DNA of 35,043 nt, taken from the IMG/VR virus record IMGVR_UViG_3300036715_000150, positions 1 through 35,043 of that record; one strand, given 5' to 3'. Shown here piece after piece: positions 1-35,043 of the stretch. The first letter of the stretch is position 1, and every line of letters starts with the position of its first letter. Source of the DNA: a virus. Made by a program: the position numbers and the translations under genes. Below the pieces are notes generated by a model, which was given only the letters and a program-made list of their open reading frames with translations, searched no databases and had not been told where the DNA came from.

Positions 1-528
1 AAAGAACAGGGACTATCAGCATTAGAGTATACAACCAGTGGATATATAGCCAATGATTGGTATGCTAATGGTAAAGTTGTATTTGGTCGTAAGTATCTGA
101 ATAGTAGTTGTGGCAAAGGTATTATAATTTTTGACTCAAAAGCTATACAAGACCAAGCTCCTAACAATTGCCCTGTATATACACTGTATAAGAAGAAGAA
201 ACGTGAGTTTCGTGTTCATATATTTAAAGATACAGTTATAAGTGTTGTAGAAAAGCGTAAGAAAGTAGGATGGATAGATCAACGTGATACTAAAATAAGG
301 AATTTAGCAAATGGTTACATCTTCTGTCAAGAAGTATCCAATGAGCCAGAAGGAATACGTGAACTTGCCCTTGTTGCAGCAAAGATCAGCCCATCGGACT
401 TCAGGGGTGTTGACATTGGATATAATGAGAAAAACAATGAACTCTTCATTATAGAGGTCAATTCTGCTCCGGGAATCACAGGTTCAAACATCCAAAAATA
501 TGTTGAAGAAATCAAACAATATGCTTAA
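1..528 (+). CDS. ATP-grasp ligase-like protein, C-terminal part (5' end outside window)
   Basis: The frame is open from the left edge to TAA at 526-528, giving 175 residues without a start. The C-terminal part has the layout of the ATP-grasp fold as seen in RimK-like and D-Ala-D-Ala-ligase-like enzymes: a strand reading EFRVHIF, a basic strand with VVEKRKK, and a metal/ATP-binding strand pair with GVDIGYNE followed by ELFIIEVNSAPGI, where the D and E/N residues are the usual Mg-ATP ligands. Enzymes of this fold form amide-type bonds through an acyl-phosphate. Phage copies often sit beside amidoligase genes, but none is visible here. The substrate cannot be read from sequence. It overlaps the next gene by 8 nt (ATGCTTAA). 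The fold call is fairly secure; the function is not known. Confidence 0.75.
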   Translation, partial: KEQGLSALEYTTSGYIANDWYANGKVVFGRKYLNSSCGKGIIIFDSKAIQDQAPNNCPVYTLYKKKKREFRVHIFKDTVISVVEKRKKVGWIDQRDTKIRNLANGYIFCQEVSNEPEGIRELALVAAKISPSDFRGVDIGYNEKNNELFIIEVNSAPGITGSNIQKYVEEIKQYA

Positions 529-1204
529 AATTGTAGGTAAACCTAAAGATTATTTCTTAACAGAATCACCACAAAATAATCCATTGAGATGGGTATTGTT
601 ATTCCGTAAGGATGATACTCTTGTACCACAAACTGCTGAGTTTCGTTGTAAAGATTACCTAAATGATCTTGTAGCTAAATATCATGGACAAGTATTTAAG
701 GTATATGGTTTTGATACTGAAAAAATAAATATAAACGAGGAAGGTTGCTACTTCTTATTGAAAAATATTGTGAATGAAGATAAGTTTATTTCAAATATTA
801 GCAACGTAATTAATGCAGAAGTAGAAGAAGATAAAGAACTACTCATAGAGGATTTGAGAGAACAAGGTCTTGTAATATTTATTCCTAAGTATTTCTTCTC
901 TAATACATATCTAATTTCACTTGTTTCCTACTTAATCCGTGTTTGTAACAATAATATAGAGTTTAAATTTTTTGAACAAGTATGGAGTTCTCTTGAACGT
1001 CAGACTGATACTGCCATCCCTACATATGGTGATTATGAAAGTATAATTAGAAAGTGGAAATTCACTGTACCAGAGGATTTTTATAAATATTGGTACTACT
1101 ATAATAAGAACTATAACTCAGAAGTTAGACCAGACGTTAAAGACCTTGGTCAAATAGTACATGATAACGGTGTTATTTCTTGGATAAAGGGAGGAGCTAG
1201 ATAA
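521..1204 (+). CDS. hypothetical protein, partner of the ATP-grasp gene
   Basis: A 227-residue protein of unknown function. The start at 521 was chosen because it gives the ATGCTTAA overlap with the ATP-grasp gene; an in-frame ATG at 500 lies deeper in that gene without a ribosome binding site. It is a soluble, aromatic-rich protein with no signal peptide or membrane segment, and ends in a segment reading VHDNGVISWIKGG. Tight overlap with the ATP-grasp gene suggests coupled translation and perhaps a shared pathway; that is inference. No known catalytic motif was recognised. Confidence 0.75.
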   Translation: MLKIVGKPKDYFLTESPQNNPLRWVLLFRKDDTLVPQTAEFRCKDYLNDLVAKYHGQVFKVYGFDTEKININEEGCYFLLKNIVNEDKFISNISNVINAEVEEDKELLIEDLREQGLVIFIPKYFFSNTYLISLVSYLIRVCNNNIEFKFFEQVWSSLERQTDTAIPTYGDYESIIRKWKFTVPEDFYKYWYYYNKNYNSEVRPDVKDLGQIVHDNGVISWIKGGAR

Positions 1205-1377
1205 TGCGATGTCAAGCTTGTAATGTTATCTTGACAACTCAAGAAGCAACTCGGCGATTTAAAACATCTGGAAACTTTGTTGATCTTTGTAACAAATGTC
1301 TAAATACAATTGATGATGATATAGAGTATACAGATGGTAATTATGATGGTGAAACTAACGAGGAGTATGAAGAATAA
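1204..1377 (+). CDS. small zinc-binding protein (CxxC...CxxC)
   Basis: A 57-residue protein starting at the TAATG junction with the preceding gene. It has a four-cysteine knuckle: MRCQAC near the N terminus and LCNKC about 25 residues later, followed by a strongly acidic tail rich in D and E. This pattern fits a small treble-clef or zinc-ribbon fold. Such proteins are common in phage early regions, where some bind host transcription or replication factors; nothing here shows the partner. Confidence 0.75.
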   Translation: MRCQACNVILTTQEATRRFKTSGNFVDLCNKCLNTIDDDIEYTDGNYDGETNEEYEE

Positions 1378-1382
1378 CTGAT

Positions 1383-1547
1383 TTGGAAATTAATAAAAAA
1401 TTAGCTCTTGTCCTTGGCTATAAAGATAAAGATGTTATTGTAGCCGATATCAGGACTATTCTTATACCATATGTAGAATTTAAAAAGAAACAAATATCCT
1501 TGACATATCTTTGTGTACTATCTAAGAAAGAAGATAAAAAAGTATGA
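1383..1547 (+). CDS. small hypothetical protein (TTG start)
   Basis: An open frame of 54 codons beginning at TTG 1383, preceded by a GAAGAA stretch about eight bases upstream, and ending at TGA 1545-1547, which overlaps the ATG of the next gene (ATGA). The product is lysine-rich with a hydrophobic middle and no recognised domain. Evidence is packing between two better-supported small genes and the stop/start overlap. A non-coding spacer is the alternative. Confidence 0.45.
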   Translation: MEINKKLALVLGYKDKDVIVADIRTILIPYVEFKKKQISLTYLCVLSKKEDKKV

Positions 1548-1699
1548 AACTTTATGAGGTTCCTAAAAATACTTATATTAAAATAGTAGGTATAGATGAA
1601 TACTACTATTTTGATCACGTAGACGGGATGTATTCTTACTGTACAGATATAGATGGGAATATTATTCATCTGTCTGCAAGTACAGAAGTAACCATATAG
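1544..1699 (+). CDS. small hypothetical protein
   Basis: A 51-residue protein starting MKLYEVPKNTYIK, rich in Tyr, Asp and Ile, with an alternating pattern suggesting a small beta-sheet fold. It begins in an ATGA overlap with the preceding frame, with AAAGAAGATAAAAAAGT as a purine-rich leader. Short phage proteins with a similar opening occur in early regions of other podoviruses as far as I recall, without a known function. Confidence 0.65.
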   Translation: MKLYEVPKNTYIKIVGIDEYYYFDHVDGMYSYCTDIDGNIIHLSASTEVTI

Positions 1700-1710
1700 G
1701 CAGCACCAAC

Positions 1711-1884
1711 ATGGTAATTAGAATGAACCCTGCTCATGATGTAGAACATCCTCCCGGTCAAATAGTTGTTCCAGTAGGAACTCCTGCTAACGTTATTAAC
1801 CAAAGTAAAACTTTACAACAAGAAATTGAAGAGTATAAAAATAAGGATGTAAAAATCAGTCTTGTTTTGTTAGGGTTATTGTAA
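1711..1884 (+). CDS. small hypothetical protein
   Basis: An open frame of 57 codons from ATG 1711 (an alternative ATG lies at 1723) to TAA 1882-1884. The middle reads GQIVVPVGTPANVINQ, then a short charged helix and a hydrophobic C terminus. There is no convincing ribosome binding site. Support is mainly packing between the preceding small gene and the primase; it could be spurious. Confidence 0.4.
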   Translation: MVIRMNPAHDVEHPPGQIVVPVGTPANVINQSKTLQQEIEEYKNKDVKISLVLLGLL

Positions 1885-1910
1885 ACAGCCTTCAAAATCT
1901 TTGAACGATA

Positions 1911-1925
1911 AGGAGCAATAAAATT
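1911..1925 (+). promoter_or_regulatory. ribosome binding site fixing an AUU start for primase
   Basis: AGGAG at 1911-1915 is followed by seven bases and ATT at 1923. The primase frame is bounded upstream by TGA at 1902-1904, and no ATG, GTG, TTG or CTG lies between that stop and the first zinc-finger cysteine codon. AUU is therefore the only reasonable initiator. A TTG one base later (1924) is in a different frame. Confidence 0.65.
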
Positions 1926-2738
1926 GCCAGATTTGTTAAACACATCAGTTGCCCCAACTGTGGAAGCAGAGACAACCGAGCAGAATATGACGACGGTAGT
2001 TACTTCTGCTTCGGGTGCCATTCCCATGGAAGAGGTGTCATCTCAGGCTATGTCTCAGAAAGAATTACAGAAGGAGCAGTTGATGGGGAAAGTAAAAGAC
2101 TTGTACTTCAATATGATGCAGGAACAGATTTTCCAGAGCGTATATACAAATACCTTGCAAGATTTGGAATCTCTGTCGAAGAAGCGATTAGTAGAGAAAT
2201 CCTCTGGTCAGACTACTGGGAACAACTCATCTTCCCCTATTACAACGAAGAAAAACAGCTTGTCTGTATACAATCACGGAACTTTAATCCCGAAAGGGCA
2301 AATAAAAGCAAATATTACAATGTTGGAACTACAAGGGACATCCTCCCAATCTACAAAGTTACTGATAACAGCAACAGAATATATGCAGATGAATTTTACG
2401 GAGAGAGAAGCCTTTCACATAGAAGATGGAGAAATAAACTGGATGGCTTAGATAAAAAACTAATTATAACAGAAGATGCCCTTTCAGCCATCTGTATAGC
2501 CCATCAGTGTGATGCAATGCCTGCACTTGGTACTAATGTACCAGTAAGCAAAATAATCGCTTTACGGGCCTTATACGACTCCGTTACAATTTGGTTAGAT
2601 TCTGATAAATGGAGAGAGGCTAGGTCTATTGCAGACGCTTGTAAACTTGTGGGTCTATCAGCAACTACAATTTTTAGTGAACAAGACCCCAAATGTTACA
2701 GCAATAAGGAAATACTTGACAAGTTAATAAAGATGTGA
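1923..2738 (+). CDS. DNA primase, zinc-finger plus TOPRIM (AUU start)
   Basis: A 271-residue primase like the N-terminal half of T7 gp4, here without a fused helicase. A zinc ribbon has Cys10, Cys13, Cys29 and Cys32 (SCPNC ... YFCFGC). The middle carries primase-core strands such as LIFPYYNEEKQL. A TOPRIM-like domain follows with the glutamate of IITEDALSA (about residue 184) and the aspartates of IWLDSD (226 and 228), the metal-binding residues for primer synthesis. The start is ATT at 1923, since no usual start codon exists upstream of the zinc finger. The first ATG in frame (2517) would remove two thirds of the protein. It precedes the helicase, separated from it by a nuclease gene. Confidence 0.88.
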   Translation: MARFVKHISCPNCGSRDNRAEYDDGSYFCFGCHSHGRGVISGYVSERITEGAVDGESKRLVLQYDAGTDFPERIYKYLARFGISVEEAISREILWSDYWEQLIFPYYNEEKQLVCIQSRNFNPERANKSKYYNVGTTRDILPIYKVTDNSNRIYADEFYGERSLSHRRWRNKLDGLDKKLIITEDALSAICIAHQCDAMPALGTNVPVSKIIALRALYDSVTIWLDSDKWREARSIADACKLVGLSATTIFSEQDPKCYSNKEILDKLIKM

Positions 2739-2744
2739 TAAACT
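2716..2744 (+). promoter_or_regulatory. sigma70-type promoter for the HNH-like nuclease gene
   Basis: TTGACA at 2716-2721, a 17-bp spacer, and TAAACT at 2739-2744 preceded by TGA (an extended -10 element). It overlaps the last codons of primase. The expected transcript start near 2751 leaves a leader of about 18 nt with AAGGAG before the ATG at 2769, so the nuclease could be transcribed alone. Confidence 0.55.
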
Positions 2745-2768
2745 GGAAGTTTAATGTAAAGGAGATTA

Positions 2769-3311
2769 ATGCCTTATAAATCAAAAGTAAATTGGAAAGA
2801 AGAAATTACTAAGATTAAAGAATGTGGTTCTATGGGTATGACTATGGCAACTCTAGCAAGACGTTATGGAATCTCTAGACAGCGTATGAAGCAAATTATA
2901 GATAAATATATTCCAGATTGGAATCATGGCTATGGTCATTCTGTCAACCGTAGAATTAAAGCTGAAAAATCCAATGCAAAATGGGGAGCTAAAAATGAAA
3001 CTGAGTTATATCAAAAACAAAGAGATAAATTCAGATCAAAGAAAGCTAATGCAAAACGTATTGGGTGGGAATGGACCATAGAATTTGGGGATGTTATCTG
3101 GAATGCTAATTGTCCAATTTTGGGATTAGAGTTGGACTATTTCTCAGAGGTTACCAAGGAAAATAGCCCTAGTTTTGATCAAATATATGCTGGTAAAGGT
3201 TATGTTAAAGGTAATGTTCAAGTGATTTCTTGGAGGGCTAACAGGATTAAAAATGATGGTACATCAGAAGAACATCGAAAGATTGCTGACTATCTTGACA
3301 GCATAGTTTAG
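2769..3311 (+). CDS. HNH-like (His-Me finger type) endonuclease with N-terminal HTH
   Basis: A 180-residue protein with good ribosome binding (AAGGAG, then ATG). Residues about 20-45 form a helix-turn-helix (ATLARRYGISRQRMKQII) for DNA binding. The C-terminal half has the pattern of phage free-standing nucleases related to the HNH/endonuclease VII superfamily: CPILGLELDYF, then SFDQIYAGKGYVKGNVQVIS and a terminal RANRIKNDG segment. In this family the usual aspartate-arginine pair of the form SxDR is here SFDQ, so activity is uncertain. It sits alone between primase and helicase with its own promoter, as expected of a homing-type intruder. Function is inferred from family pattern only. Confidence 0.7.
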   Translation: MPYKSKVNWKEEITKIKECGSMGMTMATLARRYGISRQRMKQIIDKYIPDWNHGYGHSVNRRIKAEKSNAKWGAKNETELYQKQRDKFRSKKANAKRIGWEWTIEFGDVIWNANCPILGLELDYFSEVTKENSPSFDQIYAGKGYVKGNVQVISWRANRIKNDGTSEEHRKIADYLDSIV

Positions 3312-3319
3312 TCATACAT

Positions 3320-3349
3320 TTGACATGTCAAGTATTTATATGTTACACT
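3320..3349 (+). promoter_or_regulatory. sigma70-type promoter upstream of helicase, with palindromic -35
   Basis: TTGACA at 3320-3325, an 18-bp spacer and TACACT at 3344-3349 with TG at -15/-14 (extended -10). The -35 box is part of a perfect 12-bp palindrome, TTGACATGTCAA (3320-3331), that could serve as an operator. The -10 region and the bases after it closely match those of the promoter at 7643-7672. Confidence 0.7.
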
Positions 3350-3374
3350 ATAGTTATAATATATTAACTATATA

Positions 3375-3399
3375 ACAAGAATACCTTAAGTATTCTTGT
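3375..3399 (+). promoter_or_regulatory. 5'-leader stem-loop upstream of helicase
   Basis: ACAAGAATAC (3375-3384) pairs perfectly with GTATTCTTGT (3390-3399) around a CTTAA loop. No run of T follows, so it is not a typical terminator. It would lie near the 5' end of the transcript from the promoter just upstream and may stabilise the mRNA. The rest of the 3312-3425 spacer is AT-rich with no gene. Confidence 0.6.
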
Positions 3400-3425
3400 A
3401 TATAATATAATAAAGGAATATTAAT

Positions 3426-4670
3426 ATTAAACATGAATTAAGTATTATAAAGAATTTCCTGTTGTATGAAGAATGGTTTCGATGGAAAGAGAAAATTAAT
3501 GTTCGTAACTTACCTAAAGAACTAAGTCCTGTTTACTCTGTCCTTGATAGCTTCCATGAAACTAACACAGAGAAAGTCAATTTAACGGTCACAGACCTAG
3601 CAAATCTTTTGTTTGCACATAAGCACAAGGATGTTGCTTACTACGAGGGTGTCATTGAAACTTTGGAAAAATTAGAAGTTTCCACCCAATCCACAAACAT
3701 CTTACTCCAGTCCTTTGTAGAAAATAAAATACTAAAAGAGATTTCTCTTACAGCCTATGACATTACCGAAGGGAAAGCCGATAAAGCAAAGCTTAATGAG
3801 CTTATCAAGTCTCTTGAAACTCAAGGAGAAACTCAGTCAGAGGAAGAATTTTCCTTTATCTCTGACGATATTGATCAACTACTCAACGAAACCTTTAGGC
3901 AACCGGGTCTACGATGGCGTCTTGATACACTCAATAAGATGCTCGGTTCTTTGCGAGGAGGTGATTTTGGCTTCATCTTTGCTAGGCCAGAGACAGGTAA
4001 GACTACACTTCTGGCTTCTGAAACCACGTTCATGGCTGAACAGCTTAACGAGGAAGATGGACCAATTATATGGCTTAACAATGAAGAGAAGGGTAATAAG
4101 GTCAAAATTCGTTGCTACCAAGCGTCATTGGGGTTGTCTCTTGCCTCCATCAACTCGAATACAGCGGGAGCACGATCTGCTTATATGAAGAAGACGAGGG
4201 GTAAACATATGTTATATGACCCTAAAGGTGCAATTCATAAATCCACAGTTGAGAAGTTATGCCGCCGGTACAAACCATCACTCATTGTAGTTGACCAAAT
4301 AGATAAAATTGTAGGATTTGAAGCTGATCGAGAAGACTTGAAACTTGGTGCTATCTATCAGTGGTTCCGTGAACTTGCCAAGGAATATAATTGTGCTGTC
4401 ATCGCGGTATGCCAAGCAGATGGTACAGGTGAAGGCCAGAAATGGCTTAACATGAATAACGTATCTAGTGCTAAGACTTCCAAACAAGCCGAGGCTGATT
4501 GGATTCTAGGTGTAGGTAAAATTCATGATGTTGGGTATGAGAATCTTCGTTATCTAAATGTGAGTAAGAATAAACTTGCAGGAGATGAAGATACTAATCC
4601 TGATCTACGGCATGGCCGTAAAGAAGTAATTATCCGTGCTGAAGTTGCACGATATGAAGACATTCAATGA
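3426..4670 (+). CDS. replicative DNA helicase, DnaB/RecA-like (AUU start)
   Basis: A 414-residue hexameric-helicase-like protein. The C-terminal RecA-like domain contains a Walker A region (FARPETGKTT, with Ala in place of the first Gly), a Walker B strand SLIVVDQID, a following motif IAVCQADG, and an arginine-containing C terminus. The N-terminal 150 residues are helical, as in DnaB-type helicases. The first TTG (3462) has no ribosome binding site and would cut into the N-terminal helix. ATT at 3426, eight bases after AAAGGA (3412-3417), gives the opening (M)KHELSIIKNFLL. The frame upstream is closed by TAA at 3411-3413. It would work with the separate primase, replacing the fused T7 gp4 arrangement. 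Confidence 0.88.
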   Translation: MKHELSIIKNFLLYEEWFRWKEKINVRNLPKELSPVYSVLDSFHETNTEKVNLTVTDLANLLFAHKHKDVAYYEGVIETLEKLEVSTQSTNILLQSFVENKILKEISLTAYDITEGKADKAKLNELIKSLETQGETQSEEEFSFISDDIDQLLNETFRQPGLRWRLDTLNKMLGSLRGGDFGFIFARPETGKTTLLASETTFMAEQLNEEDGPIIWLNNEEKGNKVKIRCYQASLGLSLASINSNTAGARSAYMKKTRGKHMLYDPKGAIHKSTVEKLCRRYKPSLIVVDQIDKIVGFEADREDLKLGAIYQWFRELAKEYNCAVIAVCQADGTGEGQKWLNMNNVSSAKTSKQAEADWILGVGKIHDVGYENLRYLNVSKNKLAGDEDTNPDLRHGRKEVIIRAEVARYEDIQ

Positions 4671-4867
4671 AAATTCCTAAAACTAAAACAACACTTTTTG
4701 CAGTTAGTCGTTACTTAAATGGAGAAGATGTAGGTACACCTGTTGGTATTTTTCTAACATTAGAAGGAGCAGATAATTATGCCGGTGCCTGTGAACAAGA
4801 AATGTACGATAAAGGAATTCTTGCATACGTGTTCCGTACAACTGCTGTCATGTTCTACAACGAGTAA
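4667..4867 (+). CDS. small hypothetical protein
   Basis: A 66-residue protein translated from an ATGA overlap with the helicase stop. It starts MKIPKTKTTLFAVSRYLNG and ends in TTAVMFYNE, with an amphipathic middle containing GADNYAGACEQEM. The pattern of an N-terminal strand, a helix and a C-terminal strand suggests a small alpha/beta fold. No function is recognised; position between helicase and polymerase suggests a role around replication. Confidence 0.7.
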   Translation: MKIPKTKTTLFAVSRYLNGEDVGTPVGIFLTLEGADNYAGACEQEMYDKGILAYVFRTTAVMFYNE

Positions 4868-4923
4868 ATGTGAAGCCGGTGTGGAACCCAATCCAGAATT
4901 TATTAAATTTTTAGAGGAGCACA

Positions 4924-5988
4924 ATGAATGTTCTAGCTCTGGATTCCGAGACAACAACTTGGAACAAGGGGAATCCTTACGACCAACGTAATAAGTTAGT
5001 TTGCTACAGTGGCGCCAATGATCTTGGAGCATGGGCAGAGATGTGGAATACATATTCTAGTACTAATCTTGTAGAAATACTTGATGATTATGATCTTATA
5101 GTAGGATTCAACTTCAAGTTTGACGCTCACTGGTTTAACAAACATGGAATTAAGTTTAAAAAGGTATGGGATGTTCAAATTGCTGAGTTTATTATTTCAC
5201 GGCAAACAAACAGATTCCCTAGCCTTAATGAGACTTGTATAAAATACGGAGTACCTGTCAAAGAAGATATAGTTAAGACACAGTATTGGGACAAAGGAAT
5301 TAACACTAACGAAATACCTTGGGAGATACTTGAGGCTTATGCTTCCCATGATGCTCATATTACACTTCTTTGTTACTATGCTCAAATCAAACTAATGACT
5401 CCTGCCGAGATTAGACTATGTCAGCTTCAATGTGAAGACATGCTTATTCTTATGGAAATGGAAGCCAATGGTTTACCTTATGATGAAGAACTTTGCCAAG
5501 TAAGAGCAAAGGAAATTGATGACAAAATATCAACGCTTACACGAGAACTCTCCAACATTTACCCCAACGTTCCTATTAACTTTGGTTCTAATGATCACCT
5601 GTCTGCCTTTCTATATGGTGGCATTGTTAGGGAAGATTCCAAAGAATTTGTCGGAGTTTATAAAACAGGGCAACGTATAGGAGAACCTAAATATAAAAAC
5701 GTAATAATTGAGCACCGTCTTCCAAGACTTTATACTCCACTCAAAGGTAGTGAAATGGCTAAAGAAGGTAACTTTTCTACAGATGAGGGAACTCTCCGTA
5801 AACTTAAAGGTAAGAAAGGGGTAATTGAAAAGATTCTTGAACTAAGTAAATGTGAGAAACTAAATGGTACTTATTATAACGGTCTTGTTAAACTCCGTAA
5901 GGAAATGAATTGGGAACCTAATGTACTTCATGGACAGTTCAACCAAACTACCGCGATTTCTGGAAGGCTCTCTTCTAGTAAGCCTTAA
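4924..5988 (+). CDS. family A DNA polymerase, exon 1 (3'-5' exonuclease and start of polymerase domain)
   Basis: The start at 4924 follows GAGGAG. The 3'-5' proofreading domain is intact: Exo I ALDSETTT (D7, E9), Exo II NFKFDAHW (D67), Exo III YASHD (Y139, D143). The thumb region follows, and the reading frame ends at the polymerase motif SGRLSSSKP, with a TAA at once (5986-5988). In relatives this motif runs straight into NLQN, which reappears at 6680. The stop is therefore the first codon of a group I intron and exon 1 ends at 5985. After splicing this polypeptide would gain 18 residues plus a final Asp, then stop at 6739, still short of motif A. Confidence 0.92.
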   Translation: MNVLALDSETTTWNKGNPYDQRNKLVCYSGANDLGAWAEMWNTYSSTNLVEILDDYDLIVGFNFKFDAHWFNKHGIKFKKVWDVQIAEFIISRQTNRFPSLNETCIKYGVPVKEDIVKTQYWDKGINTNEIPWEILEAYASHDAHITLLCYYAQIKLMTPAEIRLCQLQCEDMLILMEMEANGLPYDEELCQVRAKEIDDKISTLTRELSNIYPNVPINFGSNDHLSAFLYGGIVREDSKEFVGVYKTGQRIGEPKYKNVIIEHRLPRLYTPLKGSEMAKEGNFSTDEGTLRKLKGKKGVIEKILELSKCEKLNGTYYNGLVKLRKEMNWEPNVLHGQFNQTTAISGRLSSSKP

Positions 5989-6679
5989 ATAATAGGGCTT
6001 TTTAAACCATATTAATTCAGGGGAAGTCCAGATCGGATAATCCTGAGCCAAGCCAATCAATCTACCATAAGAGGTACATATGAATATTAATTACTTATAC
6101 GAAAATACAGATTTAACTTTACAACAAATAGCAGATACTCTTGGATTAAAATTAACTTATGTCTGGAAATATGTTAAAAATACTTATTCCAGTTCTTATA
6201 GAAAAGCACGAAAAGTTAATTCATATAGCAAGAGTAAAATAGGAGACAAGAATCCTATGTCAGGAAAAACCTCAGAAAAACACCATAATTATATAGGTGA
6301 TATTTCTGATGGTAAGGGCTATTTGATGCGAATAAAACCAGAATGGTATACAGGTAGAGCAGGAAGTAAGCATATTTTTGTACACCATATCGTTATTTGT
6401 GAACATCTAGGTATCTACTCTATTCCTAAAGGATGGGTAGTTCATCATTGTGATTTTAATCCTCATAATAATGATATAAGTAATTTAGTATTATTGAAAA
6501 TGGGGGATCATATGAAACTCCATAGATATTTGGAAGGTGCAACGACTATCTCGAAAGAGAGTACACTCAAATGGGTGGAAACATATGGCACACCTTGGTG
6601 TGATGATATAGTCTGCTCTATACAGGAATGTATAGCTGCGAAAGCGGGAGAAGAGTGATGATCTTCTCTGAACAAAAGG
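5986..6679 (+). ncRNA. group I self-splicing intron in the DNA polymerase gene
   Basis: The exon end AAGCCT pairs with GGGCTT inside the intron (6004-6009 region), leaving a T-G wobble at the splice site as in a P1 helix. The conserved P/Q/R core is visible: TTCAGG paired with CCTGA in TCCTGAGCCAAGCC (6041-6054 region). Downstream are P7 GACTA (6544-6548) with TAGTC (6609-6613), a P8-like hairpin CACAC-CTTG-GTGTG (6589-6602), and a P9-like hairpin CTATAC/GTATAG (6618-6635). The intron ends in G at 6679, and joining 5985 to 6680 restores the conserved KP-NLQN of family A polymerases in frame. It is 694 nt and carries an HNH gene between P6 and P7. Exact base pairs need folding software; the intron itself is well supported. 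Confidence 0.88.
6080..6658 (+). CDS. intron-encoded HNH homing endonuclease
   Basis: A 192-residue protein starting just after GAGGT in the intron. The N terminus carries a helix-turn-helix (LQQIADTLGLKLTYVWKYV), then a NUMOD3-like DNA-binding motif (GDKNPMSGK ... HHNY). The HNH_3-type nuclease domain contains HHIVICEHL, then WVVHHCDFNPHNNDISNL, where the paired His and two Asn form the metal site. The last 40 or so residues are encoded by the intron's own P7-P9 core, so the reading frame runs through the ribozyme. Such enzymes cut intron-less alleles to spread the intron. It resembles the polymerase introns with HNH genes known from SPO1-type phages. Confidence 0.88.
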   Translation: MNINYLYENTDLTLQQIADTLGLKLTYVWKYVKNTYSSSYRKARKVNSYSKSKIGDKNPMSGKTSEKHHNYIGDISDGKGYLMRIKPEWYTGRAGSKHIFVHHIVICEHLGIYSIPKGWVVHHCDFNPHNNDISNLVLLKMGDHMKLHRYLEGATTISKESTLKWVETYGTPWCDDIVCSIQECIAAKAGEE

Positions 6680-6739
6680 AATCTCCAAAATTTCGCCAGC
6701 GATCTTCAAGATATATTTATCTCGAAATATAATGACTAA
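6680..6739 (+). CDS. DNA polymerase exon 2 (short)
   Basis: Nineteen codons, NLQNFASDLQDIFISKYND, followed by TAA at 6737-6739. NLQN is the conserved continuation of the SSSKP motif at the end of exon 1, and the segment ends just before where family A motif A should appear. Motif A is instead found at 6926. The exon's last codons overlap the ATG (6732) of the following small gene. Expected spliced product: 373 residues. Confidence 0.8.
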   Translation, partial: NLQNFASDLQDIFISKYND

Positions 6740-6926
6740 AGAACTAGAACACCTACAGTATAATGACGTTCTTACTGACCTAGCTTCTTCTATGGAAACT
6801 GTAGGAGCTAGGAAATTCCTACAAGATTTTAAGTCTTGTTACCCACGACATTTTGAGGAAATTCAAATTCAAATCACACGGCTAGATCAACGTACACCTT
6901 GTAAACTATTAACAAAGGATGAATAA
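6732..6926 (+). CDS. hypothetical protein lodged between the two polymerase parts
   Basis: A 64-residue acidic, helical protein beginning MTKELEHLQYNDVLTDL and containing SSMETVGARKFLQDFKS, a pattern I associate with a small conserved phage protein of unknown role. It starts inside the last codons of polymerase exon 2 and ends in a TAATG overlap with the polymerase C-terminal gene. It has no ribosome binding site of its own, so translation is probably coupled to exon 2. It is too short for an intron or intein and shows no nuclease motif. Confidence 0.7.
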   Translation: MTKELEHLQYNDVLTDLASSMETVGARKFLQDFKSCYPRHFEEIQIQITRLDQRTPCKLLTKDE

Positions 6927-7639
6927 TGCTTTTGCAATGTGACGCAAGCCAATTAGAGTGGCGGGTTGCATTAGAACTTAGTAATGAAATAGTAGGGATA
7001 CAAGAGATTATAAATGGTGAGGATACTCATACCAACAATCAAAGTGCTTTTGAATTACCTTCACGACTTATTGCAAAGATTTTCTTATTTCGTACAATCT
7101 TCCGTGGTAGTGGATGGGCTTTTGCTAACGATGCTAATTTTCAGCATGTATCAAACAATCCGAAGTTCTGGGATTCTATGAATGAAAAGTTCTATGCCAA
7201 ATATAAATACCTAGATAAACAGCATAAATTATGGATGGCTTTAGTTTCCGCAGGAAAGGACATTACAGGGCCGTTAGGACGTTCTTGGCACTTGGAGATG
7301 AAGAGGGATTATAAAGGTGAATTAAAGCTCCCTATCAACCAATTAGTCAATCTTCCTGTTCAAGGAACTGGCGCTGATATTATGACTATTGCTCGTATTT
7401 CTGCATACAAGCGTATTAAGAAAGCAGGTATTCCTTGTGATTTCATTTCTACTGTTCATGACTCAATTGTTGTAGACACACAGAAGCGTTATTTAAGAGC
7501 ACTTGCCAATATTTTTGAACAAGTATTTAAAGACCTTCCTATGAATATCAAAGCTATATTTGGGTACGACTGGACTTGTCCCATGGCTTGTGAATGTAAG
7601 TATGGACCTAATATGAAAGACATGAAAAAGTTCAAATAA
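6926..7639 (+). CDS. family A DNA polymerase, C-terminal catalytic fragment
   Basis: This 237-residue product begins directly at motif A, MLLQCDASQLEWR (catalytic Asp6). It then has the O-helix motif B around R47 and K51 (RLIAKIFLFRTIFRG) and motif C, STVHDSIV (His178-Asp179). A Phe sits where T7 polymerase has Tyr526, as in E. coli Pol I. AAGGA seven bases before the ATG gives it independent initiation. Together with the 373-residue spliced N-terminal part the total is about 610 residues, similar to single-chain phage relatives, so nothing appears lost. The two polypeptides would have to assemble into one enzyme. Single-chain production by a second splice is unlikely given the 186-nt gap and the coding content between them. 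Confidence 0.9.
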   Translation: MLLQCDASQLEWRVALELSNEIVGIQEIINGEDTHTNNQSAFELPSRLIAKIFLFRTIFRGSGWAFANDANFQHVSNNPKFWDSMNEKFYAKYKYLDKQHKLWMALVSAGKDITGPLGRSWHLEMKRDYKGELKLPINQLVNLPVQGTGADIMTIARISAYKRIKKAGIPCDFISTVHDSIVVDTQKRYLRALANIFEQVFKDLPMNIKAIFGYDWTCPMACECKYGPNMKDMKKFK

Positions 7640-7642
7640 ATG

Positions 7643-7672
7643 TTGACACACCTCAACTAAGTATGTTATACT
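7643..7672 (+). promoter_or_regulatory. sigma70-type promoter upstream of the SSB-like gene
   Basis: TTGACA at 7643-7648, an 18-bp spacer, and TATACT at 7667-7672 with TG upstream (extended -10). The segment around the -10 (TATGTTATACTATAG) is nearly identical to that of the promoter at 3320-3349, suggesting a shared element recognised by the host polymerase. Confidence 0.75.
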
Positions 7673-7678
7673 ATAGGT

Positions 7679-7697
7679 ATAGGAACAAGATTCCTAT
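7679..7697 (+). promoter_or_regulatory. 5'-leader stem-loop upstream of the SSB-like gene
   Basis: ATAGGAA (7679-7685) pairs with TTCCTAT (7691-7697) around a CAAGA loop. It falls at the predicted 5' end of the transcript from 7643-7672. No T-run follows. The arrangement promoter, hairpin, AT-rich leader, gene repeats that found before helicase. Confidence 0.55.
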
Positions 7698-7725
7698 TAG
7701 ATTAATTTTAAAGATAAAATAAACA

Positions 7726-8259
7726 ATGAAAATTCAAATTGTAACAAACACTGTTTCCACAAAACCCACTACTCGTGGTTCTTATCAAGAACTAGAAGTT
7801 GTATATAAAAACCTATCCTTCCAAGGTAAGGTAGAGTCTAAGAAGATTATGTCTTTCGGTGCTGCCGCTGAAACCTTCAAGGTTCTAGCAGAAGCCTCTT
7901 CAAACTCTGTTTGGGAAATTGATGTAGTTAAGAACGATAAAGGCTACAACGATTGGGTAAAAGCTACACCCTCTTCTGACAACCCTACAGCTACTGCTGC
8001 TGCAACAACCAAAGGTACTCTAGCTCCTAAATCTACTTATGAAACTCCCGAAGAACGTGCGCAGCGGCAAGTCCTCATTGTCCGTCAATCTAGTGTTAGT
8101 TCTGCTGTCGCTGCTCTTACTGCTGGTGCTAAAACACCTCCCAAGTCTAGTGACGTAATTACCTATGCTCGTGATCTGGAAGCATATGTCTTTGGTCTAG
8201 CAGATGCAGGTGATTCCGGTTTTGAGGATTTGCCTAACTTTGATGCTGAAGTTCAGTAA
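7726..8259 (+). CDS. single-stranded DNA-binding protein-like
   Basis: A 177-residue protein whose first 85 residues have the strand-rich look of phage SSB-like OB folds (SYQELEVVYKNLSFQGKVESKKIM and later WEIDVVKND). A Thr/Ala/Pro-rich linker follows, and the C-terminal tail is acidic (DAGDSGFEDLPNFDAE). An acidic tail is typical of SSBs that contact polymerase or primase. It has its own promoter and leader hairpin, consistent with high demand. Assignment is by pattern and position between polymerase and 5' nuclease. Confidence 0.7.
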   Translation: MKIQIVTNTVSTKPTTRGSYQELEVVYKNLSFQGKVESKKIMSFGAAAETFKVLAEASSNSVWEIDVVKNDKGYNDWVKATPSSDNPTATAAATTKGTLAPKSTYETPEERAQRQVLIVRQSSVSSAVAALTAGAKTPPKSSDVITYARDLEAYVFGLADAGDSGFEDLPNFDAEVQ

Positions 8260-8494
8260 GTTTTTAGGAGTATTGGTAGTGTCTATGGGTTTCATGTATG
8301 GTTACCATCGGGTCTATCAACATGAAATAATAGCTGCACAGAAAGCCCGAGAGTCTCATGATCTTTGTCATAATACACCAACAGAAATAGCTTGGGTAGC
8401 ATACAAGGATGGAGAAGCTCGGTGCTTCTTAGAAAATAAAGAATACCCTCATAGGGTAAAAGGAGCTTATATAGATGTTGACCTCCCTGATTGA
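8243..8494 (+). CDS. small protein with N-terminal membrane segment
   Basis: An 83-residue protein starting at ATG 8243 inside the end of the SSB-like gene. Residues about 4-22 (FSKFLGVLVVSMGFMYGYH) form a membrane helix or signal anchor. The rest is polar, with two cysteines (HDLCHN and ARCFLEN) that may form a disulfide outside the cytoplasm. It overlaps the 5' nuclease start. Function unknown. Confidence 0.65.
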   Translation: MLKFSKFLGVLVVSMGFMYGYHRVYQHEIIAAQKARESHDLCHNTPTEIAWVAYKDGEARCFLENKEYPHRVKGAYIDVDLPD

Positions 8495-9185
8495 CGGGGA
8501 TATTATTGCTTACCGCTGCGCGGCCAGTTGTCAGAAACAAGGTGTGACAATTGAGCCAGTTGAGGTAGCGTTATATCGTGTAGATGACCTAATGCGTCGT
8601 ATCATACATGAAACAAGTGCTGGGTATTTTAACACTTATTTATCTGGAGAAAACAACTTCAGGTACAAATACAATCCTGAATATAAAGCCAATCGCAAAG
8701 ATGTTGTAAAACCAGAATGGTTGGGACAATGTAAACAGCATCTTATAGATAAATGGGATGCATCTATATCAGAAGGATGTGAAGCCGATGACTCAATGGC
8801 TATAGCACAAACGGTATTAAAAGATGAATCTAGTATTTGTACTATTGACAAGGACTTACTCCAAGTACCGGGTAGACATTACAACTTTGTTAAATCCGAG
8901 TTCCAATATATATCTCCTATTGAAGGAGTATTCAACTTTTACTGGCAATTCATTATGGGTGACAAAGCTGATAATATTGTGGGCTTTGATGGTCTTTCGC
9001 GTCAAACAGTTCCGAAGAAGTTTGAAGGTATGTACTCGGAGATGCAAGAACTAGCTAGTAATGAAATTGATATTTTTAACTACGTCCGTGAATTGTACAA
9101 CGATGATGAACGTCTTTTGATGAATGGTATTTGTCTTTGGATGCAACGAGAGACAGATCAAATTTGGAGGTTTCCAACTGGCTAA
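8475..9185 (+). CDS. 5'-3' exonuclease, T7 gp6/FEN-like
   Basis: A 236-residue 5' nuclease of the PIN/FEN fold. Acidic metal ligands appear at the N terminus (SLIDGDIIAY), in CEADDSMAIA, in CTIDKDLLQVPG, and in FIMGDKADNIVGFDG, which is the helix-hairpin-helix-like region after the last metal-binding Asp. These enzymes remove RNA primers and degrade host DNA in T7-like replication. AAAGGAG lies 10 bases before the ATG. The length is short for T7 gp6 (300 residues) but usual for reduced phage members. Confidence 0.88.
   Translation: MLTSLIDGDIIAYRCAASCQKQGVTIEPVEVALYRVDDLMRRIIHETSAGYFNTYLSGENNFRYKYNPEYKANRKDVVKPEWLGQCKQHLIDKWDASISEGCEADDSMAIAQTVLKDESSICTIDKDLLQVPGRHYNFVKSEFQYISPIEGVFNFYWQFIMGDKADNIVGFDGLSRQTVPKKFEGMYSEMQELASNEIDIFNYVRELYNDDERLLMNGICLWMQRETDQIWRFPTG
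9166..9180 (+). promoter_or_regulatory. ribosome binding site with CUG start for HNH gene
   Basis: GGAGG at 9166-9170, seven bases, then CTG at 9178 in frame with the HNH domain. The product would open (M)AKRKTWNGGNW, which matches the usual opening of this phage HNH family. The only upstream ATG (9124) adds 18 residues read from inside the 5' nuclease gene and has no ribosome binding site. Confidence 0.6.
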
Positions 9186-9567
9186 ACGTAAAACATGGAA
9201 TGGTGGTAATTGGACAGAGGGGCGTTTTAATTCTTTCATAACTTCAACCTTACGTGCTGGCGCTAGACGCTGGCAACCTAAATATGACACTCTCAACTCA
9301 AGCAAGACAGAAAAAAAGATTAATCCAAAAACAGGTAGGATGGCCCAGCATTACGAATGTGGGCTATGTCACAACGAATTCACGCAAAAAGATATGGAAG
9401 TTGATCACATTAAACCAGTGGTTGATCCGTCTAAAGGCTTCATATCGTGGGACATATTCATAGATCGTCTTTTCTGTGAAGCAGATAATCTACAGGCGAT
9501 ATGTAAATCGTGCCATCTAGTCAAAACTAAAAAAGAAAAAAAAGAAAGAACTGATGCAAATAAATAA
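9178..9567 (+). CDS. HNH endonuclease
   Basis: A 129-residue HNH protein. Two zinc-binding CxxC pairs (CGLCHN and CKSCH) flank the catalytic segment MEVDHIKPVVDP, with the later CEADNLQAICKSCH giving the Asn of the HNH motif. The N terminus (AKRKTWNGG ... RFNSFI) is that of a family common in T7-like phages. The start is assigned to CTG at 9178 by its GGAGG. It overlaps the 5' nuclease stop by 8 nt and the following small gene by 14 nt, and so is fully built into the operon. It could be a homing enzyme or a phage DNA-processing nuclease. Confidence 0.85.
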   Translation: MAKRKTWNGGNWTEGRFNSFITSTLRAGARRWQPKYDTLNSSKTEKKINPKTGRMAQHYECGLCHNEFTQKDMEVDHIKPVVDPSKGFISWDIFIDRLFCEADNLQAICKSCHLVKTKKEKKERTDANK

Positions 9568-9724
9568 ATCATTTGAAACTCCAGAAGGAACTGTTCGATT
9601 TGAGGGTGAAATTGAGGGAGTAGAATTGGACTACGTTCTGCAACTAGGTCTACTAGCAATCATGCAGCAGGGAATGGTCAGTACATTCTATGCTGAACCT
9701 ACAGACGAGGATACAATTCAGTGA
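9554..9724 (+). CDS. small conserved phage protein
   Basis: A 56-residue protein starting MQINKSFETPEGTVRFEGE, then a helix VELDYVLQLGLLAIMQQG and an acidic end. It overlaps the HNH gene at its start and the metallophosphoesterase at its stop (GTGA). Similar short proteins with an ETPEGTV(R/K)FEG core recur in podovirus replication regions as I recall; the role is unknown. Confidence 0.7.
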   Translation: MQINKSFETPEGTVRFEGEIEGVELDYVLQLGLLAIMQQGMVSTFYAEPTDEDTIQ

Positions 9725-10491
9725 AACATTTAGTACTTCCAGATGTACAAGCTAAAGAAGGTATAGATTTTTCATACCTAACTAAAATTGGTAAATATAT
9801 TGTAGAAAAGAAACCAGATAAACTAATTTGCCTAGGGGATTTTGCTGATATGCCGAGCCTCTCGTCCTACGATGTGGGCAAGAAGAGTTTTGAAGGTCGG
9901 CGCTATGTTAAGGATATTGCAGCCTCACAAGCTGCTATGCGAGCAATGTTCGACCCTTTATGGACATTCAATGCAAAAGCTAGGAAAAATAAGGAGAAAC
10001 AATATTACCCTGAACAAATTTTTCTCTTGGGTAATCATGAAAATCGAATTAACCGTGCTATCAACGATGACCCTAAACTTGAAGGTGTTCTCAGCATTGA
10101 CGACTTGGGATACGAGAACTTTGGTTGGAAGGTTATACCCTTCCTTGATGTTAGTGTTATCGATGGTATTGCTTATTCCCATTACTTTGTTACAGGGCTT
10201 GCTGGTCGCCCCGCTGCTACCGCCTCTGCCCAACTACAAAAAGCAAAAATGAGTTGTATTGCAGGTCATCAACAGGGTCTACAAATCAACACATCTTATC
10301 GTGGAGATGGAGTCAGGCTCACTTCTATCATTGCAGGTTCCTGTTATGAACACAATGAAGATTATATGTCTAGTCAAGGTAACCGTCATTGGCGTGGTTT
10401 CTTGATGCTGCATGATGTTAAAGACGGTGAGTTTGATTTTATGAACGTTTCATTAGATTATATTAATAAGAAATATGCTTCAACAAGTTGA
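9721..10491 (+). CDS. metallophosphoesterase (calcineurin-like)
   Basis: A 256-residue phosphoesterase with a GTG start. The motif series is clear: LPDVQ (D of the DxH variant, with Gln in place of His), LGDFAD (GDxxD), LLGNHENR (GNHE), SHYF, and IAGHQQG (GH). These bind a two-metal centre that hydrolyses phosphomono- or diesters. In phages such enzymes sit near replication genes; nucleotide or nucleic-acid 3'-end substrates are possible but cannot be told from sequence. The start overlaps the upstream gene by 4 nt. Confidence 0.85.
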   Translation: MKHLVLPDVQAKEGIDFSYLTKIGKYIVEKKPDKLICLGDFADMPSLSSYDVGKKSFEGRRYVKDIAASQAAMRAMFDPLWTFNAKARKNKEKQYYPEQIFLLGNHENRINRAINDDPKLEGVLSIDDLGYENFGWKVIPFLDVSVIDGIAYSHYFVTGLAGRPAATASAQLQKAKMSCIAGHQQGLQINTSYRGDGVRLTSIIAGSCYEHNEDYMSSQGNRHWRGFLMLHDVKDGEFDFMNVSLDYINKKYASTS

Positions 10492-10831
10492 CATTAAAGA
10501 TTATGAACGTGATGGGTATATGCAACCTAAACTGTCTATAAAGCCACAGGAGCGTAAAGCTTCTCCTGTGGCTACTGGGGTACTAGACTACTTCCCATTA
10601 GCTCTTGTAGAGGTTGCTAAGTGCTCTAAAGCGGGTAATGATCAGCATAACCCCGGACAACCTCTTCATTGGGATAAAACTAAGTCCACTGATCATGCTG
10701 ATTGTATCATGCGTCATCTAATTGAACGTGGTACAATAGATACAGATGGTATTCTTCATTCTGCCAAGGTTGCATGGCGAGCCTTGGCACAACTTCAGAT
10801 TGAACTAGAAAATGACAAAAACATTAAGTGA
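10475..10831 (+). CDS. DUF5664-type protein (dATP/dGTP diphosphohydrolase N-terminal family)
   Basis: A 118-residue protein with the family pattern in order: GVLDYFPLALVEVAKCSK, GNDQHNPGQPLHW, KSTDHADCIMRHL, and VAWRALAQLQIELE. The conserved His and Asp residues suggest a metal-dependent helical nucleotide hydrolase. Related proteins include MazZ of Z-genome phages, which turns dATP/dGTP into monophosphates, but the family is widespread in phages with ordinary DNA and no PurZ gene is seen here. It overlaps both neighbours, within a nucleotide-metabolism run that includes a MazG-like gene. Confidence 0.75.
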   Translation: MLQQVDIKDYERDGYMQPKLSIKPQERKASPVATGVLDYFPLALVEVAKCSKAGNDQHNPGQPLHWDKTKSTDHADCIMRHLIERGTIDTDGILHSAKVAWRALAQLQIELENDKNIK

Positions 10832-11198
10832 ACAAATTAGAGCTTGCCGTGAGGGTGTGGTTGCAAACCCATTTCAAGGAACTGATAAAAAAGTTCTTTT
10901 TGTTTGCAGCATGGGTATTCTTCGTAGTGCTACTGCTGCTCGCATTTATGCTCATAAGTACAATACAAGGAGCGCAGGGAGTTGGGGGGATGCCCTTATT
11001 CCTTTAACACCTATCTTGTTAGCTTGGGCTAATGAAATTGTGTTTGTAAATCCAGAAAATTATCATAATGCTGTTAGTGAGTTTGGCGAGGAAGTATTCA
11101 AAGAAATATCTATAAAGGTGTTGGAAATTCCAGACCGTTATCCACATATGCATCCACTACTAATTAAGGCGTTTGAGGATCAATATGAAGTTCGGTAA
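10812..11198 (+). CDS. low-molecular-weight phosphatase-like protein (CX5R)
   Basis: A 128-residue protein with the protein-tyrosine-phosphatase P-loop VCSMGILRSATAA (C-X5-R-S) at about residues 31-43, just after a beta strand, as in low-Mr phosphatases. A following AGS and ALIPLTPILLAWANEIVFV match the rest of the small Rossmann-like fold. The probable general acid is the Asp in EIPDRYP near the C terminus. It resembles the COG4551 type of predicted phosphatase. Its substrate is unknown; it lies among nucleotide enzymes and may act on host proteins or small phosphoesters. Confidence 0.75.
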   Translation: MTKTLSEQIRACREGVVANPFQGTDKKVLFVCSMGILRSATAARIYAHKYNTRSAGSWGDALIPLTPILLAWANEIVFVNPENYHNAVSEFGEEVFKEISIKVLEIPDRYPHMHPLLIKAFEDQYEVR

Positions 11199-11511
11199 TT
11201 ATGAAAAAGCTATTAATAATTTTGCAATTTATCCAGAAGCAGGTCAAGGCTCTACCATGGGACTTGCTTATTGTGCTCTTGGTCTTACTGGGGAGTCTGG
11301 AGAATATAGTGAGAAAATCAAGAAACTTATTCGGGATGGGAAATTGGATAAATCTCTTGCTGTCAAAGAATTGGGAGATGTTTTGTGGTATCTTACTCGC
11401 AGTGCGAATGAACTTGGGTATACGCTTCAAGACGTGGCGGAAATCAATTTAGTAAAACTAAACTCACGTAAAGAACGAGGGGTATTGGGAGGTTCAGGTG
11501 ATCTTCGCTGA
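11185..11511 (+). CDS. MazG-like nucleotide pyrophosphohydrolase
   Basis: A 108-residue all-helical protein from ATG 11185 (GAGGA just upstream); an in-frame TTG four codons earlier is less likely. The EExxE-type metal site is seen as LTGESGEYSEKIK and KELGDVLWYLTRS, the pattern of MazG/iMazG enzymes that split NTPs or dNTPs to monophosphates and PPi. It may clear modified nucleotides, alter (p)ppGpp levels or tune pools for the RNR downstream. It overlaps the phosphatase-like gene by 14 nt. Confidence 0.85.
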   Translation: MKFGNYEKAINNFAIYPEAGQGSTMGLAYCALGLTGESGEYSEKIKKLIRDGKLDKSLAVKELGDVLWYLTRSANELGYTLQDVAEINLVKLNSRKERGVLGGSGDLR

Positions 11512-11671
11512 TACTAATATGGACGTTGATGACTTGAAGGTACTTATAGCAGCGGAATTAGATGTGATAGATTTCTTGGATATTATTGGTTATGATCTAT
11601 GTGATCTAGTAGAAATACTAGAAGATGAAATTGAAGAATACAAAACACAACTCATTTCAGCCTGTCGCTGA
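11498..11671 (+). CDS. small acidic protein
   Basis: A 57-residue highly acidic helical protein (VIDFLDIIGYDLCDLVEILEDEIEEY). GTG at 11498 was chosen as start because GGGAGG lies five bases upstream; ATG at 11519 has no ribosome binding site. The start lies inside the end of the MazG-like gene. The charge suggests a DNA mimic or protein-binding peptide, but there is no direct evidence for either. Confidence 0.6.
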   Translation: MIFADTNMDVDDLKVLIAAELDVIDFLDIIGYDLCDLVEILEDEIEEYKTQLISACR

Positions 11672-11801
11672 ACAACATTATAAAAAATCATACCTCTTGC
11701 GTAAAATCAAAGAGGTAGAAGATAAACAGGAGATTAGGGAATATGAGCGAATACCCGAAGAGTTCCCAACCAAAGACACCCATAATAACCTACCCACATA
11801 A
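11631..11801 (+). CDS. small basic protein (TTG start)
   Basis: An open frame of 56 codons from TTG 11631, preceded by AGAAGATGAAA, opening (M)KNTKHNSFQPVAEQHYKK and followed by a charged helix RKIKEVEDKQEIREYER. The composition looks like a real protein, and the frame fills what would otherwise be a gap of about 70 nt. It overlaps genes on both sides. The C terminus (after the ATG at 11743) is shared with the zinc protein in another frame. No function is recognised. Confidence 0.5.
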   Translation: MKNTKHNSFQPVAEQHYKKSYLLRKIKEVEDKQEIREYERIPEEFPTKDTHNNLPT

Positions 11802-11934
11802 ATGTCCAATACATAATGCATGGATGCGTAAGGGCCAGTGTGAGCCTTGCGCTTTAGATAGAGATCGAAGACAACGTGCTCAAGATTTGGAGAACGGTGT
11901 TATAAAACAAAAAATAAAAATAGGTAAATTATAA
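11743..11934 (+). CDS. small zinc-finger-like protein
   Basis: A 63-residue protein with a Pro/Ser/Thr-rich start and a Cys/His cluster (HKCPIH ... GQCEPCALDRDRRQRAQDL) that could hold one zinc ion, followed by a basic helix. TTAGGGA lies just upstream of the ATG. It ends one base before the TTG start of RNR. A nucleic-acid- or protein-binding role is plausible. Confidence 0.7.
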   Translation: MSEYPKSSQPKTPIITYPHKCPIHNAWMRKGQCEPCALDRDRRQRAQDLENGVIKQKIKIGKL

Positions 11935-13575
11935 TTGACAAATGAATTCAGAAACTCATTCGCAGAAAACGTCTTTAGATTTAAATACGCACAAGGTCCG
12001 GGAGACACATGGGCTAAACTTTCAGAGCGTCTTGTCGAAGACGTATGCGGAAGTAGGAATGGTGAATTACCAATCCTCATGTCTGATGGAGATCGTAAAG
12101 AACTTACAGAACACATAAAATCTATGCGCTTCCTCCCGGGTGGGCGCTACTTGTACTACGCAGGACGACCCTACAAAGCCTACAATAATTGTTACCTTTT
12201 ACGTGCCGAGAAGGATACCCGAGAAGAATGGAGTGCAGTAACATGGAGAGCTATGTCTTGTTTGATGACTGGGGGTGGAATTGGAATTGACTATTCAAGA
12301 TTGCGTCCGTCAGGCAAGGCTCTGTCGAGAACTGGTGGCACAGCTTCAGGACCAATACCTCTTATGCGAGCAATCAATGAAATTGGACGGAATGTTATGC
12401 AGGGAGGAAGTCGTCGCTCTGCTATCTATGCATCGCTTAATTGGCGACACGAAGATATACAGCAATTCCTTACAGAAAAGAATTGGTCAGATATTGTTAA
12501 GGAACAGAAGCTAGTAGACTTCAACTTCCCTGCTCCTCTTGATATGACTAACATCTCTGTCAATTATGATGATGCTTCGTTGGAAGGTGGGCTTGATAAT
12601 AATACTGTGTTTAAACAGAATGTTCGTCAGGCTATGGAGACAGGTGAACCGGGCTTCAGCTTTAACTTTGGTGATAAACAAAATGAAACTCTTCGTAATG
12701 CTTGTACGGAGGTTACTTCGGAAGATGACAGTGATGTTTGTAATTTGGGTAGTATCAATCTTGGGAATATTGGTAGTATCGAAGAGTTCAAGTCAGTTGT
12801 ACAACTTGCCTCTAAATTCCTTGTTTGCGGAACTCTACGCGCGGATTTGCCTTATGATAAAGTATATCGAGTCCGTGAAAAGAACCGACGACTCGGGCTT
12901 GGTCTTATGGGCATCCATGAATGGCTCCTCAAACGCGGATACGGATATGAAGTAACTCCCGAACTCCATGAATGGTTAAAGGTATATAAAGATGAATCAA
13001 AACGATCAGCAGATGAGCATTGTGATAGATTCTACATAAGTCGTCCTGTGGCATATCGAGCAATTGCACCCACAGGAAGTATCGGTATCCTTGCTGGGAC
13101 AACTACTGGAATTGAACCACTCTTTGCAGTTGCTTATAAACGACGTTTTCTTACAGAAGGAACGAAATGGAAATACCAATACGTCGTTGACGGTACAGCA
13201 GACCTACTTATTCAACGGTACGGAGTTAATCCCAACAACATCCAGTCAGCGTTAGACCTAAGTGAAAACTATGAGCAACGAATTAAATTCCAAGCAGACA
13301 TTCAAGATTACGTTGACATGTCAATTAGCTCCACAATTAATCTTCCCGCTTGGGGGTCAATCGGCAATTCAGAATCGGACGTTGGGCGATTTGCGGAAAC
13401 GCTTGCTAAATATGCTCCAAGACTACGAGGTTTTACATGCTATCCAGATGGAAGTCGCGGTGGACAACCCTTGACAGCAGTTCCTTATGAAGAAGCTTTG
13501 AAACACAAAGACGTTATTTATGAAGAACTTGATATTTGTGACATCTCTGGAAAAGGAGGTAGCTGTGGCGTATAA
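11935..13575 (+). CDS. ribonucleotide reductase, class II-like (adenosylcobalamin-dependent)
   Basis: A 546-residue RNR catalytic subunit. The redox pair Cys86 (NNCYLL) and Cys269 (VCNLGSINL), and the radical-site NACTE (Asn255, Cys257, Glu259), are all present. A late loop has APTGSIGILAG, and the C terminus ends in CDISGKGGSCGV, the swinging-arm cysteine pair. Size, lack of an N-terminal ATP cone and absence of a NrdB gene beside it point to the class II B12-dependent type common in phages. TTG at 11935 follows the preceding stop directly. It supplies dNTPs and closes the rightward arm. Confidence 0.85.
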   Translation: MTNEFRNSFAENVFRFKYAQGPGDTWAKLSERLVEDVCGSRNGELPILMSDGDRKELTEHIKSMRFLPGGRYLYYAGRPYKAYNNCYLLRAEKDTREEWSAVTWRAMSCLMTGGGIGIDYSRLRPSGKALSRTGGTASGPIPLMRAINEIGRNVMQGGSRRSAIYASLNWRHEDIQQFLTEKNWSDIVKEQKLVDFNFPAPLDMTNISVNYDDASLEGGLDNNTVFKQNVRQAMETGEPGFSFNFGDKQNETLRNACTEVTSEDDSDVCNLGSINLGNIGSIEEFKSVVQLASKFLVCGTLRADLPYDKVYRVREKNRRLGLGLMGIHEWLLKRGYGYEVTPELHEWLKVYKDESKRSADEHCDRFYISRPVAYRAIAPTGSIGILAGTTTGIEPLFAVAYKRRFLTEGTKWKYQYVVDGTADLLIQRYGVNPNNIQSALDLSENYEQRIKFQADIQDYVDMSISSTINLPAWGSIGNSESDVGRFAETLAKYAPRLRGFTCYPDGSRGGQPLTAVPYEEALKHKDVIYEELDICDISGKGGSCGV

Positions 13576-13757
13576 CTATGTTTGTAATATTTGATTTGAT
13601 TAGTATTTGGTATCAAGTATATTAGTGGTGATGAAGACGATAACTTCCATTAGATTATTGATATTTACATTGGTTTTGTGTGATTGAGTATCTTTAGTTA
13701 GGAGAATTCCCATGATTTAATATCGGTCATCAACACCTTACGTGAAATCCAAAAAAG
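13576..13757. other. intergenic region between converging arms
   Basis: AT-rich DNA with no supported gene. It holds a strong AGGAG (13700-13704) in front of ATG ATT TAA at 13712-13720, a start codon followed almost at once by a stop. This may be the remains of a lost gene. Short frames such as the 18-codon one opening MKTITSIRLL look too short to call. Confidence 0.5.
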
Positions 13758-13792
13758 AAAAGCCCCTAGGACTCAACATCCAAGGGGCTTTT
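13758..13792. terminator. bidirectional rho-independent terminator
   Basis: AAAAGCCCCT (13758-13767) pairs with AGGGGCTTTT (13783-13792), with a further inner GGA/TCC pair in the loop. On the - strand the stem is followed by TTTTCTTTTTT, and on the + strand by TTTT. It sits between the RNR stop and the lysozyme stop and would end transcripts from both arms. Confidence 0.88.
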
Positions 13793-13813
13793 ACATCTAT
13801 TAACTTATAATAG

Positions 13814-14227
13814 TTACATAGTCAAAAAGAGGGCTTTCTCTTTCATCCGTCTACCAATAATTTGCTGTGGAATATTCCAGCGGTCAAACTCATTACCTGC
13901 ACCAGCTAAGTCACCAGCATTGATTTTCTTTAGTATTGTAGATTTAGCAAAAGCATCAATCCCAACGTTAAAGATAAAACTACACAGAGCATCATACTGG
14001 TTCTGAGAGATTGGGTACTTGATGTTCTTATAAATACATTCCTGAACTTCTTTCAAATCATCTTGCAAGGCTTGACTAACCTGTTCAGTTGTCCATATAA
14101 GACCTTTCTTGACTTCGGGACCAGTATGACCAACCCCAATAGTCCAAATACCCTTTACATCCTGATAGGCTACAAGACGAACACCTTCCCTATCTTCAAT
14201 AAATTGAATACCTTTATCGCTAATCAT
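13814..14227 (-). CDS. endolysin, T4-type lysozyme (GH24)
   Basis: A 137-residue muramidase. The N-terminal catalytic region carries the E-D-T triad in FIEDREG, YQDVKG and WTIGVGHTG. The middle reads SQNQYDALCSFIFNVG, a GH24 hallmark, and the C terminus RRMKEKALFL is also typical. It has no signal peptide or SAR segment, so it needs a holin for release. It overlaps the giant virion protein stop by ATGA and is the last gene of the leftward arm. T4 lysozyme is 164 residues. Confidence 0.92.
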   Translation of the reverse strand: MISDKGIQFIEDREGVRLVAYQDVKGIWTIGVGHTGPEVKKGLIWTTEQVSQALQDDLKEVQECIYKNIKYPISQNQYDALCSFIFNVGIDAFAKSTILKKINAGDLAGAGNEFDRWNIPQQIIGRRMKEKALFLTM

Positions 14228-17200
14228 TGGGTACGTCTTTCTAAGTCATGCATTTTGGTAATCGATTTAGATGAACCATCCATCAAGATTTTAATTTGAT
14301 TTTGAGACATACCTTGTGCCTTAGCCATACGCAAGAGATTGTCTTGAATTTGTGATGGGTCACCTTGACCTTTCATATACAAATTAATAGCTGTATCAGA
14401 AATAGGTTTGCCAGAAAAAATATCCTGTGACATTCTAGTAAGTCCTTTATCTTTTATTTCCTTGTAAGTCTGTTCCAATTTATTATTCTGATAATATTTC
14501 TCTTTTTGTACAGACTCATTTACACCAGTGATACCTATTTTTTTCAATATTTTATCAGTAGGATTCAACTGTGCTGTAGCAACAGTAGGTTTATCAGGAT
14601 TCATAGAATAGGACAAATCCCCTTTAGTATACCAAGAATCTTTAAGAAAGTTCTGTAGTATTGGAGGAGCTACTGACAAGGCCAAAGCCTTGGCATGAGC
14701 TTCATCTGGTTTAGAAATTACACCAGCCACATTGCCAACTAAATCACCAGCTTTACTTCCACCTGCAAATGCAACATCAGATGCTTTATTAGGTAGTACA
14801 TCTCCTAGACCAACACGTTTAGAAATATCCATACCCAATAGAGAAGGTGCTCCATGAGATAGAAAGTATTCCCCTACTTGTGGAATATGTTCACCAAGCT
14901 TCTTAGAAGCGTCTAGTACATCTAGAGTCAAGTTCTTAGGTTCACCTAGTTTAGCAGTAATCAAGTCGTACAACTGTTCCCATTGAGAATAGAAAGGTAA
15001 ACCCATAACACCCGCAACTACAATGGTTGTAGCCATTTGAGTTAACAGAGGAGCATATACTCCATTGTTCTTTGCTTCACGAGCAAACATAGACCAGCGA
15101 CTAATTTCATTATGACCAAAGCTTTTCAAGTTATAAGCCATAGAACCTAGTGGTCCAAGAGCATTATAAATTGGAGGCTTTTCCAAAGCACCATAGTTGT
15201 TCATAGCCATGTCAGTCATACGATGGGCTTGCTCATATAAACCTTGTTCAGGTTTAAGGCCAGACTCATTCATCATATGTACAAAAGCCATATACACTTG
15301 AGCACGAGTAGCTATTTCCGCTACAGCTGCTGGACTTTGACTTACTTTAGTTGCTTTATATGCAAAACCCTTATCAATTTGATTAGCATGTTCTACCATG
15401 TCAGTTGCATAGATGTGATTGTCTTTAGCAAACTTCAAAGCACCTTTTTCAACTGCTGATAGACCTGAACCATTATCTATTTTTGATTTAGCATAGGTCA
15501 TTCCTGCTTTTGCCATAGCATCTAAACCCCCAACTAAAGCTGATCTAGTTGGGGCTAGACCTCTAGAATGTAATAGAGCAGTCATGGCAGGCATAGAAGC
15601 TCCACCTTGAATCAATTGAATACCCAAGAATGAGGGATTTAAAGACAATAAGCTAGTATTAATACCCATCTTACCTAAACGAATACCTTCACGCATTCTA
15701 GAAGGACTCAATCCAGCACGATCTGCTATATCAGAACTAAAGATACTATTAAATACCTTTTCAATTCCTTTACCAACTTCACTAGGATTAAGTCCTAGAG
15801 CATTGTGCATGTAGTCTTCTGTTAACTTAATGGCATTTTGATGTTTATCAATTACGTCCTTATTACGGATAACTTCATTAACATCTCTAGCTGCTTCAGC
15901 AAGATGACTCCAACGTGTGACACCTTCAAGATATTGGGATTGATTATGAAAGAAAGCTTCCATGTTCTCTTTAGGAGATAGCCATTGTTTACGACCTTCC
16001 ATACCCCACACACCTTTCTTCTGCATAGTGTGTGTTTGCATACCTAGGTAATTCTTAGCATCGTCCTTAGCTACCTCTTTCAAAGTATTCAAAAAATCTT
16101 GAACATGGGGATTGTTTTCACCAATAGTTTCAAGTGCATCATGGAAGGCAGCATTGGGGCTACCATCTGATGTACTCTTACGCTTAGTCATATCTTGTAA
16201 AGGACCAAACTCTAAGGTTGGGTCTTTCTTAGCAATTTCTTCTTGAATCTTGGTTAGATTAGAACCAAATTTACTATTACGAGAATTGGAACTAATAACC
16301 CCAACTACTTGCTTCTCACCATTAATTGTTTTGTAAACTACCTTACGATAGTCACCAGATATACTTATAGCAGAATAGGCTTCACGAGCATTAATAGGTT
16401 TTTTACCTATAGTAGCACGGGCTGCGTTGATTTTAGATATAGCACTTTCCATAGCCTTTTGATGGGTCATTATGAAGTCTTGAGTAGTCTTATCAACCCC
16501 ATGCTTAGTCATAAATTCTGGAGTTAATTTTTTCTGATTCAAGTCAGCAGTATTCAACAACTCAAAAGCATCTATGCGTTGCTGATCAGTTAGATCACGC
16601 AATGCTGGTAGATATTCAGCATGTAAAATTTGAGAAATCTCTGCCTTAGCTTTACCATCAGCATCTAGAAACCTATCTACAGCAAAGTGAACAACGGGAT
16701 TATTAACCTTAGCTTTAAGGTATGTACCGCCTTTAGTAAAAAGATTTATTCCTTTTTGTAAAGTATTCTGTGATACATCTGCGGCTGTTCTAGCAAACTT
16801 AATTGCCTCTTCTGGAGTCTTAATCAAAGCATTACCAATGTCTTTGAGCATGTCTCCAACAGGACCACCAATACCAGATGTTTTATTCTTAGAACCCCAA
16901 TCTATTAGCAATCCACCTTTTTGGGACTTTTTTCCAATGCCTTCGGCTGCCTTTGCTGCTTTAGTTTTTGGTCCTTGAGTCTTAGGAGAATTATCTACAC
17001 GAGCACCTAAACTATCTTCCAAAGCTTGTAGATGATCATCCAGTAACTGACGCTTCTTTATGGCTTGATTAACAGCCATATGATCCCTACTACGTTTAGC
17101 TATGTCATCAAACATAGCACGTTGCTGTTTGATTTTATTAACAGCATCTTGTACCCAAGCTCGATCTTGAATCTTAGAGATAATCTCTTTATTAGTCAAG

Positions 17201-18414
17201 CGACGTAATCTATCTCCAAGGCTTTCTACCGCTTTACGTGTCTTTTCCCAAACCACTCGTTCTTCAGCAGACATAGCAAACTGTTGACCATTAGATACCT
17301 TATCTACAGCAGTTTCCATTGTAGTAGGTTTCAATGGTTCTATAGGAACAGGTTCTACAGGTTTGAATGACAAACGGCCATCAGGACCAATAGACAATTC
17401 AATACCAGATTCTAGAGTTGTTTTACCTTTAGGTTGTTCTATAGGAGGTTGATCTGCTGCCCGAGCAGCATCCTCTATAGCTTGTTTACGAGCCTCTTGT
17501 TCAGCCAGTAGGGTATCAGACTGTGTGCCTTTACTAGCTTGTTCTCTCCATTGTGCTTCTTGACTAACCCTAGCCTCTTCAGCGAGACGTTGTTGCATCT
17601 CAGCATCAATATTACCATTACGTTGTTCTGTAGCCTTTTGAGCAGCATCCTGACGTTCTTTAGCTGCTATATCTGCATCAGCTTCGTTGACCCCTTGAGT
17701 ACGTTGACGTTGTTCATCCAAAGCAGATGAGGCATTACTTTCACGATCCAATAGACTTTGAGCTACATCCCTAGTAGGAGTACGAACACCCTCAGCAAAA
17801 GGTTCAGGTTCTGCACCACCCAATTGCTGACGCATTTGAGCAATGGCATCACCTATAGGTGCTGTGGATGGGGGGCGGGCGCTGGTAGGTATCTCTGGTT
17901 CATTCAAAGCAGCCTTAGCAGCCTCAATAGCAGATGTTGGTTTAATAGGAGCTTTCTTAAAGCGTCCCATGTTCTCACCAATGGCCCCAAGCATAGCACT
18001 AGCAGGGGCCAGTTGAGGCAATCCTTGCATAGCCATAGCACCGGGAATTAAATAATCGTTAGCAATATCTCCTACAATGTTTGCATAGTCTTGACCACGT
18101 TCACGTGAAGGTTCATAAGTCATAGCTCCCATATTGGCAGCATATTGCTTTTCAAAATCTACATTCTTAGGATCATTCATCTTCTGCATTGCAGCAGGAA
18201 TCCATCCCGTAAGAGCACCCACAGAACCAGTAATAGCTGTAGCAGCAGCTTGACCCGCACCAACTGCTTTATCTAAGAAGCCTTCACCATTACCTATTTC
18301 AGTAGTAGGTGTTTGACTTTTACCAAGATGTGTTTCTATTTTGGCTATTGCCTGTTCATTTGAAAGGCCATCAGGCAAATCATAATGAACACCTTCATAT
18401 TGATAAACAGGCAT
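14224..18414 (-). CDS. large internal virion / DNA-ejection protein
   Basis: A 1396-residue protein, the largest in the window. The first 20 residues match a short phage N-terminal motif (YQYEGVHYDLPDGLSNEQA). Then come an alanine/glycine-rich segment with a likely membrane-active stretch, a long Gln/Glu/Arg-rich coiled coil (about 190-330), more helical charged regions, and a C-terminal third with hydrophobic stretches (around ATTIVVAGVMGLPF). Size and place before lysozyme match gp16-like inner-core proteins that leave the virion with the DNA. No lysozyme or transglycosylase motif was found in it. AAGGAAA precedes the ATG. Confidence 0.8.
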   Translation of the reverse strand: MPVYQYEGVHYDLPDGLSNEQAIAKIETHLGKSQTPTTEIGNGEGFLDKAVGAGQAAATAITGSVGALTGWIPAAMQKMNDPKNVDFEKQYAANMGAMTYEPSRERGQDYANIVGDIANDYLIPGAMAMQGLPQLAPASAMLGAIGENMGRFKKAPIKPTSAIEAAKAALNEPEIPTSARPPSTAPIGDAIAQMRQQLGGAEPEPFAEGVRTPTRDVAQSLLDRESNASSALDEQRQRTQGVNEADADIAAKERQDAAQKATEQRNGNIDAEMQQRLAEEARVSQEAQWREQASKGTQSDTLLAEQEARKQAIEDAARAADQPPIEQPKGKTTLESGIELSIGPDGRLSFKPVEPVPIEPLKPTTMETAVDKVSNGQQFAMSAEERVVWEKTRKAVESLGDRLRRLTNKEIISKIQDRAWVQDAVNKIKQQRAMFDDIAKRSRDHMAVNQAIKKRQLLDDHLQALEDSLGARVDNSPKTQGPKTKAAKAAEGIGKKSQKGGLLIDWGSKNKTSGIGGPVGDMLKDIGNALIKTPEEAIKFARTAADVSQNTLQKGINLFTKGGTYLKAKVNNPVVHFAVDRFLDADGKAKAEISQILHAEYLPALRDLTDQQRIDAFELLNTADLNQKKLTPEFMTKHGVDKTTQDFIMTHQKAMESAISKINAARATIGKKPINAREAYSAISISGDYRKVVYKTINGEKQVVGVISSNSRNSKFGSNLTKIQEEIAKKDPTLEFGPLQDMTKRKSTSDGSPNAAFHDALETIGENNPHVQDFLNTLKEVAKDDAKNYLGMQTHTMQKKGVWGMEGRKQWLSPKENMEAFFHNQSQYLEGVTRWSHLAEAARDVNEVIRNKDVIDKHQNAIKLTEDYMHNALGLNPSEVGKGIEKVFNSIFSSDIADRAGLSPSRMREGIRLGKMGINTSLLSLNPSFLGIQLIQGGASMPAMTALLHSRGLAPTRSALVGGLDAMAKAGMTYAKSKIDNGSGLSAVEKGALKFAKDNHIYATDMVEHANQIDKGFAYKATKVSQSPAAVAEIATRAQVYMAFVHMMNESGLKPEQGLYEQAHRMTDMAMNNYGALEKPPIYNALGPLGSMAYNLKSFGHNEISRWSMFAREAKNNGVYAPLLTQMATTIVVAGVMGLPFYSQWEQLYDLITAKLGEPKNLTLDVLDASKKLGEHIPQVGEYFLSHGAPSLLGMDISKRVGLGDVLPNKASDVAFAGGSKAGDLVGNVAGVISKPDEAHAKALALSVAPPILQNFLKDSWYTKGDLSYSMNPDKPTVATAQLNPTDKILKKIGITGVNESVQKEKYYQNNKLEQTYKEIKDKGLTRMSQDIFSGKPISDTAINLYMKGQGDPSQIQDNLLRMAKAQGMSQNQIKILMDGSSKSITKMHDLERRTQ

Positions 18415-18431
18415 AAGTTTCCTTCATTGAA

Positions 18432-19352
18432 TTATTTAAGTACAATTGGATCGTCTGCTGTACCTTTGGCTTGACCTTTAGGGGCAACGGTAGCAGCAGG
18501 TTTATTAGTGATTTCAATTCCACCACCGGGTTTAGCTTGAGGAACAATACCAGCAGCACCACCAGAACGAGATTGGTTAGAGGCATCTACTGTAGCCTGA
18601 TCTTGGTCATGTACAGCTTGAAATTGTTTCATCTCATCTTCTGTCATTGGTTGCTGAGTAAAGGGATTAATACCTGTATTAATAGCAGACCATGTAACCC
18701 CAAGACGGGTAGCAGGAGGCATACTTTGGAATTTAATTAACAAAGAATTTGAATTTACTTTTGGTACTCTATTCCAACGACCACCCTCAATATTTGCATT
18801 AGTAACTGCTAGGTTACCTCTAGAATGTTCTTGGGCTGTTGCAAGAGAGCCGTCGTTTTCAAGACGTTTTACTTCTTTGGCCTGATCATTTTTACGTTTT
18901 TCAGCAAGCATTGTAGGCAAGGTAGATTGAAGCTTCAAACCTAGTGTTACCTTGTCAGGTTCACCAGAACGTAAAAGACTTTCAATTGATTGATCGGCCT
19001 GATGGAAATCATCGTCAGTCATTTTAATAGCATGTGCACGAAGGTCTTCTGACAAGACATTCTGTTCATTAGCAGAAGCTCTACGAGAAGCAACTCCCTG
19101 AATAGTGTTCTTGTATCCTTGATCTTCATTAGTAAGTTTCTTACTAGCTACTTCCAAAGGATTCATTAGATTAGCTTGATCAATTTTTTGCTGTTCACTA
19201 GCAATAGTTTGATTATTATTAGTGTAAGCTTGATCACGAAACTGTGCAGCTAGGTCTTGATTCTTCTGTCCTTCCATATAGGACAAAGGATTCCAATCAC
19301 CATACAATCCATTTAGATCACCTTGTGAAGGAAGGTTAGCAGAATTCATCAT
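18432..19352 (-). CDS. internal virion protein (gp15-like position)
   Basis: A 306-residue polar helical protein with an opening MMNSANLPSQGDLNGLYGDWNP and a low-complexity Gly/Ala/Pro-rich C-terminal quarter. It starts in an ATGA overlap with the upstream gene. Position within the ejection-protein set suggests an internal core component; no sequence motif shows the function. Confidence 0.65.
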   Translation of the reverse strand: MMNSANLPSQGDLNGLYGDWNPLSYMEGQKNQDLAAQFRDQAYTNNNQTIASEQQKIDQANLMNPLEVASKKLTNEDQGYKNTIQGVASRRASANEQNVLSEDLRAHAIKMTDDDFHQADQSIESLLRSGEPDKVTLGLKLQSTLPTMLAEKRKNDQAKEVKRLENDGSLATAQEHSRGNLAVTNANIEGGRWNRVPKVNSNSLLIKFQSMPPATRLGVTWSAINTGINPFTQQPMTEDEMKQFQAVHDQDQATVDASNQSRSGGAAGIVPQAKPGGGIEITNKPAATVAPKGQAKGTADDPIVLK

Positions 19353-20104
19353 TGGTCATACATCCAGTAGTCATTGAAGGAAGAAGTAGGAGCTTGTGAG
19401 GTATCCATACCGGGAGCATAGGAAGAATCAGGTGCACCATACATCTGACCCATACCACCATTAGACTGATATGAAGTATCCATATAGTTCATGGGTCCAC
19501 CAGCTTGGGGAACATTATCAATAGGAGAATCAGAATACTGTGGACCTGTTTGAGAAGGACTCCACATATTACTTAGACCATTACTAATTTGGCTATTTAG
19601 CCAAGGTAATGCTCCAGAAGATTGTCCTAGTTGGAATAAGCTACCTAGTTGCTGTCCATTTGTTTGTTGCTGTTTATTTATAGCACCAGTTCTAGTAGCA
19701 GCGACAGCCATACGTGCCTGTTGATACATGTTAGCAATTTGAGCTTGTTGGGCAGCATACTGACTTCCCTTGTCAGCAAGCGCGGCTTGTAGTTGTACAG
19801 AGCGAGGACCATACTGACTATTTCGTCCAGATGTAGCATCTTTAGCTGCTAGTGTATCTTTAAGTTGAAGTGCATAAGGAGAATTCTGTCCATACATTGC
19901 ATCCAATGTAGGCATATTATCCATCTGCTGTTTCATAGCATTAGAAATACTCTCAGCATCACCTGCCTGTGCTCCATAAGCATTGGCTACGTTGTTACCA
20001 TTAGTATAAGCACCATAAGCACCAACCAAATCACCTAGTATACCATAATCAGGTTTCTTAAGTGATTGTAGATGATTTAAAACATCATCGTAAGAATCTG
20101 CCAT
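19349..20104 (-). CDS. internal virion protein (gp14-like position)
   Basis: A 251-residue protein with an Ala/Gln-rich helical middle (YAAQQAQIANMYQQARMAVAATR) and a C terminus rich in Gly, Ser, Asn, Pro and Tyr. AAGGAAATAATATG is a strong start. Composition and its place in a run of three resemble ejection proteins of podoviruses. The specific assignment is by position only. Confidence 0.6.
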   Translation of the reverse strand: MADSYDDVLNHLQSLKKPDYGILGDLVGAYGAYTNGNNVANAYGAQAGDAESISNAMKQQMDNMPTLDAMYGQNSPYALQLKDTLAAKDATSGRNSQYGPRSVQLQAALADKGSQYAAQQAQIANMYQQARMAVAATRTGAINKQQQTNGQQLGSLFQLGQSSGALPWLNSQISNGLSNMWSPSQTGPQYSDSPIDNVPQAGGPMNYMDTSYQSNGGMGQMYGAPDSSYAPGMDTSQAPTSSFNDYWMYDQ

Positions 20105-20105
20105 A

Positions 20106-21032
20106 TTATTTCCTTAAAGAGAATTTTCTACCGAATTGCTGTCCAAGAGATGAACCAAACATTGCACCTCCAGTTCCTCCAATAGAACCTCCAGCCACTC
20201 TACCCAACATTCCTCCTAGTGTAGGAGATACATTCTTACCTGTTCCAAAGTCAGTGCCTAGTCCAGCTATATTAGCTAAATTTCTATTGACTCCGTTTAA
20301 TCCTAAACCACCTGCCACAGCAGAACCATAATTACCTTGGAAAGTATTACCTAAAACACCTCCCCATCCGGGAATACCTGAAATACCTTTAGCAACAGCA
20401 TTACCTATATTACCATCATTTGTATAACTTTTAATCCCATTGGCAAGACCCATCAAAGGACCAATAGGACTCATAGCTGTTGCTACACCAGTTATACCGT
20501 TACCTATGGCACCAATACCATTACCAATCAATCCCATCCTGTCATTCTTTTCTGCTTCAGTTTCACTATTAAAGAATTGATCTTTAGTAGTACCCGGATC
20601 ACGTAAGCCTAAGCGGTAAGCCATACTTCCGGGTTTAAACCAAGTAGGTTGTTGTGTAGTGGGCTGTTGCGAGGGGAGAGTAAAGGTACTTATAGCATTT
20701 TTAGCAAACTCAGGACTAAATATATTAGGTAGAGAAAACCCGCCATTTCCACCGCTACCAAATACTCCAGATGATGCCGCAGCATCCGGTGCAGCATCTT
20801 GATCCTTTACGGTGGCTGTAGGAGTTCCTGTACTTACAGGAGATTGGTTGTTATTTCCACCACTGTATCCCGGACTATACCAACCTCCTCCTGAAGATTG
20901 TGTAGCTCCATTATAGGTATTGAGATTACCTTGGTTAGAGAAATGTGAATCACTACCATCGCTGCCATTATCACTACCACCATCATCGTCTCTATAAGGC
21001 CGTCCTAATAGTTTATAACGTAGAATATTCAT
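20106..21032 (-). CDS. glycine/asparagine-rich virion protein
   Basis: A 308-residue protein. The first 90 residues are disordered in character (Gly, Asn, Ser, Asp), the middle has Pro/Thr/Gln-rich stretches, and the C-terminal 130 residues have many Gly-Ala-Ile repeats ending GGSIGGTGGAMFGSSLGQQF, as seen in membrane-inserting ejection proteins. It belongs with the internal virion set downstream of the tail accessory genes. Confidence 0.6.
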   Translation of the reverse strand: MNILRYKLLGRPYRDDDGGSDNGSDGSDSHFSNQGNLNTYNGATQSSGGGWYSPGYSGGNNNQSPVSTGTPTATVKDQDAAPDAAASSGVFGSGGNGGFSLPNIFSPEFAKNAISTFTLPSQQPTTQQPTWFKPGSMAYRLGLRDPGTTKDQFFNSETEAEKNDRMGLIGNGIGAIGNGITGVATAMSPIGPLMGLANGIKSYTNDGNIGNAVAKGISGIPGWGGVLGNTFQGNYGSAVAGGLGLNGVNRNLANIAGLGTDFGTGKNVSPTLGGMLGRVAGGSIGGTGGAMFGSSLGQQFGRKFSLRK

Positions 21033-21271
21033 GTTAGAGTTACCGATTTAATAGTACCATTGTCATTGGCATAGATTTTAAGAGTTCCCCCAGCAGTGTC
21101 TTTGTAGACCATCCAAGTACCATTAGGTAAATCAGAAACAGTAGGAATACCCGATCTTATTGTAAAATAAACAATTGCTCTATATACAGCCCTAAACCAA
21201 TCTGTCCATATTCTAGGAAAAAGGGTTTCCTCATGAGGAGGCGGTGTAAATATATTTGATTTACTTGTCAT
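21029..21271 (-). CDS. small structural-module protein
   Basis: An 80-residue protein with PPPHEETLFPRIWTDWFRAVYRA near the N terminus and a C-terminal beta pattern NGTWMVYKDTAGGTLKIYAND. It overlaps both neighbours by 4 nt. It looks like a small tail or connector protein; there is no recognised family. Confidence 0.65.
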   Translation of the reverse strand: MTSKSNIFTPPPHEETLFPRIWTDWFRAVYRAIVYFTIRSGIPTVSDLPNGTWMVYKDTAGGTLKIYANDNGTIKSVTLT

Positions 21272-22764
21272 GAACTTCCCTTGTTGATATTAACCTCTAC
21301 TCCATAGATAATCCAAGGAGCAGCATTATCTAGACTAAATTTAAACCTACGTCTACGAAATGTTCCTAAACGATATATAGATGATGCTTTATTTAAAATA
21401 CTAAACATTCCCGGAATACTTACTGGTGTAATAAACGTATCATTATTATCCGACCAAGAAATACTAACAGTGTTACTATTTCCAAAAGTATCTTCTCTTC
21501 CTATTAAAGTGAGTTTAGACATTGTTTTGTAATTAAAAGTATCAAAGTCCATTTCAGAGGTAATGACATTTGTTGTATAAGTGGTATTTATATCTGTTGT
21601 GGATGTTGCTTGGTATATAGAAATAGCTCCTCCATAGGCCACTGTATAATAACTACCGACACCACTATCTACTCCATAGTAACCAAACATGCTTTGAGTA
21701 TTTATACTGGAATCATTATTATTTGACCATTTATACCAAAGCTTACAGTCAAAATCATATACTAAATTTCCCCAACCCGGAAAATTAATAAAATACATTT
21801 TGTGTCCCTCTATATTTAAACAGAAGGCTGATATTCCTGTAGCATATCCTAAACTATATAGAGAAGTGATTACTCGACTAATAGCTGGAGTAGATAATTC
21901 AGTGGGTTTAAAACCATCTATAGACCATATAGAAAAACTACCGTTATTCTGTGTACCAACAAATAAAACTTCTCTCTCTGTTTGCACCACACAATTTGAT
22001 AAATTAGGGGGTAAACCTATTTGTAATACAGCATTAGCATATCTAGCCAAAGGACTTGTATTTGTAGTACCATTATCATAGAAAAATTCAATACTAGAAC
22101 CTCCTATAGCATACAAATAATTATTATTTTTAGACAAAGCTTGGATGGTATCTGGATACATTTCAGCAGAAATATAATTACCAGCAGTCCATGTTAATGG
22201 GTCATCCAAGTTAGCGTTGTATATGTTATTGGAATTAACAGCAGCTAAAAACAAATAACCATCTATCACTATAGGATTAGGTAGATGAGGTAAAGGCATA
22301 TTTGTAGGTTGTGAAGAGGTGATAACATTAGTAGTAGTTATTTTATATAAAAACTGACCATCTGTTAAAATTAACACCGTTGTTCCATTAGCATACAAGA
22401 ATTCTGTCCATCCAATCTGCCCTGTACTATAAGCTAAAGTTCCTAATATAGTTGTCCCTGTATTTTTAGAATAAATTTTATTATCTACTACATAATAAAC
22501 ATTACTATTAGCTCCCCAATAGAATGCTCCTCTAGTAATACTTCCCACAATGTTTGTAATTAAAGATTGACCAGGTCTACTTTTTACAACAGTTTGAGGA
22601 TTATCTTCGTCTTTATGAACATGCTCTACGATAGCGTTCTCAATATAAGCATCTGGAACTGCATATCCAGTAGTTCTATATGAGAACGTATCCTCAATGT
22701 CAAAATTAAGATTAAACCTTTGTGTACTATTTGTATTATATGCAGGGTTTTTCTGATAAGGCAT
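21268..22764 (-). CDS. tail needle/hub protein, P22 gp10-like
   Basis: A 498-residue beta-propeller-like protein: repeated strands with Tyr/Asn/Gly turns (VYYVVDNKIY, GYLFLAAVNSNNIYNANLDDPL, YLYAIGGSSIEFFYD, VLFVGTQNNGSFSIW). This repeat pattern is characteristic of the P22 gp10 DNA-stabilisation/tail hub family. It closes the portal channel together with the adaptor gene just upstream. Placed between the adaptor and the ejection proteins, as in P22-type podoviruses. Confidence 0.8.
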   Translation of the reverse strand: MPYQKNPAYNTNSTQRFNLNFDIEDTFSYRTTGYAVPDAYIENAIVEHVHKDEDNPQTVVKSRPGQSLITNIVGSITRGAFYWGANSNVYYVVDNKIYSKNTGTTILGTLAYSTGQIGWTEFLYANGTTVLILTDGQFLYKITTTNVITSSQPTNMPLPHLPNPIVIDGYLFLAAVNSNNIYNANLDDPLTWTAGNYISAEMYPDTIQALSKNNNYLYAIGGSSIEFFYDNGTTNTSPLARYANAVLQIGLPPNLSNCVVQTEREVLFVGTQNNGSFSIWSIDGFKPTELSTPAISRVITSLYSLGYATGISAFCLNIEGHKMYFINFPGWGNLVYDFDCKLWYKWSNNNDSSINTQSMFGYYGVDSGVGSYYTVAYGGAISIYQATSTTDINTTYTTNVITSEMDFDTFNYKTMSKLTLIGREDTFGNSNTVSISWSDNNDTFITPVSIPGMFSILNKASSIYRLGTFRRRRFKFSLDNAAPWIIYGVEVNINKGSS

Positions 22765-23477
22765 TATTTATTCCTAAAGGTATCATCTGGTTGGAAGAAC
22801 AAACTGCCTTCCTCAGTACCAAAGGAAAGTGCCTGTGTATGGAAAAATTCAGCAGCTTTTTGTAGTTCCTGTCTATCCATAATAGGAGTACCATACTCAT
22901 AAGACAAACGCCATGCCAAACCAAAGATAACAGCCTCTGTCCAATAAGATGGAAAGTCTAGGTTATCAGAACTGGAATTCATGTCTTCAAAGGGGCGTTG
23001 ATAGACCAGAGTAATTGTTGTATTAGAATCAGCAGGAGTGGGCCACAGTTCAATTACACCGTAGGTACTTAAAGGCTGATAAAAGATATTAACAGGTTCT
23101 CCAGAGGTAGCATTCTGTGGAAGCAAGTTATAATCATAATGGTTATACACATTCAAAGGAATGTTCATTGCTCCAGTATTTTCTATCCTGTATGCCTGAA
23201 TAACTTTCAATGGCATTGGTGTAGCTAGTGTTTGTCCTATACCAATGTTATAAGTATTAGTTCCAGCAACCATAGTAAACGTGTATTCTTTAATAGCCCA
23301 TATAGGCATACCATCTACTTGAAACCCCTTTAGCATGGCATTCAATGCCTCTGCTGCATAGGTTGTATTAGAAGTAACTTGGTTACCAGCAAGATCGGCT
23401 GTACCAATCTTTCTCAATGCAGCATAGATAATAGAGTCACGAGTTAGTGACCAAGTGGTACTTCCTGATGTAGCCAT
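22764..23477 (-). CDS. head-tail adaptor / tail accessory protein, P22 gp4-like
   Basis: A 237-residue protein with the N-terminal helix pattern of this family (RDSIIYAALRKIG ... AAEALNAMLKGFQVDGMPIWA), a beta section (YNIGIGQTL) and a late VYQRPFEDM and WTEAVIFGLAWRLSYEYG. The order adaptor then gp10-like hub is the same as in P22. It links the portal to the tail. Confidence 0.75.
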   Translation of the reverse strand: MATSGSTTWSLTRDSIIYAALRKIGTADLAGNQVTSNTTYAAEALNAMLKGFQVDGMPIWAIKEYTFTMVAGTNTYNIGIGQTLATPMPLKVIQAYRIENTGAMNIPLNVYNHYDYNLLPQNATSGEPVNIFYQPLSTYGVIELWPTPADSNTTITLVYQRPFEDMNSSSDNLDFPSYWTEAVIFGLAWRLSYEYGTPIMDRQELQKAAEFFHTQALSFGTEEGSLFFQPDDTFRNK

Positions 23478-23899
23478 TATGCTTTTCCTTTAACTTTCTC
23501 AACAGTACGCTGAATACCATAACCTGTCATAACTGTGCCAAACATTAGATATAATGAATCAGGAATGGCAGAAAGCCATGCTTTAAATCCTACTGCAACT
23601 GCAAGAGCTACTTCAGGTTTCCATGCAGAAACTAACCCCATAGGTAGTCCCCATAGCAGCATAACATAAACTACATATAGAAAACTAGGACGAGCACGTG
23701 AAGTCCATTTATCTTGACTATTAGCTTCTGCAAGCATAACAGATAAAGAAGTTTTTAATTCATCCAATTGTCCAGCTTGTTCAGCTTGAGCAAGTGCTAG
23801 TTTAGCTTTAGCGGCTTCTACAGGATCAGGCCATATCTTATCAATAATACCATGCCCTAAATCAATTAGAGCAGAGGTAGGGTCTGAGATTAATGTCAT
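23477..23899 (-). CDS. holin, 3TM type
   Basis: A 140-residue protein with start at 23899 (a longer in-frame ATG at 23941 runs into the upstream gene). The N terminus is amphipathic with IIDKIWPDPVEAAKAKLALAQAEQAG. Hydrophobic segments follow at SFLYVVYVMLLWGLPMGLVSAW, at VALAVAVGFKAWLS, and at SLYLMFGTVMTGYGI. The layout matches the GTA-type three-TM holin family, with a basic tail VEKVKGKA. It would form the lesion for lysozyme release. Two more small membrane genes lie upstream. Confidence 0.8.
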   Translation of the reverse strand: MTLISDPTSALIDLGHGIIDKIWPDPVEAAKAKLALAQAEQAGQLDELKTSLSVMLAEANSQDKWTSRARPSFLYVVYVMLLWGLPMGLVSAWKPEVALAVAVGFKAWLSAIPDSLYLMFGTVMTGYGIQRTVEKVKGKA

Positions 23900-23900
23900 G

Positions 23901-24071
23901 TTATACTTTCTTTTTAAAAAACTTCTTATAAACCCATTCACCTATAAGTAAGGCAGAGTAGATAGAAGCAAGAAAAGCAGCGGCATCTGACCAAGAGGTG
24001 ATGCCAACAGCCGCCCATACAGTTAGTAGCTTCAATCCTTGATCTCCTACGGTTGAATCATGTTGTGTCAT
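23901..24071 (-). CDS. small holin-like membrane protein
   Basis: A 56-residue protein: polar N terminus, a first hydrophobic stretch (LKLLTVWAAVGITSW), a second (AAFLASIYSALLIGEWVY), and a lysine-rich tail FKKKV. Two TM segments with a basic C terminus are typical of small class II holins such as those of podoviruses. It starts in an ATGA overlap with the upstream gene and ends one base before the 3TM holin. Two holin-like genes in tandem may act as holin and antiholin. Confidence 0.75.
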   Translation of the reverse strand: MTQHDSTVGDQGLKLLTVWAAVGITSWSDAAAFLASIYSALLIGEWVYKKFFKKKV

Positions 24072-24247
24072 AGAGCATCCTTATACTTAGGTACTAGAGG
24101 AACACTCCATGAATCATACCATTCATGTACTGTATAACCAATTCCCAAAACTAAACCAAATAACCAACATTGTAGAATAACATAGATTCCTTCAAAGACC
24201 GAACTGATATTCTCTAATAGTCTAGATAACAACTTTAATATGATCAT
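24068..24247 (-). CDS. small membrane protein in lysis cluster
   Basis: A 59-residue protein with an N-terminal amphipathic helix, one hydrophobic segment (IYVILQCWLFGLVLGIGYTV) and a polar C terminus HEWYDSWSVPLVPKYKDAL. It overlaps the preceding gene by 26 nt and the following one by 4 nt. Position and one TM segment would fit an accessory lysis or spanin-like protein, but no lipobox or coiled coil is seen. Confidence 0.65.
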   Translation of the reverse strand: MIILKLLSRLLENISSVFEGIYVILQCWLFGLVLGIGYTVHEWYDSWSVPLVPKYKDAL

Positions 24248-24518
24248 TAGTAGGGCACCTTCGATTAATCATTAGGGACATTTCCCAAAAGAATTTATGA
24301 TCTGGATGGTCTGTCTCACAACACAAATTTTCTAACATGTCACTTATAGTTTTCTCCCCATTTTGGGGTTTACGTCCAGCTATATGGTTAAATACATAAT
24401 TAGCAGCATATCTATCTGAGAAGTAGGCAGCAATTGCCTTGGGAGCATAATACCAATACTTCTTTGGATTAGAAATGAATAAGAGAGACTCTGATAGATA
24501 CTTAATTAAATCATTCAT
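24222..24518 (-). CDS. hypothetical protein next to lysis genes
   Basis: A 98-residue protein with aromatic-rich N terminus (LLFISNPKKYWYYAPKAIAAYFSDRYAANYVFNHI split over helices) and a Cys pair (NLCCETD) and His-rich middle. There is no TM segment. It overlaps the tail fibre stop by one base. No family was recognised. Confidence 0.65.
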   Translation of the reverse strand: MNDLIKYLSESLLFISNPKKYWYYAPKAIAAYFSDRYAANYVFNHIAGRKPQNGEKTISDMLENLCCETDHPDHKFFWEMSLMINRRCPTNDHIKVVI

Positions 24519-25993
24519 TAAAAAAGCCGTGCTGATGCAGTTGCTTGAATATAGTATCCATTACCTGCTGTTGTATTTGCTCCAGTACTAGATATAGTAG
24601 CAGATGCATCTGATATATTAGCTATAACTACTATAGGAGAAGATGGATTTGCACTCCAATTTGCATTAGCAGCAGAGACATTAAATGTAGTTAAAGTGGG
24701 CACAGGCACACGCATAGTTACTGGAAAACTCCAAGTAACAGTAACAGGTAAATTGGTTACCATTGCAACAGCGTACAAAGCGCCCGCAGTACCTGAATTT
24801 TGGGCAGGAGCAGTAGACTGTTGAAAGGTTTTAACAAAATATCTTTGACATAGTTGTAACTCATTTGACCTACGCTCAAATACTGTAGGGGTAATAGAAC
24901 CAAGTCTGCAATCAACACCTGTGATATTAAGTGTTGAGCCTACTACTTGGTTGACAAAAGTCACTGAGCCAGAGGTTCGGGTGAAATTACCAGCTTGCCA
25001 TAAGCCTGCTGTTGTGTTATAGTTGGAACCAGAGCCTAAGTCCCAAGCTATGGACATTCCAATGGTATTATCAGTGAGCCATATTCCAGAAAGGTCACCT
25101 ATCAAAGTGATTTGTACTGGAGTCCATGAAGTAGTAACTGAAACAATACCTACATATGAACGATTAGCAGCGGCGTTGCGGATAGAAACTGTATATGTGC
25201 CTGCTATCGAACCTTTAATCTGATTACTCAAAGTAATTGTTGCCGCTCCAGATGTGCCGAATTTAAAGTCAATAACATCTTTGCCCTCAACGGCTGTGAG
25301 TAGTGTAAACTGATCTGTAGCGATGGGTGTATATTGAGCAGCTACTGTGATTTTCAAACTCTTTAGCAAACCTGCTGGAGCATCAGTAACTTGCTGGTAT
25401 GTGAGTTTTGACGCTTGGCTAATTACATTACCAAACATATCAGTGAGATATGCGTTTGCTGTTGGAGTAATAGCTGAACCACCATTAACTTGGTCAATTT
25501 CCATCGCACCATTAATCACCCTATTCCCATATAGGAAACCAGAATTAAACGTAGAGGAATTTAGACCGTTTGAATCAATGGTTACAGAGGCTGTAGCACT
25601 ATTATTATAAACAAACCTAATAGGTTTAGCAGCATAAGTACCAATGACTAAATCAGTAGAACTAGAAGCTACATAACTATTTCCTGCTTGGTTAAAACTA
25701 CCAGTTCCTGTGAAAGTAGAGGAATTAATCCCCATCTCTATAAAGTTAGTTGTAGCTGTTCCAGAATTATTAGATATATTTATATTTGCAGATGCATTAG
25801 TAGCAGCAGATTTATTCTGAATAATTACTTGACTATATCCAGCTACAGTTGAAGCATATGTACCGGCAATACCAGTATCACTGTATGAAATAGTTTGAGC
25901 ACCAATAATACCATTATATACAGCATTATTTACATCATTAAGCCAAGATGCTGGTACAGGAGTTACCTGATCGACAAAAGTTGTACTTGCCAT
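24518..25993 (-). CDS. tail fibre / receptor-binding protein
   Basis: A 491-residue protein. The N-terminal 150 residues have Ser/Thr/Asn-rich beta repeats typical of trimeric fibre shafts. A domain starting GNRVINGAMEIDQ and continuing with LTAVEGKDVIDFKFG and AGTYTVSIRNAAANRSYVG is shared by many phage fibre proteins. The C-terminal portion is a beta-rich knob ending ASARLF. The N-terminal SWLNDVNNAVYN is a usual attachment motif. It is the best receptor-binding candidate in the window. Confidence 0.82.
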   Translation of the reverse strand: MASTTFVDQVTPVPASWLNDVNNAVYNGIIGAQTISYSDTGIAGTYASTVAGYSQVIIQNKSAATNASANINISNNSGTATTNFIEMGINSSTFTGTGSFNQAGNSYVASSSTDLVIGTYAAKPIRFVYNNSATASVTIDSNGLNSSTFNSGFLYGNRVINGAMEIDQVNGGSAITPTANAYLTDMFGNVISQASKLTYQQVTDAPAGLLKSLKITVAAQYTPIATDQFTLLTAVEGKDVIDFKFGTSGAATITLSNQIKGSIAGTYTVSIRNAAANRSYVGIVSVTTSWTPVQITLIGDLSGIWLTDNTIGMSIAWDLGSGSNYNTTAGLWQAGNFTRTSGSVTFVNQVVGSTLNITGVDCRLGSITPTVFERRSNELQLCQRYFVKTFQQSTAPAQNSGTAGALYAVAMVTNLPVTVTWSFPVTMRVPVPTLTTFNVSAANANWSANPSSPIVVIANISDASATISSTGANTTAGNGYYIQATASARLF

Positions 25994-26301
25994 TATGTTA
26001 AAGTCCCTAAATAAAGTTTACCAGAAATCATACATCCAGCTACTGCATATCCTGATATAGATGAAAGTCCTTTATATGTACATACGTTAATAAATGTATC
26101 TACTGTAGCATCAGGACGTGGAATTGGTACAGTTTGTTTATCTCCATGTACTTTGAGACTGAGTTGAGGATGTTTTGGTTCATAGTCGTCTGCACAAACC
26201 AAAAGCCCTGTCCAACTTTTACGCATGGTAGAGGCTTTAAACTTTCTACCACAGCTATCACAAATGACATTGTAGTCACCAAGTTTAAGCCAATTTTGCA
26301 T
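25993..26301 (-). CDS. zinc-ribbon protein next to fibre genes
   Basis: A 102-residue protein with CDSCGRKFKASTMRKSWTG, then LVCADDYEPKHPQ, the pattern of a small phage family with a CxxC zinc half-site; the second half has C then DDY rather than CxxC, so metal binding is uncertain. The C-terminal part is weakly hydrophobic. It sits between two fibre-like genes and may be a chaperone or virion component. Confidence 0.65.
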   Translation of the reverse strand: MQNWLKLGDYNVICDSCGRKFKASTMRKSWTGLLVCADDYEPKHPQLSLKVHGDKQTVPIPRPDATVDTFINVCTYKGLSSISGYAVAGCMISGKLYLGTLT

Positions 26302-27473
26302 TATAAACCCATTCCAGTTAAGGTACGATATGTTGTTACTGTTCCAACCGTTGCTGGATTAATAATATTAGCAGTACCTGTAAACACCACAAATCCCCCT
26401 GCTATAATGGTCTTAGTTTTAATTAAAGAAGACCCTCCAGAAAATTGCACATTTCCTTCGGCTGTAAAAGCTCTAGTTTTTAGTACTAAACTACTTCCAA
26501 AAAACGTTATGGTTCCTCCAGGAGTTAATATACCCCCTTGAGAAAATGGAGATGTTCCTGAGAAATTAACAGTACCTGATGGAGTTAATGTATATACTTT
26601 ATTTCTAGCAAAGGCTGCTGCACCTGAAAATATAACAGTTCCTGATGGAACTAACGTATAAACTTTTTGTCTATTATAGGTAGCTGTTCCAGTAAATGTA
26701 ACAGTTCCACCTGGAGATAATATATAAGTTGTACCCCCTGTAGATGCTTTAAGCCAGCTAATATCCTCATCAAGTATTAGTTGATAAGGTGATGCACTTA
26801 TTTTTGTTATTTCTGTAATAGAAAGTGATCTACCGAGTAAGGCACCAAAGGTCACATTTACAGGTGCACACTTAGATTCATTACCTTGAGTACCCAGTCG
26901 TATAGGTTGACCCATTAATCCGGGATACTGTCCAGAAGCAGCTATAGAGGCAATTTGTATACCATCTAACCAAACAGTAAGGGTTGACCCATCATGGTTA
27001 ACTATAATTGTTTGATATTTTATACTAGATAATGCTGGACCTGTACTAAGATTAATAGCCTGAAACTGTGTTCCTGCACCGTTTCTAAGAGTGGCAAATG
27101 GCGTGTTTGGAGTAACGCCATTAGAGCCACTGACTATCTTCAACGAAAGTGAATTATTTGTTGTATCAGTACTATTTGTATTCCAAATTGCATCAGAATT
27201 TGCTGAACCATTAGCAACTCGTATTGCCCGTATAACTAAAGAAAAAGGATTATTAAGAGTTACACCAGATTTATATTGTACATAATTAGTTGTTCCACCA
27301 GAAGCACTAAGTTGTGTCGCTACACCCTCTTGTCCGACTACTCTAGATATTCCAGATTTTGTTGGTAATGTGTTATTTATTAAATCAGAATTACTTCCAA
27401 TCACCGCCCAAATAGGAACATAGGTTGGATCAATTTGTAATCCACCGAATTGTGGTTGGGTATACCGAGTCAT
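26301..27473 (-). CDS. LamG-like fibre/decoration protein with C-terminal repeats
   Basis: A 390-residue protein. Residues about 50-230 have the strand and turn pattern of a concanavalin/LamG jelly roll (NPFSLVIRAIRV ... YQTIIVNHDGSTLTVWLDGI, then IRLGTQ), which suggests glycan binding. Residues 250-375 contain six tandem repeats of 20-22 residues with consensus YTLxPSGTVxFSGxAxF. The N terminus starts MTRYTQPQFGGLQIDP. It likely is an accessory fibre or side-chain adhesin. The LamG assignment is by pattern. Confidence 0.7.
   Translation of the reverse strand: MTRYTQPQFGGLQIDPTYVPIWAVIGSNSDLINNTLPTKSGISRVVGQEGVATQLSASGGTTNYVQYKSGVTLNNPFSLVIRAIRVANGSANSDAIWNTNSTDTTNNSLSLKIVSGSNGVTPNTPFATLRNGAGTQFQAINLSTGPALSSIKYQTIIVNHDGSTLTVWLDGIQIASIAASGQYPGLMGQPIRLGTQGNESKCAPVNVTFGALLGRSLSITEITKISASPYQLILDEDISWLKASTGGTTYILSPGGTVTFTGTATYNRQKVYTLVPSGTVIFSGAAAFARNKVYTLTPSGTVNFSGTSPFSQGGILTPGGTITFFGSSLVLKTRAFTAEGNVQFSGGSSLIKTKTIIAGGFVVFTGTANIINPATVGTVTTYRTLTGMGL
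26349..26726 (-). repeat. six-copy degenerate tandem repeat inside the LamG-like gene
   Basis: Encoded repeats begin with YILSPGGTVTFTG, YTLVPSGTVIFSG, YTLTPSGTVNFSG, ILTPGGTITFFG, AFTAEGNVQFSG and TIIAGGFVVFTG. Copies 2 and 3 are the closest. Unit length is 20-22 residues (60-66 nt). The alternating pattern indicates stacked beta strands. Confidence 0.75.
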
Positions 27474-27474
27474 G

Positions 27475-27834
27475 TTATATAGTTGTTAACTCTTGTCCAA
27501 AAGATTCAACTGTTATTGCATTTGTTGCTCCATTTGTAATAGTAATATTAACAAACATAGCACTAGGTGGAATAACACAATTAAAATCTAATGGGTAATC
27601 TCCAGTAGTTGTTGAACCACTTACAGTATAAAACAATCGTTTTGTTCCTATAGATTCACCAGTATAAAACTTAATTACTGGGACAGTTGTTGGAGCACTA
27701 CCAGAAAGAGATAACTTTACAGAAGCAATGCCTCCATAAGCTGCACTAAGATTCCATTCTGTTTCGTTTCTAGAAGCAGTAGCAGCAAGAGAAGCTGATG
27801 CACCTAGCGTCCTAGCTGTTTTACTTGCTGCCAT
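27475..27834 (-). CDS. small virion protein
   Basis: A 119-residue beta-rich protein with an Ala/Ser/Thr-rich N terminus and strands such as VPVIKFYTGES and MFVNITITNGATNAITVESF. Strong AGGAATATAAAATG start. It belongs to a set of small beta-sandwich-like proteins between capsid and fibre; likely a virion decoration or tail component. Confidence 0.65.
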   Translation of the reverse strand: MAASKTARTLGASASLAATASRNETEWNLSAAYGGIASVKLSLSGSAPTTVPVIKFYTGESIGTKRLFYTVSGSTTTGDYPLDFNCVIPPSAMFVNITITNGATNAITVESFGQELTTI

Positions 27835-27835
27835 T

Positions 27836-28129
27836 TTATATTCCTAGAATAGTATCTACAGCCATATTAACTGCTGTTTGAACTTGTAGATCAGTTGCTG
27901 TAGTGAGTGCTGAAACTGCTGCTGTATTATACTCAGCAAAAATATAATTACGAATAATAGTTAAATAAGCTGTTGGATTACTTAAAGCTTCCACAATAAA
28001 AGTCTTCTGAGTAGTTGTTGGAGTAGTAGTTTTAGATAAAACATTTGCTTTAATAACCAAAGCAATTTGAATTTGTTTATCTAGTTGTGGGATGCCAGCT
28101 GCATCATAAAGAGCTACATAACTTGCCAT
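27836..28129 (-). CDS. hypothetical structural-module protein
   Basis: A 97-residue protein, mostly helical, starting MASYVALYDAAGIPQLDKQIQ and rich in Ala and Thr. It sits one base from each neighbour. No family recognised. Confidence 0.6.
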   Translation of the reverse strand: MASYVALYDAAGIPQLDKQIQIALVIKANVLSKTTTPTTTQKTFIVEALSNPTAYLTIIRNYIFAEYNTAAVSALTTATDLQVQTAVNMAVDTILGI

Positions 28130-28130
28130 A

Positions 28131-28529
28131 TTAGTTTGCCGATATTGTTGGGGTTATCTTAAGTGCATCACCTATGTTGGCAATGGTAAAAGGAGCGGAA
28201 GCATCACGTTCACTCCATACAAGTACACCACTAGATGCTTGTACAATATAATAACCATAAATAGAGTTATTAACTGTCCCACTAGAAGTAAATGTTTGTT
28301 GAGCACTATATGTGATATTACCTGCTGAAGCAGCATTCCAAGAAGCGCCCGTAAGGGTTATACTAGCATATCCAGTAAAAGTTGCCTCTGTATAAGTACT
28401 TGCAATATCGGTATCAGATGGGGTAATATTATTTTGGTAAAGTTTAATTACTAGATTCTGTGCTGCTGTTTTATTAGTCAGCATTTCTAGAATTAGATTT
28501 TCACCTACGTCAGGTACATTAAGAGCCAT
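28131..28529 (-). CDS. small virion protein
   Basis: A 132-residue protein: helical start ENLILEMLTNKTAAQNLVIKLYQNNI, then a beta-rich part with GYYIVQASSGVLVWSERD and a C terminus GDALKITPTISAN. The layout resembles small phage tail/head proteins that carry a one-domain beta sandwich. It overlaps the preceding gene by 11 nt. Confidence 0.65.
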   Translation of the reverse strand: MALNVPDVGENLILEMLTNKTAAQNLVIKLYQNNITPSDTDIASTYTEATFTGYASITLTGASWNAASAGNITYSAQQTFTSSGTVNNSIYGYYIVQASSGVLVWSERDASAPFTIANIGDALKITPTISAN

Positions 28530-28836
28530 AACCTAATACCTCCGCCTGTTCTTGTGTAAGTCCTCTACGGCACTCTGGAATCTCTATATATTTACATTGA
28601 CGCAAAGAACCCAATGGTCGGCCTTCTGAGTAAATAGTTTCACCTGATACTGTGTCAACATAGTGAACCTCACAAACAGAACCAATGGAACAGAGAATAC
28701 CTACATTACCATTATCCACAACCCACATACCAGTACGCCATCCTTTTGGAGGCAATATAACTTCAAGTACAGGAGTATTATCCACAACTGGGATAGGTTT
28801 AGAAAATAGAGATTTAATTGATGTTAAAATAGACAT
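28519..28836 (-). CDS. hypothetical structural-module protein
   Basis: A 105-residue protein with an SH3-like strand run (WRTGMWVVDNGNVGILCSIG ... CEVHYVD) and a C-terminal segment RRGLTQEQAEVLGYG. It starts with an ATG sharing one base with the upstream gene's stop. No function known. Confidence 0.6.
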   Translation of the reverse strand: MSILTSIKSLFSKPIPVVDNTPVLEVILPPKGWRTGMWVVDNGNVGILCSIGSVCEVHYVDTVSGETIYSEGRPLGSLRQCKYIEIPECRRGLTQEQAEVLGYGS

Positions 28837-29171
28837 TACAATATGATGTAGTTAATATGAACACCAGTGGGAGTAGCAACACTTAAATTAACGTTAAGTG
28901 CCTCTCCTATATTTGTTTGGAACCATCCATGTTCATTAAATGGTAGTACCAATCCACCATTAGCACCTAGAGGGAACAGGGCAGAAATATCGTTAGCAGC
29001 CGACTGGAATTTAACATTGTTTGCTAGAGTACTTACTACTGCTACATCAATAACACGGATAGACATACCCGGAGCAGCAGAAAGAATAGTATTAGAACCA
29101 AGAGAAGCGGCATTAACAAATGTACTCTTGATTGTTAGATTTTGTGGGGGGGTTCGTGTTACATTAGACAT
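28836..29171 (-). CDS. small virion protein
   Basis: A 111-residue beta-rich protein (IRVIDVAVVSTLANNVKFQS ... LPFNEHGWFQTNIGEALNVNL). The strand/turn pattern is that of a small capsid or tail decoration fold. Likely virion component; no family recognised. Confidence 0.65.
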   Translation of the reverse strand: MSNVTRTPPQNLTIKSTFVNAASLGSNTILSAAPGMSIRVIDVAVVSTLANNVKFQSAANDISALFPLGANGGLVLPFNEHGWFQTNIGEALNVNLSVATPTGVHINYIIL

Positions 29172-29172
29172 A

Positions 29173-29472
29173 TTATGCTCCGAAATGTACTATACCTTGT
29201 GGTGTTCCTGTGCCAGCTACAATCATTGTGCAACCAATATCACAACGAACAGGAGTAGTAAAATAAGCTCCATTAGACCCAGTGGTCACAGAACCATTTA
29301 CTTTGGCTAAAACATTACCAGAACTATCTCCAGCAGCATTGTCATAAATAGTAACTGTAGCAACGTTAGTACCGTCACTGATAGCGTGAACAGCAGAGAT
29401 AACTCCACGACCAACGAATATTTGATATGTTCCTGCGGTCTTTAAACCACTTGATTGTGCAGTACCTGCCAT
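29173..29472 (-). CDS. small virion protein
   Basis: A 99-residue beta-rich protein (YQIFVGRGVISAVHAISDGTN ... VATVTIYDNAAGDSSGNVLA). It follows the terminator at 29486-29519 and has AAGGAAATATAATG as a start. Probably a virion decoration component. Confidence 0.65.
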   Translation of the reverse strand: MAGTAQSSGLKTAGTYQIFVGRGVISAVHAISDGTNVATVTIYDNAAGDSSGNVLAKVNGSVTTGSNGAYFTTPVRCDIGCTMIVAGTGTPQGIVHFGA

Positions 29473-29485
29473 TATATTTCCTTAG

Positions 29486-29519
29486 AAAAAAAGGGGCCAT
29501 CCTTTTCAAGAAAGCCCCT
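29486..29519 (-). terminator. rho-independent terminator
   Basis: On the - strand AGGGGC (29519-29514) pairs with GCCCCT (29497-29492), with an inner CTT/AAG pair, and seven T residues follow (29492-29486). It lies after the 152-residue virion gene and before the next, so transcription is reduced between these parts of the late arm. Confidence 0.75.
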
Positions 29520-29544
29520 CTTAAACGTTCCTTTTGGAACAACG

Positions 29545-30003
29545 TTATCGAATGTACTTAACTACCAGATACATTTCTCCAGAAGTGGGAGTACCAGTTG
29601 TAGCAGAACCACGTCCATAGATTTGAATATCTGTACCATAGGGTACATTATAGTTCTGAAAAATACCTGTGACAGCAGGCATAACACTGAATGTTCCTGC
29701 CGTACCAAATGCCAATGCAGAAGCATTAACAAATTGTGTACCACCAGATGAAGAACCCAGACTCAAAGTAGCAGCAGAAATACTGTTACCAGCTAGTTGT
29801 GTCTTAACCCAAAGATCAAGTTCAATGATGGTTGCATCAGCAGGAAGAACTGCTAGAAGGGCGTCTACGTTACCAGTAGCAAAGTTTGCAGACGTAAGTT
29901 TCACAACTTTCGTTACAATATCTTTAATATTACTTGTAGCGGAAGGACCACCCGGATTAGGATCAGATACTGCTACCTGACCTTGTACAAAATTGACAGC
30001 CAT
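29545..30003 (-). CDS. virion protein downstream of capsid
   Basis: A 152-residue beta-rich protein (TIIELDLWVKTQLAGNSI ... DIQIYGRGSATTG ... GEMYLVVKYIR). It lies just after the major capsid gene with a terminator on either side, which would set its level apart from that of capsid. A head fibre or decoration protein is likely. Confidence 0.65.
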   Translation of the reverse strand: MAVNFVQGQVAVSDPNPGGPSATSNIKDIVTKVVKLTSANFATGNVDALLAVLPADATIIELDLWVKTQLAGNSISAATLSLGSSSGGTQFVNASALAFGTAGTFSVMPAVTGIFQNYNVPYGTDIQIYGRGSATTGTPTSGEMYLVVKYIR

Positions 30004-30014
30004 ATTATTCCTTT

Positions 30015-30039
30015 AAAAAGGGGACTATTACTAATCCCC
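30015..30039 (-). terminator. terminator after major capsid gene
   Basis: On the - strand GGGGA (30039-30035) pairs with TCCCC (30024-30020), followed by five T (30019-30015). The stem is short, so readthrough is likely. It is directly after the capsid stop. Confidence 0.6.
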
Positions 30040-30048
30040 ATTGGTTAA

Positions 30049-30957
30049 TTAGGCGCCAGCAGAGCCATACAAAGCACGAGGATCGGTCCAGCCAAAAGAG
30101 TAACGAGCAGTAGCCTTGAACTTAGCGTTCTCAGTATCCCAGTCATTATCCATGTCGAATTGATCAGCACGACGCTCCATATACTTCATACCATTTTGAA
30201 CATTAGTACGAATGAACCATGCATCAGTATCAGTCAAGAAGTGATTAGTCACAACTTTAGGAATAGAACCAAGAGTCTTGATAGCATTCAAATCGTTGTT
30301 ATCAGTACCAACCCGACCATCTGTACCAAGAATACGCTTGGCTTCAAAGATCAACTGACGAGGAATAACCAAAGTCTCAGGACGAACAGCAATAAGCAAA
30401 CCAGCATCGTTAGTGAAGCCAGCAATGTCAATACATGCTTGTTCCAAAGAAGCTTCCGAAATATCGGATGCAGTGGAAATTTGATTAGACCAAGTACCAC
30501 CCTTAATATTGGGGTGGTTATTAGCAATGAGGGCTACACCATCACCACCAATAAACGAGCTATTAAAAGCACGGTTATACACGTTGGCACCAATAACTTC
30601 TTTGGTTTGACGCATAGAGAAGGCAAGACCCTCTGCTTTACGTTTACCGATAATGTCATATTGATCATCTTCCATCATTTCACGAGTGATGATGAAACCC
30701 AGCGCATATACAGCGTGTTGGTAACGAGTAATGAAACCTTGACGTTCACTATCATAAGAGATAGGAGCACCTTCAGATTTCTGAACAGCTAGACCAAACG
30801 AAGAAATACCAACTTCTTCTTCAAAAGCCTTCGTAGAAGTGCTCTTGTCAAACAAACTTGTATACTCTTCGGGGTAAGAGTCATAGGCACGGCCATACCA
30901 TGCATTGACACCGGGCCAAAGCGCCTTGGCAAATGAGCCACTATTAATTACGGACAT
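30049..30957 (-). CDS. major capsid protein
   Basis: A 302-residue protein, the main shell subunit by length, order and pattern. The N terminus NSGSFAKALWPGVNAWYGRAY and the segment SERQGFITRYQHAVYALGF are those of a family of podovirus capsid proteins expected to have the HK97 fold; later parts include FIGGDGVALIANNHPN and SFGWTDPRALYGS. It follows scaffold and small head genes and ends in a terminator, which would favour high expression. The capsid role is supported; the HK97-fold statement is inference. Confidence 0.85.
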   Translation of the reverse strand: MSVINSGSFAKALWPGVNAWYGRAYDSYPEEYTSLFDKSTSTKAFEEEVGISSFGLAVQKSEGAPISYDSERQGFITRYQHAVYALGFIITREMMEDDQYDIIGKRKAEGLAFSMRQTKEVIGANVYNRAFNSSFIGGDGVALIANNHPNIKGGTWSNQISTASDISEASLEQACIDIAGFTNDAGLLIAVRPETLVIPRQLIFEAKRILGTDGRVGTDNNDLNAIKTLGSIPKVVTNHFLTDTDAWFIRTNVQNGMKYMERRADQFDMDNDWDTENAKFKATARYSFGWTDPRALYGSAGA

Positions 30958-30975
30958 TTATATCTCCTTTAAATG

Positions 30976-31599
30976 TTAAACGCCAGCTTGTCCAGTACCA
31001 GTACCATTCTGAGCATTGTTCAGTTTGACATAGTAGGAAAAGTATTGGTCGCCAGGAATATTGTCCGGGCGGTTGGGGAAACCCACAACCTTAAGAGGCA
31101 GAGTTGCAGTTGTTGCAGAAAGAGCAGCAATAGACATACCCGAAGTACCAGCAGTCGTAGAACCAGCAGTAACGTCCCATGAACCATTAAGTCCGACGTT
31201 AGCAGTAATAGTGGCAGAGGCCACACTTTGAGTCAAATATTGAGCTTCATAAATCACGTTAGGATCAGTACAAACCAACACATAACGGTCAGTAGATGCA
31301 CGACGATAAACGGGAGTATTAAGATCATTGACAGGAGGTGTATTAACAGTATCACCAACACCTGTAAACAGGATACCTATAACCACACCATAAGCAATAT
31401 CAGTACCACTGGATACACGAGTAACAGTAGGAACACCTGTAGCTGCACGGGCATCACCCAGCAACTTAACGGCATCACCTACCATTACTACGGAAGAATC
31501 CGAAGCGGGAAGAAATGCTACTTCACCTTGCCCATTATAAGGGGCACCAGTGATTGTTTTAACGGGACGAAATCCGTTAAGACGATTTACACTTGACAT
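30976..31599 (-). CDS. head decoration/stabilisation-like protein
   Basis: A 207-residue beta-rich protein upstream of capsid, with NRLNGFRPVKTITGAPYNGQ at the start, then AFLPASDSSVVMVGDAVKLLG and SYYVKLNN near the end. The position between scaffold and capsid and its strand-rich composition fit a decoration protein. No exact family. Confidence 0.65.
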   Translation of the reverse strand: MSSVNRLNGFRPVKTITGAPYNGQGEVAFLPASDSSVVMVGDAVKLLGDARAATGVPTVTRVSSGTDIAYGVVIGILFTGVGDTVNTPPVNDLNTPVYRRASTDRYVLVCTDPNVIYEAQYLTQSVASATITANVGLNGSWDVTAGSTTAGTSGMSIAALSATTATLPLKVVGFPNRPDNIPGDQYFSYYVKLNNAQNGTGTGQAGV

Positions 31600-31652
31600 T
31601 AGTAATTCTCCAAATAGTCAAATTTGTATAATCCTAATGGCAACAGAATTGG

Positions 31653-32060
31653 TTAGTCGCGTGTTACTTCGAGCTTACCATAATTACCATCAAGAGCTTT
31701 TTCTTTGATAGAGGCTTCTTGTTGATTCACAAACCCTTGTTTTGCTGCTTGATCCTCATCATACCATTCACGTTTGATACGCATGAGATAACCCTTAGTC
31801 CCTTGACCAACAGAAAAAATCTTTTTGCTTCCAACCGTAGTCCCTTGGGACACACGTTTGTCACCTACATCTGTAGAGTTGTCATTGACGAGTTCATACC
31901 CACCTTCGACAAACTGCGCAACACGATCATCTACATCGTTCACGACTCGGTATACATAGTTTGGGTCTTTACCCTTTACCGTGAGAATGTTACGCTTACC
32001 TACAGGGGTACGTGTAACTCGGCTCGCTGGAGCCTTGGAAATTGCTTCTTTTTCAGCCAT
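31653..32060 (-). CDS. small head-module protein
   Basis: A 135-residue basic protein. ATG at 32060 was chosen because GAGGATAACATAATG gives a ribosome binding site just after the scaffold stop; an in-frame ATG at 32093 lies inside scaffold. It contains VYRVVNDVDDRVAQFVEGGYELV and YLMRIKREWYDEDQ. Position suggests a head completion or capsid assembly role. Confidence 0.65.
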   Translation of the reverse strand: MAEKEAISKAPASRVTRTPVGKRNILTVKGKDPNYVYRVVNDVDDRVAQFVEGGYELVNDNSTDVGDKRVSQGTTVGSKKIFSVGQGTKGYLMRIKREWYDEDQAAKQGFVNQQEASIKEKALDGNYGKLEVTRD

Positions 32061-32064
32061 TATG

Positions 32065-32838
32065 TTATCCTCGAACTTTCTTAATGCTTTCAATGTATTC
32101 CTTTTCGGTCAACACTTTTTGTCGCACAAGTTTATTCATCACTTGACGCTCGTCATCTGTTAGGACAAACTTCATAGCACTACCTGTGCCAGAACCTCGT
32201 CCTGATTCTACGTTACCCACTCGTTCTTGATTTTGATTCTTAAAACGATTGGGAAATTCTTTACGCACTTCGGTAGCCACTTTCCGAAGTACCTCTGACG
32301 GACTGTTACCCGCACGGGCTAGGTCAGCACCCAAGGCATCGGCAAATGCTTTCATGGGGGCAGAGGATTTATACCAACTATTTTGTTCAGTCCAAGCTAC
32401 AAACTCTGGATGTTCAGCGCCGGAGTCTTGCACGTCTGCTGGTTCAGACTGTAGTTGTCGCTGTTGTTCCTTGATAAGATCAATACGCTCATCTGCTGCA
32501 ATAACAGCATCTGCATCACCATCTTCAAGGGCAGCTTTCTTTTGAGCTTTGATTGTATCCAATGCTCGCTTATATTCAACTTCACGTACTTGACTATGAA
32601 GTTTCTTCATTTCTGCTAGGGCAGATTTAACATCTTTAAGTTGTTTGGACTGGTCTTCAATCTTCTTAAAGAGTTCACCGCGACGTAGGAATTCTCCAGC
32701 ATCTACCCATTTATGGTCTTCACCATTAAATTCATCTTTAGGAACCCACCCTGCATCCAAAGCTTGTAGTTCTACAGCAGTGGGTTGTATGTTCTCAGTT
32801 TGTTTGTCTTCTAGGGCTTCGTTAACATTATCAGTCAT
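32065..32838 (-). CDS. scaffolding protein-like
   Basis: A 257-residue acidic, coiled-coil protein: ELFKKIEDQSKQLKDVKSAL and on through a charged helical middle, then a Pro/Arg-containing region and a C terminus KLVRQKVLTEKEYIESIKKV that is amphipathic and basic, as for scaffold tails that grip capsid. It lies between the GroES-like gene and the head genes. Confidence 0.8.
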   Translation of the reverse strand: MTDNVNEALEDKQTENIQPTAVELQALDAGWVPKDEFNGEDHKWVDAGEFLRRGELFKKIEDQSKQLKDVKSALAEMKKLHSQVREVEYKRALDTIKAQKKAALEDGDADAVIAADERIDLIKEQQRQLQSEPADVQDSGAEHPEFVAWTEQNSWYKSSAPMKAFADALGADLARAGNSPSEVLRKVATEVRKEFPNRFKNQNQERVGNVESGRGSGTGSAMKFVLTDDERQVMNKLVRQKVLTEKEYIESIKKVRG

Positions 32839-33166
32839 TTTTATTCTCGGTTAGTACAGCTACAAGGTCTTCGTCATTCAAAGCGACGTATTCCTCTTCA
32901 TCTTCTGGATCGGTAATTGTTTTGCCACTAAAACGGGCAAATGCCACAGTATCCCCAACTTTAATTGGTACTTCTGTGTTAAAGTCTCGATAAGCCGTGG
33001 GGCCAATCGCAACTACAATTCCTTTATCCACACCGGCCTGTGCTCGTTTAGTATCCTCATGCTCTGCAATAATAATACCAGAAGCTTTAGCTCGTTTCAG
33101 TGTTTGATCTACCTCATCAAGCTTATGTTGCTTAACAAGGATACGATGTAGAAGTGGTGTAATCAT
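32831..33166 (-). CDS. GroES-like co-chaperonin
   Basis: A 111-residue protein of the Cpn10 family: ITPLLHRILVKQ (first strand), a mobile-loop region of variable sequence (about residues 14-35) ending in SGIIIAEHE, then GVDKGIVVAIGP, IKVGDTVAFARFSGK, and DEEEYVALNDEDLVAVL. These are the conserved strands of the GroES barrel. Phage versions such as T4 gp31 replace host GroES so that GroEL can fold the capsid protein. The start overlaps the upstream gene by 4 nt, and scaffold starts within its last codons. It sits in the head module, which suits capsid folding. Confidence 0.85.
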   Translation of the reverse strand: MITPLLHRILVKQHKLDEVDQTLKRAKASGIIIAEHEDTKRAQAGVDKGIVVAIGPTAYRDFNTEVPIKVGDTVAFARFSGKTITDPEDEEEYVALNDEDLVAVLTENKND

Positions 33167-33369
33167 ACGTGTGTTTCCTCAAACCAATCTGTTTCCAGTA
33201 CATCTCGTAGGGCTTGAATAGCACCTACTTTAATAGCATCATTACGGAGAGAATCTCCGGCTTGATAACTAAGTTCATCTTTCAACCCCTCAATGTTTCT
33301 ATTGACGCCTGAGAAAAATGCTTTGGTAACTGGATGAGATTTCCAATCTTTAAAATCACTATGTGTCAT
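33163..33369 (-). CDS. small conserved phage protein
   Basis: A 68-residue helical protein, MTHSDFKDWKSHPVTKAFF to DWFEETHV. The start at 33369 is in an ATGA overlap with the nuclease gene; the in-frame ATG at 33405 lies inside that gene. It precedes the GroES-like gene with 4 nt overlap. It looks like a small protein frequent beside portal genes of podoviruses; function unknown. Confidence 0.65.
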   Translation of the reverse strand: MTHSDFKDWKSHPVTKAFFSGVNRNIEGLKDELSYQAGDSLRNDAIKVGAIQALRDVLETDWFEETHV

Positions 33370-33668
33370 ATATTTACCTCTAAGTATGTAGCACCTAATT
33401 TGCAAAGCAAAGGAGATTCATTAAAATATCCAATTGCTGAATTGCATTTATTACACAAGAGACCTCTAATTTTACCAGTAATATGGCAATGATCTATATG
33501 TGCTACTTCATGGTCATTATCTACTTGTATGTGAGTGGAAAGCAGTATTTTACAGATACCACATTCACCTCGCTGTTTAGAAAAAAGTTCTAAATAAACA
33601 TCCCAATCAATTCCATAGGTTCGTTTAATATGAGTAGCACGTTGCTTTTCTCTATTTTTTCGACCCAT
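33366..33668 (-). CDS. endonuclease VII-like nuclease (frame-shifted main part)
   Basis: A 100-residue product of the recombination endonuclease VII-type His-Me fold: YGIDWDVYLELF, CGICKILLS, then HIDHCHITGKIRGLLCNKCNSAIG, with paired CxxC zinc ligands and the catalytic His of the DH(C)H motif. The ATG at 33668 has no clear ribosome binding site. A separate frame upstream (33590-33754) reads like the missing N terminus, and joining the two at the A6 run would give a protein with a typical opening. It may be a homing nuclease between portal and the next head gene. Confidence 0.8.
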   Translation of the reverse strand: MGRKNREKQRATHIKRTYGIDWDVYLELFSKQRGECGICKILLSTHIQVDNDHEVAHIDHCHITGKIRGLLCNKCNSAIGYFNESPLLCKLGATYLEVNI

Positions 33669-33754
33669 TTTCGTTGGTTTTTATTTAACCTTTCTCGTTC
33701 TAAAGTAGGGTCATGCCCTTTTCTATAACTTTTTGGTAAATCACTTTGATTCAT
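33590..33754 (-). pseudogene. N-terminal part of the endonuclease VII-like gene, in another frame
   Basis: ATG at 33754, six bases after the portal stop, opens MNQSDLPKSYRKGHDP and runs through RERLNKNQRKWVEK; it then leaves the family pattern and ends at TAG 33590-33592. A -1 shift at six A residues (33660-33655) would continue as NREKQRATHIKRTYGIDW, the normal family sequence. This is either a programmed shift, a mutation or a sequencing error in a homopolymer. Confidence 0.6.
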
Positions 33755-33759
33755 CTAAC

Positions 33760-35043
33760 TTATTTCCCTTTTGGAGAAGGCTTTTGTTTGGCAGCCTGTT
33801 GCCGTTGAACAGCAGCCATACGCTCTTGATGCGATACTTTTTGAACGTGTTGACGTTCTGTATGGACAATCTTTTGCCTATGTGCTGATTCCTGTTGTGC
33901 CATTTGATTATTGGCAACCATACGATCTTGTGCTACTTGCATATGAGCAGTATGTGTTTGTATTGCTTCTTGCAAACTGGCAAGCATAGCCTTACTACGC
34001 ATATCTTGATCGGCTGCTTGTGCAGCCATATGATCTTTAACTTGTTGACTATGGGATGCCAATTCGGCTTTAAACATAGCCTCACTTTGTTTAATTTGAG
34101 AAGCTTTTTGCATAGCTTCAACCTTAGCTTGACTTTCAAGAACCTTTGGATTCGGTTGTTGAGGAAGCTGACCTGTTTGTGCAACTTGAGGATTAAGTAG
34201 GTCTTGATAGTTAGGTTGCTCTTGAGCTTCCAAAATACGCAAACCAACTTTAACTGGATCAAGTAGACCCAATGGCAAGAGTTCTTGTAGACCTTGTGCC
34301 TTAAGTAGTTTCTCTGTTTGAGATACTGCTGTTGGGTCTGCACCCGGACAAATCTTATACTGCTTTTCAGAAAAATCTTCTGGTCCAATAGTAATACCCA
34401 ATACTTTTTGATAAGTATTTGGGTTAAGGTAAGTAGCGTTGAGACTAAATAGTTTAGCAAACTCTTCAGCCAAGCTACGATAAATACGTTTATATACAGC
34501 AGTGAATACTTTCATTCCCTGCTCAACAGTCGCCATCGTTGTAGTGGCAGGAGTATTCTGTCCTGGCATTTTACCTACAAAAATCTCTGCGATGGAGGCC
34601 AATTCTTTTCCAGAAGTAATCAAACTACCCATGAGTTGAAATAAAACTGTGCTAGGTTCTTTAGAAGGCAAAGGAACAATCTGTTTCTTTAGATCATCTC
34701 CTGTGGAGTTTACTGCTTTCCACTCACCGGGAGTAAACTTGGTTTCTCCCATACGCATCTTAAGACCTTTTCCAAGGAATCCAGACTGCAAGTTATTAAG
34801 TGTTCCTGAGTCGATAAGTTGGTTGATAAGCGTGTTAACGGACTCATTAATAGGTCCGAGTAAGACTCCAAATCCGAGGTCATAAAAGCTTCCATCGGGA
34901 TTCGGAATAAAACCAAATTTAGTAAAATATTCAATTGGTTCAATCTTTTGTAACTTACCTTCATCACTAAAGAACATAGTATTATCATCAAAACGAGCAG
35001 TAATACGCAACACCTTAGAAGATTCTAGATGAAACGTTACAAT
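33760..35043 (-). CDS. portal protein, C-terminal part (5' end outside window)
   Basis: The frame is open from the right edge, giving 427 residues without the start. The opening part contains YFTKFGFIPNPDGSFYDLG and GPINESVNTLINQLIDSGTL, a portal pattern of podoviruses, then FVGKMPGQNTPATTTMATVEQG. The C-terminal 130 residues are Gln/Ala/His-rich coiled coil (QQVKDHMAAQAADQDMRSK), a portal barrel-type tail. The portal forms the dodecameric DNA channel. Terminase probably lies further right. Confidence 0.85.
   Translation of the reverse strand: MVTFHLESSKVLRITARFDDNTMFFSDEGKLQKIEPIEYFTKFGFIPNPDGSFYDLGFGVLLGPINESVNTLINQLIDSGTLNNLQSGFLGKGLKMRMGETKFTPGEWKAVNSTGDDLKKQIVPLPSKEPSTVLFQLMGSLITSGKELASIAEIFVGKMPGQNTPATTTMATVEQGMKVFTAVYKRIYRSLAEEFAKLFSLNATYLNPNTYQKVLGITIGPEDFSEKQYKICPGADPTAVSQTEKLLKAQGLQELLPLGLLDPVKVGLRILEAQEQPNYQDLLNPQVAQTGQLPQQPNPKVLESQAKVEAMQKASQIKQSEAMFKAELASHSQQVKDHMAAQAADQDMRSKAMLASLQEAIQTHTAHMQVAQDRMVANNQMAQQESAHRQKIVHTERQHVQKVSHQERMAAVQRQQAAKQKPSPKGK

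Follow-up and report, generated by a model that had tools for sequence, protein, structure and literature searches.

A family A phage DNA polymerase probably built from two chains divided just before motif A

Can a replicative DNA polymerase be kept as two genes when the cut between them falls beside a catalytic aspartate? The question is raised by a locus in an IMG/VR virus record of 35,043 bases, the whole of which is referred to here as the window, where the exonuclease part of a polymerase runs into a stop codon and the catalytic motifs resume in a second gene. A first-pass annotation had proposed that the enzyme works as two chains joined just before motif A, and this proves the best reading of the locus, the second gene having its own start, conserved among relatives, and the gap between the genes holding neither the core of an intron nor an intein. 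Overall we consider it highly probable that the locus encodes a two-chain family A polymerase cut before motif A, the assembly of whose chains we infer.

All features of the locus lie on the plus strand. Exon 1 of the N-terminal half (N-half; 4924–5985) comprises 354 codons for a 3′-5′ exonuclease, the thumb and the start of the palm (PF01612 and N-terminal PF00476), and ends as first described in RLSSSKP, with the intron beginning directly after it in TAA. The intron, a group I element of 694 nt (5986–6679) as originally claimed, is assigned from a match to RF00028, covariation and agreement with intron-less homologues, and contains an ORF for an HNH homing endonuclease of 192 amino acids (6080–6658; PF13392 HNH_3, PHROG 7545). 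Exon 2 (6680–6739), contiguous with exon 1 in intron-less relatives, reads NLQNFASDLQDIFISKYND and then ends; its stop had been recognised correctly (TAA, 6737–6739) but it has 19 codons rather than the 20 initially counted. Overlapping its end is the previously annotated small gene of 64 codons, here called S (6732–6926), homologues of which occur in the gaps of other loci. The C-terminal half (C-half; 6926–7639), 237 amino acids with palm and fingers and motifs A, B and C (C-terminal PF00476), starts at its own ATG (6926), and the AAGGA ribosome binding site attributed to it is found six bases upstream (6915–6919), assigned from the sequence and a comparison of the start region among loci. 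A primase gene upstream, at one point suspected of being broken, has a continuous reading frame and was set aside.

Placed end to end, the two chains leave out no conserved polymerase block in a profile alignment, and their 373 and 237 residues add up to the predicted 610. Pfam assigns to the N-half an exonuclease domain together with the initial third of PF00476, and to the C-half the rest (profile positions 154–379). The claim that all catalytic motifs are kept is borne out, with Exo I (D7/E9), Exo II (D67) and Exo III (Y141/D145) located in the N-half and motif A (D6), motif B (R47/K51/F55) and motif C (H178/D179) in the C-half. These family A motifs were found in alignments A1–A4 as well as in a profile alignment with PDB structures; the profile alignment pairs D6 of the C-half with D705 of E. 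coli Pol I and shows the N-half ending a little beyond NLQN. AlphaFold2 modelled the C-half with a pLDDT of 95.6 and a pTM of 0.90, and Foldseek matched the model to the palm and fingers of the Bst, Klenow, Taq and T7 polymerases, while the N-half, modelled from the intron-less relative L003 (pLDDT 92.0), matched exonuclease and thumb. Each half alone, as a single chain, is thus predicted to take up its part of the Pol I fold. The end of the N-half model is its least confident stretch (pLDDT about 72–85), which would fit a missing partner without amounting to proof of one.

Comparison of the window with its relative L002 gave a dN/dS of 0.08 in exon 1 and of 0.04 in the C-half, indicating purifying selection on both halves, and since the arrangement is in addition conserved in more than 50 loci, chance is excluded. 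Distances among N-halves follow those among C-halves closely (Mantel r 0.91 for all rows, 0.87 for the split clade and 0.86 for its core), with none of 2000 shuffles as high and none above 0.39; on this sequence evidence the halves co-evolve. Among 19,951 codons of N-halves there is no internal stop. By analogy with two other split phage enzymes the halves may be expected to assemble into an active enzyme: in Aeromonas phage 25 the two polymerase parts, gp43A/43B, co-purify and have activity, and NrdA of phage Aeh1, likewise split, works as a complex (PMC2988022).

We identified 63 distinct loci with both halves in IMG/VR and annotated phages, of which 57, including the window, remain as split loci after subtraction of ICP2, PS3, L075 and three fused outgroups. 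The window and all 56 others share one split point, located after NLQN..D/E-x-x-x-x-F of the N-half and before M-hh-x-x-D-A-x-x-LE of the C-half, the C-half start being unclear in L021 and ten or so of the 57 bearing a short insert just past it. With near-copies removed, 47 of 50 full-length polymerases have this split point, the other three being fused outgroups. A tree of 52 polymerases, obtained by a quick search and with some long outgroup branches, places the 45 split rows in one clade (SH-aLRT 100), outside which lie the fused polymerases of L076–L078 (671–721 amino acids), CRP-235 and RHEph03. The intact single gene that was to be sought among related phages is present in these fused outgroups. 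The start codon of the C-halves is ATG, GTG or TTG, in most cases with an in-frame stop a short way upstream, and these independent starts are conserved throughout the clade. Tree and distribution point to a single origin of the split in this clade, and indicate that it is an old stable arrangement, not damage.

The observation is known in kind, because a split polymerase with a small ORF between the parts was reported in 2023 for MEP401/402, Methylophilales phages of the Zobellviridae, and most of their metagenomic relatives (PMC10580990); such a split, expected at first to be unusual, is accordingly not unprecedented. As in the window, an ORF for the exonuclease and N-terminal PF00476 precedes one for C-terminal PF00476, with the same split point and halves homologous to those of the window at about 40 % identity, whereas the MEP401/402 N-half lacks an intron and the small ORF (MEP401 ORF14) has no detectable similarity to S. 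A small ORF is a variable trait, missing altogether from L020 and L059, and was not counted as defining the type. The window junction is also that of L022 and L024, on the same clade of the tree, and hence of the MEP401 type. The closest isolated relative, Alcaligenes phage vB_Af_QDWS535 (49 % identity for exon 1 against its N-half, and 52 %), is annotated with two family A polymerase genes; these differ in that they share one base (TAATG) and lack both a gap gene and an intron.

For MEP401/402 an intron was offered by the authors as a possible reason for the split (PMC10580990), and applied to the window this would mean that the gap is a second intron, or is trans-spliced out, and that one full-length chain is made. 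The halves do lie side by side without loss of a polymerase residue, and group I introns are frequent in phage polymerases. The distance from N-half stop to C-half start, however, is 186 nt in the window and 3,598 nt at most (L023), but −11 in L105, −1 in L020 and 0 in L059, where the halves nevertheless stay separate. Moreover no Rfam intron match falls within the gap, the gap contents are unrelated among many loci, and the C-halves have their own start codons with in-frame stops just upstream, all of which makes a gap intron very unlikely. Nor is the split tied to the adjacent intron: only the window, L002 and L043 carry that intron while all members of the clade are split, so it cannot explain the split.

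That the halves might be separate proteins with separate jobs, a free exonuclease with thumb and a free palm with fingers, would agree with the prediction that each folds well by itself. Neither half, however, has all the parts for templated synthesis, core motifs are kept in both, the two co-diverge, and the window ORFs examined revealed no further polymerase gene; we regard this too as very improbable. Some full-length polymerase could in principle arise if ribosomes passed the N-half stop by frameshifting, readthrough or bypassing, and in L059, where the TAA is followed at once by an in-frame C-half ATG, simple readthrough would fuse the halves. In the window gap, by contrast, further stops lie in the frame of exon 2, and across the clade the frame relation of the halves varies freely, leaving such a product highly unlikely. 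Post-translational ligation by a split intein, suggested for the split polymerase B of phage MIJ3, where an HNH gene lies between polymerase parts (PMC6892783), finds no room here: the N-half ends in ..FISKYND and the C-half starts M-LLQCDAS without an intein segment, and the joined sequence fits fused homologues with no extra residues, so that an intein is extremely improbable. An essential gene with a stop and an insert looks damaged at first, but pseudogene formation or misassembly is likewise extremely improbable given the strong purifying selection and the same split in more than 50 loci including isolated phages, and an assembly error is unlikely because contig L001, from a different IMG/VR data set, is identical to the window across all 6,403 shared bases.

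The reading in which two chains form one enzyme suggests the following course of events. One ancestral event would have cut a family A phage polymerase into two genes at the loop preceding the motif A strand, each half thereafter being translated from its own start. The N-half would contribute the exonuclease, the thumb and part of the palm, and the C-half the aspartates of motifs A and C, the fingers and the remaining palm, and the chains would fold together non-covalently, we infer, into one working polymerase. In the window the N-half gene carries in addition a group I intron encoding an HNH nuclease, inserted at a position shared with N4-like phage polymerases, and the intergenic gap serves as a point of entry for small genes and homing endonucleases. 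Over evolutionary time a replicative family A polymerase could thus stay fixed as two chains cut directly beside a catalytic aspartate, giving biochemists and protein engineers a natural polymerase in two parts. Within the open-access literature, a scope outside which most subscription journals fall and earlier reports are possible, we consider as new the one fixed split point with its single origin and clade-wide conservation, the evidence against a gap intron, the conserved S family, the occurrence of a group I intron within the N-half gene of a split polymerase and the motif A inserts in relatives described below. Split and introns, earlier conflated, are now separated.

Other phages have divided essential enzymes in comparable ways. 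Gp43A/43B of Aeromonas phages 25 and 44RR and NrdA of Aeh1 are likewise essential enzymes made as two chains with homing endonucleases nearby (PMC2988022), but they concern a family B polymerase or another enzyme, whereas in the clade of the window the split is fixed and the gap usually lacks an endonuclease. Vibrio phage ICP2 also has two polymerase ORFs, cut between NLQN and motif A, but about 14 residues earlier, and the tree places it with the fused polymerases. VP41s3 is in two pieces cut at the same earlier place. Because both group with RHEph03, they look like a second split event; the ICP2-type split is apparently independent, so that the polymerase would have been split once in a widespread clade of phages and again, it seems, in ICP2-like phages.

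The gap of the window contains S alone, with no endonuclease between the halves. We aligned 28 rows of the S family, whose members have about 62 residues, are usually the first or last gene of the gap and often overlap the end of the N-half. Between the window and L002 S is constrained, with dN 0.32 and dS saturated. Searches of S against Pfam, PHROG and PADLOC gave no match and one against PDB no convincing match; tblastn against L022 and L024 (E 0.001) gave none either, the gene there having the same position without detected similarity. S is absent from L020, L059 and L105, so the split persists without it. Elsewhere the gap contains a metallophosphoesterase-like gene, a methyltransferase or small uncharacterised proteins, and at some loci a homing endonuclease, of the Endo VII/F-CphI type in L003/L004, L048, L097 and L107 (with a remnant in L035) and of the HNH type in L158.

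The intron in the N-half scores 34.9 bits (E 5e-7) against RF00028, under the curated gathering score of 50, and no Rfam model matched anywhere in the window at the gathering threshold; comparison with relatives was therefore needed. Relatives without the intron (for example L004–L008, L010–L012 and L016) read RLSSSKPNLQNF or its equivalent straight across the site, which fixes both borders. At the 5′ splice site P1 is formed by AAGCCU pairing with AGGGCUU and includes a U.G pair, and the last intron base is G. In an alignment of the window with L002, L043, PhAPEC7, Shigella phage B2 and Providencia phage PS3, 22 of 54 predicted pairs showed compensatory changes, supporting a conserved catalytic core. 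The HNH ORF is 83 % identical between the window and L002 (dN/dS 0.08), and Megablast against phages found similarity in intron and HNH gene only, with the polymerase unmatched. PhAPEC7 and Shigella phage B2 (Schitoviridae) carry an intron with the same core at the same polymerase position (P^N before NLQN or its equivalent), that of PS3 lying 6 nt further on; the HNH-bearing group I introns of Schitoviridae and T7-like phages differ in that their host polymerases are otherwise single chains. By sequence comparison the window intron is of a familiar type, here in a host gene that is new for it. Without splicing the N-half would end at RLSSSKP, and the presumed splicing would be needed for the 373-residue product.

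In the window motif A reads GACGCAAGCCAATTAGAGTGG, uninterrupted by any insert of the bypass kind, while in about 15 related contigs its codons are broken by short insertions of +1, +2, +6, +7, +8 or +10 nt. These read CTT[T]GAG in L044 and L009, CTT[TA]GAG in L045, L074 and L159–L161, CTT[TAGCCC]GAR in L048 and L097, CTT[TAGCTT]GAA in L156, CAG[TAGCGG]CTA in L035, CTT[TAGACCC]GAA in L183 and GAA[ATACGAC]TGG in L158; L043 and L062 have TAGCTACGTA or TAGCTACGAT between GAA and TGG, L003/L004 an insert of 8 nt and L021 one extra A. Pattern-scan matches in L117, L119 and L120 were chance hits unrelated to polymerases and were discarded. Most inserts open with an in-frame stop (CUU UGA, CUU UAG, CUU UAG CUU, CAG UAG, GAA UAG), and the only two internal stops in C-halves are both at motif A. 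The codons 3′ of the inserts are open and conserved, with dN/dS of about 0.10–0.16 (upper bounds where dS was saturated), and no second copy of the C-half was found in the seven insert-bearing contigs tested (7/7).

Homing endonucleases of two unrelated types lie directly upstream in several insert-bearing relatives. By our own count, made before L156–L183 were found, 4 of 9 insert loci have a nuclease or its remnant in the gap, compared with about 1 in 50 of the others (Fisher p 0.0013). Take-off and landing codons share at least two identical bases in 5 of 7 alleles (binomial p 0.0015, with ambiguous insert borders), a count that hints at re-pairing of the peptidyl-tRNA. Such a combination recalls T4 genes 39/60, in which a split gene, the mobA nuclease, a small ORF and a bypassed insertion of 50 nt occur together (PMC3014915); in relatives of the window, too, an insertion that includes a stop lies close to the beginning of the downstream ORF, although it has 1–10 nt, and the window itself has none. 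For these relatives, not for the window, the sequences suggest ribosomal bypassing of the inserts. That they are mobile nuclease-resistance cassettes skipped by the ribosome through a frameshift or hop, a miniature and repeated form of the T4 gene 60 bypass, is a tentative proposal for which the case is nearly balanced. For work on the ways in which mobile elements disrupt and remodel essential genes, the apparent recoding at motif A among them, the clade would be a compact test system. Within the same clade we also observed intron-like inserts at three polymerase sites, together with homing endonucleases at the split.

The polymerase is likewise encoded as two ORFs in the Vibrio phages ICP2 and VP41s3 (loci L025, L111 and L112), with the cut falling immediately after the NLQN segment near the end of the upstream chain (N-half). 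This split is apparently of independent origin, and some ICP2 isolates contain an additional ORF within the gap separating the N-half stop from the start of the downstream chain (C-half), which carries motifs A, B and C. The shortest form of the split was observed in the related phage locus L059, where the C-half ATG follows the TAA directly and in frame with zero intervening nucleotides (5998-6001).

The motif A codons of the C-half are repeatedly interrupted in related phages by insertions of 1-10 nt, which were identified in L044, L009, L045, L074, L048, L097, L035, L043, L062, L003/L004, L156, L158, L159-L161, L183 and L021. The majority of these insertions open with an in-frame stop, and the C-half outside the insertion stays conserved in the loci that carry them. 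Ribosomal bypass or frameshifting at these sites is possible. In L003 an Endo VII-like nuclease gene (5515-6001, with the same arrangement in L004) is flanked by two copies of the C-half start, of which the first is truncated and the second is full. This organisation resembles a scar left by homing. L158 has an HNH gene (1580-2089) that is not related to this nuclease and whose 3′ end immediately adjoins the beginning of the C-half, which in this locus contains a 7-nt insert in motif A.

Larger inserts of ~750-800 nt were located after C-half residue 56 (L060, L064 and L068) and after residue 148 (L016, L070, L071 and L074). The inserts of L060 and L016 matched the Rfam group I intron model RF00028, and that of L016 encloses an HNH ORF. 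These larger inserts are likely to be group I introns, positioned near motif B and at NLPVQG.

In the window itself, the primase (about 1900-2738) has an uninterrupted reading frame, at the beginning of which no obvious ATG was seen. Between primase and helicase lies a free-standing Endo VII/F-CphI-like nuclease gene (2769-3311) with a 64 % identical orthologue upstream of the polymerase in L003. A second HNH gene (9124-9567) overlaps the end of the 5′-3′ exonuclease gene.
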